Assembly (NCBI RefSeq): GCF_900445265.1
Contig: NZ_UFTA01000002.1
Coordinates: 1,612,001-1,676,000, forward strand
DNA: 64,000 nt
Direction: 5' to 3'
From: Anaerococcus octavius
GTDB taxonomy: Bacteria > Bacillota > Clostridia > Tissierellales > Peptoniphilaceae
The notes under the pieces are model-generated. The model made no database searches. It was not told where the DNA came from and saw only the letters and a list, made by a program, of their open reading frames with translations. The first letter of the stretch is position 1, and every line of letters begins with the position of its first letter. A program made the translations under genes and the position numbers. Positions 1-64,000 of the stretch are shown here, one piece after another.

Positions 1-117
1 TTTATCCATCATTAATGATAGATTTATAGCTAAATTTGAAATTAATATGAGCAAGGCTCCGCCACCTGGATTTGCTTCTGCTTTTCTAGTTTGCAAAAGC
101 AAATTCTTAACATCCAT
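1..117 (-). CDS. Partial N-terminus of a cyclodeaminase/cyclohydrolase-like protein
   Basis: Only the first 39 codons are in the window; the gene runs off the left edge. The translation starts at ATG 117 and has a short polar helix, then Asn-Pro-Gly-Gly-Gly-Ala at residues 16-21, then a hydrophobic helix. That order is typical of the start of formiminotransferase-cyclodeaminase C-terminal-domain proteins, which act in one-carbon (folate) metabolism. The start lies one base after the parB stop, so it is probably the last visible gene of the CPBP-cinA-parA-parB transcript. The family call rests on a short motif only; another Pro-Gly-Gly-Gly helical protein cannot be excluded. Confidence 0.45.
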   Translation of the reverse strand, partial: MDVKNLLLQTRKAEANPGGGALLILISNLAINLSLMMDK

Positions 118-118
118 A

Positions 119-1090
119 TCAATTATTTTCATTTTTGAGCCTATTGTATATTTTTTCTATATCATCTATGCTATAGCAATCAATAGTTAATTTATATGAT
201 TTCCCTTCTTTTTTAATAGCAACTTTAGAACCAACTTCATCCATAAATTTTTCTTCCAAATCTTCAACTAGAATTTGATCAATATCTGGTCCATAAGTTT
301 TATTTTCATCATCTTCTTTTTTATTATTATCAGTAGATTTTTTCTTGCTTGTATTTTTTTCTACTTTTCTAATATTTGTACTACCATTTATAAAATCATT
401 TAATGTTAGGCTTCTTTGGTTTGCATCTGAAATTGATAAAAGAGTTCTAGCTTGGCTAGGAGATATTTTACCATCATCTAAGGCTTTCTTTTCTACTTCT
501 TCTAAGTTTAACAATCTCAATGTATTAGCAATATATGATCTAGATTTCCCCATAGTTTTTGCTATTTGTTCTTGAGTCATATGATGATCATCAGCTAATT
601 TTTTATAGGCTCTAGCTTCTTCTAAAGTCTTTAAATCTTCCCTTTGCACATTTTCTATTAAGGATAAGATTTCTATTTCCTTATTATTATAATCTCTAAT
701 TATAGCATCTATATCATTTAGTCCAGCTATTTTGCTAGCACGGTATCTTCTCTCACCAGCTATAATCTCATATTTATCATCCACTTTAGAAACCACAATA
801 GGATTTAATAAGCCATATTCTTTTATAGAAGCTGCCAGGTCTTTCAAAGCTTCTTCATCAAAAGATTTTCTCGGCTGACTTGATCTAGCTTTTATCTTTT
901 CAAGACTTATTTTTTGTATTTTATCGCCTGGTTTTTGTTCTTCTAATTTTTTTACTTCATCTTTAAGAGCAAAGTTATAATCTTTATTTAAAGAATAATT
1001 TCGACTTGTACCTTGAGTTTTTTTATCATTATCATCAACTTCTGGAATCAAAGAATGTAAGCCACGGCCTAAGGTTCTTTTATTTGACAT
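119..1090 (-). CDS. parB: Chromosome-partitioning protein ParB (Spo0J)
   Basis: A 323-residue ParB CTPase clamp that loads at parS sites and organises the origin region for segregation and SMC loading. After a charged N-terminal tail of about 60 residues, the ParB/Spo0J nuclease-like domain holds the family signature GERRYRAS near residue 113, followed by the HTH that reads parS (around MTQEQIAKTMGKSRSYIAN). A variable Lys/Asp/Glu linker leads to the C-terminal dimerisation segment. It follows parA without a gap, the standard parAB arrangement, and four parS-like sites lie within 25 kb. The length is somewhat above the usual 280-290 residues because of the charged linkers. Confidence 0.97.
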   Translation of the reverse strand: MSNKRTLGRGLHSLIPEVDDNDKKTQGTSRNYSLNKDYNFALKDEVKKLEEQKPGDKIQKISLEKIKARSSQPRKSFDEEALKDLAASIKEYGLLNPIVVSKVDDKYEIIAGERRYRASKIAGLNDIDAIIRDYNNKEIEILSLIENVQREDLKTLEEARAYKKLADDHHMTQEQIAKTMGKSRSYIANTLRLLNLEEVEKKALDDGKISPSQARTLLSISDANQRSLTLNDFINGSTNIRKVEKNTSKKKSTDNNKKEDDENKTYGPDIDQILVEDLEEKFMDEVGSKVAIKKEGKSYKLTIDCYSIDDIEKIYNRLKNENN

Positions 1091-2059
1091 CTATGCATCC
1101 TTTCTATTTTGATCGTTTTTAATTATTTCATTTGCTAAAGCAATATAAGCTACAGAACCTTGTGATTTTGAATCATACTCTATAGTAGATAATCCATGAC
1201 TTGGCGCTTCAGCTAGTCTTGGATTTCTTGGTATCATTACTCTAAATACATTTGTTTTAAAATATGATTTTACTTCTTCTACTACTTCATATGATAAAAC
1301 AGCTCTTTTATCAAACATAGAAAGTAGAACACCTTCAATTTCAAGATCTTCATTTAACTGTTTTTTAACCATATTATATGTATTCATAAGCTCACTTACA
1401 CCCTCTAAGGCATAATATTCTGTTTGAATTGGAATTATAATTGAATTACTTGCTACTAGTGCGTTTATAGAAAGCAATCCTAATGATGGCGGACAATCTA
1501 TAAGTACAAAATCATATTCATCTTGATCAATTAAATCTATTATATTTTTTAATTGTCTTGTACGTTCTAGAGCATCGAGTTCAACTAATTCTACCTCAAG
1601 TCCTGAAAGAGCTGCTTCTGATGGGATGATGTCTACTCCCGACTGAGTTTTTGTTATATAATCTTCTATATTAATAGATTCTTTTTTTATTTTATCATGA
1701 TTTTCTATATCTTCGCTCTCTTCTAAATCATCTGCAGAATCATCAGTATCCACTTCTGAAACATTTTCAATTAATTCTTCATTATTATTTTCGTCTTGCA
1801 AAGCTTCTTCTTGTGAATTATCTTTATTCTCTTCTTTTAACTTTTCACTTTTATCATCTTCACTAGCATAAAATAATTCATATAAAGATTTATCAATATT
1901 ATATTTATCAAGTCCTAAACCTGTGGTGGTATTTGCTTGTGGATCTATATCTATTACCAAGACTTTTTTATCCAGATAATTTAAAGCAACAGCAAGGTTT
2001 ACAACCGAAGTAGTCTTGCCTACTCCTCCTTTTTGATTAAATACCGATATTGTTCTCAT
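1091..2059 (-). CDS. parA: Chromosome-partitioning ATPase ParA (Soj) with an acidic insertion
   Basis: A 322-residue ParA-type ATPase, the partner of ParB in origin segregation. The deviant Walker A motif KGGVGKTT lies near residue 10, Walker A' is at VIDIDPQANTT, and Walker B is VLIDCPPSLG. Chromosomal Soj proteins are usually about 255 residues. The excess here is a single low-complexity Asp/Glu/Asn-rich stretch at roughly residues 70-140, between the ELFYASEDD region and NIEDYI, with the fold intact on both sides. I chose ATG 2059 because an AGAGG ribosome-binding site sits five bases upstream; a GTG at 2065 would overlap that site. The start overlaps the cinA stop by 23 bases, which suggests coupled translation. 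Confidence 0.95.
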   Translation of the reverse strand: MRTISVFNQKGGVGKTTSVVNLAVALNYLDKKVLVIDIDPQANTTTGLGLDKYNIDKSLYELFYASEDDKSEKLKEENKDNSQEEALQDENNNEELIENVSEVDTDDSADDLEESEDIENHDKIKKESINIEDYITKTQSGVDIIPSEAALSGLEVELVELDALERTRQLKNIIDLIDQDEYDFVLIDCPPSLGLLSINALVASNSIIIPIQTEYYALEGVSELMNTYNMVKKQLNEDLEIEGVLLSMFDKRAVLSYEVVEEVKSYFKTNVFRVMIPRNPRLAEAPSHGLSTIEYDSKSQGSVAYIALANEIIKNDQNRKDA

Positions 2060-3257
2060 ATTCACCTCTCATTACAAGTATAGCTGTATCTATAACTTTT
2101 ATTTTTGTACGAAGCCTTACCCTATTTCTATCACCATTTAATTGTAGGAGTTTTGTATATTTCATTCCATTATATAAAACACCTATCCATACTTCTCCTG
2201 TATGAGCATATCCTGTAGTAGCTATGCATAAATTAGAATTTGTTTTATTATATAAACCTACTAACATTTCAGATAATACTTCTTCACTAACTACACTGTA
2301 CTCTTTAATTGTTTCACGTGAAACTCCCAATACTTTTTCTTTTACTTCATTTGAATAAGTTACATAAGATTCAGAAATGACATTAGATGCTCCCGGGATA
2401 TCTATAATAGAAGCAGAAATTAAACCACCAGTTATAGATTCTGCTGTAGATACTTTTTCATTTCTTTCTTCTAATAAATCTATAAGAACTTTTTCTTTTC
2501 TTACATCTTCAGTTGTGATCACATATGGAGTCAAACTTGCATTTACAATTTCAAGGCCTATATCTAATTGTCGATCAACTTCTTTTTCGTTATCAGCTTT
2601 TGCTGTTATTCTTAAAATCGGTCCTTCATCAGTGATATATGGACTAATTGTAGGTTCTGTTCTATCTAGATCGATACGTCTTGCCATGTCCCACTCGCCT
2701 AGCAAGCCTATTTTTACAGTTTTAGATTTTAGTATAGCATTTTTACTTATATGTTTAGCAACTTCGCTTTCAAACATACGTTTCATCTCGTTAGGTGGTC
2801 CTGGCATCAATATGTACTTCGTTCCTTTTTTACTAGTTAATATACATCCAGGAGCTGTGCCTAAAGTATTTTCTAAAATAATAGCTGATTTCGGAAATTT
2901 CGCTTGTTTTATATTAGACATAGCACTTTCCTCATTACCATTAAAATAATCTATTAAAGCTTGGTAAGATTTTTTATCAAGCTCTAATTCATCTTGCAAA
3001 TCACAGACTTTTATTGCTACTTCCTTTGATATATCATCTGGAGTTGGTCCAAGTCCTCCACTAGTAATTACATAATCAACTTTCCCATCACATTCTTTAA
3101 AAGCTCTGTATAGTCTATCAGCATTGTCACCAATGGTTTCCATTTTAAATAAATCTATGCCATATTCTACTAATTTTTGTGCTATAAATTGTGAATTGGT
3201 GTCAACTATATTTCCTAATAAAATTTCTGTTCCTATAGAAAAAATTTGTGCATTCAT
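2037..3257 (-). CDS. cinA: CinA family protein (nicotinamide-nucleotide amidase / competence-damage protein)
   Basis: A 406-residue two-domain CinA. Residues 1-170 form the molybdopterin-binding-like (MoCF) domain, with the opening IFSIGTEILLGNIVDTNS and the TSGGLGPTPDD loop. The C-terminal part from about residue 250 is the CinA amidase domain, with AESITGGL as its hallmark. The family hydrolyses NMN to NaMN in pyridine-nucleotide recycling and is linked to competence in some Firmicutes. It lies between the CPBP protease gene and parA; its 3' end overlaps parA. A parS-like site at 2310-2325 lies inside the coding region. The start is supported by an AAGGA-type site upstream of ATG 3257. Confidence 0.93.
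   Translation of the reverse strand: MNAQIFSIGTEILLGNIVDTNSQFIAQKLVEYGIDLFKMETIGDNADRLYRAFKECDGKVDYVITSGGLGPTPDDISKEVAIKVCDLQDELELDKKSYQALIDYFNGNEESAMSNIKQAKFPKSAIILENTLGTAPGCILTSKKGTKYILMPGPPNEMKRMFESEVAKHISKNAILKSKTVKIGLLGEWDMARRIDLDRTEPTISPYITDEGPILRITAKADNEKEVDRQLDIGLEIVNASLTPYVITTEDVRKEKVLIDLLEERNEKVSTAESITGGLISASIIDIPGASNVISESYVTYSNEVKEKVLGVSRETIKEYSVVSEEVLSEMLVGLYNKTNSNLCIATTGYAHTGEVWIGVLYNGMKYTKLLQLNGDRNRVRLRTKIKVIDTAILVMRGEYENNIGI
2310..2325. promoter_or_regulatory. parS: parS-like ParB-binding site inside cinA
   Basis: The 16 bases TGTTTCACGTGAAACT match the parS consensus TGTTTCACGTGAAACA at 15 of 16 positions. It is about 250 bases from the parA start and lies within coding sequence, as is common for parS. 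Confidence 0.85.
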
Positions 3258-3271
3258 ATTATTTCCTTCTA

Positions 3272-4102
3272 TTATATATACTCTTCATTTTCGTTACTCT
3301 TTTGACCATTATTTTTAAATTGATTTAAAACCTTTATTGTTAATAAAATACATATTACACTTACTACCGTCAATACTATTGTGTAGCTTTCATCAAATCC
3401 TGCTGTCAGTGCAAAAAAATTATTCACCATGTGTATGATTATAACATCAGTTATATTTCTTCTATAATAATATACAAAAGCTAAAACCATACCCATAAAA
3501 AATGTATTTATTCCTTGAAGTATATTCATATGATAAATACCAAAAAGTAATCCATCTAATATAATCGCAGTAGATAATTTGTAAATTTTGGTAAATCTTT
3601 CAAAAACAATACCTCTAAATAAAATTTCCTCTACGATTGGTGCTAAAATCACCATACCGATTATCATAACAAAAAAATCCATTGGTCCATTGATCTGAAA
3701 AGCTTCGCTAAATTGATCTAAAGTATCTGTAACTAAGGGGGAATTGCCAAAGATAGTAAGCAAAAAGCTTATAATCAAATTGCCAAAGCCAGCTACTCCT
3801 ACTCCAATAATAAGCATCTTCCAAGAATCAGCTAAAAACCTTCTATTTTTAATTATATTATTAGTTTTATTAGGCTCTCGCTTTTTTTTGATAGCAAAAA
3901 ATGTACAAATTAAAATCAGCCTTAATAATTGTCCAGCTATAACTTGATATTTAACTACTTGATTTAATATACCAGTATCACTATTTCCCACCATAGCATT
4001 TCCAAATATCGCAAATAAAATTGTAGAAGATAGAGCTTCTGTAACCAATACAAAAGTCATAGTAAGAACTGATATACCTAGAAACTTCAAAAATTTATCC
4101 AT
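3272..4102 (-). CDS. CPBP family intramembrane metalloprotease (CAAX/Abi type)
   Basis: A 276-residue polytopic membrane protein with about seven hydrophobic segments. The three CPBP motifs are present in order: EEILFRG near residue 158, a His in FGIYHMN near 193, and HMVNNF near 225. Their Glu and His residues form the metal-binding site of Abi/Rce1-type intramembrane proteases. In bacteria the substrates are mostly unknown; roles in bacteriocin self-immunity and membrane-protein processing are known for some members. It is the first gene of the transcript running into cinA-parA-parB, and its leader contains a parS-like site at 4118-4133. A function in partitioning is not implied. Confidence 0.88.
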   Translation of the reverse strand: MDKFLKFLGISVLTMTFVLVTEALSSTILFAIFGNAMVGNSDTGILNQVVKYQVIAGQLLRLILICTFFAIKKKREPNKTNNIIKNRRFLADSWKMLIIGVGVAGFGNLIISFLLTIFGNSPLVTDTLDQFSEAFQINGPMDFFVMIIGMVILAPIVEEILFRGIVFERFTKIYKLSTAIILDGLLFGIYHMNILQGINTFFMGMVLAFVYYYRRNITDVIIIHMVNNFFALTAGFDESYTIVLTVVSVICILLTIKVLNQFKNNGQKSNENEEYI

Positions 4103-4117
4103 TAATTTACCTTCCTA

Positions 4118-4133
4118 TGTTTCATGTGAAACA
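4118..4133. promoter_or_regulatory. parS: parS-like site upstream of the CPBP-cinA-parAB transcript
   Basis: TGTTTCATGTGAAACA differs from the parS consensus by one base (T for C at position 8). It lies 16 bases upstream of the CPBP start codon, so ParB bound here could also affect transcription of its own operon (inference). Confidence 0.75.
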
Positions 4134-4187
4134 AGTATTTATAAAGTTATTTTAACATAAATCATAGTATTTTTATAGATTTAATAT

Positions 4188-4216
4188 AAAAAAGAATCCT
4201 ATAAAGGATTCTTTTT
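4188..4216 (-). terminator. Rho-independent terminator after rsmG
   Basis: A perfect inverted repeat with arms AAAAAGAATCCT and AGGATTCTTTTT around a 4-base loop, ending in a T-run on the minus strand. It contains the stop codon of the out-of-frame RsmG tail at 4199-4201. It separates the rsmG operon from the CPBP gene. Confidence 0.85.
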
Positions 4217-4334
4217 GGGTTGATTCTTAGATCTTGGATAGATCTTTTTGCTTGGATGTACTTTTTCTACAATTATATTTACCCTATCATTATCATCTAT
4301 TTCAAAACGGTCAATCTTTTTTACTTTACCCCCC
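4199..4334 (-). pseudogene. rsmG: Out-of-frame C-terminal end of RsmG
   Basis: Downstream of the premature rsmG stop, one base over in frame, the DNA encodes about 44 residues from Gly-Lys-Val-Lys-Lys to the ending YPRSKNQPKKNPL. This is the conserved C-terminus of RsmG, which in the family ends with a Tyr-Pro-Arg...Lys-Asn/Lys-Pro-Leu motif. The natural stop lies inside the terminator hairpin. Deleting one G from the G6 tract at 4329-4334 restores a full-length protein of about 212 residues. Confidence 0.85.
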
Positions 4335-4838
4335 TAAAATATTTATAGCATTTTGAGCATCTTCCAATTCTTTATCTGCCTTAGGTCCTTTTAAAGCTAT
4401 AAAGATGCCTCCTGTTTTTAAAAAAGGTATGCAAAGTTCTGATAGAGTAGACATATTTGCTACCGCACGGCTTACAACAACATCGTAACTCTCTCTGTTT
4501 TCTTTAGCAAAATCTTCAGCTCTAGTATGGACAGCACAAGTATCCTTTAAGTCTAATTTTTTGATAACTTCGTTCATAAACTTAACTTTTTTATTTACAC
4601 TATCTATTAAGGTCAAATCAAAGTTTTTTTCTATACGAAGAGGTATGCCAGGAAATCCCGCACCAGCTCCTATATCTAAAACTTTATCACCTTCATTAAT
4701 ATAAGATATAACCGAAAGTGAATCTTCAAAGTGTTTTATTTTAATTTCTTCTGGATTTGTAATTGTTGTAAGATTAGTGTGAGAGTTCACCTCTATTAGA
4801 TAGTCTGTATAGACCTCATACATTTTATTTTTATCCAC
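4326..4838 (-). CDS. rsmG: 16S rRNA (guanine-527-N7)-methyltransferase RsmG, truncated by a frameshift
   Basis: RsmG methylates N7 of G527 in 16S rRNA using S-adenosylmethionine. The 170 residues before the stop contain the Rossmann-type SAM motif [14 protein letters not shown] near residue 60 and the [13 protein letters not shown] and [10 protein letters not shown] motifs of the family. The reading frame ends early at ILGG because a G6 homopolymer (4329-4334) puts a TAA in frame. The missing tail is intact in the next frame down to 4199. The start overlaps mnmG by eight bases, as in many Firmicutes gidA-gidB operons. The frameshift may be a real mutation, a slippage-prone switch or a sequencing error; loss of rsmG gives low-level streptomycin resistance in other bacteria. 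Confidence 0.9.
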
Positions 4839-6729
4839 TTACTTCTCCTGTCTTTAATCTTATCAAGAGCACATTAATATCTGCAGGGCTGACTCCAGAT
4901 ATCCTACTAGCTTGACCAACTGAAGAAGGTTTTATTTCATTAAGCTTTGATGCAGCTTCTTTTTTAAGACCTTCTACTTTAGAGTAGTCAAAATCAGCTG
5001 GTAATTTCTTTTCCTCTAATTTTTTAAATTTATCTATATCTGCCATTTGTTTAGCTATATAGCCTTCGTATTTTATTTCTGTTTGCACTTGTATTTGTTG
5101 GAACTTTGGTAGCTTTGTTCTGTCTTTGTCAAATACCTCAACTTTAAAATAATCTAACTCTGGACGTTTTAATAAATCATATAGGCTAACACCAGTAACC
5201 AATGGAGTTGATCCTAATTGTTCTAATTCTTCATTAGTTTCTTTAGTTGGAGTTAATATTATTTTTTTAAGTCTTTCTTTTTCATTTTCAATATTTTCAT
5301 ATTTACTAATCATTTTTTGATAACGCTCTTCGCTAGCTAGTCCAATATCATAAGCTTTTTTAGTTAATCTTTGGTCTGCATTATCTTGGCGCATAGTTAA
5401 ACGATATTCACAGCGACTAGTCATCATTCTATATGGTTCGTTAGTTCCTTTTGTAACCAAATCATCAATTAATACTCCAATGTAGGCATCAGACCTATCC
5501 AAAACAAGCGGGTTTTGACCTTTTATTTTCAGTGCTGCATTTATACCTGCGATTAATCCTTGGCCTGCTGCTTCTTCATATCCAGAAGAACCATTTATTT
5601 GACCTGCAAAATAAAGACCAGAATAAGCTTTTGATTCTAAGGTAAGGTTTAATTCACGAGTATCAATCATATCGTATTCTATTGCATAGGCTGGACGCAT
5701 AATTTTTGCCTCTTCAAGTCCAAGGATAGTTTTATAAAAGTCCATTTGGATTTCCTGAGGCATTGATGAGGAAACACCTTGGACATAAATTTCATCTGTT
5801 GATAAACTTTCAGGTTCTAAGAAAACTTGGTGAACATCACGGTCTGGAAAGCGAATCATTTTATCTTCTATAGAAGGACAGTAACGAGGACCAATTCCTT
5901 TTACAGCTCCACCATATATAGGAGAGCGATCAATATTATCCATAATAATTTGCTTTGTTTCTGGACTAGTATATGTCAAATAGCAGTCATATTGCTTGTG
6001 GTCAGAAAAATCCTCTCCTTCATTTTCAAAAGAAAATGGAATAATCTCACTATCTCCAGCTTGTACTTGTGTTTTAGAAAAATCTATTGTTTTACGATCG
6101 ATTCTAGCAGGAGTACCAGTTTTAAAACGACGTAGATGAAAACCCATTTCTTCCAAAGTATCTGATAAATATGTTGCAGCAGATAAACCATGAGGACCTG
6201 AAACTTTTTCAAATTCTCCAATTAGTATTTTTCCGTTAAGGTAAGTTCCTGTACAAAGTATTAAAGCCTTGCAAGGAAAAATTGCTCCTTGAACTGTTTC
6301 ACATGAAACAATTCTTCCTTTTTCATAATTTATCTTATCTACTTCTTGTTCAAAAATGTCTAGATTCGCTTCATTTTCTAAAAGCTTTTTCATTTCTTCG
6401 TGGTATCTTCTTTTATCAGCTTGAACACGAAGTGAATGAACGGCTGGACCCTTTGATGTATTTAGCATACGAGATTGAATAAAAGTTTTATCAATTACTT
6501 TTGCCATTTCTCCACCAAGAGCATCTAATTCGCGAACCAAGTGTCCCTTACCTGTACCACCGATATTGGGGTTGCAAGGCATATCTGCTATTGATTCTAG
6601 GCTGGTAGTTAGTATTAAAGTTTTCATGCCAAGTCTTGCTGCTGCAAGTCCAGCTTCACAACCAGCATGCCCTGCCCCAACAACCACTACATCATAAGTA
6701 TCTTGTATATATTTATTTTTACTTTCCAA
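4831..6729 (-). CDS. mnmG: tRNA uridine-5-carboxymethylaminomethyl modification enzyme MnmG (GidA)
   Basis: A 632-residue FAD protein that works with MnmE to place the carboxymethylaminomethyl group at wobble U34 of tRNAs. The dinucleotide-binding motif [10 protein letters not shown] lies near residue 17, the family signature [14 protein letters not shown] near 52, and the second signature with [10 protein letters not shown] near 385. The helical C-terminal domain ends in the normal way. It overlaps mnmE upstream by 11 bases and rsmG downstream by 8, a tightly coupled operon. A parS-like site (6295-6310) lies inside the gene. Confidence 0.97.
6295..6310. promoter_or_regulatory. parS: parS-like site inside mnmG
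   Basis: TGTTTCACATGAAACA matches the parS consensus at 15 of 16 positions (A for G at position 9). It is the reverse complement of the variant at 4118-4133. Confidence 0.75.
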
Positions 6730-8086
6730 CGCAAAACTCCTTAAAGACCTTATCCATTATTTCATCTGAAACTGATTCTCCAATTATTAATCCTAAATCG
6801 TCATAGGACCCACGCAAGTCTACCTCAACTGCATCAAGAGGTATCCCTCTTTTAATATCAGCCAATGATTCATTTAATTTTTTGTTTGCTTCATTTAATA
6901 ATCTTTCGTGGCGGGTATTAGTAATTAAAATAGATTCCCTGTTAATTTCACTGGTATCAAAAATTTCTGTAATAGTTTCTTCTAGCTTATCTATACCTAT
7001 ATTTTCTGTCATAGAAGTTTCTATAATCGGAAGATCAACTCCGTCAAAAATTGTCCTATCAAATTGTTGGTCTAGATCTGTTTTATTTAAAATAATGATA
7101 GAATTTTTGCCTTCGATAAGGTCTAGGATTTTTTGATCTTCCTTATCAAACTTACGAGATGTATCAAAAAGAGCCATAATTAAATCAGAGGCTTTAGAGA
7201 TCTCTATAGACTTATCAACACCAATTTTCTCCACTATATCATCTGTGTCACGAATACCTGCAGTATCATTTATTTTTAGAGTAAATGACCCTAGATTTAT
7301 ATATTCACTTATCAAATCACGAGTTGTTCCAGGAATATCGGTTACAATGGCACGATTTTCCTTTAAAAGTGCATTAAGTAAAGATGACTTACCCACATTT
7401 GGTTTCCCAAGAATGGTAGTATTGATTCCTTCTCTAATAATTTTCCCTTTATTAGAAGTATTTAAAAGCTTATCAATACGATTTTTTGCCTCATCCATAT
7501 AGGCAATAATTTCATCAGGAGAAAGATCTTCACCGTCTTCTGTAAAATTAATAGAGTATTCCAAACGTGAAAGAGCCTCTAAGAGAGATTGACGAATTTT
7601 TTCTATTTCATTTCTTAATGACCCATTTAGTTGATTGATACCTTGGGCTTGGGACAAATCATTTGTAGAATTTATTATATCTAAAACTGCTTCTGCTTGG
7701 GATAAATCTATACGACCATTTAAAAAAGCACGTTTAGTAAATTCTCCAGGCTCAGCCAAAACTGCACCCTTATCTAAAAGTAAATTTAAAATCTTTTTTA
7801 CAGATATAAAAGAGCCATGGCAATTTATCTCTGCAATATCTTCACGGGTATAAGTCCCAGGACCAGCCATAAAGTTAACCATAACTTCATCTATAATTTC
7901 ATCATTATCAACGATATTTCCATAACGCATCCTACGGTTATCTTTTTTGCGATCAATTGAACCACCATTTATAGGCTCAAAAATTTGATCGATTATTTCC
8001 TTGCTTTTATCTCCACTCATCCTAACAATGGATATACCACCAGTACCTGTTGGAGTAGAAATAGCTGCAATTGTAGCTTCACTCAT
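6719..8086 (-). CDS. mnmE: tRNA modification GTPase MnmE (TrmE)
   Basis: A 455-residue GTPase, the partner of MnmG in wobble-uridine modification. Residues 1-120 form the tetrahydrofolate-binding domain ([18 protein letters not shown]). A helical domain flanks the inserted G domain with G1 [10 protein letters not shown]3 DTAG and G4 NKTD. The protein ends in FCVGK, the conserved Cys-x-Gly-Lys end that places the catalytic cysteine. Length and ending are normal. A sigma-A-like promoter lies about 70 bases upstream, so mnmE-mnmG-rsmG is probably one transcript. Confidence 0.97.
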
Positions 8087-8152
8087 AATATTTTCCTTTC
8101 ATAGTACGATTGATTGTATCCACTACTTTGACTAGTGGTTATTAACATAAAG

Positions 8153-8180
8153 ATTATAGTGGAAAATCGGTAAAAGTCAA
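8153..8180 (-). promoter_or_regulatory. Promoter of the mnmE-mnmG-rsmG operon
   Basis: Read on the minus strand: -35 TTGACT, 16 bases, -10 TATAAT. Between it and mnmE lies a small inverted repeat, CCACTA...TAGTGG at 8120-8138, which would form a hairpin in the leader; its role is unknown. Confidence 0.7.
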
Positions 8181-8211
8181 CATTTGATTAAGGTAAGACA
8201 TAATATTATAT

Positions 8212-8241
8212 AAAAAAACAGCCGAAAAATCGACTGCTTTT
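8212..8241 (-). terminator. Terminator of the flavoprotein/MetE-like/OsmC-like operon
   Basis: On the minus strand, AGCAGTCGA and TCGGCTGTT pair through nine positions (two G-U) around a TTTT loop and run into a T-tract. It lies just beyond the stop at 8249. Confidence 0.75.
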
Positions 8242-8248
8242 ATATATT

Positions 8249-8701
8249 TTACAAAACGGTTTTGAAATTAACCTTAATCTTATCTTGAAAAGTATTATAA
8301 ATTAAAGTTCTTTTTAAAACTTCATCTAAAAAATCATCTAATTCTTTATCTCCTAAAAATGAGAAAAAGTAAATATCTATTTCTAGTTTTTCTATAATAC
8401 CTGGATCTTCATATCCAATTACATTTAATAAATACATGGGATTTAAAATTTCTAAATCTGCTTTGGCTTCTATATCTTGAAGAATTTCTCCACGTTTTTT
8501 TGCAAGATTTATCATGGTTAGCAAAATTTCTGAAACAATTGATGATACAAATAAATCTATTGATGTAAATTTATCTTTTTCTGAATCAAATGATATGGAT
8601 TGATCAATACTTACCGAAGTTTTTTCATTATAAACTTTAACATCATTATCAAAAACTACCGCCCTAAATGATTTAGAAAAATAATTTATGTCATCATTCA
8701 T
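8249..8701 (-). CDS. OsmC-like protein lacking the redox cysteines
   Basis: A 150-residue protein that I place in the OsmC/Ohr fold with moderate confidence. The central long helix (SSIVSEILLTMINLAKKRG) corresponds to the helix that carries the first catalytic cysteine in OsmC proteins. The later segment (IEKLEIDIYFF...LKRTLIYNTF) aligns with the part that normally reads Arg-Cys-Pro-Val. No cysteine occurs anywhere in this protein, so peroxidase activity of the normal type is not expected. Its start overlaps the MetE-like gene by eight bases, so it is translated with that operon. It may be a ligand-binding or structural derivative; the function is unknown. Confidence 0.5.
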   Translation of the reverse strand: MNDDINYFSKSFRAVVFDNDVKVYNEKTSVSIDQSISFDSEKDKFTSIDLFVSSIVSEILLTMINLAKKRGEILQDIEAKADLEILNPMYLLNVIGYEDPGIIEKLEIDIYFFSFLGDKELDDFLDEVLKRTLIYNTFQDKIKVNFKTVL

Positions 8702-9869
8702 ATTCTGCTCTCAATCTATCCCTTGCTTTTATCATAGCACCAACTTTTGCCCTTATATTTTCATATTCATTAACTGGTCTATTAGAAAATGTTGCAAAAC
8801 CACAATCTGGATTTAGCCATAGATTTTCTTTATCTATAAATGCTAAGGCTTCTTTGGCTCTATTATAAATTACATCAACATCTTCTTTTTCATCAAATCT
8901 AGGATTTAATACTCCAAGACCTAAAATAATCTTATTTCTTAATCTTTCATCTGCTAGTAAAGATTTTATTTCACCAGCTCTAGGTGTTGAAAATTCTAAG
9001 GATAGTAAATCCGCATTTATATTTGCAAACAAATCTATGAGTGGAGTATAAGCTCCCGTTAGTAAAATACTTTCATCCTTACTCCAATTACCCCTACAAA
9101 CATGCATGGAGGCGATAGATTTATCTTTATCTATGCATTCCATAACACTTTTTATAAGATGTGTTGCAAATTCTAATTCTTCTGTCGGATCTTTTCTTTG
9201 GGATAGGGAAGCACACATAAAGGTCCTTGGTCTACCTTCTGTAAAAACTATCTCTGTTAAAACTGGCTCATCAAATTGGATGACATCTACACCTATTTCT
9301 TGTAGTTTTGTTATCTCTTTTTTAAAGATTTCTATTACATCTTCTCCCAAATCTTCCTTACTATCATAGTAATTTGAGCTAACATTTGCTAGCCACATAC
9401 TTCTGGTTACAAGGTATGGGCCAGGCATAGTTATTTTTACTGGTCTATTTGTAAAAGATTTTAGTTTTTGTAGCTCACTTGCTACTATATCTCCCTTATA
9501 TTCTAATTTGCCGGTACAAATAGCATTTTTTATGGAAGATGCTGGAACATCTAGGGTATTTAAAATATTTTCAAATTCTCTTTTATCATCCACATAATCA
9601 AGCATTTCTGCCATAGACATTTGGGAAACCCCGCCAAGTTTTTCTGATATAAATGAAACATAGTTATCGCGGTCAATTTCGCCACTAGTTATTATATCTA
9701 CATCTAAGTCTTCTTGAAGTCTTACAACTTCTTTAGTTTTTTCATCGATTAATTTTTCATAACTTGCATTGTCGATTAATCCAGCACTAAGTTTCCTACG
9801 AGCCATTAAGATTTCTTTGCCCCTAGGCATTGATCCAATAAGTGCAGTGTTAAATAAACTAGTTTTCAC
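8694..9869 (-). CDS. MetE-like cobalamin-independent methyltransferase (C-terminal catalytic-domain family)
   Basis: A 391-residue protein matching the catalytic half of MetE, without the N-terminal domain, like the YxjG/YxjH and archaeal MetE-type enzymes. It starts with the typical IGSMPRGKE turn. VIQFDEPVL near residue 200 is the conserved substrate loop. The zinc-binding His and Cys are visible in MHVCRGN, and the last ligand Cys in NPDCGFAT near the C-terminus. Such enzymes transfer methyl groups to thiols such as homocysteine. It overlaps the genes on both sides (11 and 8 bases), so it belongs to a single operon with the PhnD-like and flavoprotein genes. The methyl donor and acceptor cannot be read from the sequence. 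Confidence 0.85.
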   Translation of the reverse strand: MKTSLFNTALIGSMPRGKEILMARRKLSAGLIDNASYEKLIDEKTKEVVRLQEDLDVDIITSGEIDRDNYVSFISEKLGGVSQMSMAEMLDYVDDKREFENILNTLDVPASSIKNAICTGKLEYKGDIVASELQKLKSFTNRPVKITMPGPYLVTRSMWLANVSSNYYDSKEDLGEDVIEIFKKEITKLQEIGVDVIQFDEPVLTEIVFTEGRPRTFMCASLSQRKDPTEELEFATHLIKSVMECIDKDKSIASMHVCRGNWSKDESILLTGAYTPLIDLFANINADLLSLEFSTPRAGEIKSLLADERLRNKIILGLGVLNPRFDEKEDVDVIYNRAKEALAFIDKENLWLNPDCGFATFSNRPVNEYENIRAKVGAMIKARDRLRAEYE

Positions 9870-10686
9870 TATTATAGCCTTCTATAAAGTTTCCTAGATA
9901 TTCATTTGCATTTGTAATTTGTTCAAAACCGTCACGTCTACCTTCTACCCATTCAGTAAGACCTTCTAGATCCATGATTTCCTTATCTTCTTTATTGTTA
10001 TAATCCATTTTAAACATGATTTCATCAAATTCTTTGATGTCTTCATCTGCTACTTGTGGATTAAAGGTAAATACGCAGTGGTCAAAGTAATCTGTCCTAG
10101 ATAATACTTCTACTTCGTTTTTATCAATAGTACCATCAGCTACCCATGCATCATAGTTTAAATCTAGGCAGAAAGAAGCATCTACTTCATCATTTAATAA
10201 AGCTTTCATGCTATCAAGTTCTCCACCAACGTGGTCCCCGTGAAGCCCAACGCCTATATCAAATCTTTTTTCTTCATAGTCTTTTTCAAATTCTAGGCCA
10301 TTTTTGTGTAGATGGTAAATTGGTATTAGTCTTGCTTGTGGAGAATCTATCGCTCCAAAACCAATAGTTTTGCCTTTTAAATCAGTAATTTCATTAAAAC
10401 TATCTTTTTTAACTACTAGATAAGTTTGACGATCCCTATCTGTATCTCTCATGCAGCCGATTTTTTCTTTTCCGTCAGTTCTAAGTCTAGCATCAAGTTG
10501 AGCAAGAGGTGAATTCCAAGCTACATCTATATCTCCATTTACTAGAGCATCTACTTGGAGTTTGTAATCTTTAAAGAAAACAGCTTCTATTTCTGCACCA
10601 TTTTCCTTATAAAATTTATCAATCATTTCCCAAATTACAGTAACACGTGGAGCGTAAATTACAGCTCCAACTTTTAATTTATTCAT
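9859..10686 (-). CDS. PhnD-like substrate-binding-fold protein without a secretion signal
   Basis: A 275-residue protein with the fold of phosphonate/sulfonate-type periplasmic binding proteins. It has an opening beta strand (LKVGAVIYAP), VDALVNGDIDVAWNSP near residue 50, the DLKGKTIGFG motif near 103 and the DAWVADGTI region near 190. The domain begins at residue 3, so there is no signal peptide or lipobox, and no permease or ATPase gene is nearby. Some enzymes use this fold in the cytoplasm (MqnA/MqnD, Thi5-type), so a catalytic or small-molecule-sensing role is as likely as transport. It overlaps the MetE-like gene by 11 bases and follows the flavoprotein by 37 bases. Confidence 0.75.
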   Translation of the reverse strand: MNKLKVGAVIYAPRVTVIWEMIDKFYKENGAEIEAVFFKDYKLQVDALVNGDIDVAWNSPLAQLDARLRTDGKEKIGCMRDTDRDRQTYLVVKKDSFNEITDLKGKTIGFGAIDSPQARLIPIYHLHKNGLEFEKDYEEKRFDIGVGLHGDHVGGELDSMKALLNDEVDASFCLDLNYDAWVADGTIDKNEVEVLSRTDYFDHCVFTFNPQVADEDIKEFDEIMFKMDYNNKEDKEIMDLEGLTEWVEGRRDGFEQITNANEYLGNFIEGYNSEN

Positions 10687-10723
10687 TTGAAACCTCCCTT
10701 ATATTAAAATGCAGCAATCAAAA

Positions 10724-11854
10724 TTAAAGTAATGGTTGGCCTGTAATAGCTCTTCCTAGCCAAACATTTAATACATCAAGAGATGGAGCCATGATTTGTC
10801 CGGCATAGGCATCTCTCATTAGTCTTTCAATTTCTGACATTTTATTATAAGTTTTACCGCCGCCTACTCTCATTGCAAGATTTGATGATTCGATAGATCT
10901 TTCTATTGCACCAACTCTTGCTGCAATTATTTTTGCAACTGCATCTTCTTCACCAGCTACAAGAGATCTTGCTGCAAGTTCTGTAAGTGCTTTTGAACTT
11001 AGTCCATTGGCATATATTTTTGCTAAATGTAATTGTACTGTTTCTATATTTGATAAGTTTGAGCCATCTGGATATTTTCTATTCATAGCATAGTCATTTG
11101 TTACTTGAGATAATCTTAAGTTTAGTCCTGTATAAACACTAGCTAAACCTAAAATAAAGTATGGAGCTACTATATTAAATACTTGAGCTTCTCCAGATCC
11201 TTCTTCACCAATACGATCTTCTTCTGGAAGAGTTACACCGTTTATTTGCATTGGGCAAGAAACATTTCCCCTCATGCCAATGCCTTTCCAATGTTCCATT
11301 TTAAATTCTAAACCATCACTATCAATTGGTATTAGCCAGTTATTAATAGCTCCTTCTTGTTCAGTTGATGGGGTTAAAATCAAATAGTAACTTGCGTGTG
11401 TTGCGCTAGTTACCATGGATTTGACACCATTAAATACATATTCGCCATTATCTTTCTTTTCTACTTTTACTTCTGGAATATAAAAGTGAGTTCCTGTTCC
11501 AAATTCAGAATAAGCAAGTGCCATAAAAACGTTATTTTCAATAATATCATTTACAACACGTTTTTTAAGTTCTTCATTTCCTTCATTTAAAACTGTCATA
11601 AGTGCAACATTATGCATCATATAGCATAAACCTGCTGTTGGGTTACTTTCAGCAAAAGCCATTACAGCTTGTTGATGTTCAACAGCTGTTTTCCCAAGGC
11701 CACCCATTTCTTCTGGGATTAAGAGCTTAAAGTATCCTGCTTTTCCCATTTCTTCAAAAGATTCTACAGGGAATCTGCTTTCCTCGTCACTACTACGTGT
11801 GTATGGTTCGATGTGTTCTTTTGCAAATTGTTTTGCTTCTTGGTAAAAATCCAT
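10724..11854 (-). CDS. Acyl-CoA dehydrogenase-fold flavoprotein
   Basis: A 376-residue flavoprotein with the three-part ACAD fold: a helical N-terminus, a middle beta domain (MALAYSEFGTGTHF, then VKSMVTSATHASYY) and a helical C-terminus. The usual Tyr-Glu-Gly-Thr segment with the catalytic glutamate is not seen; the matching region reads MRDAYAGQIMAPSLD. This C-terminal pattern is more like ACAD-fold oxygenase or non-CoA members than fatty-acid enzymes. It is the first gene of the four-gene operon (flavoprotein, PhnD-like, MetE-like, OsmC-like), and no beta-oxidation genes are near. The start has a strong AGGAGG site six bases upstream. The substrate is unknown; an organosulfur or amine compound is a guess from context. 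Confidence 0.8.
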   Translation of the reverse strand: MDFYQEAKQFAKEHIEPYTRSSDEESRFPVESFEEMGKAGYFKLLIPEEMGGLGKTAVEHQQAVMAFAESNPTAGLCYMMHNVALMTVLNEGNEELKKRVVNDIIENNVFMALAYSEFGTGTHFYIPEVKVEKKDNGEYVFNGVKSMVTSATHASYYLILTPSTEQEGAINNWLIPIDSDGLEFKMEHWKGIGMRGNVSCPMQINGVTLPEEDRIGEEGSGEAQVFNIVAPYFILGLASVYTGLNLRLSQVTNDYAMNRKYPDGSNLSNIETVQLHLAKIYANGLSSKALTELAARSLVAGEEDAVAKIIAARVGAIERSIESSNLAMRVGGGKTYNKMSEIERLMRDAYAGQIMAPSLDVLNVWLGRAITGQPLL

Positions 11855-11941
11855 TTTAACCTCCTAAAAATATCGTTTACATTTATATAATATCAAGTTA
11901 CTATTAATATGTCTACAAATTTTTATAAATTTTTTTGTAAA

Positions 11942-11958
11942 TTATTAGTAACTAATAA
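11942..11958. promoter_or_regulatory. Palindromic operator candidate upstream of the flavoprotein operon
   Basis: TTATTAGT, one base, ACTAATAA is a perfect interrupted palindrome about 90 bases upstream of the flavoprotein start. A related half-site, AGTTACTATTAAT, recurs nearer the gene at about 11894. The same arms occur in a 22-base palindrome in front of the amino-acid symporter at 62541-62562. Confidence 0.5.
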
Positions 11959-11999
11959 CTAAGGTATAAAACAAAATATATGAGCAAATTATATCTAGG

Positions 12000-12026
12000 C
12001 AAAAAAATAGCAGCCATAAGGCTGCT
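12000..12026 (-). terminator. Terminator of the rpmH-rnpA-yidD-yidC-jag cluster
   Basis: AGCAGCC, 4-base loop, GGCTGCT, followed by seven T on the minus strand, starting eight bases after the jag stop. Confidence 0.9.
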
Positions 12027-12033
12027 TAAATTT

Positions 12034-13338
12034 CTATTCAGCTTCACTGATATATTCTACAACTACATAACGTTTTGGTTCTACTCCTTCTGAGTGGCTA
12101 GCTACGTTTTGATACTTGCTAATTTCTTCGTGGGCTAATCTTCTTTCATAGGAATTCATATATTTTAAATTCCAAGATTTTTTGCTTCTTTGAACTTTTT
12201 TTGCTGTATCTGCTGCAAGCTCTACAATTTTTTCGTCTCTGCGTTTTTTATAATTATTTATATCTATATTTACTCTTAGATTGTTAGCTCTAGAATCTAT
12301 AGATTTTCTTACTAAAAGTTCTATAGCATCAAGTGTGGCTCCGCCTTTACCAATAGCTATTCCAGTATCTTCTTCTGTTACTTTGGCATCTAATTTTATA
12401 ATAGATCCTTCAAGATTTCCTATTACACTTACATTTTCAAAGTGCATTTCTTTTAGGATATTTTCTAAAAATTCTTTAGCTTTGTAGAACTTTTCTATAT
12501 CTGTTTGTTGTTTTTCTTGGGCAAGATTTGGTTTTGTTCCTACTTTAAAATCACTAGCTTGATTATTTGGTTCATCGTTATCATCACTTGAAGTTTCTTT
12601 TGATGGATTGGATTCGAAAGTTAATTTTGATGATTGATCTATGACTTTGTATCCATTGTCTGATTTTTTATTTTCACTAACCTTGTAAGATTCATTTTCT
12701 TCTTCATCTTTAAAATCTATATTTTCAAATCTTTTGCTAGCTTTTTCTTCTGAATTTTTTTGACCTTGCCATGGATCATCAACTTTAGTATTTAGCTTTT
12801 CATTATGGTCTATTAGGCTAATTTTTTGGTCTAAATCCTTGGATAAATCTATACTTTTACTATGGTAATTCCTAGAATTTTCTTCATAGGAATTAATTTT
12901 TTGAAGTCTTTCATAATCCCCATAGTTTTCTTTATCTTCTTGTTTTATATCATGGATACTTTTTTCAAAGTCTATGCCTTCTTTTTCATATTCATCATAA
13001 GAATCATCTTCTTGTATATCATCTTCACTTTCATAGTTGGCACGGGCTTCATCTTCGTAGTATTTGCTACGATCTTTGATATTGTACTCTCTATCAAAAT
13101 CTCCAGATTTTAATGAATCGTATTTGATTTCATTTTCTAAATCAACCATAGCTTCATTGATATCTTCATCAAAGCTTATACGAACTACTGCATCCTTTGC
13201 ACCTAGACCCAAAAATCCAGAAGATCCTTCTTCTATAACTTCAACATCTACCTCTGACCTAGTTTTTCCGATTTCTGCAAGGCCTTTTCTGATGGCCTCT
13301 TCCTTACTTTTTGCTTGTTTTATTATTGACTTTCTCAT
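12034..13338 (-). CDS. jag: RNA-binding protein Jag (KhpB) with a long acidic linker
   Basis: A 434-residue KhpB-type RNA-binding protein, linked in Firmicutes to cell elongation and to post-transcriptional control with KhpA. Residues 1-55 are the Jag_N domain with the SGFLGLGAKDAVV motif. A KH domain near residues 300-350 holds GIAIGKGGATLDA, and the R3H domain follows with the SYERRLAHEEISKY motif. Between Jag_N and KH lie about 210 residues of low-complexity Asp/Glu/Ser/Lys sequence, more than in most homologues of 210-340 residues. The start overlaps yidC by 35 bases; the yidC-jag order is the usual one next to rpmH-rnpA. Confidence 0.95.
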   Translation of the reverse strand: MRKSIIKQAKSKEEAIRKGLAEIGKTRSEVDVEVIEEGSSGFLGLGAKDAVVRISFDEDINEAMVDLENEIKYDSLKSGDFDREYNIKDRSKYYEDEARANYESEDDIQEDDSYDEYEKEGIDFEKSIHDIKQEDKENYGDYERLQKINSYEENSRNYHSKSIDLSKDLDQKISLIDHNEKLNTKVDDPWQGQKNSEEKASKRFENIDFKDEEENESYKVSENKKSDNGYKVIDQSSKLTFESNPSKETSSDDNDEPNNQASDFKVGTKPNLAQEKQQTDIEKFYKAKEFLENILKEMHFENVSVIGNLEGSIIKLDAKVTEEDTGIAIGKGGATLDAIELLVRKSIDSRANNLRVNIDINNYKKRRDEKIVELAADTAKKVQRSKKSWNLKYMNSYERRLAHEEISKYQNVASHSEGVEPKRYVVVEYISEAE

Positions 13339-14062
13339 TTTTTACCTCATATGCTTGTTTTTGTTTAGGTTTTCTTATTGTAAAGTGCATGATAACCATA
13401 ATTATAAGTCTAATTAAAGAACTCATTGTATAGTAAAGTGGAAGACCAGCTGGTAAGCTTCTAAACATAAAGAAATAAAGAATTGGCATCATTAAGAATG
13501 TTTTATTCATACTTGCCATTGGGCCTTCTGACATTTGAGGGTTGGTTTTCATAGAAAATAATTGCACTATAAATTGAGATACACTTGTCGCAAGTGGTAA
13601 TCCAAACCAATATGGATCTTTTTTGGTAAGGTCACTTATCCAATAAAAATCTTTTCTAATGCCCTCTATTCCTTCAGGGAATACATATTTAGTTGTATCT
13701 TGCATTACCCTAAATAAGGCAACAATAATTAATAATTGTAAAACCATCATTATACAAGATGAAATACCAGGATTAACATTTTCCTCTTTGTAAAGCTCTT
13801 GCATCTTTTTTTGCATGATTTGAGGGTCATAGGAATATTTCTTTTGAATTTCATCCATTTTAGGTTTTATTTTTCTGGTATTTTCCGCTTGTTTTTGTTG
13901 GGAAATGGTAACTGGGATAATAATTAAGTTAACAAGCAGAGTCATTAGAATAATTGATATAGCATAAAAGCTTATATCACTCGGTTCTACTTGATTTGCA
14001 CTAAGCGAATCATATATCCACCTCATTAGTTGGCCTAATAAGGAAGCTAAAAAATTTATCAT
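13304..14062 (-). CDS. yidC: Membrane protein insertase YidC (Oxa1 family)
   Basis: A 252-residue Oxa1/YidC insertase that places proteins into the cytoplasmic membrane alone or with SecYEG. It has five hydrophobic segments. The first transmembrane pair surrounds the cytoplasmic charged hairpin (about residues 55-100, KIKPKMDEIQKKYSYDP). The conserved hydrophobic core positions lie in ILMTLLVNLIIIPVTIS and PILYFFMFRSLPAGLPLYY. There is no lipobox cysteine, unlike many Gram-positive YidC1 proteins; the N-terminus starts directly in a membrane segment. The C-terminus is Lys-rich, as expected for ribosome contact. It is followed by jag with an overlap. Confidence 0.95.
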   Translation of the reverse strand: MINFLASLLGQLMRWIYDSLSANQVEPSDISFYAISIILMTLLVNLIIIPVTISQQKQAENTRKIKPKMDEIQKKYSYDPQIMQKKMQELYKEENVNPGISSCIMMVLQLLIIVALFRVMQDTTKYVFPEGIEGIRKDFYWISDLTKKDPYWFGLPLATSVSQFIVQLFSMKTNPQMSEGPMASMNKTFLMMPILYFFMFRSLPAGLPLYYTMSSLIRLIIMVIMHFTIRKPKQKQAYEVKNEKVNNKTSKK

Positions 14063-14109
14063 AATCTCTCCATTTTTCTAATAAATTCTAGTGTGTAGGA
14101 CTAATAGGA

Positions 14110-14325
14110 TTATTTTACAGGGTCATAACCACCCTTGGAAAAAGGATTACATCTTAAAATTCTCCACAAGGACATAAAAAATGCTTTAAAAAATCCATAC
14201 CTTTTAAAACACTCAATCGCATAAGATGAGCAGGTAGGATAGTATTTGCATTTTCCAAATCCTAATTGTGGAGAAATGTAAGTTTTGTAAAAATTTATAA
14301 TTTTTATAAATATTTTATTTAACAT
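14110..14325 (-). CDS. yidD: Membrane-insertion efficiency factor YidD
   Basis: A short YidD protein of 71 residues with the family core [18 protein letters not shown] near residue 27 and the C-terminal [13 protein letters not shown]. It is thought to help YidC-dependent insertion at the inner membrane face. I chose ATG 14325, which gives the usual N-terminus; an upstream TTG at 14352 would add nine residues. The gene overlaps the end of rnpA by 11 bases. Confidence 0.93.
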
Positions 14326-14665
14326 AAAAAATCTTATTCTTTTTAAAAGCAATACTCATCACATGACCAAAGGTCTTTTTTAAGGCTAGGTAGTCATAAT
14401 CAGTAACATGTTTTTTAGGGATAACTACAATATCAACTCCGTTTAAGTTTTTATAATTTTTCCTTACTATATCACGCAATTTTCTTTTTAAAGCATTGCG
14501 CTGATTAGCCTTACCAATTTTTTTACTAATAGAAAATCCAAATCTAGGATGATCGAGACCATTATTTTTTACTAATATAGTAAAGTCCCTATTATAAAAA
14601 GCATTGCTTTTTTTGTAAACTCTTTGAAAGTCAGTATCTTTTCTTAAACTAAGTCGCTTTTCCAT
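14315..14665 (-). CDS. rnpA: Ribonuclease P protein component
   Basis: A 116-residue basic protein subunit of RNase P, needed for tRNA 5' maturation. It opens with [14 protein letters not shown] and has the strongly conserved RNA-binding motif at about residues 52-70 ([17 protein letters not shown], a variant of the RNR motif), followed by DIVVIPKK. It follows rpmH directly, as in nearly all bacteria. Confidence 0.96.
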
Positions 14666-14723
14666 CTACGTCCTATATTTCTAAATAACGTATGCTTAAA
14701 AAGCAAGGCAAAAGCCTACTATA

Positions 14724-14858
14724 TTAAGCAGATAATCTTTTTCTATTTTTTTTGCGTCTAGCTTTTAGTACTCTTCTTCCACCTGGAGAAGACATTCTTT
14801 TTCTAAAACCATGATCTTTTGCTCTTTTTCTTCTATTTGGTTGATAGGTTCTTTTCAT
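14724..14858 (-). CDS. rpmH: Large ribosomal subunit protein bL34
   Basis: A 44-residue basic ribosomal protein starting [20 protein letters not shown] and containing the [12 protein letters not shown] core, then ending RKRLSA. The AGGAGG ribosome-binding site lies seven bases upstream of ATG 14858. The promoter at 14895-14923 fits transcription of rpmH-rnpA-yidD-yidC-jag leftward from the origin. Confidence 0.97.
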
Positions 14859-14894
14859 AGTTACACCTCCTACTTATAATTTTAGACTTATACT

Positions 14895-14923
14895 ATTATA
14901 TGAACAAAGGTCTATTCTGTCAA
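14895..14923 (-). promoter_or_regulatory. Strong sigma-A promoter of rpmH
   Basis: On the minus strand: TTGACA, 17 bases, TATAAT, both hexamers matching the consensus exactly, about 37 bases upstream of the rpmH start. Confidence 0.92.
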
Positions 14924-14929
14924 GATTAT

Positions 14930-15550
14930 TTAGGATTTTTAGATATTAAACTACGCTTATGTATATACTTTGCATAAAAATATTTATAAATATACTAAAA
15001 CAAGCTAAAATATCTTATAAATTTCCAATGTGCATAAGTTTTTTATACAAAATTTTATACACAGCTTTTAAACATGATTTTTCTATGGATAATTATGAGC
15101 AAAAATGATTACAAATAGTTTCTTATCTTATAATATAAGCAAATAGCTTAAGAAAATATTAATAAATTTAATAAATACACAGACTTATCCACATATCAAC
15201 AAATTTTCCTAAATGTTTTTAATTTGCTGCTAAAGTTTTCCCAAAACTTATTAACATATTGTGGATAAGTTGTAAAAACATTCAAATTGTAGTATAATTG
15301 CAGGTGTAAAAGCTAGGGGAAAAGATAAATTTTCTTTTACATAAAGATAAATTCTGTGGAAAACTATAGAGATTTCATAATTTTATAAGAAATTTTACTT
15401 GTAAACCCTTGAATTTATAATAATATTTTTATAAACAATAAGTTATCCACAATCTAATCCACAGATGTGGATAAATGTGAAAAACTTTCTCAAGCTATGA
15501 TATATAGGCTTTTGCTAATGTGGATATATTTTCTTACGAAAGGCATGCTA
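14930..15550. other. oriC: Replication origin region (oriC, rpmH-dnaA intergenic)
   Basis: A gene-free, very AT-rich stretch between divergent rpmH and dnaA. Exact DnaA boxes (TTATCCACA or its complement) are at 15185-15193, 15260-15268, 15443-15451 and 15466-15474. Near matches are at 15455-15463 (TAATCCACA) and around 15084 (TATGGATAA). The cluster at 15443-15474 packs three boxes in about 30 bases just before dnaA. A/T-only stretches around 15120-15180 and 15395-15440 could serve as unwinding elements. Gene directions diverge from here, consistent with replication start. A second box cluster follows dnaA at 16952-17174. Confidence 0.9.
15270..15298 (+). promoter_or_regulatory. dnaA promoter overlapping the DnaA-box region
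   Basis: TTGTAA, 17 bases, TATAAT. A DnaA box (15260-15268) ends one base before the -35, which suggests autoregulation by DnaA. The leader before dnaA would be about 245 bases and contains the three-box cluster. Confidence 0.8.
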
Positions 15551-16951
15551 ATGATTAGTTTAGAATACATTACAGATGAATTAAAAAATGAAATGAAAAT
15601 GAATATTGCCGACCAATCGCAATATGATACATGGATAGATATACTAAAACCCTTAAATCTATTTGAAAATACCCTTTATCTAGAAATTCCAAAGTCAGAT
15701 ATGATGTTTGTATACGAAAAAATATGGACACCAGCTCTTCAAGAAGCTCTAGATAAGATAAATAAGGATAATGATTATGATTTAAAGGTAGTAATTATAG
15801 CTAAGGATAGTGATAGTTACAATAGAGTTTTAGCTATGGGCAAAAATTATGAATCCAATGGTCAAATGAGACTTAAGGAAGTAAATAAGTATCCAAAGCC
15901 AATTCTAGATCGTAATTATACTTTTGAAAATTTTGTGCAGGGTAAATCAAACCAATATGCTCACGCTATAGCAAGCGCAGTTACCCAAGATATTATAAAT
16001 GATAATCCTAGTAAAAATTATAATCCTCTCTTTATATATGGGGAATCAGGACTTGGAAAAACTCACTTGATGCAGGCTATAGCTCACAAAATTTTAGAAG
16101 AACGTGATGATCTATATGTTATGTATATATCTAGTGAACGCTTTACAAATGAGCTAATAGCAAGTATTCAACCTACTAGTAAAAATAAAAACCAAAATTT
16201 AAACCAAGAATTTAGAAATAAATATAGGTCTGCAGATATTTTACTAATAGATGATATTCAGTTTTTATCTAATAAAGAAGGTACGCAAACAGAACTTTTC
16301 CACACCTTTAATGACTTATATTATGCAGATAAACAAATAGTTCTATCATCAGATAGACCACCTCTTGAAATAAAAGACCTAGAAGATAGGTTATTATCAA
16401 GATTTTCTTGGGGCATTACTGTAGATATTGGCAAACCTGATTTTGAAACTCGTGTGGCAATTTTACAAAAAAAATCAGATGAATTAGGTGCCTATATAGA
16501 TAATGAAATACTAACCTATATAGCAGAAAATATTGATACAAATATAAGGGATCTTGAAGGAGCCTTATCCACAGCTATTGCCTATGCTAAGGGAGATAAT
16601 AGAAATATTGTAAATATGGAAGATGCTAAAAAAGGTGTAAATACTCGTAGCCTAAATAAGCATAAGCATGTAAATATAGATGATATTCAACAATTTGTAG
16701 CTGAAAAATACAATATAAAAGTAACAGATCTTAAGGGCAAATCAAGAAAAAAAGATATAGTTCTTCCAAGGCATATATCAATGTATCTTGCCCGTGATAT
16801 ATTAGATGATAGCTTAGTTACAATATCAAATGCCTTTGAGCGTGACCATACGACAGTTATGCATGGCATAGATAAAATAAAAGAAGAAATGAGCCTCAAT
16901 CCTGATTTTAAGGAAGAAATAGAAAGTTTAAGAAAATCAATTACAGAGTAA
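15551..16951 (+). CDS. dnaA: Chromosomal replication initiator protein DnaA
   Basis: A 466-residue AAA+ initiator that binds DnaA boxes and melts oriC. Domain I opens with the YDTWIDILKPL segment. The AAA+ core has Walker A GESGLGKTHL, Walker B LLIDDIQF and the sensor region LSSDRPP. Domain IV has the DnaA-box-binding signature DHTTVMHGIDKI. I chose ATG 15551: GAAAGG lies about eight bases upstream and it gives the usual N-terminus. The frame is open back to 15467 but that extension overlaps DnaA boxes. ATG 15545 is also possible but too close to the ribosome-binding site. Confidence 0.97.
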   Translation: MISLEYITDELKNEMKMNIADQSQYDTWIDILKPLNLFENTLYLEIPKSDMMFVYEKIWTPALQEALDKINKDNDYDLKVVIIAKDSDSYNRVLAMGKNYESNGQMRLKEVNKYPKPILDRNYTFENFVQGKSNQYAHAIASAVTQDIINDNPSKNYNPLFIYGESGLGKTHLMQAIAHKILEERDDLYVMYISSERFTNELIASIQPTSKNKNQNLNQEFRNKYRSADILLIDDIQFLSNKEGTQTELFHTFNDLYYADKQIVLSSDRPPLEIKDLEDRLLSRFSWGITVDIGKPDFETRVAILQKKSDELGAYIDNEILTYIAENIDTNIRDLEGALSTAIAYAKGDNRNIVNMEDAKKGVNTRSLNKHKHVNIDDIQQFVAEKYNIKVTDLKGKSRKKDIVLPRHISMYLARDILDDSLVTISNAFERDHTTVMHGIDKIKEEMSLNPDFKEEIESLRKSITE

Positions 16952-17174
16952 AATGTGTATATCTTTGGGGAAATCATTGTGGTTAAGTCGATTTTTTGAT
17001 TTAAAAAATATTTCAAAAAGGATATGTGGATAAACACTAAACTTATCCAAGACTTATACTATAGTGATTTTGGAAAAGTTATAGCTAATTTTAAATATTA
17101 TCTTGACTTATCCACATTTATACATAACCTACTACTAATACTACTAAATATATATAATTATATGAGGAGCACCT
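16952..17174. promoter_or_regulatory. dnaA-dnaN intergenic region with DnaA boxes
   Basis: Exact DnaA boxes lie at 17025-17033 (complement) and 17108-17116, with a near match TTATCCAAG at about 17043. Together with the boxes upstream of dnaA, this makes a bipartite origin as known in Bacillus. The dnaN ribosome-binding site GAGGAG is at the right end. Confidence 0.8.
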
Positions 17175-18287
17175 ATGAAAATCGAAGTAAAACAAAATGA
17201 GCTAATGAACGCTATCAATGTAGCAAATAAAGCTGTAAGCAAAAATACCAATATTCAAATTCATGAATTAATATACTTTGAAGCAAAAGATGATAGACTC
17301 TTACTGACCGCTTTTGATGGAGAGATCACAATTCTAACTTCCATTCCAGCCTTAGTTAAAGAAGAAGGAGAAATGGCTGTAAAAGCAAATCTATTTTCTG
17401 GTATTATTAGAAAACTACCAAATGATACTGTAAAAATAGAAATAAAAGATGGAAAGATAAACATCAAAAGCCAAAATTCAAACTTTAACCTAATTGCTTT
17501 TGAATATTTTGAAAAACAAGATTTAAGCTTGCCAGAAACAGAAGCTATAGAAATAGCCAATGATAAGTTAAAAAGATCCATACTTCAAACAGAATTTGCA
17601 ACAAGTATAGATGAAACTAAGCTTGCTCTAACAGGAATTTTATTTGAATTAAAAGAAAATTATCTAAATATGGTAGCTCTTGATGGTTATAGAGTATCCT
17701 TAAAGAAAAATAAAATCGACTATCCTTCAGTTTTTGAAGATAGTGAATTTATCATACCAAAAAGATCACTTATGGAATGGTCAAGAATAATTTCTGATGA
17801 TAATACTACTTATATATATAAAAATGAAAATGATATAGTATTTAAAAGTGAATCTACTACAATGTATTGCAGAGTAATAGATAAAAACTTTATTGATTAT
17901 AGAAATATTATAAATGATATTTCAGATACATCTGTAATTTTAGATAGAAATAGCCTAGTGCGTGCCTTAGACCGTGCACAAGTTCTATCAGATCCAGGAA
18001 AAGCAAATCTAATTAGGATAGAAGTAGCAGAAAATCATATGGTTATAAAATCTAACTCAGAAGTAGGGGATGTAAAAGAAGTTATAGAAACTGAACAAAG
18101 TGGTGAAGACCTAGATATTGCATTTAATGCTAGATATATGCAAGAAGGTGTAAAGGCAAATGAAAGTGATAAGATAAAACTAACCTTCAAATCTTCCTTA
18201 AACCCATGCTTAATTTATCCAGTAGATAGCAAATACGAAGATGAAGAGTTTACCTACTTAGTTTTACCAGTTAGACTTGCAAACTAA
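17175..18287 (+). CDS. dnaN: DNA polymerase III beta sliding clamp
   Basis: A 370-residue sliding clamp of normal length, built of three repeated clamp domains, that tethers the replicative polymerase and binds many repair proteins. Recognisable family segments are the N-terminal MKIEVKQNELMNAINVANKAVSK, the middle TGILFELKENYLNMVALDGYRVS and the C-terminal CLIYPVDS...YLVLPVRL. It follows dnaA in the conserved dnaA-dnaN-yaaA-recF-gyrB-gyrA order. Confidence 0.97.
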   Translation: MKIEVKQNELMNAINVANKAVSKNTNIQIHELIYFEAKDDRLLLTAFDGEITILTSIPALVKEEGEMAVKANLFSGIIRKLPNDTVKIEIKDGKINIKSQNSNFNLIAFEYFEKQDLSLPETEAIEIANDKLKRSILQTEFATSIDETKLALTGILFELKENYLNMVALDGYRVSLKKNKIDYPSVFEDSEFIIPKRSLMEWSRIISDDNTTYIYKNENDIVFKSESTTMYCRVIDKNFIDYRNIINDISDTSVILDRNSLVRALDRAQVLSDPGKANLIRIEVAENHMVIKSNSEVGDVKEVIETEQSGEDLDIAFNARYMQEGVKANESDKIKLTFKSSLNPCLIYPVDSKYEDEEFTYLVLPVRLAN

Positions 18288-18302
18288 AAAGAAGAGATTT
18301 TT

Positions 18303-18509
18303 ATGGAAAATTTAGAATTTGAAGCAGAAATGATAACTTTAAAAGACCTTTTAAAGGCAACTCAAATAGTTGGCTCAGGAGGACTTGCAAAACTTATTAT
18401 CAAAGAAGAAGGCGTTTTATTAAACGATGAGCCTTGTTATATCCCTGGCAAAAAATTATACAAGGGAGATAGGGTTATCTTTGATGATATCAGTATAACA
18501 ATTATATAA
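18303..18509 (+). CDS. yaaA: S4 RNA-binding domain protein YaaA (RlbA)
   Basis: A 68-residue S4-domain protein of the YaaA/RlbA family, always found between dnaN and recF in Firmicutes. The S4 core is visible as TLKDLLKATQIVGSGGLAK, then GVLLNDEPCYIPGKKLYKGD. It probably binds RNA or the ribosome. Its stop TAA shares the base at 18509 with the recF start ATG, so the two are translationally coupled. Confidence 0.93.
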   Translation: MENLEFEAEMITLKDLLKATQIVGSGGLAKLIIKEEGVLLNDEPCYIPGKKLYKGDRVIFDDISITII

Positions 18510-19588
18510 TGTGGATAAATGAAATAGAACTAAAAAACTTTAGAAATTATCAAAGTGAATTTGTAAATTTTATTGATGGCATAAATATATTTTTGGGAGA
18601 TAATGCCCAAGGCAAGACAAATTTATTAGAATCCTTATATTATCTTGCCAATGCTACAAGCTTTAAAAAAATCCGTGATAAAGATATTATAAGCTTTGGC
18701 AAAGATGAAATGAATCTTAAAGGACTTATTAGAAAAGATAGATATTTTAAGAAGGTTTCCATAGATATAGAGGATAGTGAAAAGAAAATTTGTGTAAATG
18801 GAGTAAAATATGAGAGGAACAAAGATTTAAAAGCACTTTTTTCTTTGGTCTTATTTACTCCAGAAGATTTATTAATTACAAAAGAAGGTCCAAATCTTAG
18901 GCGTGATTTAATAGATGAAATCATAACAAGTACTGATTTTTCTTATAAAAGCAGCAAAAAAGAGTATGATAAGCTGATTTATCAAAGAAATAAGCTTTTA
19001 AAAAATCAAAAATCTCCTTATTTTAAAGAACAGCTTGACGCCTTTGATAAGGAATTAACTAAGTTTGGCTATAAAATTTATAAGCGTAGGGCTAGATTTA
19101 TAAAAATAATAGATGAATTTTCCAAGCAATACCATAGTAAATTATCAGCAGGCAAAGAGGATTTAACTTTAACCTATAATCCAGACATATCTGCTAAAAG
19201 CTTGGAAGATTATTACAAAAAATTTATAAGTGCAAGAAATGATGATCTAAGATATATGACTACACAAAGGGGAGTTCACAAAGATGATATAGATATATCT
19301 ATAAATGATAGACTCATCAAAAATTTTGGATCTCAAGGCCAACAGAGATCAGCTATCTTAAATATAAAACTTGCCCAAGTAAAACTAATTATGGAAGTGA
19401 CAGGTGAAAAATCTGTCATTTTGTTTGATGATGTTTTCTCAGAACTAGATGAAAAAAGATCTCACTTTCTTTTAGAAAATCTAGCGGGATTTCAGACAAT
19501 TATTACAGCTACCAATACCAAAAGTCTTGATATGGTAGATAAATCAAATATTAGAAAAATTACTAATGGTAAAATTTCAAATCTTTGA
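18509..19588 (+). CDS. recF: DNA replication and repair protein RecF
   Basis: A 359-residue SMC-like ATPase that helps load RecA at gapped DNA. Walker A is GDNAQGKTNLLE near residue 31. The ABC-type signature lies in NFGSQGQQRSAILNIKLAQ near residue 270, and Walker B is VILFDDVFSELD near 305. It overlaps yaaA by one base and is followed after 15 bases by gyrB. Confidence 0.97.
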   Translation: MWINEIELKNFRNYQSEFVNFIDGINIFLGDNAQGKTNLLESLYYLANATSFKKIRDKDIISFGKDEMNLKGLIRKDRYFKKVSIDIEDSEKKICVNGVKYERNKDLKALFSLVLFTPEDLLITKEGPNLRRDLIDEIITSTDFSYKSSKKEYDKLIYQRNKLLKNQKSPYFKEQLDAFDKELTKFGYKIYKRRARFIKIIDEFSKQYHSKLSAGKEDLTLTYNPDISAKSLEDYYKKFISARNDDLRYMTTQRGVHKDDIDISINDRLIKNFGSQGQQRSAILNIKLAQVKLIMEVTGEKSVILFDDVFSELDEKRSHFLLENLAGFQTIITATNTKSLDMVDKSNIRKITNGKISNL

Positions 19589-19603
19589 TCAGAAAGGAAA
19601 AAT

Positions 19604-21505
19604 ATGACAGAATCTAATTATGATGCCGGTAATATTAGGGTTTTGGAAGGACTTGAACCAGTTCGCCTAAGACCTGGTATGTATATCGGTTCGACAAGTG
19701 AAAAGGGACTCCATCACTTAGTTTACGAAGTTGTAGATAACTCAGTAGATGAAGCTCTTGCAGGTCGTTGTGATTACATAAAAGTAACTGTATCAAAAAA
19801 TAATATCATAACAGTAGAAGACGATGGATCAGGCATACCAGTAAAAGAACATCCACAAACTGGAAAATCAACTCTTGAAACTGTTTTAACAGTTTTACAC
19901 GCTGGTGGTAAATTTGACTCATCTGCCTACCAATTTTCAGGAGGTCTACACGGTGTAGGTGTTTCAGTAGTAAATGCTCTTTCAGAGTACTTAATAGCAG
20001 AAGTAAAAAGAGAAGGTCACATCCACAGAATGACCTTTGAACGAGGAGTCGCTACAAGCGATCTTGAAATAATAGGAGAAACAAAAGAAACAGGAACAAC
20101 CATTACCTTTAAGCCAGATAGCGAAATCTTTGAAACAACCGAGTTTGATAAAAAAACTTTAGAGCGTAGATTCCGTGAAATGGCATTTTTAAATTCTGGT
20201 GTTCAAATTATTTTTGAAGATGAACGCGATGATTACAAGCAAACCTTTAAATATGATGGTGGTGTTAGAGAATTTGTTGAGTACTTAAACCGTACAAAAG
20301 ATCCAATAATGCAAACAGTACCTCATTTTATTGGTAACCAAGAAGACACAGAAATAGAAATAGCTTTCCAATATACAGATTCCTATAGCGAAAACATTCT
20401 AACTTTTGCAAATAATATTTTGACTCCAGAAGGTGGTACTCACCTTTCAGGTTTTAGATCAGCTCTTACCCGTGGAGTAAATGATTATGCCCGCAAATAC
20501 AATTTCATAAAAGAAAATGAAGATAATCTCCAAGGGGAAGACGTCCGTGAAGGAATGACAGCTATAGTTTCTGTAAAAATTTCAGAACCCCAATTTGAAG
20601 GACAAACTAAGGCAAAACTTGGAAACTCAGAAGTAAGAGGAGCTGTAGATACATTTTTCTCTAATAAACTAGAAGCATTTTTAGAAGAAAATCCAAAAGT
20701 TGCAGCAGCTATCCTAGATAAGGCCTTATCTTCAAGAAGAGCAAGAGAAGCAGCTAGAAAAGCAAGAGATCTAACTCGTAAAAGATCTATCCTAGATTCT
20801 GCAACTCTTCCAGGAAAACTTGCAGATTGTCAATCAACAGATATAAATGAAAATGAAATCTTCATAGTCGAAGGTAACTCAGCTGGTGGTTCTGCAAAAG
20901 GTGGACGAGATAATAAAATCCAAGCTATCTTGCCATTAAGAGGAAAAATCTTAAATGTAGAAAAAGCAAAACTAGATAGGATTTTAAATTCCGAAGAGAT
21001 CAAAGCAATGATAACAGCCTTTGGTACAGGAATTGGCAAAGATTTTGATATTTCAAAATTAAGATATGGAAAAATTATTATCATGACCGATGCCGATGTT
21101 GATGGTGCTCACATTCGTACCCTACTTTTAACTTTCTTTTATAGGTATATGAAAGATCTAATAGATGAAGGACACGTATATGTTGCCCAACCACCCTTAT
21201 ATAAAATAAGTCACGGGAAAACTGAACGCTATGTATATACAGACCAAGAACGTGATAAAGTCTTAAAAGACCTTGATGGAGCAAATTATAAAATTAATCG
21301 CTATAAGGGTCTTGGTGAGATGAATGCAGAACAACTTTGGGATACAACTATGAATCCTGATAATAGGATTTTGCTTCGAGTAAAAGAAGATGAAGAATCC
21401 ACAACTATTGATGATACTTTTGCACTTTTAATGGGTGAAAAAGTAGAACCAAGACGTGAATTCATAGAAGAAAACGCCAAATACGTAACAAACATTGACG
21501 TATAG
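19604..21505 (+). CDS. gyrB: DNA gyrase subunit B
   Basis: A 633-residue gyrase B with an N-terminal GHKL ATPase domain ([34 protein letters not shown]) and a C-terminal TOPRIM domain ([14 protein letters not shown] and [10 protein letters not shown]). It ends with the usual [18 protein letters not shown]. The length is normal for the short Gram-positive type without the enterobacterial insertion. It forms A2B2 with GyrA and introduces negative supercoils. Confidence 0.97.
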
Positions 21506-21513
21506 GAGGCAAG

Positions 21514-23976
21514 ATGATAGAAATAAATAATGACCATAATATTATAAATGTAGACCTAGAAGACAAAATGAAGGATGCCTACCTAGATTATTCTATGTCA
21601 GTTATAGTTTCTCGTGCGTTGCCAGATGTACGAGATGGACTAAAACCAGTTCATAGAAGAATCCTATATGGTATGGAAGGTCTAGGTCTTGATCCAAATA
21701 AGCCAACAAGAAAATCAGCTAGAGTTGTTGGGGAAGTAATGGGTAAATATCACCCACACGGTGACTCTGCAATTTATGATGCCTTAGTAAGGCTTGCCCA
21801 AGATTTCTCAACTAGATATCCCCTAGCCCAAGGTCAAGGTAATTTTGGTTCTATAGATGGCGACGATCCTGCTGCTATGCGTTATACAGAAGTACGCATG
21901 TCAAAAATCGCTAAAGAAATGCTACGTGATATTAATAAAAATACCGTAGATTTTATGCCAAACTTCGATGAAGAAGAAAAAGAACCAATAGTTTTACCAT
22001 CAAGATTTCCAAATCTTTTGGTAAATGGATCTTCTGGTATTGCCGTAGGTATGGCAACAAATATGGCTCCTCATAATCTAAATGAGGCCATAGATGCATC
22101 CATTGCCTATATGAAAAATCCTGAAATATCTATTGATGAATTAAATGAAATTATAAAGGGACCAGATTTTCCAACTGGTGCAAAAATTCTTGGTAGAAAA
22201 GGTATAAAAGAAGCTTACCAAACAGGTCGTGGCAAGGTAAAATTACGTGGTATTGCAGAAATAGAACCATTTAAGAAAAACCGTGAAAGAATAATTGTAA
22301 CTGAAATACCTTACCAAGTAAACAAGGCAAGATTGATAGAAAAAATTGCTGACCTTGTAAAGGATAAAAAACTAGATGGCATTTCTGATATAAGAGATGA
22401 ATCAGATAGAAAAGGTATGAGAATCGTTATAGAAATAAAGCGCGATTCAAATGCAAATATTGTTTTAAATAACCTTTATAAATACACTCAACTTGAAACA
22501 ACTTTTGGTATTATAAATCTGGCTTTGGTAGATGGTATACCTAAAATTTTAACTTTAAAAGAATTAATTAAATACTATATAGACCACCAAAAAGAAGTTG
22601 TAACTCGTAGAACTCAATTTGACCTAGATCGTGCTAAAGCTCGTAAACATATAGTAGAAGGTTTAATAATTGCTATAGATAATATAGATGAAATTATTAA
22701 AATTATACGTTCTTCTTATGATGACGATCAAATTAAAGGCATATTCTTAGAAAGATTTGGTCTAACAGATCTACAATCTCAAGCAATTCTTGATATGAGA
22801 TTAAAACGTCTATCGGGACTAGAAATTGAAAAATTAAATGCAGAAAATAAAGAACTTGCTGAAACAATTGCTTACCTACAAGGTATACTTGATTCAGAAG
22901 AAAAACTAATAGACCTAATAGAAGAAGAACTGCTTGAAATAAAAGAAAAATATGGTGATGACCGTCGTACACAAATTGTAGCTGATGAGGGAGATATAGA
23001 TATCGAAGAACTTATAGAACAGGAAGATATTTTAATCACTCTAACAAACGATGGCTACATTAAACGATTGCCAGTAGATACTTATAAAGTTCAAAATCGT
23101 GGAGGCAAGGGAATTTCAGCTGCAAATACCAAAGAAGATGATTTTATCAAACGCATAATGACAACAAATACCCACGAAGACCTATTGTTCTTCACTTCAT
23201 TTGGTAGGGTGTATGCCCTAAAAGGATATGAAATTCCAGAAGGATCTAGAACTAGCCGCGGACAAGCTATAATAAATATATTGTCCCTAAATTCAGGTGA
23301 AAAAATTACAGAAATAATGCCGCTTTCTGTTTTAAGTGAAGATGATCAGATAGTACTTCAAACAAAAAATGGTAAAATTAAGAAAACTGATGCAAATAAC
23401 TTCACTTCTATTCAAAGAAATGGAATTATTGCAATTGGTCTAGAAGATGGAGATAAATTAATATCTGCCCGCCACATAGACAAAGAAGAAGAACTAATAA
23501 TTTCAACCAAAGATGGTATGACAATTCAATTTAATACAGCTGATGTAAGAAGTATGGGTCGTCAAGCTAGAGGTGTTCGTGCAATAAAATTAAATAAAGA
23601 TGATGAAGTAGTAGCAATGAATATTAAGGGAGATGAAACTTACCTGCTAGTTGTAACAGAAAATGGCTTTGGTAAGAAAACATCCTTTAACAACTTTAAT
23701 AACCAAAATAGGGGTGGAAAAGGAATCAGATGCCACAAAGTTACAGAAAAAACAGGTTGCGTAGTAGATACTCTACCAGTAGACTTAGACGATGATGTAT
23801 TGATGGTATCCCTAAATGGTGATATGATTAGGATAACGGCAAAAGATATATCAACCACAGGTAGAAATACTATGGGAGTCACCCTTAAAAATCTTAAGGA
23901 TGAGTCAGACAAAATCGTATCAGTAGCAAAATATGATGCCAGCCTTGGCGTAGAAGTAGAGGAAGAAAATGTTTGA
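21514..23976 (+). CDS. gyrA: DNA gyrase subunit A
   Basis: An 820-residue gyrase A. The active-site Tyr sits in [14 protein letters not shown] near residue 126. The quinolone-resistance region [20 protein letters not shown] has Ser at the first hot spot replaced by the pattern Gly-Asp-Ser, as in sensitive Gram-positives. The C-terminal pinwheel domain contains the GyrA box QNRGGKGI twice or more (about residues 525 and 730). The 3' end overlaps the next gene by eight bases, so the partner-switching module is translated in the same transcript. Confidence 0.97.
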
Positions 23977-24271
23977 TAAAAAAATAGTAAATGAAGATAA
24001 TCTTCAAACCATTAACCTTATTGGCGATTTAGATGTATACTCAGAAGATGAATTTAAAACTTTTATAAATGAAGAAATTGATCCAAATAAAAATATTACA
24101 ATAGATTTAAAAGATTTGGACTATATAGATTCAACAGGACTTGGTATGTTTATGAACATTTACAAAATGCTAAATGACAATAATAAAGAAATCAAAATCA
24201 TAAATGCTAAAGATAATATTAAAAAACTATTTAGAATAACTGATTTAACAGATCTATTTGATATGGAGTAG
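23969..24271 (+). CDS. Anti-anti-sigma factor (STAS domain, RsbV/SpoIIAA-like)
   Basis: A 100-residue STAS-domain protein. The conserved phosphorylation motif DSTGLGMF is near residue 53, and the remaining fold ([10 protein letters not shown], then [14 protein letters not shown]) matches RsbV/SpoIIAA. The unphosphorylated form is expected to bind the anti-sigma factor encoded next and release the sigma factor. It starts inside the last codons of gyrA, an unusual coupling of stress-type sigma control to gyrase expression. Confidence 0.9.
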
Positions 24272-24274
24272 AAG

Positions 24275-24610
24275 ATGGAGAAAATCAGCATAACAATTCC
24301 ACCCAAAAAACTTTATATAAAATCAATCAGACTTTTTACTGCATCCCTTGCCAGTGACCTAGGTTTTAATATAGAAGAAGTAGAAGATTTAAGAGTAGTT
24401 TTAAGTGAAGCTATCAACTATAAATTATCTGATACAGACGTAACTATAGAGTTTCTCCCAGAAGAAAAAAACTTAGAAATCAAAGTCTTAGGTAAGGACA
24501 AAAGTCTAGATGAACGTGCGCTTAATATGCGTGACTTGATTTTAAAAGAACTAGCAGATGAAGTTGATATAAGTGATGGAGCAATTAAAATCATAAAAAG
24601 GGCTAGATAA
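24275..24610 (+). CDS. RsbW-like anti-sigma factor, shortened and lacking the ATP-binding G boxes
   Basis: A 111-residue protein in the position of the anti-sigma kinase. The N-terminal half matches RsbW/SpoIIAB (IRLFTASLASDLGF, then EEVEDLRVVLSEAINY), including the start of the N box. The usual Asp-x-Gly-x-Gly box, the ATP lid and the second glycine box are not visible; after the N box the protein keeps only strand-helix-strand segments. RsbW is about 160 residues. It may bind sigma without being an active kinase, or be a strongly diverged form. It starts three bases after the STAS stop and its stop overlaps the sigma-factor start. Confidence 0.8.
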   Translation: MEKISITIPPKKLYIKSIRLFTASLASDLGFNIEEVEDLRVVLSEAINYKLSDTDVTIEFLPEEKNLEIKVLGKDKSLDERALNMRDLILKELADEVDISDGAIKIIKRAR

Positions 24611-25398
24611 TGACAACTAATAAAAAGCCAGACAAAAATGATAAAGAATACAAGGAAGAAATAAAAAGAAAATTTGAAGAGTACTACGAAACTCGCGATA
24701 AAAATCTCCGTGATGAGCTAATAGAAGAGCATATGTATATAGTAGATATCCTTTCCAATAAATATGTAGGAAAGGGTATAGAAAAAGAAGATCTTTATCA
24801 AGTAGCAAGTCTTGGTCTTATCTTTGCAGTAGAAAGATTTGATCCAAATAAAGGCTACGAATTTTCTTCCTTTGCAACTCCAACAATTATGGGAGAGTTA
24901 AAACGTTACTTTAGAGATAAAGGTTGGGTAATAAGAGTCCCTAGACGCATCCAAAACCTTTATAAAAAGATAAATAATGCCAAAAAAGTATTGCCCCAAG
25001 AACTTCAAAGGACACCAACTGTAAAAGATATAGCAGATTATTTGGGAGAAGATGAAGAAACAATACTGGAAACCATGGAAGCAAGCAAAGTTTATTCTCC
25101 ACAAAGCTTGGATATGAAATACCAAGTTCAAAAAGGAGAAAATTCTATAGATCTAGCTGATATGATAGGCGAAGAAGATAGAAACTTTGATTCAGTAGAG
25201 CTATCAGACCTTATAGATAAGTCAACAGCAAGGCTAAATGAACTAGAAAAAGAGATTTTACAACTAAGATATTATGAGGGCCGTACCCAAATAGATATTG
25301 CAGAAACCTTAGATATTAGTCAAATGACAGTATCTAGAATAGAAAAGAAAATACTCCAAAAATTCACCTTAGAATTAGAAAAGATGGAAACAATGTAA
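24610..25398 (+). CDS. RNA polymerase sigma factor of the SigB/SigF/SigG group
   Basis: A 262-residue group 3 sigma factor. Region 2 reads DLYQVASLGLIFAVERFDP, then FSSFATPTIMGELKRYFRDK with the -10-reading helix. Region 3 includes VRVPRRIQ-like IRVPRRIQNLYKK. Region 4 has EKEILQLRYYEGRTQIDIAETLDISQ in its HTH, ending SRIEKKILQKF. The size and motifs match SigB and the sporulation sigmas F and G. No sporulation genes are seen here, so a general-stress role is more likely (inference). It is the last gene of the gyrB-gyrA-STAS-anti-sigma-sigma cluster, followed by a terminator. Confidence 0.92.
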   Translation: MTTNKKPDKNDKEYKEEIKRKFEEYYETRDKNLRDELIEEHMYIVDILSNKYVGKGIEKEDLYQVASLGLIFAVERFDPNKGYEFSSFATPTIMGELKRYFRDKGWVIRVPRRIQNLYKKINNAKKVLPQELQRTPTVKDIADYLGEDEETILETMEASKVYSPQSLDMKYQVQKGENSIDLADMIGEEDRNFDSVELSDLIDKSTARLNELEKEILQLRYYEGRTQIDIAETLDISQMTVSRIEKKILQKFTLELEKMETM

Positions 25399-25399
25399 G

Positions 25400-25428
25400 A
25401 CCACACAACACTACGGTGTGGTTTTTAT
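25400..25428 (+). terminator. Terminator of the gyrBA-sigma operon
   Basis: ACCACAC, 9-base loop, GTGTGGT, then five T, starting right after the sigma-factor stop. Confidence 0.88.
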
Positions 25429-25465
25429 TTGTATAGAAATCTTATAAGTTACTTTTCAAATAAAA

Positions 25466-25481
25466 TGTTTCACGTGAAACA
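25466..25481. promoter_or_regulatory. parS: parS site (exact consensus)
   Basis: TGTTTCACGTGAAACA, a perfect 16-base parS palindrome in the intergenic space between the sigma-factor gene and the HTH regulator. Confidence 0.93.
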
Positions 25482-25560
25482 ATAGCTAGACAAAGATAAA
25501 TATTACTTCTGTTTGATAATTTAAAGACAATAGTTCTAATTGAAAAATTTTAACGAAGGA

Positions 25561-25589
25561 TTGCAAATGATTAAAAAGTTTGATATATT
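25561..25589 (+). promoter_or_regulatory. Probable promoter of the HTH-TPR regulator
   Basis: TTGCAA, 17 bases, TATATT, about 73 bases before the regulator start. Several other TATAAT-like strings follow in this very AT-rich leader, so the exact start is uncertain. Confidence 0.5.
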
Positions 25590-25662
25590 ATAAGTAATAT
25601 AATTTATATACTGCAAGAAAGATAATATAAGATATTGCATTATAAAATTAGGAGGATGACCC

Positions 25663-26562
25663 ATGTCTTATGACTATAGTTTTATAGGTAGTGAGATAAG
25701 AAGGATAAGAAAAAATAGGAAAATTTCTCAAAAAGATTTGGCCAATATGGTGGGTATATCTGAGGAGAGCCTGCGTAGGATAGAAAATAATCATAATAAC
25801 CCTAGGATGGATAATTTTTTAGAGATTCTAGAAGTTTTGGGTATAGATTTTGAAATTATCTTAATGAATGATTGTGGCTCTTCTTGGCATCTAGTCAATG
25901 AACAAATAAAAGCCATAGACAATGATTTAGAAAACTTATCCTTAAACAATTTACATACTAATATAAAAAGGCTTGAAAGTCTAAAAGACTTTATCCCAGC
26001 ATCTTATCAAACCAAACTCATGCAATATATCCTCTACTACCAAGGCATCTATGAAAAAGATGTTAATAAAGACTACCTAAAATTTAAAAATTGTATGCTA
26101 AAGGCCCTAGGGATAAATGGCAAGTCTCCTAAGGAAGGCTTTAATAATACTTATTGTGATATAGAAAAACGTATCTTAATAAAATTAACAGAATTCTATT
26201 ACTACAACAATGCCAAGGAAAATTCTAAGGTTATCTTAACCTGTCTACTAGAAAATGTAGATGTAAATGATAATAACTATATAGATATCTTATACAACCT
26301 TGCCAAATATAATTACATGCAAATGTCTTACACTGAAGCTATTAAAACCTGCCACAAGGCTATAGACCTAAGCTCAAAGACCAACAACTACAAGAGAATA
26401 ATTTTACTTTACTATTTACTAGGTATCAGCAAATTTAAATTTAATAAAAAATCCTACAAAGAAGACATAGAAAAATCTCTTATCCTCTGTGATTTATTAA
26501 AAAAACCAGATTTAAAAATAATTATTAATCAAAGTGTAAGTAGTATCCTAGCAGAAGATTAA
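25663..26562 (+). CDS. RRNPP-like transcriptional regulator (XRE HTH plus helical repeat domain)
   Basis: A 299-residue protein. Residues 8-65 are an XRE/Cro-type HTH (IGSEIRRIRKNRKISQKDLA, then VGISEESLRRIENN). The remaining 230 residues are almost wholly helical, with TPR-like segments such as YNLAKYNYMQMSYTEAIKTC and YYLLGISKFKFNKKSY. This size and layout match peptide-responsive regulators of the Rgg/PlcR/PrgX (RRNPP) group, which bind a re-imported peptide with the helical domain. Directly downstream in the same direction lies a small secreted peptide gene with a duplicated heptapeptide, as in plcR-papR pairs. A metabolite-sensing XRE regulator is the alternative. It is preceded by GGAGG at a good distance. 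Confidence 0.82.
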   Translation: MSYDYSFIGSEIRRIRKNRKISQKDLANMVGISEESLRRIENNHNNPRMDNFLEILEVLGIDFEIILMNDCGSSWHLVNEQIKAIDNDLENLSLNNLHTNIKRLESLKDFIPASYQTKLMQYILYYQGIYEKDVNKDYLKFKNCMLKALGINGKSPKEGFNNTYCDIEKRILIKLTEFYYYNNAKENSKVILTCLLENVDVNDNNYIDILYNLAKYNYMQMSYTEAIKTCHKAIDLSSKTNNYKRIILLYYLLGISKFKFNKKSYKEDIEKSLILCDLLKKPDLKIIINQSVSSILAED

Positions 26563-26588
26563 CCCCACAAAACTGTGGGGTTACTTTT
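26561..26588 (+). terminator. Hairpin between the regulator and the peptide gene
   Basis: AACCCCACA, 4-base loop, TGTGGGGTT, overlapping the regulator stop codon. The T-tract is poor (ACTTTTAT), so partial read-through into the peptide gene is possible. Confidence 0.75.
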
Positions 26589-26629
26589 ATATGAATCTTT
26601 TATATAATGTAGCTGAAAGGAAGATAGAT

Positions 26630-26842
26630 ATGAAAAGAAAGAATATTAGAAAAATTTGTATCTTATTAGTTTTGGGTATCACTGTTTTTTCAAAGGTAAG
26701 ATTTCCAAACCAAGCTAATGTAGGTGTCTTTGCAAACAAACCGCCAATTGAGCCTATATCAATTTATAGTAAGGCTCCAAAACATGGATCAAATGCAGTT
26801 TACGGCAAAGCTCCTCAAATCGAACCTATTTCTATTTATTAA
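26630..26842 (+). CDS. Secreted small peptide precursor with duplicated IEPISIY (candidate signalling peptide)
   Basis: A 70-residue precursor. A Lys/Arg-rich start (MKRKNIRK) and a hydrophobic stretch (ICILLVLGITVF) form a signal or signal-anchor segment, with possible cleavage after VFA near residue 35. The rest contains units ending in Tyr of 11, 12 and 12 residues: NKPPIEPISIY, SKAPKHGSNAVY and GKAPQIEPISIY. The heptapeptide IEPISIY occurs twice and is the very C-terminus. Four of its seven codons differ between the copies, all silently, so the peptide rather than the DNA appears conserved. I chose ATG 26630, with a GAAAGGAAG site, over an upstream ATG at 26591. A TATAAT is at 26603-26608. 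No known pheromone family is recognised. Confidence 0.78.
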   Translation: MKRKNIRKICILLVLGITVFSKVRFPNQANVGVFANKPPIEPISIYSKAPKHGSNAVYGKAPQIEPISIY

Positions 26843-26868
26843 CTTTATAACAAAATTAGCCATTATAT

Positions 26869-26898
26869 GATAAAGACTTTGGTCTTTATCTCTTTTTT
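26869..26898 (+). terminator. Terminator after the peptide gene
   Basis: GATAAAGAC, 4-base loop, GTCTTTATC, followed by TCTTTTTT. It makes the peptide transcript a separate short unit from the proteases downstream. Confidence 0.88.
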
Positions 26899-27006
26899 GA
26901 AAAATACCAGACTATTTTACTATGGATTGCTTCCCTTATTTCAAAATTATTTTTATATCATTCTTTCTAATAAATAGGCTTTTATATATCTAAAGATGAG
27001 GAAACT

Positions 27007-30000
27007 ATGAAAAATTTAAAAAAATACATCTTATCCCTTACCCTAGCCATTAGCCTGGTGACTGTAAATTTAGGTCCTCCAGCCTTTGCTATTAAAAATG
27101 ATGCTGGTAGTGAGCAGAGTAATCTTGAAATCTCTCCTAGTGCATTTTCCCTAGATAGTGACCAGCTTGTAGATAATTTAGAAATTGACCAAGCACCAGT
27201 TAATCCAGAATTTAACAGGCAAGAAGCTAAAGAAGAAGCAGAAAAATTTGGTTTAAATGTAGACCCTTTAAAAATTTATACTGACTATGGGTCTTTAAAT
27301 GCTGAGGTACCAAATAGACAAAAAGCCTCATTTATACCAGCTTATTACGACTTGCGAAATGAAGGAAGAGTAACTCCTATGAGAGACCAGGGACCAAATG
27401 GGTCTTGTTGGGCCTTTGCCAGTTATGGTTCTGCCGAATCAGTCTTATTACCACGTGAGAATACAGATTTTTCTGAGAAAAATTTAAGAAATACCCACGG
27501 CTATGATTGGGGTCCAAAGGATGGAGGAACTTTCCAAGTATCAGCGGCTTATTTATCCAGATGGTCTGGTCCTATAGCTGAAAGAGATGAGCCATATCAT
27601 CCCTATGATTTTTATTCACCAAGCGGTCTAAGACCAGTAAAAGAACTTGAAAAGGCAATGTACATACCAGATGTAAGAAACATAAATGACCAGAGAGTTC
27701 TAAAAGAAGCAATCATGGATTATGGTGCTGCCTATACTAGTGTCAATGGTAGCGAATATTATACAAATATGTACACCATGGGACATTATAATCCTGGAGA
27801 TGGCTGGGCTAACCATGCTGTTACCATAGTAGGTTGGGATGATAATTATAGCGCATCAAATTTTAAATGGGGAGCACCTGGTAATGGAGCTTGGATAGTA
27901 AAAAACTCATGGGGATCTTACTGGGGAAGCCAAGGAGGATATTATTATGTATCCTACTATGATGCCCATATAGGAAAAAATAACTGTATCTTTGTCCTAA
28001 AAAATAAGGAATCTAATAAATCTATTTGGTACCACGATTACCTAGGAATGACTTCAAATATTGGTCGAGGAAATATAGGATGGTTTTCAAATGTTTTTGG
28101 TCCAGCCAATCAAAATTTAGAAATTTCAGAAGTTGGAGTTTTTGTGCCAACTAACAATGTTTCCTATGAAGTCTATGTAAATACAAATATCGGAGGCAAT
28201 AGTGGTTTTAATAATAGAGTAAAAGTTGCTAGTGGAACTTTAGACTTTGCAGGCTATCAAACCATAAAATTTAGGCCTCAGCAAATACCAATGGGAGCAT
28301 ATTTTGCACCGATTATTAAATTTACAACAACTGGTTATCCTTATCCAATCCCGGTAGAAAAACCAATTTGGGGTTATTCTTCAAGGGCAAGCGCATCAGG
28401 TGGCCAGTCTTATATTTCCTATGATGGCTACAACTGGTCAGATATTACCAATCAAATGTATAACACCAATGTCTGTGTAAAGGCCTTTACAAAACCAAGT
28501 GGCTCATCATATATAGATGAAAAACCAATTAATAATGATAAAAAAGTCCAAAGTATAACTAGCCAAGATTATATAAATCTAAATATTGGCGGCAAAGAAT
28601 ATATCAAAGCCAATGTTTTACCAAAGGATGCCACAAATAAAAACTTAACTTACGCTTCATCTAATAGCTATGTAGCAAGTGTAAGTCCAAATGGTGAAGT
28701 AAGGGCCCTAAGAGAAGGAACAGCCACCATTACCATTTCAGCAACAGATGGGTCGGGAGTGACTGCTAATGTCAATGTAAAAGTGACTAAGGCGGACAAT
28801 ATTGCAGGCAATATTTTCAATGTAAATGTAAGTTTACCAAAAGAAAATATAAAACTTGCTCAAAATCTGCCACTAACAGTTAATGTACGAGATAAGTACC
28901 AAAGAAATCTTAAAAATGCCTTAGTAAAGGTAGATCTAGCAGGTGGAGCAAGCAAAGAAGCCTACACAGATCAAAATGGTAATTTCAAAGTTAATCTATC
29001 AACAAGTCATATAAAAGGCCCAGGAAGCTATAAGCTAAATGTAAAAGTTACAGGCGATAGCTTTGAAGATTTTACTAGTTCCTATGATGTAGAAATTACA
29101 GGTGAAGATGTTAAAAACGATAAAGGTGATTTTACCCTAAGACTTATCCTTAAAAAGGAAGAATACGAAATAGGGGAGAAAATTCCTATAAAAATCATCA
29201 CTAGCCTAGATAAAGAACCTATTGGCAATAGTAGGGTTGATGTAGAAATTACTACACCAGATGGAATAATTCATAAAAACTCTGGAACGACCAAATATAA
29301 CGGTATTACCACCTACAATTATTCACCAGATGCCAAGGCACCAGCAGGGGAGTACAAGGTAAAAGTTAGCGCTAGCAATGGTAATTACAAAGCTAGCGAA
29401 GAAACTAGCTTTGTAGTTAAGGAAAAAGACGATAGCCTAAAGCTATCCTATACACCTGATAGGCAAGTTTACTACTATGGCGATAGGGCAAGTATAAGAT
29501 TTACCTTAAAAGATGCTAATTACCTCCTAATGGGCAATCAAAAACTTGCTATAAGAGTGACTGGACCAAATGATTTTGTCTATGATATAGAAAAAATCAC
29601 TGATTATAAGGGTAATGCCAGCATGTATATACAACCAGATTCTACAATGAAGCCAGGTATTTACACTGTGGAAGTGAAGGCCAAGGATGAATCATTAGGC
29701 AAACTTGATGTTAAATTTGATATTGACTTCATAGATCCCAATAATAGGCCACTTAGCCTTGAAATTATAGATTTAAAAGATAATTTCAAACCACGTACTA
29801 GGCCAGTCTTTACGGTCCATATCAAGGATGAGAAAAATTTAAATCTAAGATATGCCAAGGTTACATTTAGCTTAGAAGATAGTAAGGGAAAAGTTTTAAG
29901 CAGGGGTTCATCTACCACAACCTATACAGGAAAATTAACTTTTACTGGACCATTCTTGAATGAAGGCGATTATAAACTAAAAGTAAGTGTAAGTAGAAAT

Positions 30001-30048
30001 TCCTATAAGTCCATAAACGAGGAATACACCTTTAAAGTAAGTAAATAA
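27007..30048 (+). CDS. Secreted C1A (papain-like) peptidase with lectin-like and Ig-like domains
   Basis: A 1013-residue exported cysteine peptidase. A signal peptide covers about residues 1-28 (ISLVTVNLGPPAFA) and a pro-region runs to about 115. The catalytic domain has Gln-Gly-Pro-Asn-Gly-Ser-Cys with Cys134 in GSCWAFASYGS, His270 in NHAVTIVGWDD and Asn300 in VKNSWGSYWG. The lectin-like domain of the Cwp84 kind follows (GWFSNVFGPANQNLEISEVG to VCVKAF, about 360-495). Next come a BIg2-type Ig domain (about 510-595) and three or four repeated beta-sandwich modules to the end. No LPXTG or choline-binding anchor is seen, so it is probably secreted or loosely bound. It is the first of four co-oriented virulence-type genes. 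Confidence 0.9.
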   Translation: MKNLKKYILSLTLAISLVTVNLGPPAFAIKNDAGSEQSNLEISPSAFSLDSDQLVDNLEIDQAPVNPEFNRQEAKEEAEKFGLNVDPLKIYTDYGSLNAEVPNRQKASFIPAYYDLRNEGRVTPMRDQGPNGSCWAFASYGSAESVLLPRENTDFSEKNLRNTHGYDWGPKDGGTFQVSAAYLSRWSGPIAERDEPYHPYDFYSPSGLRPVKELEKAMYIPDVRNINDQRVLKEAIMDYGAAYTSVNGSEYYTNMYTMGHYNPGDGWANHAVTIVGWDDNYSASNFKWGAPGNGAWIVKNSWGSYWGSQGGYYYVSYYDAHIGKNNCIFVLKNKESNKSIWYHDYLGMTSNIGRGNIGWFSNVFGPANQNLEISEVGVFVPTNNVSYEVYVNTNIGGNSGFNNRVKVASGTLDFAGYQTIKFRPQQIPMGAYFAPIIKFTTTGYPYPIPVEKPIWGYSSRASASGGQSYISYDGYNWSDITNQMYNTNVCVKAFTKPSGSSYIDEKPINNDKKVQSITSQDYINLNIGGKEYIKANVLPKDATNKNLTYASSNSYVASVSPNGEVRALREGTATITISATDGSGVTANVNVKVTKADNIAGNIFNVNVSLPKENIKLAQNLPLTVNVRDKYQRNLKNALVKVDLAGGASKEAYTDQNGNFKVNLSTSHIKGPGSYKLNVKVTGDSFEDFTSSYDVEITGEDVKNDKGDFTLRLILKKEEYEIGEKIPIKIITSLDKEPIGNSRVDVEITTPDGIIHKNSGTTKYNGITTYNYSPDAKAPAGEYKVKVSASNGNYKASEETSFVVKEKDDSLKLSYTPDRQVYYYGDRASIRFTLKDANYLLMGNQKLAIRVTGPNDFVYDIEKITDYKGNASMYIQPDSTMKPGIYTVEVKAKDESLGKLDVKFDIDFIDPNNRPLSLEIIDLKDNFKPRTRPVFTVHIKDEKNLNLRYAKVTFSLEDSKGKVLSRGSSTTTYTGKLTFTGPFLNEGDYKLKVSVSRNSYKSINEEYTFKVSK

Positions 30049-30055
30049 TGCGAGT

Positions 30056-30077
30056 GGGCTGCGTCTCCTAGCAGCCC
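30056..30077 (+). other. GC-rich hairpin between the two peptidase genes
   Basis: GGGCTGC, 8-base loop GTCTCCTA, GCAGCCC, with no T-tract behind it. It could slow transcription or act as an mRNA stability or processing element rather than a full terminator. Confidence 0.6.
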
Positions 30078-30104
30078 CTAACAGTTAATTGAAAGAAGGA
30101 AAAT

Positions 30105-32933
30105 TTGAAAAAGAAATACGTTAAAAATTTATTAGCCCTAATTATAACCGGGTCTATGATTTTTCCGGGAGATTTAGCTTTAGCTAGCAAGCGAAATGAT
30201 ACAAATATCTCATCAGCCGAAGAAACTCAAGAAGCAGAGCTAATTCCACAATTAGAAATAGCCCCAGACCCTACCGATATTTATGAAGACTCAGCTAGTG
30301 AAAATCAAAACCTAGAGATAAGTCCTTTATCAAAAGACTTTAAGTCAGCACAAAAATCTGGTAACAAGGTATCTCCCTTAGATATCAATTTTGATTATAT
30401 AAAAACTAGAACTAGATCAAAATCTCAAAATTTACCTAAACAATATGACCTAAGAGAATATAACAGAGTATCACCTGTTAAAAATCAAGGTAAAAATGGG
30501 TCATGCTGGGCCTTTGCAACCTATGGGTCTATGGAATCAGTTTTAAGCAAATACGGTAAATTTGATTTTTCTGAAAAACACCTTAGAAATACCCATGGCT
30601 TTGATTGGGGTCCAAATGATGGGGGAAATAGAGACATTGCCGCAGCATATATGGCAAGATGGTCAGGTCCTGTCGATGAAAGAGATGATATGTATGACCC
30701 TGTAATATCTGTTTCACCAACAGATGTAGATAGGGTTTTAGATATTGATAAAGTTTTGTATTTACCAGATGTTTATAACTTTGTAGATACAACAGACATC
30801 AAACAAGCGGTTATGAAATATGGTGGTGTTTATACAACTATAAATAGCTCAAAATACTATGAAAATGAAAAGAATAAATCCTACTACAACCCAGGTGGGG
30901 GAACAGATGACCATGCTGTTACCATAGTCGGCTGGGATGATACTTTCCCAAAAGAATTATTTTCTATAAAACCAAAGGCAGATGGGGCATGGATTTGTAA
31001 AAACTCTTGGGGACCTTCCTATATGGAAAATGGATATTACTATGTATCCTATGAAGATGTTTATGCAGGTAAATCCAATGCTTGCTTTATACCTAAGAAA
31101 AAGGATCCAAATGGTCGTATCTACCAATACGACCCACTTGGAGCAACCAGATCTGTAGGTTATAACAAACAAGGTTATATGACAAACATCTTTAAGGCTG
31201 AGGGCAAAGAAACCCTCCATGAAATTGGAATTTTCAATGTAAGTATGTTTACTGACTACAAACTGTATGTTGTAAGAAATATAGAAAGAACCAGCCAATT
31301 AGATACCGAAAAAGTAGAAGTAGCTTCAGGTACTTTGCAATACCCAGGATATTATACAATTGATATTTCACATATAGACTTAGAAGAGGGCGAGCAATTT
31401 GCAGTTATGGCCTATTTGGACTCATCAAAGGCAAATTATAGGTATCCTCTAGCAGTTGAAGCAAAAATAAATAATTTCTCATCCAAGGCAGATTCTGAGC
31501 CTGGCCAATCTTTTGTATCAAGTGATGGTAAAAAATGGTCTGATTTATCAAGTGAATTAAAGGGAGCCAATGTCTGCTTAAAGGCAATCACAACAACAGG
31601 TGAAGTTTTATCTGATGATGAAATGCCAGTAGATCCAAATCTCCCAGAACCAGTTAAAGAAGTAAAAAATATTTCTGTAGCTGAAGGGGCTGGTGGACAC
31701 TTAAGAATAAATAAAAAAGGAAAACTAACTCCAGTAATAGAGCCAGCAGATATAAAAGATGTAGCTATTAAAATCTACACCCTAGATACTGATGTAGTTG
31801 ATGTTTCATCTGATGGAATAATCACCCCTAAAAAAACTGGAACAGCTAATATCTTAGTAGAAACAAGAGTTTCACGAGGCATTTTAAGGGCAAGATTTAA
31901 CCTTGATATAATCCCAGCAGATTTACGTTATGAAAAATCAAAAGAAATACCAGTAGTAGGGGATAACGAATTATATGAAAATGGAGAAACTGATGAAGGA
32001 GAAAAATTCCCAGACCCTCCAAAACCTTATGAAGATCCATTTGTAATTAGAAATATAGCCATAAAAATCCCTCAAGCAAGTCTAAAAGAGGGAGAGACTT
32101 TAAACTTAGATGAAAAAATAAGTGTTTATCCAGATACAGCCAAAAGAGAATTTACCTTTGAGTCAAAAAATCCTGAAATAGCAAATATAGACGAAAAAGG
32201 AATCGTAACAGCCAATGCTGTAGGAAAAACAACTTTAATAGTAAAAACATCTAACGATATAAAAAAATCTATCGACATAAGAGTCTTACCAAATTTTGAA
32301 AATTATCCAGTAGAGCTAGATGGCTTTGATGTATCTCAAAGAGAAAGTGGATATTTCACTATAAATCTAAAAGCCAGCCAAAACGGAGTAGGCTACAATG
32401 GGCCAGCAACCCTTACAACTAAAGCGGGCAATGAAGAAAATGGAGTAGTTGAAAAAAAATCAACCATTTACTTTAAAAATGGGGAGGCAAGTATCACCTA
32501 TCATGGTGGACAATTTGCTGTTTGGAGAACAAACTTTGAAACTAACCTTAAACTCCGTGACATAGAAGATAGCATATCCTACGAATTTTCTAAAGATAGT
32601 AAGTCAGAAGCCTTTATAAAAAAATATCCAAGCCATGTAAAAGACCTAAAACCAAAACAATATGACCTAGGTGACATAAGAGTAGGCAAAAGAGAAGGTG
32701 GATATTTTACCCTTTCCTTTGAAGCCTTTGAAGATGGCAATCCTTACACTGGCATGGGTATTGTAGAAACTACTTCTGAAGGAACAACAAGAATAAATAC
32801 AGTTAATTTCACAGATGGTCAAGCAAGCATCAGATACTCTGGAGCAAATTTCGGAGTCTGGAAAAAAGATTTTGTGACTACCCTAAAGGTCGTAAACACT
32901 GAGGCAAGTGTGGCCTATGGTATGAGCAAATAA
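30105..32933 (+). CDS. Second secreted C1A peptidase with lectin-like, BIg2 and repeated C-terminal domains
   Basis: A 942-residue paralogue of the preceding peptidase, with signal peptide and pro-region. The catalytic triad stands at the same positions: Cys134 (GSCWAFATYGS), His270 (DDHAVTIVGWDD) and Asn300 (CKNSWGPSY). The lectin-like domain (GYMTNIFKAEGKETLHEIGI) follows, then two BIg2-like domains (ISVAEGAGGHLRIN, and NIAIKIPQASLKEGETLNL). Two copies of a 90-residue module open SQRESGYFTINLKA and GKREGGYFTLSFEA. That module also ends the neighbouring CAMP-Ig protein. The start codon is TTG at 30105 with AGAAGGA four bases upstream. Differences in the C-terminal half suggest different targets. 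Confidence 0.9.
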   Translation: MKKKYVKNLLALIITGSMIFPGDLALASKRNDTNISSAEETQEAELIPQLEIAPDPTDIYEDSASENQNLEISPLSKDFKSAQKSGNKVSPLDINFDYIKTRTRSKSQNLPKQYDLREYNRVSPVKNQGKNGSCWAFATYGSMESVLSKYGKFDFSEKHLRNTHGFDWGPNDGGNRDIAAAYMARWSGPVDERDDMYDPVISVSPTDVDRVLDIDKVLYLPDVYNFVDTTDIKQAVMKYGGVYTTINSSKYYENEKNKSYYNPGGGTDDHAVTIVGWDDTFPKELFSIKPKADGAWICKNSWGPSYMENGYYYVSYEDVYAGKSNACFIPKKKDPNGRIYQYDPLGATRSVGYNKQGYMTNIFKAEGKETLHEIGIFNVSMFTDYKLYVVRNIERTSQLDTEKVEVASGTLQYPGYYTIDISHIDLEEGEQFAVMAYLDSSKANYRYPLAVEAKINNFSSKADSEPGQSFVSSDGKKWSDLSSELKGANVCLKAITTTGEVLSDDEMPVDPNLPEPVKEVKNISVAEGAGGHLRINKKGKLTPVIEPADIKDVAIKIYTLDTDVVDVSSDGIITPKKTGTANILVETRVSRGILRARFNLDIIPADLRYEKSKEIPVVGDNELYENGETDEGEKFPDPPKPYEDPFVIRNIAIKIPQASLKEGETLNLDEKISVYPDTAKREFTFESKNPEIANIDEKGIVTANAVGKTTLIVKTSNDIKKSIDIRVLPNFENYPVELDGFDVSQRESGYFTINLKASQNGVGYNGPATLTTKAGNEENGVVEKKSTIYFKNGEASITYHGGQFAVWRTNFETNLKLRDIEDSISYEFSKDSKSEAFIKKYPSHVKDLKPKQYDLGDIRVGKREGGYFTLSFEAFEDGNPYTGMGIVETTSEGTTRINTVNFTDGQASIRYSGANFGVWKKDFVTTLKVVNTEASVAYGMSK

Positions 32934-32984
32934 TAAGTGTGGTATTTGGTAAAACTAAATATAAATAAATTTCAAGGGGGAAAT

Positions 32985-34748
32985 ATGAAAAAAAGCAAAA
33001 GTGTTGCCCTAAGTCTTGCAATTTTGATGGCAAGTTTGGCTGTAGCTCCAGGCGTAAATTCTATTGCACATGCTAGTGGTCTTGAGATCAATGAAGATAC
33101 ATTGATAAAAGAAAGAAAACCAGATATCGAAATAGATAAAAACGTCAGCTCTGACCAACAAAAACTAGAAATTGCAGAAGTTAGAGGAGAACTAACCAAG
33201 GCACAAAAGTCAGTTGAAGATGTAGAAGCTGCCGATGAAAAGTATGAAGAATGCTTAAAACAATTTGATGAGGCAGTAAGAACAGTAAGTCTAGAAATAG
33301 ATGATTACGAGCAAAGTGTACAAAATGGATCCTTATCTCAACAAAAGGGAGTAGCTGGAGGTAGCATTTATGATTTAACAACAATTCCAGTTAGAGTCCA
33401 ACTTTTAGTAAGGATAGGTAGAGCCATAAGATTTGGTAGTACTGAGTTATCAAATAAGGTTGTAGCAGCTCATACAAAATTAACCGAATATATTTTAACA
33501 GGTATCTTATACGCTGCAAACCCATTTGCAAATGAAGGCCAAATTATGGACTACATCGATAGATTTGAAGCCCTAGAACAAGAACTTTTAGCTTATCCAG
33601 ACCTATCACCAGAAGATATAGCAACCATTTACAAAAAGGCTGCTTATCACAGGACAATAAGAGAGGCTCGTAAAGTAAGAAATGAAGCAAACAGAACTGG
33701 TAGAAAATTCCAAGCAAAAGTATTAGATAAGGAAATCTCAAAAGCAGCAAGCCTATGGTGGAGAATCACAGTTACTTGTGGAGAGCTAGATGCTGAGGAG
33801 GAAAAACTAATAGCTGCTATAGAAAAAGTAGCAGGTCCAAAAATAAGAGCAGAAAAAATCGAATTTATGGAAGGTGAAGCAGGGGCTATCAACATTGACA
33901 ATAAAACAAAAATTAGACCTGTAATCATGCCAGCAGAAGTAAAAAACAAAGACTATTTAATTTACTCATCAAACCCATATGTTGCCCGCGTTATAGGAAA
34001 TGAAATAATTCCTCTAAAAACTGGTAATGTAATCATTACTGTTATGGCCTTAGATAATGGGATTACAAAAGATTTTGAATTACAAATCCTAAATCCAGGT
34101 GAATCATCTAGCCTACCAATGCTTGAACCAACTGGAGCAAATGACCAGTATCTAACTAGCAAAGAAAGTCCAACAAAACCAGAAAAACCAGTAAATAATG
34201 ATTCTGATCAAGTCAAAGATATAGCTTTTACAGTTAAATCAGTAGAAATGAAATTAGATGAAAGTTACCAACTAGGACAAAAAGTTTTAGTATTCCCAGA
34301 AAGAGCTGTGGATAAAAGTCTTACTTACCAAGTAGCTAATCCAGAAATCGCAAATATTGATGAAAACGGAAATATTACAGCCCTAAATCCTGGAACAACT
34401 GAAGTAAGTGTAACAAGTGCCAATGGCATCAAAAAAACTATAAAAGTAAATGTAGCTGATAAGCCAGTAGAAAAAACTTACGAAATTACCAACATAGAAA
34501 TTTCACCAAGAAAAGCAGGAGTATTTACTATTGGAGTAGAGGCTACAGAAGATGGCAAGACCTACAATGGTCCATGTGATATCAAACTTGTCTATGGAGA
34601 TAAAGCTATCAACCACAGAATTTACCTTAAAAATGGTAAGGCAAGCAAAAAATATACAGGTTTTGATATCCCAACCTGGCAAGATGAAGTATTAGCAACA
34701 GTAAACATAAAAGATATTAGCCAAGAAATCGAAATAGCATTTAATTAA
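32985..34748 (+). CDS. CAMP-factor-like pore-forming protein fused to Ig-like domains
   Basis: A 587-residue secreted protein. After a signal peptide (ILMASLAVAPGVNSIAHA) and a coiled N-terminal part, residues about 120-280 match the CAMP factor family (Cfb of Streptococcus agalactiae). Shared landmarks are YDLTTIPVRVQLLVRIGRAI, then STELSNKV, ANPF, ALEQELLAYPDLSPEDIATI and LDKEI. CAMP factors are co-haemolysins that oligomerise in host membranes. Usual CAMP factors end here at about 255 residues. This one continues with two BIg2-like domains and one copy of the 90-residue module also found twice in the preceding peptidase. ATG 32985, with AAGGGGG upstream, gives a proper signal peptide; an upstream ATG at 32937 does not. 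Confidence 0.88.
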   Translation: MKKSKSVALSLAILMASLAVAPGVNSIAHASGLEINEDTLIKERKPDIEIDKNVSSDQQKLEIAEVRGELTKAQKSVEDVEAADEKYEECLKQFDEAVRTVSLEIDDYEQSVQNGSLSQQKGVAGGSIYDLTTIPVRVQLLVRIGRAIRFGSTELSNKVVAAHTKLTEYILTGILYAANPFANEGQIMDYIDRFEALEQELLAYPDLSPEDIATIYKKAAYHRTIREARKVRNEANRTGRKFQAKVLDKEISKAASLWWRITVTCGELDAEEEKLIAAIEKVAGPKIRAEKIEFMEGEAGAINIDNKTKIRPVIMPAEVKNKDYLIYSSNPYVARVIGNEIIPLKTGNVIITVMALDNGITKDFELQILNPGESSSLPMLEPTGANDQYLTSKESPTKPEKPVNNDSDQVKDIAFTVKSVEMKLDESYQLGQKVLVFPERAVDKSLTYQVANPEIANIDENGNITALNPGTTEVSVTSANGIKKTIKVNVADKPVEKTYEITNIEISPRKAGVFTIGVEATEDGKTYNGPCDIKLVYGDKAINHRIYLKNGKASKKYTGFDIPTWQDEVLATVNIKDISQEIEIAFN

Positions 34749-34759
34749 AGGAGAAATAA

Positions 34760-35725
34760 ATGAAACTTAATAAAATTTTCGCATCAGCCCTAGCTGTAAC
34801 ATTAACATTTGGCCACGTAGCTCCAACTTTTGCTACAAGCATTGAAATTGATACACCAGAAGAAACAACCAGCCTAAGCATGGATGAGGCAGAAGTTTAC
34901 AAACAACAAATCAGATCTATGAGAGATGATGTTAACTCATTAAACATCACAGATGACCAAGACCAAGAAATGGTAGATGAATTTAACAAATCTTCCCTAG
35001 AAATAGAAGAAAATATTGACAAATCTTCCCAAGGCTTTGGAGTAGCAGATGTATACGATTTATCATCTATTCCACAAAGACTTTTAGTTTTAGGTAGAGT
35101 TGGTAGAACAATTAGATTTGCAACAACACAACTAAGATACAAGGTAGATGACGCTCACGCAGAAATCGCAGAATACGTATTTGAAGGTCTAGTAATAGCA
35201 GCTTCACCATTCCACACAGTAGATGATATGAAAGCATACATGGCAAAATTTGAAGTATTAAAAGCAAAACTTTTATCATACCCAGAAATGGGACTAAATG
35301 ATACAGCAAACATGTATGTAAGAGCTGATTTAGATGTTAAATTAAACAAAGCAAGATTCATGAAATACAATGAATTAAAAAATAAACCAACCTACGTAAT
35401 TAAAGCATTAGACAAAGAAGTAGCTGAAATTACAAACGGCAGACTACGTCCACAAGCTACAGTTTTAGAAATCTATCAACTATCAGATAGATTAGACCAA
35501 GCAGTAGCAATAGCCCTAAGCAATGAAGATGAAAAAGCTATGCCATATGAAATTGACCAATTAAAAGCACTTTTAGCTGACCTTAAAAAAGCAAAAAGAC
35601 GTGGCGATAGCAGAAGAGAAGTTGCAGAAGCAATCGACAGAGCAAAAGAAGAGCTAGGCTACATTCGTCCATCAAAAATGAATGTAAACGGTCTAATCCA
35701 AACAATGGAAGCCCTAAGATATTAA
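34760..35725 (+). CDS. CAMP factor family pore-forming toxin
   Basis: A 321-residue secreted protein with a signal peptide cut near THAT-like FGHVAPTFA (residues 17-25). An acidic helical stretch comes next, then the CAMP factor core from about residue 95: VYDLSSIPQRLLVLGRVGRT, TTQLRYKV, AASPFHTVDDMKAYMAKFEV, KLLSYPEMGLNDTANMY and LDKEV. It lacks the Ig-like tail of its neighbour but has an additional basic helical C-terminus of about 60 residues (AKRRGDSRREVAEAIDRAKE). It starts 11 bases after the CAMP-Ig gene with a GGAG site, so both are probably made together. The CAMP call is by motif recognition; haemolytic activity is inferred. Confidence 0.88.
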   Translation: MKLNKIFASALAVTLTFGHVAPTFATSIEIDTPEETTSLSMDEAEVYKQQIRSMRDDVNSLNITDDQDQEMVDEFNKSSLEIEENIDKSSQGFGVADVYDLSSIPQRLLVLGRVGRTIRFATTQLRYKVDDAHAEIAEYVFEGLVIAASPFHTVDDMKAYMAKFEVLKAKLLSYPEMGLNDTANMYVRADLDVKLNKARFMKYNELKNKPTYVIKALDKEVAEITNGRLRPQATVLEIYQLSDRLDQAVAIALSNEDEKAMPYEIDQLKALLADLKKAKRRGDSRREVAEAIDRAKEELGYIRPSKMNVNGLIQTMEALRY

Positions 35726-35751
35726 TTAAAATATCCTTCTAAGATAATTTT

Positions 35752-35782
35752 AAAATCCATAGCCTAGCTGTGGATTTTTTTT
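35752..35782 (+). terminator. Terminator of the peptidase-CAMP operon
   Basis: AATCCATAGC, 3-base loop, GCTGTGGATT (one G-U pair), then eight T in all. Confidence 0.88.
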
Positions 35783-35894
35783 ATACTCATTTTCTTATCA
35801 AATATTTAACTATCATTTATTAAATATATATAAAGGGTAAAATTGATAATGAATATCAAACTAGTAGACTATATTTTATACTTTAGGAGGAAAG

Positions 35895-37367
35895 ATGAAT
35901 ACTTTAGATAGATACGAATTATTTATTGGAGGAGAATGGGTAAAACCAGAAAGTAGCCAATATATAGATATTATAAGTCCATCAACAGGTGAAAAACTTG
36001 GGGAATTTGCAGCGGCAAATGATAAAGACGTAGACAAAGCTGTAGCAGCAGCAAGAGAAGCTTTTGAAGGTGAATACGGTTCTTGGAGCAAAGAAAAAAG
36101 AGTACAACTACTTTTAGATATAGCAGCAAAAATTGATGCAAACGCAGAACACTTAGCAAAACTAGAGTCAATGGATAACGGTAAACCAATCCGTGAAACA
36201 TTAAATGGAGATATCCCTCTAGTGGCTGACCACTTTAAATACTTTGCAGCAGTTCTAAGAGCTGATGAAGACGAAATAACAAAACTAGATGGTAGATTTG
36301 TTTCAGTTAGAAAACGTGAACCAATAGGTGTAGTTGGACAAATGATTCCATGGAACTTCCCACTACTAATGGCAGCATGGAAACTAGCACCAGCTTTAGC
36401 AGGTGGAAATACTATAGTTATTTCTCCATCAAGCCATACTTCACTTTCTATTTTAGAACTAATGAGACTTATTGAAGATATCCTACCTAAAGGAGTAATA
36501 AACCTAGTAACAGGTAAAGGTTCTGTAACAGGTGAATACCTACAACATCACCCAGGATTTGACAAACTTGCCTTTACAGGATCAACATCAGTTGGTCGTC
36601 ACATAGCAGTATCTGCAGCAGAATCTCTAATCCCAGCTACTCTAGAACTAGGTGGTAAATCAGCTCACGTAATCTTTGATGATTGCGATATGGAAAAAGC
36701 AATTGAAGGAGCTCAATTAGGTATCCTATTTAACCAAGGGGAAGTATGCTCAGCAGGTTCTAGATTATTTGTTCAAGAAACAATCTATGATGAATATGTA
36801 GAAAAATTAGTAAAAGCCTTTGAAAATGTAAAAGTAGGTGATCCATTAGACCCAGAAACACAAATGGGAGCTTTAAGAGATAAACAAAGATTTGAAGTAC
36901 TTGAAGAATTTATCGAAAAAGCAAAAGCAGGCGGTGGAGAAGTCCTAACAGGTGGCCATCCATTAACAGAAAATGGCCTAGACAAAGGAGCATTCTTCGC
37001 ACCAACAATCCTTGCAAATCTTCCAGCAGACAATGACGCAGTCCAAGAAGAAATCTTTGGACCAGTAGTAGTTGTAGAAAAATTCAAAGACGAAGAAGAC
37101 GTAATCAAAAAAGCAAACGACAGTAAATACGGTCTAGCAGGCGGTATCTACTCAAATGATATCTACAGAATCATGAAAGTAGCAAACGGTGTAAGAACAG
37201 GAAGAGTTTGGGTAAACACCTACAACCAATTCCCAGCAGGATCATCATTTGGTGGCTACAAAGAATCGGGAATCGGTCGTGAAACAGACAAACTTGCTTA
37301 CGAAGCATACACACAAGTTAAAAATATTATAATAGACGCATCACAAGATAAACTTGGTATGTTTTGA
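35895..37367 (+). CDS. NAD(P)-dependent aldehyde dehydrogenase
   Basis: A 490-residue member of the classical ALDH family, oxidising an aldehyde to the acid. The landmarks are in order: IPWNFPLLMAAWKLAPALA near residue 155, the cofactor loop FTGSTSVGR near 232, LELGGKSAHV near 254 with the general-base Glu, and the catalytic Cys in FNQGEVCSAGSR near 289. NTYNQFPAGSSFGGYKESGI lies at the C-terminal end. The sequence resembles betaine-aldehyde or broad-range ALDHs; the substrate cannot be told. It stands alone between two terminators with its own AGGAGG site. It is unrelated in function to its neighbours as far as can be seen. Confidence 0.92.
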   Translation: MNTLDRYELFIGGEWVKPESSQYIDIISPSTGEKLGEFAAANDKDVDKAVAAAREAFEGEYGSWSKEKRVQLLLDIAAKIDANAEHLAKLESMDNGKPIRETLNGDIPLVADHFKYFAAVLRADEDEITKLDGRFVSVRKREPIGVVGQMIPWNFPLLMAAWKLAPALAGGNTIVISPSSHTSLSILELMRLIEDILPKGVINLVTGKGSVTGEYLQHHPGFDKLAFTGSTSVGRHIAVSAAESLIPATLELGGKSAHVIFDDCDMEKAIEGAQLGILFNQGEVCSAGSRLFVQETIYDEYVEKLVKAFENVKVGDPLDPETQMGALRDKQRFEVLEEFIEKAKAGGGEVLTGGHPLTENGLDKGAFFAPTILANLPADNDAVQEEIFGPVVVVEKFKDEEDVIKKANDSKYGLAGGIYSNDIYRIMKVANGVRTGRVWVNTYNQFPAGSSFGGYKESGIGRETDKLAYEAYTQVKNIIIDASQDKLGMF

Positions 37368-37381
37368 TAAAAATAGGTAAT

Positions 37382-37416
37382 AAAAAATCAGACTTCATTT
37401 GAGGTCTGATTTTTTA
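37382..37416 (+). terminator. Terminator of the aldehyde dehydrogenase gene
   Basis: ATCAGAC and GTCTGAT arms around a 10-base loop, with flanking A- and T-runs extending the stem and giving the T-tail. Confidence 0.88.
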
Positions 37417-37555
37417 AAACTATTAACCATTTATAAATTTTGATCTAATTTTACATAATTATTTTTATAATTGTATAGGAAAACTAGATATTTTATGATT
37501 GACGTAAAGATCAATATATCTATATATTAATAATTATAATTTAAAAAGGAAAAAT

Positions 37556-37955
37556 ATGACTAATAAAGAATTGTATAAAATTGCATATAATTGCATATAA
37601 TCATATAAATCATATTGATTTAAAGCAGTTTGGAACTGCAGGCCATGTTGCATGTGCCCTAGAAAGTAAAGAAGGAAATATATTTACTGGTATTTGCATT
37701 GATTTACCATGTTCAATTGGTCTTTGTGCAGAATAATCAGCTATTGCTGAAATGATAAAAAATAATGAAACTGTAATTAATAAAATAATTGCCGTGTATG
37801 AAGATGGAAGTATTTTACCTCCTTGTGGAAGATGCAGAGAATTTATTTCGCAAATAGATAATAAAAATATAGAAACTATAATAGTGCTTCCAGAACTAGA
37901 AGAGCTACTACTTAAAGACTTATTGCCAGAAAGTTGGGATTACAAATGGGATTAG
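37556..37955 (+). pseudogene. Decayed cytidine deaminase-like gene
   Basis: A cytidine-deaminase-fold gene broken twice. A 10-base tandem duplication (37581-37600, TTGCATATAA twice) shifts the frame after about 14 codons. Removing one copy joins MTNKELYKIAYN to HINHIDLKQFGTAGHVACAL without a gap. Then a TAA at 37734-37736 interrupts the zinc-site helix directly after Cys-Ala-Glu. The downstream part keeps SILPPCGRCREFISQ with the remaining zinc cysteines and ends KWD at 37955. The intact protein would have been about 130 residues and served nucleoside salvage. Its end overlaps the next decayed gene. Confidence 0.85.
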
Positions 37956-38636
37956 TGAAATTTAATGATAGAATATTTTATCTACCTCATGAAACTCAGA
38001 CAGACAGACCCCTATTAGCTTATGTAAAAGGTGAGAAGTTTTCTCTTGCCATAGACGCAGGAAATTCTGCTGACCATGTTGATAAATTCTACAAATCTTT
38101 AGAAGCAGAAAATTTAAAAAAACCAGAAGTGACAATTATTACCCATTGGCATTGGGATCATACTTTTGGTATGCACAATATAAATGGATTATCCATTGCT
38201 CATAAAAAAACTAATGAATTTTTAAAAGCAGAGCAGGATAAATTTAAGGACACTTCTTATTTAGATATCTTAAAAAAGAGATAATAAATATATTGCTAGA
38301 GAATATTCAAATAATGAGGATATTATTGTCACTTTATCAGATATTGAATTTGATAAAGAACTAGTAATTAATCTTGGAGATATTAGTGCAGAAATATTTC
38401 ATACACAAGCACCTCATAGTGAAGATACAGTTTTAATCTACATACCTGAAGAAAAAGTTTTATTTTTGGGAGATTCTACAAGTGAAGATTTCTTTAATAA
38501 CAATTATATGGATATAAATAAATTGAAATCACTAATAGAAACTATAGGAAAGATAGAATGTAAAACATGTATTTTAGGTCACGCTGAACCCTTAAATAAA
38601 AATGATTTACTTGATTATTTAGAATCACTTTTATAA
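37946..38636 (+). pseudogene. Decayed metallo-beta-lactamase-fold hydrolase gene
   Basis: The first frame gives about 112 residues with the HxHxDH metal motif in ITHWHWDHTFG and ends at a TAA at about 38282. One base over, the reading continues directly as DNKYIAREYSNNEDIIVTL through HTQAPHSEDTVLIYIP, the metal-binding GDSTSEDF and the final GHAEP to a stop at 38634-38636. The restored protein would have about 229 residues, a typical small MBL-fold hydrolase. The frameshift lies in AAAAAAGAGATAATAA near 38270-38285. Decay or a sequencing error are both possible, but both flanking genes are broken too. Confidence 0.85.
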
Positions 38637-38705
38637 TCTATTTAAAAAATTATTTAATTTTTGATAAAATTAAAATAAAACCATAAAATCCTATGGGTCC
38701 ATTTT

Positions 38706-39374
38706 TTATTGATTATTTAACTTCTGTTTTTTCAAACTCTCATCAAAAGCATTCATTATCATCTGATAAACTTCACCACAATCTTCTTTCTTATTTACAT
38801 CGTATTATTCATATCTATAGCTATTTTTGGACTGTAGTTATAATCTTCATATCATTTTTGATATTTTTTGTGGAGAAGTTTGAAGTAGGCTAGGTCTTTT
38901 TGCCTTTTTTAGTATTTTCATCTATTTGCTCAAAGGCTCTTCCGCGTTTACCTAAGTTTTCTAAAAACTTATCGAATGTTATATCAAGATATACTAAAAG
39001 GTCTGGTGCTTTTTTTGGCATATTTTCTATTTCTTCTAGTATATTGTCTAATAGGTCCTTGTAAACGTCGTATTCTACTTGGGTGATGTTACTTTCCATG
39101 AGATTTATTCTGGTAAAAAGTTCATCCTCGTAGATGCTGCGATCTAGGACGTTTTTGTTGTTTTTAAGAGCTTGTTTAATTAATTTGAATTTCTCGTTTA
39201 AAAAATATATTTGAAGCAAAAATGCGTATTTTCTTTATTATTATAATACATAGGTAGGATTGGATTATCATCTACTGGTTCTATCATAAAATCTGTATTA
39301 AGCTTATCTGCAAGCCTTGCTGATACTGTGGACTTGCCTGCTGCAATCATTCCAGCTAAAACTATCACTGGCAT
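38706..39374 (-). pseudogene. Decayed deoxynucleoside kinase gene
   Basis: A minus-strand dNK-type gene with several lesions. It begins MPVIVLAGMIAAGKST (P-loop) and runs in frame to about 39235, where a frameshift in AAAGAAAATACG moves the reading to KYAFLLQIYFLNEKFKL. The central DRSIYEDELF and LVYLDITFDKFLENLGKRGR motifs are intact. A second frameshift then gives the early stop at 38890. Beyond it the C-terminal end is still readable in pieces (YEDYNYSPKIAIDMN, then YDVNKKEDCGEVYQMIMNAF), with a TGA and one more frameshift. The sum is about 220 residues, the normal dNK length. Together with the broken cytidine deaminase this suggests loss of a nucleoside-salvage function. Confidence 0.85.
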
Positions 39375-39423
39375 GGTCTTTTTGCTTTAAATATTTGCTA
39401 AATATTTTAGATTAAAATTTTGT

Positions 39424-39661
39424 TATAATTGATTTTTTCATGGTAGCTTAATTAACTATGATTATTTAATGTGCTACTTCGAATTTTGGAGGGCTTCTTT
39501 AAGGGGGGGCGTCCTCACTCAGTCGGACAGGCTATCCCCCCTCCAAAGTATCTTGCTTTGCAAGACCATTCCATGGAGGGTCCTCCATTAGCCGGACGGA
39601 CTAGTTTCAAGCCATCCCGCAAACTTCACCCCTAAACGGCCCCTGCCGGGGTGCGTTTTTG
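39424..39661 (+). repeat. GC-rich, highly structured intergenic element (possible dispersed repeat or small RNA)
   Basis: The stretch 39375-39863 holds no gene. Within it, 39485-39661 is conspicuously GC-rich and folds into a series of hairpins. Long arms TTTGGAGGG (39485) and CCCTCCAAA (39539) are followed by TCTTGC/GCAAGA (39551-39565), ATGGAGG/CCTCCAT (39573-39588) and a last stem CACCC...GGGTG with inner CGGC/GCCG, followed by GTTTTT. Two related hairpins GTCC-N10-GGAC at 39511 and 39580 look like an internal duplication. An extended -10 (TGTTATAAT) lies at 39421-39429. It resembles the palindromic intergenic elements scattered in Clostridia (from memory), but a transcribed RNA of about 225 bases with its own terminator fits too. 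Confidence 0.6.
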
Positions 39662-39822
39662 CTAGGAATCGCTTTGCTTTTTACTATATCTTTATATTTT
39701 AACTATTTAGCAGAATTTTGATTCTTTAGATTTTCATTTTAGCTGGAAAAGGCTATAGGATTTGGAAATGGGCAATATTTTTTATTACCTCCATTACAAC
39801 TACTCATTAACACCCACAAAAA

Positions 39823-39852
39823 AATCTCCTCTATTATATAATAGAGGAGATT
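39823..39852 (-). terminator. Terminator of the lipoprotein gene
   Basis: A perfect palindrome with 15-base arms (AATCTCCTCTATTAT and complement), followed on the minus strand by TTTTTTT, 12 bases beyond the stop at 39864. Confidence 0.9.
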
Positions 39853-39863
39853 GGAGATTTTTC

Positions 39864-40835
39864 CTAATTTTCATCTGCTTGTTCGCCAGGATACATTGTA
39901 GATGCTCCAGGGTACATATTTCCTAGTTCTTCTATTATTAGTCCTAGGTCACCTTCTCCTGTTTCTTCAAGTTTAGACATGGCTCTGGTATAAGCTATAT
40001 CTATATCTTCATTTTTCATTTGATTTACTGTTGCTGGACTAAATTCGTAGTATTGGACTAGGGCAGATTTTATCGCATCGTAGTCTGTTTGGCTTGATCC
40101 AAATTTTTTAAATTTATTTGTATTATCTGAAGTTTCTGAACTTTGTTCATCATTTTTTGTTTCTTCATCATCCTGCTCTTGGCTTTGTTCTTCTTGTTTA
40201 TTATCGCCAAATAATATTTCACCGGCATTTTTAATGTAGTCATCGTAATATAGGTCTATATTGTCTTCGTAAGCTTTGTGAAAGGCATCTTGTACTGTTT
40301 TATCATCTACTGCCCAAACTTTATCTGCTGGATAACCTAAATCTATCATTAATTGTCTTTCATGATCAAACATTCCCTTATAATCGCCTTTTTCGGCTGC
40401 AGTTTGATTGTATCTGTTTTCTATGGAGTCTAGTGGAAATTTATTGGATAATTCTGGGTACATTTTTGCTAGTTCTTGGAAAACAAAGTCTTTGGCATCC
40501 CAATATCCTGTTTCTTCACTTAAGTCGTTTGCTTTTTGGATTAATTCTTCTAGGTCTTTATCGGTTAGATTTTTTACTAAAGTTGGTGAAAAATCTCCTA
40601 TATTTAATATCATATCACGCCATTTATTTAAATCATTGGCATCATCATCTTTTTCTTCTTTTTCTTTTGAATCTTTCTTTTCGTTTTTATCTGCTACCAC
40701 ATCTTTTTCTACTGGACCATCTAGGGCTTGAGAAATAGTTTCTTCTGTAACAGCATTATCTTTATTTGCATCTTGAGCGCATGCACTTAGTGTAAGGACA
40801 AGTCCAAGTGTAAGTATAATTTTTTTGTTTTTCAT
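39864..40835 (-). CDS. Lipoprotein of unknown function with two related helical segments
   Basis: A 323-residue exported lipoprotein. The signal peptide ends in the lipobox LSAC (Cys19), followed by an Asp/Glu/Lys-rich linker to about residue 70. Two segments resemble each other: one with IGDFSPTLVKNLTDKDLEEL, SEETGYWDAKDFVFQELAKM and YPELSNKFP; one near the C-terminus with YYEFSPATVNQMKNEDIDIA, LEETGEGDLGLIIEELGNM and YPGASTMYP. A second acidic Gln/Glu/Asp-rich linker separates them. I do not recognise a family. It is divergent from the peptidoglycan hydrolase gene, and the shared 224-base intergenic region contains WalR-like boxes, so a cell-envelope role is plausible. Confidence 0.75.
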   Translation of the reverse strand: MKNKKIILTLGLVLTLSACAQDANKDNAVTEETISQALDGPVEKDVVADKNEKKDSKEKEEKDDDANDLNKWRDMILNIGDFSPTLVKNLTDKDLEELIQKANDLSEETGYWDAKDFVFQELAKMYPELSNKFPLDSIENRYNQTAAEKGDYKGMFDHERQLMIDLGYPADKVWAVDDKTVQDAFHKAYEDNIDLYYDDYIKNAGEILFGDNKQEEQSQEQDDEETKNDEQSSETSDNTNKFKKFGSSQTDYDAIKSALVQYYEFSPATVNQMKNEDIDIAYTRAMSKLEETGEGDLGLIIEELGNMYPGASTMYPGEQADEN

Positions 40836-40967
40836 AAGGGCCTCCTTGATAGCTTCTATTTTACTATACTTCCCTTATTTTGAATAGATAAATGGACAAT
40901 TGTAACTAATTCTTAACTATTAATAGGGTAAAATCTAAAAGAATTTACAAAAATTGTAACCTTTTTG

Positions 40968-40996
40968 TTGCAATTACTGGAAAAATAGATTATAAT
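40968..40996 (+). promoter_or_regulatory. Promoter of the peptidoglycan hydrolase gene
   Basis: TTGCAA, 17 bases, TATAAT, about 64 bases before the start codon. An inverted repeat TTACAA-AAA-TTGTAA lies just upstream at 40945-40959. Confidence 0.8.
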
Positions 40997-41027
40997 AAGG
41001 TCAGTGATAAAAAACAGGCAGAAAATT

Positions 41028-41044
41028 TGTAATAATATTGTAAT
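41028..41044 (+). promoter_or_regulatory. WalR (YycF) box
   Basis: TGTAAT-AATAT-TGTAAT fits the WalR consensus TGTWAH-N5-TGTWAH exactly. It lies downstream of the predicted transcription start and 15 bases before the start codon, a position that would repress. A one-mismatch copy (TGTAAC-CTTTT-TGTTGC) lies at 40955-40971 next to the -35. Confidence 0.6.
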
Positions 41045-41059
41045 ATAGAGTGAGGAAGA

Positions 41060-43093
41060 ATGATGAAAAAAATTAGCAATAAAATAAATAAAACATTGTT
41101 ACTTGCCTCAACATTATTTGTATCCACTGCTGTTAGTACAGCTGATAAATCATATGCTGATGAAGGGTATGACCTAAATGTTGAACCAAGCAAGTCGACT
41201 GATTTAGATAACTACGAAACTGAAGCAAACGTAGAAAATTCTGAAGCTACTTCTGATGATACTATCAACTATGACAATCAAGCTTTAACTAATGACGAAT
41301 CTATCGATAAATCCCAAAGTCTTACACCACAAGAAAATACTACAGACCAACAAAGCACAGATTCTACACAAAAAGTAGAAGCTGATTTTGAAGTTGAATT
41401 AAATCCAAAAAAAGAAGAAAAAGTAGAAGAAGTTCAAACTCCATCCAGTGATAATCTTGATGAAGTAATCTATTATGATAACTCAAATCTAGATGATGCT
41501 TTAAAAGAAGACTACAAACCAGCTTATAATCAACAAGAAGAAACTTTTAAGCAAGAAAACGAAGAAGAAAATAAAACTAATCAAGCAAATGATACACAAA
41601 CAGTAGAAGAAAATACAAATAATAAATCACAAGAAGAAGAAAAAGACCACGATCAAAATGATCAAGAAGAAGCAGATATTGAACAAACAAATTACTATGC
41701 ACCAAAAGGCACAGGATATTTTGTAAATGAAGGTAATTCTACAAGATATTACGAGGATAACAAGCTTGTAAAAAGTGCTAATGTTATAGTAAAAGATAAA
41801 TTTTACGAAATTGACCAAGATGGTAATGCAACTAACCCAAAAACTCTTTGGGGACGTATTGGAGATAATATTTATTATATGAATGAAGAAGGCAATCTTA
41901 CAAAAGGTATTGCCCAAATTAAAGATAACAAATATTATTTTAACGAAAATGGTCAATTACAAAGAAATAAAAGAATTGTAACTAATGAATCTCATTATGA
42001 ATTAGGTAATGATGGGGCAATGACAGCTCCAACAAATAGCTGGGTTAAGATCAATAACAAAAAATACTATAACGACAATGAAGGCAAGCTACTAAAAGGT
42101 ATTGCTAAAATTGGTGACAAATCATATTACTTCGATAATAATGGTGCGCTTACAGCAAATAAAAAACTATTAGCAGCAAGTAAATACTATGTAGTAGATA
42201 AAAATGGTCAAGCTTACAACCTTGCTAACAAATGGTTTAGCCTTGGTGGTTATACATATAGATCAGGCAATGATGGTAAAGTAGTAAAAGGTGCCCATAA
42301 TATCAACAATAACCTATATGTATTTGATGGAAATGGAAAGTTAGCTCAAAATAAATCATCAATTTCTGCTGGTAAATTTTACAAATCAGATGCAAAAGGT
42401 CTTGCGACAGTTATTAAAAACTCTTGGGTAGAACTAGATGGCAGAAAATATCATACAAATCCAGCAGGTTATGTAAAAGAAGGCGTTTGGAAAATAGATA
42501 ACAATTACTATTATTTCACACAAAATGGACTAACACCAAATCAAACTGTTACACAAAAAGGTGTAGTTTATAAAGTTGATGCAAATGGTATTGCTACAAG
42601 AGAAGATAACAACATTCCAGGAGAAAAAAATATAGATAAAGTAATGGAATGGATGTTTAATGCAAGAGATAAAAGAATGACATATAATATGGGAGCTGGT
42701 AGAAACTCTGCAACACAAGCAGACTGTTCATCAGCAGTTTATAGAGCACTAATTCACGGTGGGTTCCTAAATAAAGATGCTTGGATTGGAAATACAGAAA
42801 CATTATTCCAAATGGGTGCAAAAGGCACTGTAATGTATGAAGTAAAAGAAAATGAGCTTCAATATGGAGATATTTTTGTAGCGGGAAGACCAGGAGGATC
42901 TATAGGAGCAGCAGGCCATACAGGATTTATCCTAAACCCACACGAAGATACAATCATTCATATGACTTATGGAAAAAATGGCGTCGCAGTAACACAAAGA
43001 AAAGGCTACATGGGAGATAGCAGAGGACTACCTGTAAGATATTATAGATTAGTTGGTGCTAACTCTAATGGTGCATATTTGAATAGAAAATAG
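41060..43093 (+). CDS. Secreted peptidoglycan hydrolase with glucan/choline-binding-like repeats and a Pal-type C-terminal domain
   Basis: A 677-residue exported protein. A signal peptide (LLLASTLFVSTAVSTA, about residues 14-32) is followed by an acidic disordered region to about 210. Then come eight or so repeats of the cell-wall-binding kind, with motifs such as DNIYYMNEEGNLTKGIAQI and DNKYYFNENGQLQ (about 215-520). The C-terminal 150 residues match the Amidase_5/NlpC-P60-type domain of phage Dp-1 Pal: VMEWMFNARDKRMTYNMGAG, Cys556 in DCSSAVYRAL, GDIFVAGRPGGSIGAAGH, His620 in GHTGFI, and IIHMTYG. It should cut the peptide-sugar link of peptidoglycan while held on the wall. The domains stand in reverse order to Pal. 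ATG 41063 is an equally possible start. Confidence 0.88.
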   Translation: MMKKISNKINKTLLLASTLFVSTAVSTADKSYADEGYDLNVEPSKSTDLDNYETEANVENSEATSDDTINYDNQALTNDESIDKSQSLTPQENTTDQQSTDSTQKVEADFEVELNPKKEEKVEEVQTPSSDNLDEVIYYDNSNLDDALKEDYKPAYNQQEETFKQENEEENKTNQANDTQTVEENTNNKSQEEEKDHDQNDQEEADIEQTNYYAPKGTGYFVNEGNSTRYYEDNKLVKSANVIVKDKFYEIDQDGNATNPKTLWGRIGDNIYYMNEEGNLTKGIAQIKDNKYYFNENGQLQRNKRIVTNESHYELGNDGAMTAPTNSWVKINNKKYYNDNEGKLLKGIAKIGDKSYYFDNNGALTANKKLLAASKYYVVDKNGQAYNLANKWFSLGGYTYRSGNDGKVVKGAHNINNNLYVFDGNGKLAQNKSSISAGKFYKSDAKGLATVIKNSWVELDGRKYHTNPAGYVKEGVWKIDNNYYYFTQNGLTPNQTVTQKGVVYKVDANGIATREDNNIPGEKNIDKVMEWMFNARDKRMTYNMGAGRNSATQADCSSAVYRALIHGGFLNKDAWIGNTETLFQMGAKGTVMYEVKENELQYGDIFVAGRPGGSIGAAGHTGFILNPHEDTIIHMTYGKNGVAVTQRKGYMGDSRGLPVRYYRLVGANSNGAYLNRK

Positions 43094-43104
43094 TATATTA
43101 ATTT

Positions 43105-43132
43105 AACACCCTATTTTTAGGGTGTTTTTTTG
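43105..43132 (+). terminator. Terminator of the peptidoglycan hydrolase gene
   Basis: AACACCCTA, TTTT loop, TAGGGTGTT, then TTTTTT. Confidence 0.92.
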
Positions 43133-43453
43133 TGCCTATAACTAAAATTTTTTTAGCTATCTTATTTTTTTAAAAATTGTATAATGAGTAAAATACATTT
43201 TGTAAACGTAGTCAAAATTTGGGGTATAAGAATTATATATTATCTAACAAAGACTGGAATTTCAAAATCTTATTTCACTCTACCATAGTGAAGAACAGTG
43301 GAAATATTTACATGCTCTATATAAAAATATTGATATTTAAATCACTGATATTTATAAAAATTCGTAATTATTTATAAAAATAATTATAGCTATTGATTAA
43401 GTATATTTTTTGACATAAAATGATTTTTAATAAAACAACGGAGGATATGCAAA
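43133..43453 (+). promoter_or_regulatory. oppA upstream region with probable promoter at 43393-43421
   Basis: Gene-free and very AT-rich. The best promoter is TTGATT, 17 bases, TAAAAT (43393-43421), giving a leader of about 25 bases with GGAGG at 43440-43444. A second TATAAT is at 43180-43185. A small inverted repeat TTCACT...AGTGAA lies at 43274-43292. I see no riboswitch or T-box pattern. Confidence 0.5.
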
Positions 43454-45661
43454 GTGAAAATGAAAAAAGTTTTCTCTTCCCTAATGGCTTTAGGTATTGT
43501 AACAACCCTAACAGCTTGTGGAGGAAGCACTGATTCAGCAACTTCTACAGATTCTAATGAAGATAAAAAAGCAGAAGAAAATACTGATGACAAAGAAGAT
43601 AAAAAAGAAGACGATAAAACAGCTGAAAACACTGATGGTGATGAACATGCTAAAAATACAGAAGAATTAGAAAACTTCGAAGCACAAACAAGTGATGATA
43701 CCCTTGTAATCGGTAGTTCAGAATTTTCTGGTGACTTCCTAGCTGGATGGCAAAACTCAGCCAATGATGTAGTAATTAGAAAATTACTAGGTATTGAAGG
43801 ATCTAATGGTTTTAATACTATGATCGTTGATGAAAATGGTGAATGGCTTGCCAACTCTGCTGTACTTGAAGGTGAACCAGAAACAACAGATAACAAAGAT
43901 GGTTCAAGAACCTTTACTTTTAAAATCAAACCAGGTTTAAAATGGTCTGATGGAGAAGAATTAACAGCAGATGATTATATTTTTGATTCTTTACTATTTA
44001 CTCACCCAGAATTTATGCCTCTAACAGGATCAATAAATCCAGGGGACCTATTTGGTAAAGGCTATGAAGTCTACCACTCAGGTGAATCTGATACTTTTGA
44101 AGCGGTGGAAAAAATTGACGATCACACATTCACATATACAATCGATAGTGAACAACTTCCTTACTACTACGAAAAAGCTCTAGCTGCAATCTCAGCTTTC
44201 CCAATGCATGTAGTAACTAAAAACTTAGCATTAAGTGAAGATGGTAAAAAACTTATAGCAAAAGATGGATATAAACCTAGTGAAGAAGAAGTAAAAGCAT
44301 ATAAGGATTCTATCCAAGAACAAATTGATAAAGCAAATGAAGAGTTTAAAGAAATAGAAGAACCAGCAGATGATGCATCAGATAATGAAAAGAAAGCTTA
44401 TGAAGAAGAAAAGAAAGCTAATGATGAAAAAATCGCTGATCTTCAAGAAAAACTTGACGGTGATGTTGATCCAACAGAACAACTTATCGAACAGGCTATG
44501 CTAAATGTATATAACGACTATAGATCAAATCCAAGTGTAGTTGGTGGACCATATAAATTTGACGAATACAACAATAATATGGTCAAACTTTCTTTAAACC
44601 CAGAATATCAAGGAAACTTTAAAGGTCAAAAAGCTACAATTCCAAATATTATTGTCCAATATGTAAATCATAATATAGCGGTAGACCTACTAGAAAATGG
44701 CGATATCGATGTATGGCAAGGAGAAAGTGAAGGTGGCAAAATCGATAAGATGAAAGCTGCTGAAGATGCTGGTAAAATCGGTATCAATACTTTCGAAAGA
44801 AACGGTTACGGATCACTTAACTTCTTAACAGATAGAGGAACAACACAATATAAAGAAGTTCGTCAAGCAATTGCTCACTTGATGGATAGAAACACATTTG
44901 TTCAATCCTATGCAGGTGGTTACGGTGTAGTTACAAATGGGGAATATGGTCTTAGCCAATGGATGTATAAAGAACGTGGAGCTGACCTAGAAGGTAAACT
45001 AACAAACTACCAACTAAATATAGACACAGCTAACGAATTACTTGATAAATCACCATACAAATTTGAAAAAAATGGGAAAACTGCTTGGGATCGATCTAAG
45101 GCAGAAGAAGCATTTGACAAGGATGCAGATGGTTTTGACTATTATAGATACAATGATAAGGGTGAAAAACTTGTAGTAAACCAATATGGTTCAGAAGAAT
45201 CACCAATCACAAGTTTAATGAACAGCCAATTACCAGTAAATGCAAAACAAGCTGGTATGGAATATAACGTAACAGCTGGATCATTCCCAACCATTCAAGA
45301 ATACTATGTTTACCCAGAAGAAGATGCAGAATACACAGCATTCTCAATGGCTCAAAGCTTCTCTGAGACATATGATCCTTGGGCTCAATTTAACTCAAAC
45401 GGTAACGACAACAAAACTAGAGTAAATGATCCAAAAGCTGATGAGTTGACAGTTAAACTTCGTCAAACACCACCAGATGATAAAGAACAATACCTAGATA
45501 ATTGGGAAGAATTCCAACAATGGTATAATGACTACTTACCACAAATCCCACTTTACTCTAACCTATATCACACAGGATATACAAAAAGAGTTGAAGGATT
45601 TGATGTAAATACACCATCATGGGGTATAGAAGACCAAATCAATGCTATTAAACTAAAATAG
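43454..45661 (+). CDS. oppA: Oligopeptide ABC transporter substrate-binding lipoprotein OppA
   Basis: A 735-residue family 5 solute-binding lipoprotein. The signal peptide ends in the lipobox LTAC near residue 18, followed by an acidic linker to about 70. The binding domain shows RTFTFKIKPGLKWSDGEELT, typical of OppA. About residues 265-350 form an extra Lys/Glu-rich helical segment (EEVKAYKDSIQEQIDKANEE, then KANDEKIADLQEKLDG) not usual for the family, placed before GGPYKFDEY. It starts with GTG 43454, nine bases after GGAGG; ATG 43460 would be too far. It is separated from oppBCDF by a terminator and a new promoter, so the binding protein can be made in excess. Confidence 0.93.
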   Translation: MKMKKVFSSLMALGIVTTLTACGGSTDSATSTDSNEDKKAEENTDDKEDKKEDDKTAENTDGDEHAKNTEELENFEAQTSDDTLVIGSSEFSGDFLAGWQNSANDVVIRKLLGIEGSNGFNTMIVDENGEWLANSAVLEGEPETTDNKDGSRTFTFKIKPGLKWSDGEELTADDYIFDSLLFTHPEFMPLTGSINPGDLFGKGYEVYHSGESDTFEAVEKIDDHTFTYTIDSEQLPYYYEKALAAISAFPMHVVTKNLALSEDGKKLIAKDGYKPSEEEVKAYKDSIQEQIDKANEEFKEIEEPADDASDNEKKAYEEEKKANDEKIADLQEKLDGDVDPTEQLIEQAMLNVYNDYRSNPSVVGGPYKFDEYNNNMVKLSLNPEYQGNFKGQKATIPNIIVQYVNHNIAVDLLENGDIDVWQGESEGGKIDKMKAAEDAGKIGINTFERNGYGSLNFLTDRGTTQYKEVRQAIAHLMDRNTFVQSYAGGYGVVTNGEYGLSQWMYKERGADLEGKLTNYQLNIDTANELLDKSPYKFEKNGKTAWDRSKAEEAFDKDADGFDYYRYNDKGEKLVVNQYGSEESPITSLMNSQLPVNAKQAGMEYNVTAGSFPTIQEYYVYPEEDAEYTAFSMAQSFSETYDPWAQFNSNGNDNKTRVNDPKADELTVKLRQTPPDDKEQYLDNWEEFQQWYNDYLPQIPLYSNLYHTGYTKRVEGFDVNTPSWGIEDQINAIKLK

Positions 45662-45685
45662 TCAAATAAAAATTAAAACTAAATG

Positions 45686-45709
45686 AGCTCACATCTAGTG
45701 AGCTTTTTT
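45686..45709 (+). terminator. Terminator after oppA
   Basis: AGCTCAC, 5-base loop, GTGAGCT, then TTTTT. Confidence 0.9.
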
Positions 45710-45805
45710 AGTATTTAATTATATATCTATTTTGCAACAAAATTATTATTAATTTAATTGTATAAATATATAGTGAAATGATTTATTTTTACCAGAGGAG
45801 GTTTT

Positions 45806-45850
45806 CTAAAAATGGCGATTTTTAGGGGCGGTTTGGGTCTTTTTTATTGA
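45806..45850 (+). other. Hairpin with a possible 12-codon leader ORF upstream of oppB
   Basis: GAGGAGG at 45795-45801 is followed by CTAAAAAT-GGCG-ATTTTTAG, a perfect 8-base stem at 45806-45825. The ATG at 45812 is buried in the stem. It opens a reading frame of 12 codons (MAIFRGGLGLFY) ending at 45850 in the -35 of the oppB promoter. The strong ribosome-binding site makes a leader peptide conceivable, but it could be a chance match. Confidence 0.35.
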
Positions 45851-45875
45851 CAAACAAAGTTTGGTATATTAATAT
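45847..45875 (+). promoter_or_regulatory. Promoter of oppBCDF
   Basis: TTGACA, 17 bases, TAATAT. The spacer carries the inverted repeat CAAAC-AAA-GTTTG (45851-45863), a likely operator. The leader to oppB is about 140 bases. The remaining intergenic DNA back to oppA (45710-45805) shows nothing else I can name. Confidence 0.7.
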
Positions 45876-46019
45876 ATTATTTATAAAAAATGTTATTTTT
45901 GGAAGTTTTTAGCCCTTTTTACTAACCACTTAGGATTTTATATTTTTAAGGCATGGTTAATAAATTTATTTTTAATTATTTGAGAAATTTCTTTATATAA
46001 CAATGTAGAAAGGAAAGTT

Positions 46020-46982
46020 ATGTTTCGTTATATATTAAAAAGAATATTAAGCATGATTCCTACTGCTTTAATAATTTCTATAATTCTCTTTGCTTTTTCT
46101 AAAGCCATGCCAGGAGATCCTATCCAAGCAATGATGCCTCAAGGAACAGCTATGACCAAGACCCAAGAAGAACAATTATACAAAAACTTATCAGAAAGAT
46201 ATGGACTTGATAAATCATATACAGAACAATATGTAAGATGGCTTGGTAGAATGCTAAAGGGAGATTTTGGTGAATCTCTTAGAGTAAGAAAACCAGTAAA
46301 AGATTATCTAAAAGAGCCTTTAAAAAATACTATCTACCTAAATATAGGTTCTACTATTTTATCATTTGTCTTATCCATACTAATAGGTATAAGGTCGGCT
46401 ACCCACAGGGGTGGAGCTTTTGATAAGATCTTCCAGACACTAACCCTAATTGGTATATCAATTCCTATATTTTTTATTGCCCTACTTTTAATATATTTCT
46501 TTTCATTTAGGTTAAAATGGCTGCCAGCAAATGGTATGCCACGTCAAAATACTTTTGGTCAATGGGTAAGATATTTAACTTTACCAACCATTGCTCTAAC
46601 TATAGGTTCTCTAGCTTCATTATCTAGATATGTAAGAAACTCTATGCTAGATGCTCTAAATCAAGATTATATTAGAACTGCAAGAAGTAAGGGTCTAAAA
46701 GAAAAGACAGTTATTTATTCACATGCTTTTAGAAATGCCCTTATACCAGTAGTTACAGCTCTAACTTGGGCTATTTTAGGAATGTTTTCAGGATCTGCAA
46801 TTACAGAACGTATTTTCTCATACAGAGGCATAGGAAATGAACTTATAATTGCAGTTATTGCCCAAGATTACAATATAATTTTAGCTTTATCAATGTTTTA
46901 CGCCGTACTGACACTTTTAGGCAACTTGATAATGGATATAGCCTATGCATTGGTTGATCCAAGAGTAAGACTGGAAGCTTAA
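46020..46982 (+). CDS. oppB: Oligopeptide ABC transporter permease OppB
   Basis: A 320-residue OppB/DppB-type permease of normal length with six membrane segments. It has the N-terminal MFRYILKRILSMIPTALIIS and the extracytoplasmic YGLDKSYTEQYVRWLGRMLK segment. The EAA loop that contacts the ATPase reads YIRTARSKGLKEKTVIYSHA near residue 220. It ends YALVDPRVRLEA as expected. With OppC it forms the peptide channel; oppC starts 11 bases later. Confidence 0.96.
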   Translation: MFRYILKRILSMIPTALIISIILFAFSKAMPGDPIQAMMPQGTAMTKTQEEQLYKNLSERYGLDKSYTEQYVRWLGRMLKGDFGESLRVRKPVKDYLKEPLKNTIYLNIGSTILSFVLSILIGIRSATHRGGAFDKIFQTLTLIGISIPIFFIALLLIYFFSFRLKWLPANGMPRQNTFGQWVRYLTLPTIALTIGSLASLSRYVRNSMLDALNQDYIRTARSKGLKEKTVIYSHAFRNALIPVVTALTWAILGMFSGSAITERIFSYRGIGNELIIAVIAQDYNIILALSMFYAVLTLLGNLIMDIAYALVDPRVRLEA

Positions 46983-46992
46983 GAGGTGTAGT

Positions 46993-48972
46993 ATGAATAA
47001 AACTTTTAATAAATCGATCAAATCATATGGTAAATTTTTAAAATCATACTTGCGTTTAGGCTTTACTTTTTCAAATGATCTGCCAAATATGGACAATGGT
47101 AGAAGGTTACCAGAAGATGAGAAACTTGATAAAGATGTTAGAAAAAATTTAAATAATCCAAACTCAAATGTTGGAGCAGGACCTGATCCTACTAGCGAAA
47201 ATAAAGATTTAAAAGAAGAAGCAATTCTTTCTCCAGGAAAGGTTGCAGTTAAAAACTTCTTTAGAAATCCACTTGGAGTTATTGGACTTATAATGTTTGT
47301 TGCAATTATTTTGCTTGTTTTTATAGGATCTGCCGTTCTCCCATTTAACCAATATTATTCCCAAGGTAACCTTACAAATGTTGCCCCTGGTGGAGCTTAC
47401 ATGAATTTTCCAAAAGAAATGGAAAAAGAAGGCAGCAAAAAAATTTCAATTGGTAATACTTTTGCTGTAGGTCTTACAAATGAAGATAATGTTTATATTT
47501 GGGGATCAGATAATGAAGATAAGGTACTAACAGTCCCTAGTGAAGTTAAAAAAGCCCTTCAAGGAAAAAAAGTAATTGATGTTGCAGCGGGTGATAGGCA
47601 TATCTTAGTTGCGACTGAGGATAATGAGATCTTTGGCTGGGGAAATAATTCCTTTGAACAAACAAAGATGCCTCCAATGCAAGAAAACCAAATCAAAACT
47701 GAAGGTATAGAAAAACTTGGAGCAGGTGTTCAGTATTCAGTTGTCCTTACCAAGGCAAAAAATCTTGTAGTATGGGGATCAACCATGGCTAGCCGCCTAA
47801 ACTTGATACCATCTGAAGTACAAGGAAAAGTAGAAGACTTTGATACATCACCAATCAATATGATAGTTGCCAAAACTGACGGTACAGTTCAACTTTTAGG
47901 AGTACTTGGAGCAGAAAATCAGACAACTATGCCAAAAAAACTTACAGATGGGACTGTTTTTGTAAAAAAAGTTGCCCTTACAAGTTCTTCTGCAGCAGCC
48001 ATTGATGATAAAGGAAAACTTTATGTTTGGGGACCAAGCAGGGATCAAATTTCTGGAGCTAATGTTCCAGAATTTGAAGCACCAATTGTAGATATCCAGG
48101 GAGCAGATACAACTTTTACTGCCCTTGATGAAAACGGCAAACTTTACTCTTGGGGTAAGGATAACTACGGAGAATTAAAAACCCCAGATGGAGAATTTGA
48201 ACAAATATATGCATCTTATTTTAACCAATATGCAGTAGATAAGGAAGGAAATATCAAAACTTGGGGACTAAATGGTTTTAGATTTGGTTCAGATGATCAA
48301 GGACGTGATATATTTACAAGATTAATTCACGGTGGTCGTATGACAATGATTATTTCTTTAATTTCTACAATTATCCAAGTAGTGCTTGGTGTAGCAATTG
48401 GTATGATTTCAGGATTTGCAGGTGGACGTGTGGATAATATTTTAATGAGAGTATCAGAAATTATTTCATCATTCCCATTTTATCCAATGCTAATTTCACT
48501 TTCTGCCCTACTTCCACCAGGAGCTAGCCAAACTCAAAGAATTACCATGGTAATGGTACTTTTAGGTTTACTAGGTTGGACAGGACTTGCACGACTTGTA
48601 CGTGGGCAAATCCTTGCAGAACGAGAACGAGATTATATCACAGCAGCTCGTGCCCTTGGTGTAAAAAATTCTCAAATAATGATAAAACACATATTGCCAA
48701 ATATATTATCTATAGTAATTGTAAATGCAACCTTAGCTTATGCAGGCAACTTGCTAACAGAATCAGGTTTATCATTTTTAGGTTTTGGTGTTCAAGAACC
48801 AACACCATCATGGGGTAATATGCTATCAGCTGCCCAAAGTTCAGAAGTGTTAAATATCTACTGGTGGAGATGGGTATTCCCAGCCCTTGCAGTATTTTTA
48901 GTATCATTTTCTGTAAACTTAATTGGGGATGCTATAAGAGATGCTATAGACCCTAGAGCAAATGAGAGATAG
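46993..48972 (+). CDS. oppC: Oligopeptide ABC transporter permease OppC with an inserted RCC1-like beta-propeller
   Basis: A 659-residue OppC; the family is normally 290-350. After a cytoplasmic N-terminus and the first membrane segment (LGVIGLIMFVAIILLVFIGS, about residues 93-112), about 300 residues are inserted in the first external loop. They hold seven units of RCC1 type, each with a strand and a Trp-Gly turn, e.g. NVYIWGSDNE, EIFGWGNNSF, NLVVWGSTMA, KLYVWGPSRD, KLYSWGKDNY and NIKTWGLNGF. One unit is degenerate (TVQLLGVLG). Normal OppC resumes at GSDDQGRDIFTRLIHGGR near residue 432, with EAA loop YITAARALGVKNSQIMIKHI and the ending DAIDPRANER. The reading frame is continuous. Confidence 0.95.
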   Translation: MNKTFNKSIKSYGKFLKSYLRLGFTFSNDLPNMDNGRRLPEDEKLDKDVRKNLNNPNSNVGAGPDPTSENKDLKEEAILSPGKVAVKNFFRNPLGVIGLIMFVAIILLVFIGSAVLPFNQYYSQGNLTNVAPGGAYMNFPKEMEKEGSKKISIGNTFAVGLTNEDNVYIWGSDNEDKVLTVPSEVKKALQGKKVIDVAAGDRHILVATEDNEIFGWGNNSFEQTKMPPMQENQIKTEGIEKLGAGVQYSVVLTKAKNLVVWGSTMASRLNLIPSEVQGKVEDFDTSPINMIVAKTDGTVQLLGVLGAENQTTMPKKLTDGTVFVKKVALTSSSAAAIDDKGKLYVWGPSRDQISGANVPEFEAPIVDIQGADTTFTALDENGKLYSWGKDNYGELKTPDGEFEQIYASYFNQYAVDKEGNIKTWGLNGFRFGSDDQGRDIFTRLIHGGRMTMIISLISTIIQVVLGVAIGMISGFAGGRVDNILMRVSEIISSFPFYPMLISLSALLPPGASQTQRITMVMVLLGLLGWTGLARLVRGQILAERERDYITAARALGVKNSQIMIKHILPNILSIVIVNATLAYAGNLLTESGLSFLGFGVQEPTPSWGNMLSAAQSSEVLNIYWWRWVFPALAVFLVSFSVNLIGDAIRDAIDPRANER

Positions 48973-48981
48973 AGGAAAATA

Positions 48982-49986
48982 ATGAGCTTATTAGAAATAA
49001 ATAATCTCCACACATATTTCTCCACAAGAAAAGGCCTCATCAAAGCTGTAAATGGAGTTTCCTTTACAGTTGATGAGGGAAAAACCCTAGGTCTTGTAGG
49101 AGAGTCTGGTTCAGGTAAAAGCCAAACTGCCATGAGTATTTTGCAATTATTTGAGCCAAACCAAAAAATATATAACGGAGAAATCATATATAAGGGTGAG
49201 GACCTAGTAAAATATAAAAGAAGTCAAATGGAAAAAATTAGAGGCAATGAAATATCTATGATTTTCCAAGAGCCAATGAGCTCCCTAAACCCGGTATTTA
49301 CAGTAGAAAGACAAATCTCAGAAGTTTTAATGCTTCATAGAAATATGAATAAGCAAGAAGCGGCAAAAAGAACTGAAGAATTACTAGCTTCTGTAAAAAT
49401 CCCAAACCCTCATGTAGTTGTCAAGCAGTATCCCTTTGAACTATCAGGTGGGATGAACCAAAGGGTAATGATTGCAATGGCGCTTACCTGCGAGCCAAAA
49501 TTATTAATTGCAGATGAGCCAACAACAGCCCTTGATGTAACTATCCAAGCGCAAATTTTAAGGTTGATGAATGATTTAAAACATAGGCTAAACACTTCTA
49601 TTTTATTTATCACCCACGACCTTGGAGTTATCAACCAAATGGCAGATGAAGTTGCGGTTATGTATTCTGGGCAAATTGTAGAACAATCACCAGTAGAGTT
49701 TATCTTTAAACACGATATTACTGACTACAACCACCCATATACAGTAGCACTTTTAAACTCCATTCCATCAATAACTAGTGATAAAAACCAAAGACTAGAT
49801 ATAATTCCAGGATCTGTACCACACCCACTAAACCTTCCAAAGGGATGTAAATTTGCAGATAGGTGTAAATTTGCTACAGAAAAATGTGTAAACGAGATGC
49901 CTGAGCTAGTTGCGGTAAATGAGCACCAAAGAATTAGATGTCACTATCCAAATAGAAAGGAAAGGGAAGATGGAAAATACGAATGA
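48982..49986 (+). CDS. oppD: Oligopeptide ABC transporter ATPase OppD
   Basis: A 334-residue ABC ATPase of normal OppD length. Walker A is GESGSGKSQT near residue 38, the signature LSGGMNQRVMIAMAL near 155, and Walker B LLIADEPTTALDVT near 173. The C-terminal oligopeptide-transporter domain has CKFADRCKFATEKC, whose four cysteines bind an iron-sulphur cluster in homologues. The last 17 bases overlap the start of oppF. Confidence 0.96.
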   Translation: MSLLEINNLHTYFSTRKGLIKAVNGVSFTVDEGKTLGLVGESGSGKSQTAMSILQLFEPNQKIYNGEIIYKGEDLVKYKRSQMEKIRGNEISMIFQEPMSSLNPVFTVERQISEVLMLHRNMNKQEAAKRTEELLASVKIPNPHVVVKQYPFELSGGMNQRVMIAMALTCEPKLLIADEPTTALDVTIQAQILRLMNDLKHRLNTSILFITHDLGVINQMADEVAVMYSGQIVEQSPVEFIFKHDITDYNHPYTVALLNSIPSITSDKNQRLDIIPGSVPHPLNLPKGCKFADRCKFATEKCVNEMPELVAVNEHQRIRCHYPNRKEREDGKYE

Positions 49987-51592
49987 TAAAAAGGTCTTAT
50001 TTAAGATAAGAGACCTTAAAAAATATTTCCCTCTTAAGAAAAAAGGACTTTTTAATAAGGGACCAAGTTCCTATGTTCATGCCAACGAATCAATTTCTAT
50101 TGACATCTATGAAGGTGAAACACTAGGTCTAGTAGGAGAATCTGGATGTGGTAAATCTACATTTGGTAGAACACTTTTACAAATCTATGACCAAACAGAG
50201 GGAACAACCCTATACTACGGCAAAACTTTAGAAGATGTTGCTCCAGCATATATGGGAACCATGATAAAAAATATCCCAAGCCAATTTCCAAGCTATGCAA
50301 CTGCAAACGATGAGCTAAATGCTATCTATAATGAGCTAGAAAATGCTACAGATGATGAAGCGCATGCAGCAGCCAATGAAAAAGCTATGTTTAAACGCCG
50401 TGAGATAGAAGAAAAATATCTAAATATGATAAGAATTGCTGGAGGACTTTTAGTAAGTGATGATCTAGCGAAAGTACAAAGTCTTTTAAATGAGTATTAT
50501 TTAAGCTTAAAAGAGCATTCCAAAGTTATAAACGATATAGAGTTTTTTGAGCAAAAACTACAAATGAGATCTAGACAATGGGATGAATATTATCAAAAAT
50601 GTGATAATGACCCAAGATACAAAGAATTAATTGCAAAAAGAGATGAACTTTCAAAAGTAGTAGGCGAAAAATATAACAGTATCGAAACTTATAGAGATAC
50701 TCTAAAAGATAAAGAAGGTTTTGAAGAATTAGAAAGCCAAAGAGATAATGGTATTGATTTATCAGAATTAAATGATGAAGAAATGCGTGAAATGAGAAAA
50801 GACCTACAAATGATATTCCAAGACCCATATGGATCACTAGATAGCAAAATGACAGTTGGAAATATCATCGGTGAAGGTGTGCTTGGCCATGATTTATTCA
50901 AATCAAGAAAAGATAAGGGCTACAATGAGTACATCCAAGAAACTATGGAGAAATGTGGCCTTGCTCCATATTTCTTGCACAGGTATCCTCACCAATTCTC
51001 AGGTGGACAAAGGCAAAGAATCGGTATTGCAAGAGCTCTTGCCCTAAAACCAAGTTTTATAGTTTGTGATGAGGCAGTATCTGCCCTTGACGTATCAATC
51101 CAGTCTCAAATTATAAACTTATTGCAAGACCTAAAAGATCAACAAAATAACCTAACCTACTTATTTATTACCCATGACCTTTCAGTTGTAAAATACATTT
51201 CTGATCGTATCGGGGTAATGTATTTAGGAGTTTTGGTAGAACTTGCAAGTACAGAGCAAATTTTTGACAACCCTTCCCACCCATATACAAAAGCCTTATT
51301 GCAAGCAATTCCTAGAACAGATGTGGACCAAGGCCAAGAACTGCAAACAATCGAGGGAGATATTCCTTCAGCAGTAAATCCACCAATAGGATGCCGTTTC
51401 CACACCAGATGCCAATATGCAATGGATATTTGTAAAACTTACCAACCACAGCTAAAAGACTACGGCAATTGTCACTATGTAGCCTGTCACTTGATGGAAG
51501 TAAGTGAAGAAGAAAAACAAAAAGCCTTTGAAGAAAATAAAGCTATAAAAGAAAAAGTAGAACATAATTTAGAAGAAATGAGTTATCTATGA
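49970..51592 (+). CDS. oppF: Oligopeptide ABC transporter ATPase OppF with a large helical insertion
   Basis: A 540-residue OppF; the family is usually 305-340. Walker A is GESGCGKSTFGRTLLQIYD near residue 58. Shortly after, at about residues 78-275, some 195 helical, charged residues are inserted (ELNAIYNELENATDDEAHAA, KYLNMIRIAGGLL, FFEQKLQMRSRQWDEYYQKC). Then the Q-loop follows as LQMIFQDPYGSLDSKM, the signature as FSGGQRQRIGIARAL and Walker B as FIVCDEAVSALDVS. The C-terminal Cys domain is GCRFHTRCQYAMDIC. ATG 49970 has a strong GGAAAGG site; an upstream in-frame ATG (49919) has none. The insertion sits where the nucleotide-binding domain meets the permease loops. Confidence 0.95.
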   Translation: MENTNDKKVLFKIRDLKKYFPLKKKGLFNKGPSSYVHANESISIDIYEGETLGLVGESGCGKSTFGRTLLQIYDQTEGTTLYYGKTLEDVAPAYMGTMIKNIPSQFPSYATANDELNAIYNELENATDDEAHAAANEKAMFKRREIEEKYLNMIRIAGGLLVSDDLAKVQSLLNEYYLSLKEHSKVINDIEFFEQKLQMRSRQWDEYYQKCDNDPRYKELIAKRDELSKVVGEKYNSIETYRDTLKDKEGFEELESQRDNGIDLSELNDEEMREMRKDLQMIFQDPYGSLDSKMTVGNIIGEGVLGHDLFKSRKDKGYNEYIQETMEKCGLAPYFLHRYPHQFSGGQRQRIGIARALALKPSFIVCDEAVSALDVSIQSQIINLLQDLKDQQNNLTYLFITHDLSVVKYISDRIGVMYLGVLVELASTEQIFDNPSHPYTKALLQAIPRTDVDQGQELQTIEGDIPSAVNPPIGCRFHTRCQYAMDICKTYQPQLKDYGNCHYVACHLMEVSEEEKQKAFEENKAIKEKVEHNLEEMSYL

Positions 51593-51777
51593 GAAAACCT
51601 ATAGATAAATTTAGCGGAAAAAGTGCTGGAGAAATCTATGAAAAAGAAGACTTGCTAGAAAATGATAATTTAGAAAAAGATGATAGACTAGCCATGTTTC
51701 TAGCAGCAATAAAAGTTTTTTTGCCAGGATTACTAATTGTGATAGCTCCATTATTGCTTTTTGCAATATTATTATAA
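51589..51777 (+). CDS. Small single-pass membrane protein at the end of the opp operon
   Basis: A 62-residue protein with a charged N-terminal half (SGKSAGEIYEKEDLLENDNL) and a C-terminal membrane helix (FLPGLLIVIAPLLLFAILL). Its ATG overlaps the oppF stop (ATGA), so it is made together with the transporter. No family is recognised; a role as a small accessory subunit of the Opp transporter is inferred only from position. Confidence 0.65.
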   Translation: MRKPIDKFSGKSAGEIYEKEDLLENDNLEKDDRLAMFLAAIKVFLPGLLIVIAPLLLFAILL

Positions 51778-51781
51778 ATTT

Positions 51782-51810
51782 AGATGAGATTTTAATCTCA
51801 TCTTTTTTTT
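51782..51810 (+). terminator. Terminator of the oppBCDF operon
   Basis: AGATGAGATT, 2 central bases, AATCTCATCT, followed by seven or more T. Confidence 0.92.
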
Positions 51811-51863
51811 GCGTAAAATTAAAATAATAATATATTATATATAGCTAAACTAATGGAGGAAAA

Positions 51864-52625
51864 ATGTTTAAGATTAATAATTTTTTAGATAATGATGATA
51901 TACTTATTACCGATCAGATGGGTTCTTTGAAGGTTGCTGAGTACAAAAGAGATCTATCAGTTACAAAAGAAACTGCACAAAAAGAATACTTTGCAGCTCA
52001 GATGGGCGTTAGACTCAAACAATTAATTTGCGACCTATCTCAAAGTCCAGTTACCCTTCAACAAGGAGCCATGCAATGGATGGTTGGTGATGTAAATGCT
52101 GGAACAGGAATTAAAGGTGTAGGAGATTTTTTTAGCAAAAGTTTAAGATCATCTGTAACCAATGAATCTGCCATAAAACCAGAATATCATGGAACTGGTA
52201 TGGTTGTTTTAGAACCTACATATAAATATATTATTTTATTAGATGTGGAAAAATGGAATGGGGGCTTGGTTTTAGAAGATGGATATTTTTTAGCGTGTGA
52301 ATCAAGTCTAGACCATAAAACAGTAGCAAGATCTTCTGTTTCATCAGCAGTTGCAGGAGGAGAAGGATTATTTAATCTAGGCTTATTTGGACAAGGCATA
52401 GTAGCTTTAGAATCTCCAGTAGCCAGAAATGAGCTCATAGAAGTAGAATTAGAAGATGATGAACTTAGGATAGATGGTTCATTTGCTGTAGCTTGGTCAT
52501 CTTCATTAAAATTTACTGTAGAAAGAACTACAAAATCCTTAATAGGATCTGCAGCCAGCGGTGAAGGACTAGTAAATGTCTATAGGGGAAGTGGAAAAGT
52601 ATTGATGGCACCAGTAGATATTTAA
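51864..52625 (+). CDS. AIM24 family protein (TRAP-like/DUF124)
   Basis: A 253-residue AIM24-type protein, a compact beta-helical fold of unknown function found in bacteria and mitochondria. Family features visible are VTLQQGAMQWMVGDVNAGTG early on, GTGMVVLEPTYKYIILLDVE in the middle, and EGLFNLGLFGQGIVALESP, then FAVAWSSSLKFTVER near the end. There is no signal peptide. It has its own GGAGG site and is followed by a small CsbD-like gene after 41 bases. Confidence 0.85.
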   Translation: MFKINNFLDNDDILITDQMGSLKVAEYKRDLSVTKETAQKEYFAAQMGVRLKQLICDLSQSPVTLQQGAMQWMVGDVNAGTGIKGVGDFFSKSLRSSVTNESAIKPEYHGTGMVVLEPTYKYIILLDVEKWNGGLVLEDGYFLACESSLDHKTVARSSVSSAVAGGEGLFNLGLFGQGIVALESPVARNELIEVELEDDELRIDGSFAVAWSSSLKFTVERTTKSLIGSAASGEGLVNVYRGSGKVLMAPVDI

Positions 52626-52666
52626 AAAAACTGGATATCTATATTTTATAAGTAAAGGAGAATGAT

Positions 52667-52879
52667 ATGGATTTAAAACTAAAGGATATCTGGGATAGAA
52701 ATGGTCAATTTGCAATCAAACATTGGGGAAAACTAAAAAGTGAGCCCTTAGATGCTGATTTATCAAATCTTGAAAATTTTAAAGAGTTTTTAATTTACCA
52801 ATATGGTTGGGATGACAAGCAAGTAGAAGAAGAATTAAAATGGTTTTCAGACTTCTCTAGAACTTTTGAAAGTAAATAA
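52667..52879 (+). CDS. CsbD-like small protein
   Basis: A 70-residue protein resembling the CsbD stress family by its pattern: IKHWGKLKSEPLDADLSNL, then a helix, then the conserved YGWDDKQVEEELKWF end. CsbD proteins are induced in general stress in other Firmicutes; the function is unknown. AAAGGAG precedes the start. With the AIM24 gene upstream it may form a two-gene unit. The family call is by pattern only. Confidence 0.6.
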   Translation: MDLKLKDIWDRNGQFAIKHWGKLKSEPLDADLSNLENFKEFLIYQYGWDDKQVEEELKWFSDFSRTFESK

Positions 52880-52964
52880 TAAAAACATGTAAATATGTAA
52901 ATTTTAAGTTTTTTTTATATAATTTAGAAAAAAAGTAAAAAAAATAATAAAAAAAAGGAAAACG

Positions 52965-53039
52965 ATGTTTATAATAAAGATTGATGGGTATTATATTAAT
53001 AAGAAAATATATTTTCAACCAAGAAAGATAGGAGGATAG
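52965..53039 (+). CDS. Possible 24-residue leader ORF before the glutaredoxin-like gene
   Basis: ATG 52965 is preceded by AAAAGGAAAA and opens 24 codons (from MFIIKIDGYY to FQPRKIGG). The stop TAG lies directly behind the GGAGG site of the following gene, so translation of the two could be coupled. The codons are unremarkable and the product has no known relative; it may be a spurious small frame. Confidence 0.3.
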   Translation: MFIIKIDGYYINKKIYFQPRKIGG

Positions 53040-53043
53040 TCCA

Positions 53044-53301
53044 ATGGAAAGAGAACACGATTTTGAACTTTATTTCAAGCCAGATTGTCCATATTCTTTG
53101 AAGGTGTTAGACTTCTTTAGAGATAATAACATCATCAAATTCCCATCTTATAACATAGAAGATGAAACCTGCGGCGAGGAAAATGCTCGTAAATTAAAAG
53201 AAGTCGGAGGCAAGGTACAAGTACCATGTATGGTTATAGATGGAAAAGCTATGTATGAATCTGACGATATAATTGAATATGCGAAGGAAAATCTTCTTTA
53301 A
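53044..53301 (+). CDS. Glutaredoxin-like / GST N-terminal-domain protein with a CPYS motif
   Basis: An 85-residue thioredoxin-fold protein. The active-site position reads DCPYSLKV near residue 17, a monothiol-type Cys-x-x-Ser instead of CPYC. The cis-proline loop VQVPCMVIDG is near 59, and YESDDIIEYAKE closes the fold, as in glutaredoxins and the GST N-terminal domain. It probably reduces or exchanges a low-molecular thiol or protein disulphide. AGGAGG lies eight bases upstream of the start. Confidence 0.8.
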   Translation: MEREHDFELYFKPDCPYSLKVLDFFRDNNIIKFPSYNIEDETCGEENARKLKEVGGKVQVPCMVIDGKAMYESDDIIEYAKENLL

Positions 53302-53341
53302 TAAAAATATTAGATATTGAAATAAATATAAAGGCAAGTCG

Positions 53342-53556
53342 TTTTGAAACTTTGAAAGAAAAAGAGAGCGACCGCTCCAGTTTCAAAAATTGCTGATAAT
53401 AAGAGTAATTAAAGAAATTTACTTTTAAGTTAACCACTAAACCTAAGTTTTTAAGACTATTTTAAAATAAATTTTTTAAAATCGCAAAGAAGAGTAACAG
53501 ACCAGACGATTTTTAAATTATTTGTTTAAAGATAGTTTTATCACAAACTTAGGTTT
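53342..53556 (+). other. Structured intergenic region with nested inverted repeats (candidate RNA)
   Basis: No gene is seen in 53302-53636. TTTTGAAACT and AGTTTCAAAA (53342-53351 and 53379-53388) form a perfect 10-base stem with an inner GAGC/GCTC hairpin. Further on, AAACCTAAGTTT (53439-53450) and AAACTTAGGTTT (53545-53556) are 12-base complementary arms enclosing a smaller AAAATCG/CGATTTT pair (53478-53484 and 53507-53513). The last arm runs into TTTTTT, like a terminator. The pattern fits a noncoding RNA or a small palindromic element. I see no protein coding potential. Confidence 0.45.
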
Positions 53557-53636
53557 TTTATTATTAAAAAATATTTATAAATAATCCTATTTGTATTAAA
53601 AAATTACAGGCATTTATTAAAATAAGGAGAAAAGTT

Positions 53637-53930
53637 ATGAAAAAAGTAAATGCAAATAGAAATTATATGACTTTTTTAAACGGCTTGACTTATGTGTACA
53701 TACCTATTTTTATTTTTTTAATTGCAGGAACTCTAATAAGAAATTATAATATGGTATTTATATTTTCATTTTTTATTATAATTACAATATCATATTTTTC
53801 TGCATATTATATAGTAAATAAAAACTATTCTAAGATACATACAAATAAGTTTATAGAATCAGTAATTCCATTAATATTTATAATTTCTGCTATACTGTCT
53901 ATATTAGTAAGCTTATTTATAGAAATTTAA
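53637..53930 (+). CDS. Small integral membrane protein, function unknown
   Basis: A 97-residue protein with three hydrophobic helices: YVYIPIFIFLIAGTLI (about 18-33), VFIFSFFIIITISYFSAYYI (about 40-59) and FIESVIPLIFIISAILSIL (about 73-91), separated by short basic loops. AAGGAG precedes the start. No family is recognised. A bidirectional terminator follows. Confidence 0.65.
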   Translation: MKKVNANRNYMTFLNGLTYVYIPIFIFLIAGTLIRNYNMVFIFSFFIIITISYFSAYYIVNKNYSKIHTNKFIESVIPLIFIISAILSILVSLFIEI

Positions 53931-53935
53931 AATAA

Positions 53936-53970
53936 AAAATCCCAAGCATTAATTTGCTTGGGATTTTATT
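53936..53970. terminator. Bidirectional terminator between convergent genes
   Basis: AAAATCCCAAGCA, 6-base loop, TGCTTGGGATTTT. It ends both the small membrane protein gene (plus) and the DUF1232 gene (minus). Confidence 0.9.
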
Positions 53971-54255
53971 TTAGTCAATTACTTGGTAATTTATATCATC
54001 AATTACTTCTTTTGTTTCGTTTTCCATTACATAGTCAGGGATCATTTTATTTGCAATTGTAAATAAAACTGTCATTACAAGTGCATCATCGAACCATCCT
54101 AAAAAAGGAATAGCATCTGTAATTAGATCTGCTGGCATAACTGCATAAGCAATAGCCACTAAAACTGCAATTTTTGCAGGTATTGGTGTATTTTTATTTT
54201 TTAAAGCTTTAAAAAAAGCTGGAACTTGTCTTCTGATTCTGTTAAATTTTGTCAT
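53971..54255 (-). CDS. YkvA/DUF1232 family membrane protein
   Basis: A 94-residue protein with the DUF1232 signature VLVAIAYAVMPADLITDAIP, then FLGWFDDALVM, near residues 32-62. Two hydrophobic helices flank the Pro-Ala-Asp-Leu motif. The family is widespread, of unknown function and associated with the membrane. The start has an AAGGGG site. Confidence 0.85.
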   Translation of the reverse strand: MTKFNRIRRQVPAFFKALKNKNTPIPAKIAVLVAIAYAVMPADLITDAIPFLGWFDDALVMTVLFTIANKMIPDYVMENETKEVIDDINYQVID

Positions 54256-54395
54256 TGAAACCCCTTTCTTAAAATGAGTTTAAATAAAATTTATTTACAC
54301 TTATATTATACTTGATTATATTAAAAGTCAAATTAACTATTGTAAGATTTAATAAAACTATGCTTATTTGGTATAATATTTTTAAGGAGAATATT

Positions 54396-55394
54396 ATGGG
54401 ATTTAGATATAGAAAAAGTATAAACCTTAGCAATGGATTTAGGGTGAATATGAGCAAATCTGGACCAGGATTTTCCTGGGGCGGCAAAGGATATCGCATT
54501 ACAAAAACTGCCAATGGTAATATCCGAGGAACAGCTTACATTCCAGGTACGGGCATAAGCTATCAAAAGGATTTTGGAAATCCTCATAAAAAAATAAAAG
54601 GGAAAAGTAATACGACAAATGCCAGTAAAAATACATCCAGAAATACTACAAAATACCAAAACGATTTGGCAAATATCCATTCAAGTGAAATGGCAGAAAT
54701 TGTGGCTGCATCTGATAAGAATCGCACCAATAAATATTTTGCTATAGGATTAATTATAATTGGCATGATTCTTGCTATTATTAATCCACTTTTTGTTATA
54801 ATTTCGGTAGTAGGTGTGATTTTTGAAATTTATAATAAAAATAATCAAACTATAAAACTAGACTATGAAATGAGTGATGATGCTAAAAAAGAACTAGAAG
54901 TAACAAATAATTTATTAGCTGGAATTATGGAATCAGATAAGGTGTGGCTAGTAAATGAAAGTGAAGAATCTCTTGTAAATGGTGAAAGTAGATTTAAAAT
55001 AATTGACCGTAGCCCTATCAATTTTTATAAAGGAACTGATGAAGCTATTGAAACAAACGTGCAAACTTATACCCTAGTTAGTGACAATTTAAAATTAATA
55101 TTTTTACCAGATTCTATTTTTATCAAGCAAAATGGAAAAATGTCTGCAGTAAGCTTTAAAGAAGTGGACATAAACTTAAGTAAAAATTTATTTTTAGAAG
55201 ATGAAAAAACTCCTAATGATGCGACAGTTTTGGGCAAAACTTACCTTCACACCAATAAAGACGGTGGACCAGATAGAAGATACAAGGAAAATCCAGAACT
55301 TGATTTAGTAGAATATGGAGTGCTTTCAATCGTAAAAGCAGGCTCACTTGATATTTTAATAGTATTTTCAGATACGGTTTTAGATGGAAAATAA
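54396..55394 (+). CDS. DUF4236 domain protein with two membrane helices and a novel C-terminal domain
   Basis: A 332-residue protein. Residues 1-55 are the DUF4236 motif (FRYRKSINLSNGFRVNMSKS, GPGFSWGG, then RGTAYIPGTGISYQKDF). A linker follows and a hydrophobic pair near residues 113-145 (FAIGLIIIGMILAIINPLFV). The last 190 residues form a soluble alpha/beta domain of unknown kind. ATG 54396 follows AAGGAG and gives the exact DUF4236 start. A TATAAT lies at 54372-54377. The function of the family is unknown. Confidence 0.82.
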   Translation: MGFRYRKSINLSNGFRVNMSKSGPGFSWGGKGYRITKTANGNIRGTAYIPGTGISYQKDFGNPHKKIKGKSNTTNASKNTSRNTTKYQNDLANIHSSEMAEIVAASDKNRTNKYFAIGLIIIGMILAIINPLFVIISVVGVIFEIYNKNNQTIKLDYEMSDDAKKELEVTNNLLAGIMESDKVWLVNESEESLVNGESRFKIIDRSPINFYKGTDEAIETNVQTYTLVSDNLKLIFLPDSIFIKQNGKMSAVSFKEVDINLSKNLFLEDEKTPNDATVLGKTYLHTNKDGGPDRRYKENPELDLVEYGVLSIVKAGSLDILIVFSDTVLDGK

Positions 55395-55416
55395 AGTTAA
55401 ATTTATATTTAAAAGT

Positions 55417-55445
55417 AAAAGCAGTAGATAATTACTGCTTTTTTA
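55417..55445 (+). terminator. Terminator after the DUF4236 gene
   Basis: AAAAGCAGTA, 6-base loop, TACTGCTTTT, then TTT. Confidence 0.88.
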
Positions 55446-55472
55446 ATTGCAATCAGCAGAAAATACTTTCAG

Positions 55473-55516
55473 TATAATCGGAAAAATTGAAAAGGAAAAC
55501 GGGAAAGCTTTTCCTT
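55473..55516 (+). promoter_or_regulatory. Probable nan promoter and hairpin/operator
   Basis: TATAAT at 55473-55478, with only a poorly spaced TTGCAA upstream, is followed by the inverted repeat AAGGAAAA...TTTTCCTT (55492-55516). The repeat lies just behind the expected transcription start, a good place for control by the RpiR regulator of the cluster (inference). Confidence 0.45.
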
Positions 55517-55603
55517 AACTGAATGTAATTTCTGATTAATGATACATTATTGAAATTAAATTCAATTATGGATATACTTTTTCTAAAGATGGAGGTTAGG
55601 ATA

Positions 55604-56299
55604 ATGGAAAACAAAAAGATAGATACTATACAAGGAAATTTGATAGTTTCTTGTCAGGCTTTGCCAGATGAACCCCTACATTCCTCATTTATTATGGGCA
55701 GAATGGCAAGAGCTGCCAAAGAAGGTGGTGCTAGTGGTATTAGAGCAAATACAGCAGAAGATATAAGGGAAATCCAAAAAGAGGTAGATTTGCCAATCAT
55801 AGGCATTGTAAAAAAAGATTATAATGATTCAAAAGTCTACATAAGCCCAACCATGGATGAAATCGATGAGCTAGTAGCAACTGGGGTAGAAATCATAGCT
55901 TTAGATGCTACAAAAGATTTAAGACCAAATGGCAAAAGTATCGATGATTTTTATAAACAAATCAAAGAAAAATATCCAAATCAGCTGCTAATGGCAGATT
56001 GCTCGACAGTAGAAGAGGCACTCCATGCAGATCAACTAGGTTTTGATTTTATAGGCACAACCTTAGTTGGTTACACTGACCAATCAAAGGGAAATAGAAT
56101 CGAGGCAAATGATTTTGAAATCTTAAGAGAAATTATAAAAAATGTAGAGGGAAAAGTTATTGCTGAAGGTAATATCAATACCCCAGAAAAAGCAAAAAGA
56201 GTTATAGAGCTTGGTGCTTATAGTGTTGTTGTAGGATCAATAATAACTAGACCACAAGTGATTACTAAAAACTTTGTTGACAAACTTGCAGAAAACTAA
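55604..56299 (+). CDS. nanE: N-acetylmannosamine-6-phosphate 2-epimerase NanE
   Basis: A 231-residue TIM-barrel epimerase that converts ManNAc-6-P to GlcNAc-6-P. It shows [41 protein letters not shown] and [13 protein letters not shown]. The Lys and Glu-rich end reads [12 protein letters not shown], then [11 protein letters not shown] chose ATG 55604, directly after GGAGG; an in-frame ATG at 55550 lacks a site. It is the first gene of the sialic-acid cluster nanE-nanA-symporter-nanQ-like. Confidence 0.95.
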
Positions 56300-56335
56300 A
56301 AAAATAAAAATTTTAATAAGGAGGAAAACGTAATT

Positions 56336-57256
56336 ATGAGAAATTTGGAAAAATACAAAGGTGTAATCCCAGCATTTTATGCTTGCTATGATGAAGAAGG
56401 AAATATAAGTCCAGGAAGAGTAAGAGAACTTACAAAATACTTTATAGAAAAGGGAGTAAAAGGGGTTTATGTAAACGGATCTTCTGGAGAATGTATCTAT
56501 CAAAGCGTTGAGGATAAAAAAATCGTTTTAGAAAATGTAATGAAAGAAGCAAAAGGCAAATTAACGGTAATTGCCCACGTTGCTTGTAATAATACTAAAG
56601 ATTCTATGGTACTTGCAGCTCATGCAGAAAGCCTAGGAGTAGATGCCATTGCAGCAATTCCACCAATTTATTTTAGACTACCAGAATATGCTATTGCAGA
56701 ATATTGGAATGATATTTCATCAGCTGCACCAAATACTGATTTTGTAATCTATAATATCCCACAACTGGCTGGAGTTGCCCTAACACCAAGCTTATTTAAA
56801 GAAATGAGAAAAAATCCTCGCGTAATTGGTGTTAAAAACTCATCCATGCCAGTCCAAGATATCCAAATCTTTAAACAAGATGCAGGAGAAGATTATATAA
56901 TCTTTAATGGTCCAGACGAACAATTTATTTCAGGTCGTCTAATTGGTGCTGAAGCAGGAATCGGTGGAACCTATGGAGTTATGCCAGAATTATTCTTAAA
57001 AATGGATGAACATTTTAGAAATAAAAATCTAGATTTAGCCCAACAAATCCAATACGACATCAATGCTATTATTTATAAAATGGTATCAGGTCATGGCAAT
57101 ATGTATGCGGTTATAAAAGCTATTTTAAAAGAAAATGAAAACTTAGACCTAGGATCTGTTAGAAAACCTCTACCAGCCTTAGCCAAAGAAGATGAAAAAA
57201 TAGTAAAAGAAGCAGCATCTATGATAAGAGATGCAAAAGAAAAATATCTTGGCTAA
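56336..57256 (+). CDS. nanA: N-acetylneuraminate lyase NanA
   Basis: A 306-residue class I aldolase of the DapA/NanA family that splits sialic acid into ManNAc and pyruvate. It has the pyruvate-binding NGSSGECIYQSVEDKK near residue 47, the Tyr in FVIYNIPQLAGV near 137 and the Schiff-base Lys in VIGVKNSS near 165. The Ser-Ser-Gly-Glu motif and the neighbours favour NanA over dihydrodipicolinate synthase. It is preceded by GGAGG and followed by the transporter after 13 bases. Confidence 0.95.
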   Translation: MRNLEKYKGVIPAFYACYDEEGNISPGRVRELTKYFIEKGVKGVYVNGSSGECIYQSVEDKKIVLENVMKEAKGKLTVIAHVACNNTKDSMVLAAHAESLGVDAIAAIPPIYFRLPEYAIAEYWNDISSAAPNTDFVIYNIPQLAGVALTPSLFKEMRKNPRVIGVKNSSMPVQDIQIFKQDAGEDYIIFNGPDEQFISGRLIGAEAGIGGTYGVMPELFLKMDEHFRNKNLDLAQQIQYDINAIIYKMVSGHGNMYAVIKAILKENENLDLGSVRKPLPALAKEDEKIVKEAASMIRDAKEKYLG

Positions 57257-57269
57257 GTAGGAGGAAAGT

Positions 57270-58784
57270 ATGCAGGGTTTTACGACAATTGACTTAATAA
57301 TACTTATAGTTTACCTAGGGGCAGTGCTTTTTGCAGGGCTTAGATTTTCTAAAAAGAAAATGGAAGGTAAGGAATACTTTAGAGGGGATGGGTCTATCCC
57401 TTGGTGGGTAACATCTGTTTCTATCTTTGCAACCCTACTTAGTCCTATTTCCTTCCTATCACTAGCAGGAAACTCCTATGCAGGAACATGGATAATGTGG
57501 TTTGCCCAATTAGGTATGCTAATAGCTATACCATTTACCATAAAATATTTTTTACCAATCTATGCCAAACTTGATATAGATACAGCCTATGAATACCTAG
57601 AAATAAGATACAAATCTAAGGGCCTAAGAGTTCTTGGGGCAATAATGTTTATCATTTACCAAATTGGTAGAATGTCCATTATTATGTATTTGCCTTGTAT
57701 GGTTTTATCTAGGCTTATGGGGATAAATGTAGATATCCTTATAGCTATCATGGGGATAATAGCAATTATTTATTCCTACTCTGGCGGATTAAAATCTGTT
57801 TTGTGGACTGACTTTATCCAAGGATCAGTTTTACTAATAGGTGTTACTTTTGGATTAATTTACCTTGTAAGCCATATAAATGGCGGCATGGGAGCTATTA
57901 ACCACGAATTATTTACAAATAACAAATTTTTAGCGGTAGATCAACCAATATTTGATGCAAACATTCTAAGAGATAGTGTATTTTTACTAATATTTGGTGC
58001 AGGAATAAATACAATTGGTTCTTATGTATCAAGCCAAGACATAGTACAAAGATTTACTACTACAAATGATTCTAAACAATTAAGAAAAATGATGATAGGC
58101 AATGGATGTTTATCAATATTTATAGCTACTGTGTTTTACCTAATAGGTACAGGACTATATGTTTTCTACCAAGTCCAAGGTAATCCACTACCACCAAATG
58201 CCCAACAAGACCAAATTTTTGCTTCATGGATAGCCTATGAACTGCCAGTAGGAGTTACAGGTATATTATTAGCTGCAATTTATGCTGCAGCTCAATCAAC
58301 CTTGTCAACTGGGCTTAACTCAGTTGCATCAAGCTGGGCTTTAGATATTCAATCAACTGTAAACAAAAAAGAAATAACTTTTGAAAAACAAACTAAAATC
58401 GGCCAAAGAGTTTCTCTAGTTGTAGGTGTTTTTGCTATTCTTGTTTCTATGGCACTTGCCCATGGAGGAGTAAAATCAGCCTACGAATGGTTTAACGGAT
58501 TTATGGGACTAGTTCTAGGAATATTAGTTGGAATATTTATACTCGGAGCCTTTACAAAAGTAGCAAATAAATTTGGAGCTACATTAGCATTTATAGTTGC
58601 ATCATGTGTAATGATTTATATAAAATATTTCGTAGATGCAGCAAAAGTTTCTTTCTGGTCATACTCAATTATTTCAATACTAGTTTCTCTAGTAGTTGGA
58701 GTCATAGCATCAAAAGCTTATAATAAAGCTAAGGGTATAAAAGAAGAACCAGTTGTTAACTCAACTATTTACAATCAAATATAG
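57270..58784 (+). CDS. Sodium:solute symporter, probable sialic-acid transporter
   Basis: A 504-residue SSS-family symporter with about 13 hydrophobic segments. Family features are YFRGDGSIPWWVTSVSIFAT near residue 35 and the sodium-site region QSTLSTGLNSVASSWALDI near 345. Its place between nanA and the NanQ-like gene makes sialic acid (Neu5Ac) the likely substrate, as for the SiaT/NanT-type SSS carriers. The substrate is inferred from context only. Confidence 0.88.
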   Translation: MQGFTTIDLIILIVYLGAVLFAGLRFSKKKMEGKEYFRGDGSIPWWVTSVSIFATLLSPISFLSLAGNSYAGTWIMWFAQLGMLIAIPFTIKYFLPIYAKLDIDTAYEYLEIRYKSKGLRVLGAIMFIIYQIGRMSIIMYLPCMVLSRLMGINVDILIAIMGIIAIIYSYSGGLKSVLWTDFIQGSVLLIGVTFGLIYLVSHINGGMGAINHELFTNNKFLAVDQPIFDANILRDSVFLLIFGAGINTIGSYVSSQDIVQRFTTTNDSKQLRKMMIGNGCLSIFIATVFYLIGTGLYVFYQVQGNPLPPNAQQDQIFASWIAYELPVGVTGILLAAIYAAAQSTLSTGLNSVASSWALDIQSTVNKKEITFEKQTKIGQRVSLVVGVFAILVSMALAHGGVKSAYEWFNGFMGLVLGILVGIFILGAFTKVANKFGATLAFIVASCVMIYIKYFVDAAKVSFWSYSIISILVSLVVGVIASKAYNKAKGIKEEPVVNSTIYNQI

Positions 58785-58793
58785 GAGAACATT

Positions 58794-59243
58794 ATGATAT
58801 TTGGAAGTACAACAAATTTAGAAGAGTATGCTTTCTTAGAAGATAAAATCAAAGCTTGCTTTGATTTCTACAAAGAAAATGATATGGAAAATATGGAAAT
58901 AGGTATCCACAAAATTGATGGAGATGATTTATTTGTAAATATAGTGGAATATGATACAACAACTCCTGAAAATAGATTTTGGGAAGCTCATAAAGAATAC
59001 TTAGATCTACACCTAATGCTTTTAGGAGAGGAAAAAATAAACTTAAACTTTCTAAAAGAAATGAAAGTTTTAGATTACGATCCAGAAGCTGATTTTCAAG
59101 CAGCAAATGGAGAAAAAAATTCATCAGTAGATTTAAAAGTAGGAGATTTTTTAATATGCTATCCAAATGATGTCCATATGACAGCCTTACAAATTGATGA
59201 TCCGGTATATACAAAAAAAGCTATATTTAAAATCAAAATTTAA
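58794..59243 (+). CDS. YhcH/YjgK/YiaL family protein (NanQ-like anomerase)
   Basis: A 149-residue cupin-like protein of the YhcH family, whose E. coli member NanQ helps anomeric conversion of sialic acid. Seen here are NRFWEAHKEYLDLHLMLLGE, with the conserved Glu-His and His ligands, and FLICYPNDVHMTAL near the C-terminus. Its place directly after the symporter fits a sialic-acid role. A strong terminator follows. Confidence 0.88.
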   Translation: MIFGSTTNLEEYAFLEDKIKACFDFYKENDMENMEIGIHKIDGDDLFVNIVEYDTTTPENRFWEAHKEYLDLHLMLLGEEKINLNFLKEMKVLDYDPEADFQAANGEKNSSVDLKVGDFLICYPNDVHMTALQIDDPVYTKKAIFKIKI

Positions 59244-59251
59244 TTTAATCT

Positions 59252-59286
59252 AAAAAGGCATAAGTCAAAAAACTTATGCCTTTTTG
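59252..59286 (+). terminator. Terminator inside the nan cluster
   Basis: AAAAAGGCATAAGT, 6-base loop, ACTTATGCCTTTTT. It separates nanE to nanQ-like from the kinase and regulator genes. Confidence 0.9.
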
Positions 59287-59309
59287 TAAACATAAAATTA
59301 GGAGAAAAA

Positions 59310-60200
59310 ATGAAAAAATACATCAGCATAGATATAGGTGGTACCTTTATAAAATATGGATTAATAAATGAAAATGGTCACATTTTAGAAAAAAATCAAG
59401 TAGAAACACAGGCAAGCCTAGGTGGTGAGCAAATATTAGAAAAAGTTTTAAAAATAGTAGGAATTTATAAGCAAAAAGAAAAGGTAGAGGGAGTAGCCAT
59501 ATCTACAGCAGGAATGGTAGATGCAAAAAAAGGATCTATACGCTATGCTTCAGAACTTATACCAAAGTACACAGGAATACAATTTAAAGAACCAATCAAA
59601 GAAAAATTTGATTTACCTTGCCAGGTAGAAAACGACGTAAACTGTGCAGGACTGGCAGAATATAAAGCAGGAGCAGGAAAAGATAGCAAAATTGCACTAA
59701 TCCTTACCATAGGAACAGGTATAGGAGGTTGTGTAGTAATTAATGATGAAGTTTACCATGGAGTTTCTGGATCTGCTATGGAAGTAGGCTATATGAAAGT
59801 AAAAGATAGTACATTTGAAACTTTGGGATCAGCAAAAGCACTTGTAGAAAAAGTTGCTAATTTAAAAAATGATAATGTGGATAATTGGGATGGCAAAAAA
59901 GTATTTGCCCTTGCTAAAAGTGGTGATGAAATTTGTATAAAAGCAATAGATGAAATGTGTGATATTTTAGCTATGGGCATTGCAAATATTTCTTACGTCC
60001 TAAATCCAGACACAGTTATCCTCGGTGGAGGAATTATGGCACAAGAAGAATATCTATACGAAAGAATTGATAGAAAACTTAAAATATATTTAGAAAAACC
60101 TCTTTATGATGAAATTTCCCTAAAATTTGCCAGCAATCAAAATGCAGCTGGTATGTTGGGAGCCTTTTATAATTTCCAAAATAAAGAAGAGAATATCTAA
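59310..60200 (+). CDS. nanK: ROK family kinase, probable N-acetylmannosamine kinase NanK
   Basis: A 296-residue ROK sugar kinase. The ATP-binding start is SIDIGGTFIKYGLI, the sugar-site motif VENDVNCAGLAEYKAGAGKD is near residue 109, followed by LTIGTGIGGCVVIND. The typical Cys-rich zinc site of ROK repressors is absent. With nanA and nanE beside it, phosphorylation of ManNAc to ManNAc-6-P is the expected step; a glucokinase role cannot be excluded. Confidence 0.88.
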   Translation: MKKYISIDIGGTFIKYGLINENGHILEKNQVETQASLGGEQILEKVLKIVGIYKQKEKVEGVAISTAGMVDAKKGSIRYASELIPKYTGIQFKEPIKEKFDLPCQVENDVNCAGLAEYKAGAGKDSKIALILTIGTGIGGCVVINDEVYHGVSGSAMEVGYMKVKDSTFETLGSAKALVEKVANLKNDNVDNWDGKKVFALAKSGDEICIKAIDEMCDILAMGIANISYVLNPDTVILGGGIMAQEEYLYERIDRKLKIYLEKPLYDEISLKFASNQNAAGMLGAFYNFQNKEENI

Positions 60201-60209
60201 GGAAGTGTT

Positions 60210-61037
60210 ATGGGTTATTATGTAAAGTCAGTTATCGAAACTATAGAATCTAACTATGATAATTTTACACCAACAGAAAAAAGTATAGCGGATTTTTTTA
60301 TCCATAATGATAAAAAAGGAGATTTTTCTGCCAAAAAATTATCCGATAAACTTTTCGTATCAGAAGCTTCCCTATCTAGATTTGCACAAAAATGTGGCTT
60401 TAGAGGTTATAGAGAATTTATCTACGAATATAGCCAAAGTTTTATAGAAAAACAAGATGAAATAACCGATAATGTCAGTAAAGTTCTGGAAACCTACCAA
60501 GAACTTTTAAATAAAACATATTCCCTAATAGATGAAAATCAGATAAAAAGAGTCATAGAATACTTAAATGTTGCTCAAAAAGTTTTTGTATGTGGCAAGG
60601 GTTCATCAGGACTTGCTGCAAATGAAATGGAAACTAGGTTTATGAGAATAGGAGTAAACATAGACTCAATAACAGATACAGATCAGATGAAAATGCGTGC
60701 AGTATTCCATAGTGAAAATAGCTTGGTAGTAGGACTTAGCATAAGTGGGGAAACCACAGAAGTTTTATATTTTTTAAAAGAAGCGCATAATAAGAATGCA
60801 AGAACTGTTTTAGTTACTTCACAGAATAAGGAGGACTTAAAGGAATATTGCGATGAAATTGTCCTAGTACCTTCCCTAAAACATTTAAACCATGGCAATG
60901 TAATCAGCCCACAATTCCCCTTATCCATAATGGTCGATTTATTGTATTCGTTTTTTGTGGATGAAGATAAAAATAAAAAAGAAAAAATGCATGATGATAC
61001 TTTAAAAGCTTTGGGAAAAGGAGAAATAAAACATTAA
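60210..61037 (+). CDS. RpiR family transcriptional regulator (HTH plus SIS domain)
   Basis: A 275-residue RpiR-type regulator. The N-terminal HTH shows FTPTEKSIADFFIHN, then KKLSDKLFVSEASLSRFAQK (about residues 20-60). The SIS sugar-phosphate domain follows, with VFVCGKGSSGLAANEMETRF near 130 and VVGLSISGETTEVLYFL near 175. It probably responds to a phosphosugar of the nan pathway such as ManNAc-6-P or GlcNAc-6-P and controls the cluster. It starts nine bases after the kinase stop. Confidence 0.92.
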   Translation: MGYYVKSVIETIESNYDNFTPTEKSIADFFIHNDKKGDFSAKKLSDKLFVSEASLSRFAQKCGFRGYREFIYEYSQSFIEKQDEITDNVSKVLETYQELLNKTYSLIDENQIKRVIEYLNVAQKVFVCGKGSSGLAANEMETRFMRIGVNIDSITDTDQMKMRAVFHSENSLVVGLSISGETTEVLYFLKEAHNKNARTVLVTSQNKEDLKEYCDEIVLVPSLKHLNHGNVISPQFPLSIMVDLLYSFFVDEDKNKKEKMHDDTLKALGKGEIKH

Positions 61038-61065
61038 AAAACCACCATTGAGGTGGTTTATTTTT
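61037..61065. terminator. Terminator between the RpiR and AraC-type genes
   Basis: AAACCACC, 5-base loop, GGTGGTTT, flanked by A and T runs; usable on the plus strand for the nanK-rpiR unit and, at its right edge, touching the stop of the convergent AraC-type gene. Confidence 0.85.
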
Positions 61066-62295
61066 AAAAAATATATTTTTGATAGGTGATTTTTTTTCTA
61101 AAATCATTGGGATTTATTTCATAAATTTTCTTAAAATTCCTATAAAAAGTTTTGGTTGTATTAAAACCTACTTTGTAGGCTATTACAGAAACCAAGTCAT
61201 CAGTTTGCAACAAAAGTTTAGCTGAATTTATAACTCTAATATAGTTAATATAATCTTCAAAACTCTTATCCATATAAAATTTTAAAGATTTATTTAGTTG
61301 GATGGGACTGATTTCAAACTTTTTACAAATATCATCTATTTTAAAATCTATATAGTAATTATTAACTAAATAATCAACAATATCTTCCATTTTATCATAA
61401 GATATTACTTGGTCTGCTAAGTCTATAGTGTGGTAGGAGTTTTTGTAATCCTTAGAATTAAGTCCTGTTTTTGCTTTGAAAAACTTGGCAAGGTGGGAAG
61501 CATCCTTAAATCCAAGTATAACCGATAATTCTTCCAAATTTTTTTCGGAAAAGTTTAAATAACCCATTAGCTTTGTTAGCTTCATCAAAGAAGTGAGATT
61601 TGTAAAAGAAAGACCTGTTTCTTCTTTAATGTACTTGGAAATATTTGATTCGGAAATATAAAATATATTTGCTAGACTTTTTAAAGTAAGTTTTTCATCT
61701 AAATGTTCCCATATATAGTGAAATATTTCTATTTTGTGCTTATTTTTAATTTTTTTTTATCTTTACCACTAGATTTTTCAAAAATTACGGCAAGTTCCAT
61801 TAGTTTTATATAGATCATTTGTTTGGCGTAGTCATTGCCATTTTTAAAGGAAACTAATTCGTGTTTTAAATTATCTATTATAGACTCTACAGACTTTCTC
61901 TCAGCATCATCTAAGCTAACATAGGCTGTATTTTCTATAGCATTTGTTATTTGGGTAGCAGAACCAAATACTTCGTTGGTGCGCTTTAGTAAGATATTTA
62001 TAAGTTCTAAATTAAATACGACAACCTCAAGTTCGCAAGGCTCTTTTACTTCGATTATTTGTGTATAATACCAAGGAAGTATACCAACTAGCATACCTTC
62101 TTTTAGGGTATAGTTTGCTCCTTGAATATTAAATAAAGCTTCTCCTTTTTTAAAATACCAAAATCTAGAATTGGTATGCAGTAGTGGATCTGTGGATTTT
62201 GAGCAAATTTCATTGCCTATATCTATTAAAACTGATTGGTTAAAGTCAGATTGGAAATATGTTGATTCATCTTGAATATTGGTGGTTTCTTTAAT
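61064..62295 (-). pseudogene. AraC family regulator split by a frameshift in an A9 tract
   Basis: The C-terminal 174 residues or more hold two AraC-type HTH motifs (ISPIQLNKSLKFYMDKSFED, then VSVIAYKVGFNTTKTFYRNF). The preceding part in this frame reads KHKIEIFHYIWEHLDEKL and KSLANIFYISESNISKYI. The N-terminal part (GMLVGILPWYYTQIIEVKEP and SRFWYFKKGEALFNIQG, cupin-like) lies in another frame and stops at 61729. The two join in a run of nine A (61750-61758 on the plus strand as T9); one extra A restores about 410 residues. No ATG starts the N-terminal part; an ATT at 62295 behind AAAAGGGGGG is the likeliest start. The gene lies between the nan cluster and a divergent symporter. Confidence 0.75.
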
Positions 62296-62328
62296 ATAAA
62301 TCCCCCCTTTTAAATAAGGTCTATTATT

Positions 62329-62334
62329 ATTATA
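62329..62334 (-). promoter_or_regulatory. -10 element of the AraC-type regulator
   Basis: On the minus strand TGTTATAAT is an extended -10; the transcript would start about 25 bases before the candidate start codon. No clear -35 is seen. Confidence 0.5.
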
Positions 62335-62504
62335 ACATAATTTTTTATTTTAAGGCAGAAAATCAAGCAAAAAAGCTCTAAATTTACAAGTTTTATATAC
62401 AAATTCTGATTTATTATCTTACTAAAAAAAATAACTATATGAAAACATTTGCCATAACTTTACAATTTTTGCTAGTCTATATGTCCTTTATTCAAATATC
62501 TATA

Positions 62505-62562
62505 TGATATAATTTTATCAAAACGATGGTTTGTAAGTATTTATTAGTAATATTACTAATAA
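62505..62562 (+). promoter_or_regulatory. Promoter (-10) and 22-base palindrome upstream of the amino-acid symporter
   Basis: TGATATAAT at 62505-62513 is an extended -10. From 62541 to 62562, TTATTAGTAAT is followed directly by its reverse complement, a perfect 22-base palindrome ending just before the AAGGAG site. It can act as an operator or as a hairpin hiding the ribosome-binding site. The arms match the palindrome at 11942-11958. The rest of 62296-62504 shows no gene. Confidence 0.6.
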
Positions 62563-62575
62563 AAAGGAGAAAATT

Positions 62576-64000
62576 ATGATAGAAACATTATCACATTTCA
62601 CAGAGTGGTTATGGGGATGGCCTTTATTAGTTTTACTAATTGGTGGTGGTCTATTAATTAGTATTAGAACAGGATTTTTCCAATTAAGACATTTCCATTA
62701 TATTTTAAGTCAAACTGCTGGAAAGATATTTTCCAAAGACAACCAAGGAGATGGAACTGTTTCAGCTTTCCAAGCTATGACAACAGCCCTTGCTTCATCA
62801 ATTGGTGCTGCAAATATAGTAGTTGCACCTACAATAATTTTTGTGGCAGGTCCTGGTTCTATATTTTGGATGTGGATTGCTGCAATAATTGGACAGGCTA
62901 CAAAATTCTCAGAAGTTGCTCTTTCTATTAAATATAGAGAACTAAATGCTGATGGAGAATACGTAGGTGGATGTTCATACATGCTTAAAAATGGTTTGAA
63001 AGGTAATATAGGTAAGGTATTAGGTTCCCTTGCAGCATTTTTCTTTATGATGGAAATTTTACCATCAATCACTCTTCAAACATTATCAGCTGTAAATCCA
63101 ATTCAAAGTGTATTTAGACCACTTAATGTAAACGAAGATATTGCTAAAAAAATCGCTATTATCGCTATATTTATTCTTGTATCTGTGGTTGTCTTTGGTG
63201 GTGTAAAACAAATTGGTAAAGTAACTGAAAAACTTGTTCCTATAATGGCAGCAATATACATTATATTCGGAATTATCATAGTAATTATACATATTGGTGA
63301 TATTCCAACAGCTTTTGGTTATATATTCAAAGGTGCATTTAACCCTAAAGCTATCATGGGTGGTGTTGGAGGAGTTACAATTAGTAAAGTAATTTCTCAA
63401 GGTGTTGCCCGTGGTGTTTATTCTAATGAATCTGGTATGGGTTCTGCAGGTTATGGACACGCTGCAGCAACAACAGACCACCCAGCTAGACAAGGTCTAT
63501 GGGGAGTATTTGAAGTATTTGCTGATACTATAGTAGTTTGTACAATTTCTGCCTTAATAGTAATCTTAACAGGAACATGGAAGCCAGGTATGAGTGAATC
63601 TGAAATGTCAGCAGTAAGATCAATTGCTGTAGAAAGATCATTCAATACATTATTTGGTCAATTAGGATCAGTAATTATCTCTATTTGCCTATTCTTATTT
63701 GTACTTTCAACAATCATAGTAATCGTATTTTACTGTGAAAAACAAGCTGAGTATTTATTTGGTACAAAAGTGGGTAAGATAATGAGGGTCGTTGCTTCTC
63801 TTATGATTCTTTTAGCTTTATTTGTTTCATTTGATAAAGCAGGAGTATTCCTTGACTTAACATTAGGTCTTGTAGTAATACCTAATATGATAGGACTGAT
63901 AAAGATGAGCGGAGAAATAAAAGAAATTACTGATGAATTCTTTAAAGGTCCAGATTATTATCTATTAGATACTGGAAAAACTGATAAAGCGAAGACAGTT
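62576..64000 (+). CDS. Alanine or glycine:cation symporter (AGCS family), C-terminus cut by the window
   Basis: The first 475 residues of an AGCS carrier that takes up alanine or glycine with Na+ or H+. It opens WLWGWPLLVLLIGGGLLISI, followed by TGFFQLRHFHYI. Conserved family segments are FQAMTTALASSIGAANIVV near residue 64, GEYVGGCSYMLKNGL near 127 and QGVARGVYSNESGMGSAGYG near 276. About eleven membrane helices are visible. The start has AAAGGAGA nine bases upstream. Only a short C-terminal tail can be missing. The divergent AraC-type gene may control it. Confidence 0.93.
   Translation, partial: MIETLSHFTEWLWGWPLLVLLIGGGLLISIRTGFFQLRHFHYILSQTAGKIFSKDNQGDGTVSAFQAMTTALASSIGAANIVVAPTIIFVAGPGSIFWMWIAAIIGQATKFSEVALSIKYRELNADGEYVGGCSYMLKNGLKGNIGKVLGSLAAFFFMMEILPSITLQTLSAVNPIQSVFRPLNVNEDIAKKIAIIAIFILVSVVVFGGVKQIGKVTEKLVPIMAAIYIIFGIIIVIIHIGDIPTAFGYIFKGAFNPKAIMGGVGGVTISKVISQGVARGVYSNESGMGSAGYGHAAATTDHPARQGLWGVFEVFADTIVVCTISALIVILTGTWKPGMSESEMSAVRSIAVERSFNTLFGQLGSVIISICLFLFVLSTIIVIVFYCEKQAEYLFGTKVGKIMRVVASLMILLALFVSFDKAGVFLDLTLGLVVIPNMIGLIKMSGEIKEITDEFFKGPDYYLLDTGKTDKAKTV

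Follow-up and report, generated by a model that had tools for sequence, protein, structure and literature searches.

A predicted seven-bladed propeller in the OppC loop and a helical insert in OppF occur together in one clade of Opp/Dpp-type importers

The oppC gene of Anaerococcus octavius carries, between its first transmembrane helix and its GSDDQGRD motif, an insert that is predicted to fold as a seven-bladed RCC1-type propeller. The permeases of this kind form one clade, and a helical insert in the ATPase OppF occurs jointly with the propeller. The DNA analysed, called the window here, is the whole stretch of 64,000 nucleotides (contig NZ_UFTA01000002.1, positions 1,612,001 to 1,676,000). 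We tentatively believe, at slightly less than even confidence, that these operons are a distinct OppABCDF lineage in which the outer propeller holds or positions OppA at hand-over, with the OppF insert in the same half of the transporter. We rate the importer as a variant of a known importer, not as a new kind.

The operon lies on the forward strand in the order oppA, oppB, oppC, oppD, oppF. Its products are an SBP_bac_5 protein, two permeases, the C subunit of which has OppC_N and BPD_transp_1 domains, and two ATPases with oligo_HPY tails. By this gene content it is probably an Opp/Dpp-type importer of peptides. The genes oppB (46020..46982, 320 aa; Pfam BPD_transp_1) and oppD (48982..49986, 334 aa; ABC_tran and oligo_HPY) are of ordinary length, and the medians of propeller and ordinary rows hardly differed (OppB 326 vs 321.5, OppD 331 vs 338). 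Terminator-like hairpins, of which 7 were found vs 4.6 expected, stand after oppA (45685-45705) and after oppF (51782-51803), and could permit more OppA than permease to be made. The promoter and terminator scan is not informative about the propeller. Just upstream of the operon lies an amidase (41060-43093) with choline-binding-type repeats. In some loci (L035, L038, L040, L042, which is also L174, L124, L170, L171 and L172), a tandem pair of oppA-like genes precedes oppB, so two binding proteins may use a single permease; the first gene of the pair is cut by the end of the locus in some of them. In Anaerococcus sp. 9403502, a second propeller-OppC (L050) was found in a B-C-A arrangement with no adjoining oppF, on the same contig as L175, and may draw on the same ATPases as the main operon. 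In some genomes or drafts, apparently split or shifted OppA or OppF frames were seen (L051/L173, L103, L157, L214 and L215).

The oppC frame (46993..48972, forward strand) runs through 659 codons without interruption, as the sequence-only reading had stated; the single frame read on the reverse strand over it was full of stops. Pfam placed OppC_N at residues 80-124, RCC1-type repeats between about residues 140 and 425, and BPD_transp_1 at residues 466-656 (E 8.4e-33). The first transmembrane helix (residues 93-115, 47269..47337) is a low-confidence model helix within the OppC_N match. The core (residues 427-659, 48271..48969) contains GSDDQGRD at residues 432-439, and in a sequence search of solved structures it matched E. 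coli OppC 8z21_B over 427-655 (E 5.4e-50). The claimed position of the insert, after the first helix and before GSDDQGRD, and the claim that the rest of OppC is normal were therefore borne out, the former with the helix at low confidence. The protein begins with a variable extension (residues 1-79, 46993..47229), which is probably cytoplasmic by homology; its conservation is 0.26 vs 0.67 in the core, and residues 1-74 were modelled with pLDDT below 50. The membrane part of the model was poor (block pLDDT 30-62). The best-scoring of the 25 NCBIfam families shown for OppC was the Opp4C equivalog, and because its 305.2 bits are below the curated cut-off of 350, OppC was not filed as Opp4C.

The model of the insert (residues 148-426, 47434..48270) has seven blades of three strands each, comprising residues 148-171, 194-217, 239-262, 280-302, 324-346, 365-388 and 402-426. 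Residues 141 to 420 make up 28 blocks of ten; the pLDDT was 82-93 in 23 of these and 61-77 in the other five, and block 421-430 had 56. The profile search agreed with the model: RCC1_2 scored 110.1 bits (cut-off 22; E 2.9e-32) and RCC1 scored 26.9 bits (cut-off 21.7). WD40_RLD, the RCC1-like domain, also matched (E 1.2e-34), with 120.7 bits for the whole protein and 124 for the domain alone. Since its gathering cut-off of 150 was missed, the propeller was filed by fold and RCC1_2 with the BLIP-II-like superfamily and not with WD40_RLD. Sequence matches to the solved structures of HERC2, UVR8 and BLIP-II were also obtained, and the match to an RCC1-type domain is far from chance. By prediction, the insert is a seven-bladed propeller fold of RCC1 type, contrary to the foreseen alternative that no such fold would be predicted. 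The earlier count of seven strand/Trp-Gly units held for the blades and failed for the motif in one of them, as the fourth unit ends in LLG and Trp-Gly closes 6 of the 7. The three RCC1_2 matches in the genome of the window all fall within this OppC. Within the propeller, one weak family of DNA repeats was found, so no recent doubling of blades is visible. RCC1 repeats were also seen in other frames of two relatives of the same order, of 529 residues (G891:C87) and of 455 and 436 residues (G895:C11 and C4).

Ordinary OppC proteins, including those of L128, L131 and L132, were compared at the insertion site. They read N.PPSS.HWLGTDEQGRD, and the corresponding text here is NVAPGG, the propeller and GFRFGSDDQGRD. 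From this aligned text, the propeller replaces a few residues just before GTDxxGRD, between TM1 and TM2. The TM1-TM2 region is described as periplasmic in E. coli DppB and DppC (PMC12136057), and the propeller is therefore placed outside the membrane. For this part of the sequence-only reading, the location in the TM1-TM2 loop stood, and the outer position would follow by homology with DppC.

Propeller-OppC was found in all 31 genomes of the genus (32 copies, 65-100% identical); the matches began at residue 1-5 or 53-68 of the query and all reached 659. The nearest named relatives of the protein are from Anaerococcus. The survey of the family gave 44 of 130 genomes, being the 31 of the genus and 13 in nine further genera, two of which first matched in two pieces and were then confirmed. 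In the class, 17 of 391 genomes were positive; 14 matched across the whole query, and the partial matches of G143, G347 and G052 were counted after confirmation by an RCC1 match of their own. The phylum sample gave 14 of 398 genomes; the samples overlap (G000, G013, G015, G052, G192). The remaining matches in family, class and phylum, at the E-value limits used, covered the permease core alone, in frames of 276-417 residues. Weak matches in G010 and G001 were listed with an 800-residue frame; inspection of the one in G010 (L180) found an ordinary frame of 283 residues. A distant propeller-OppC came from an Oscillospiraceae MAG (L052, 36% identical). In all 16 hand-chosen distant members, the Pfam scan recovered OppC_N, RCC1_2, WD40_RLD and BPD_transp_1. 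In the plasmid collection, no record covered 80% of the OppC query. It had been foreseen that the insert might be absent from all relatives and arise from misassembly; fusion of neighbouring genes in a single genome would be a similar explanation. All 31 genomes of the genus, and genomes of other families, have the same frame, which rules this out and makes its probability virtually negligible.

A tree of the OppC core was built from 81 rows, with the insert excluded and near-duplicate loci removed beforehand. A branch with support 100/99, present in 100% of 200 bootstrap trees, separated the 53 propeller rows from the 28 ordinary rows, which were mostly best core-only matches. Trees of OppD (71 rows) and of OppB (78 rows), built quickly and with some long branches within the ordinary rows, showed the same split with support 100 and 98. 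The propeller was apparently taken up once by the TM1-TM2 loop of OppC, and its lineage is long-standing and spread over many families. The family of the window occurs in more than one place within the clade, which suggests transfer or old duplicates.

The second large insert is in OppF. The start of oppF (49970..51592, 540 aa from ATG, ABC_tran and oligo_HPY) was picked from the lengths of relatives; the longest frame begins at 49919. Between Walker A and the Q-loop lies a predicted helical insert of about 175 residues (50228..50755), so that the spacing is 219 vs 40-47 in ordinary OppF. After two same-contig duplicates were dropped, 48 of 51 propeller rows had a spacing of 188-235; the others were L050, with no oppF in its operon, L152, at a contig end, and L162, with a broken oppF. 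The spacing was 40-47 in 20 of 28 ordinary rows, and the other eight had no measurable oppF. The insert was thus present in 48/48 measurable propeller operons vs 0/20 ordinary operons. A scan of the 398 phylum genomes surveyed above, with the OppF insert as query, was run so that selection did not depend on OppC. It gave 14 genomes with a match reaching into the insert (two partial), 13 of which were also among the 14 phylum genomes with propeller-OppC. The two mismatches were G843, in which the propeller-OppC adjoins a contig end, and G685, in which an oppD-oppF pair with the insert (L213, G685:C42) stands without neighbouring oppA, oppB or oppC. G685 has two OppC-like matches; the one read was ordinary and the other was a 150-residue frame. 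By eye, the neighbours of this oppD-oppF pair look like genes of threonine breakdown and of an ABC importer of nucleoside type. In the OppF model, which was poor in its ATPase part, the insert consists of long helices, with residues 91-260 at pLDDT 72-95. No Pfam family reached its cut-off in the insert; the best 50 matches listed in the OppF fold search were ABC ATPases alone and gave no information on it. No account of such an insert was found in the literature among the matches listed.

The binding protein is also enlarged in this lineage. OppA (43454..45661, 735 aa; SBP_bac_5, 1.1e-32) has a lipid-anchor-type cysteine followed by an acidic tether. Before GGPY it has about 100 extra residues (residues about 259-360, window about 44228-44533), which are rich in Lys and Glu and probably helical. 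The WSDG-to-GGPY spacing is 188, vs 79-94 in those 8 ordinary rows that yielded the motif. After WSDG, 482-612 residues followed in 37 propeller rows vs 404-453 in 13 ordinary rows; these rows hold pattern-caught OppA, and some loci contribute two. In the propeller row L161 the spacing was 88, so either the extra residues differ in position among the proteins or the motif was misidentified. The sizes of the extra stretch and of the tether vary within the lineage. The idea of a longer tether that reaches over the propeller was rejected as a general rule: tethers are long in Anaerococcus, and the cysteine-to-motif distances overlap (81-152 in 34 rows, including the ordinary OppA of L176, vs 76-125 in 8).

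The propeller is under purifying selection. Its dN/dS against five relatives was 0.07-0.13, and that of the OppC core was 0.04-0.08, lower than the propeller in four of the five pairs. Among 61 distinct sequences, the most conserved propeller positions were mainly fold residues (Trp-Gly, Gly, Pro), blades 7, 1 and 2 were slightly more conserved than the others, and conservation outlined no clear binding patch. In 43 complete operons, propeller distances correlated best with OppA distances among the parts compared (r 0.911). With the core, OppB, OppD and the OppF core held fixed, the partial r was 0.395 (p 0.001). The values for the OppF core (0.363), OppB (0.348) and the OppF insert (0.298) were close, and that for the OppC core was 0.029. 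This co-variation lends weak support, short of proof, to contact between propeller and OppA, being positive and not specific to OppA.

OppABCDF and DppABCDF are type I ABC importers with the same five-gene A-B-C-D-F operon as here, and they share the OppC_N and BPD_transp_1 permease, the two oligo_HPY ATPases and the SBP_bac_5 protein. The operon of the window differs from them in the propeller of ~280 residues in the OppC loop, the OppF insert of ~175 residues and the larger OppA. MalF-P2 of the maltose importer lies in a different loop and in a different importer family. It too is a large, folded stretch on the outer side that is built into a permease subunit (residues 91-271 of MalF in MalFGK2), and it contacts the binding protein MalE, whereas the contact of the OppC propeller with OppA is putative; the passages on MalF-P2 do not term it a propeller (PMC3150292). 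In the E. coli Dpp complex, DppB and DppD form one pair and DppC and DppF the other, and DppA caps both permeases (PMC12136057). The scoop motif of DppB enters the cleft of DppA and is proposed to seal the outward cavity. Like the propeller, it belongs to the TM1-TM2 outer region of one permease subunit, and it interacts with the binding protein; it differs in having ~30 residues, in two short helices and a loop, and in being part of the B subunit (PMC12136057). The closest solved member of the RCC1/BLIP-II superfamily is BLIP-II (3qi0, 1jtd), a secreted inhibitor that binds another protein (PMC9218822); here the propeller is looped out of a membrane permease. In a full-text search of open-access papers, no description of an RCC1 domain or propeller in a peptide or ABC transporter permease was found. 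The earlier remark that no transporter of this design was described is so far uncontradicted by open-access text, and subscription papers or domain databases may hold one.

Most economically, the propeller is read as a platform on which OppA docks or hands over its peptide, and the OppF insert as its partner on the inner side. The sequence-only reading had suggested a docking platform for OppA, a substrate filter or a signalling surface, each of them a putative role. The propeller would stand outside the membrane, beside or above the entrance formed by OppB and OppC. There it would hold or position OppA while the peptide is handed over, much as MalF-P2 does in maltose import. From the pairing of DppC with DppF in the solved E. 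coli complex, the insert in OppF should lie below the OppC half, and it may report on or restrain that half. We infer both the contact with OppA and the coupling to OppF. A stronger form, which we consider doubtful, is that one half has control modules on both faces, the OppC propeller outside and the OppF helical domain inside, which cooperate and make import conditional on the propeller's state, with OppA held or a ligand bound from outside; the importer would then be a separate architectural class.

Since the propeller rows are in one clade, their joint occurrence with the OppF insert may reflect shared descent alone. Taken further, both inserts would be passengers without a joint role, kept together by inheritance of the operon as one unit; the trees of OppB, OppC and OppD each show one clade, and the joint occurrence may therefore be one event. 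Against this, neither insert is missing in the 48 measurable operons, the propeller is conserved at a dN/dS of 0.07-0.13, and G685, the sole locus with the OppF insert and no adjoining propeller, lacks OppA and OppB there as well. We regard passengers as very improbable. It is unlikely, at a higher probability than that, that the propeller binds a partner other than OppA and thereby links the importer to a source of peptides or senses such a source; the partner would be material of the cell wall, a peptidase that is secreted or on the surface, or an inhibitor. The binding habit of secreted BLIP-II (PMC9218822), the lack of a clear OppA-facing patch in the conservation data and the amidase upstream in the window speak for such a partner, whereas the enlargement of OppA itself speaks against it. 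The propeller could also be a lid or sieve over the entrance, which holds long peptides or stops leakage as an OppC-side counterpart of the DppB scoop. It occupies the TM1-TM2 region, as does the scoop with its proposed sealing of the cavity (PMC12136057), and OppB in the propeller operons has its ordinary length; we consider this quite improbable. We thus retain, tentatively, the platform for OppA.

Most of what is known about the cooperation of binding protein and permease in ABC importers comes from a small number of model systems. A stable, compact propeller, kept in the permease across many families and found beside an enlarged OppF and OppA, offers a natural variant on which to test docking, gating and regulation. 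Opp systems also import signal peptides in Gram-positive bacteria (PMC10569065), and a regulated importer would therefore matter there too.
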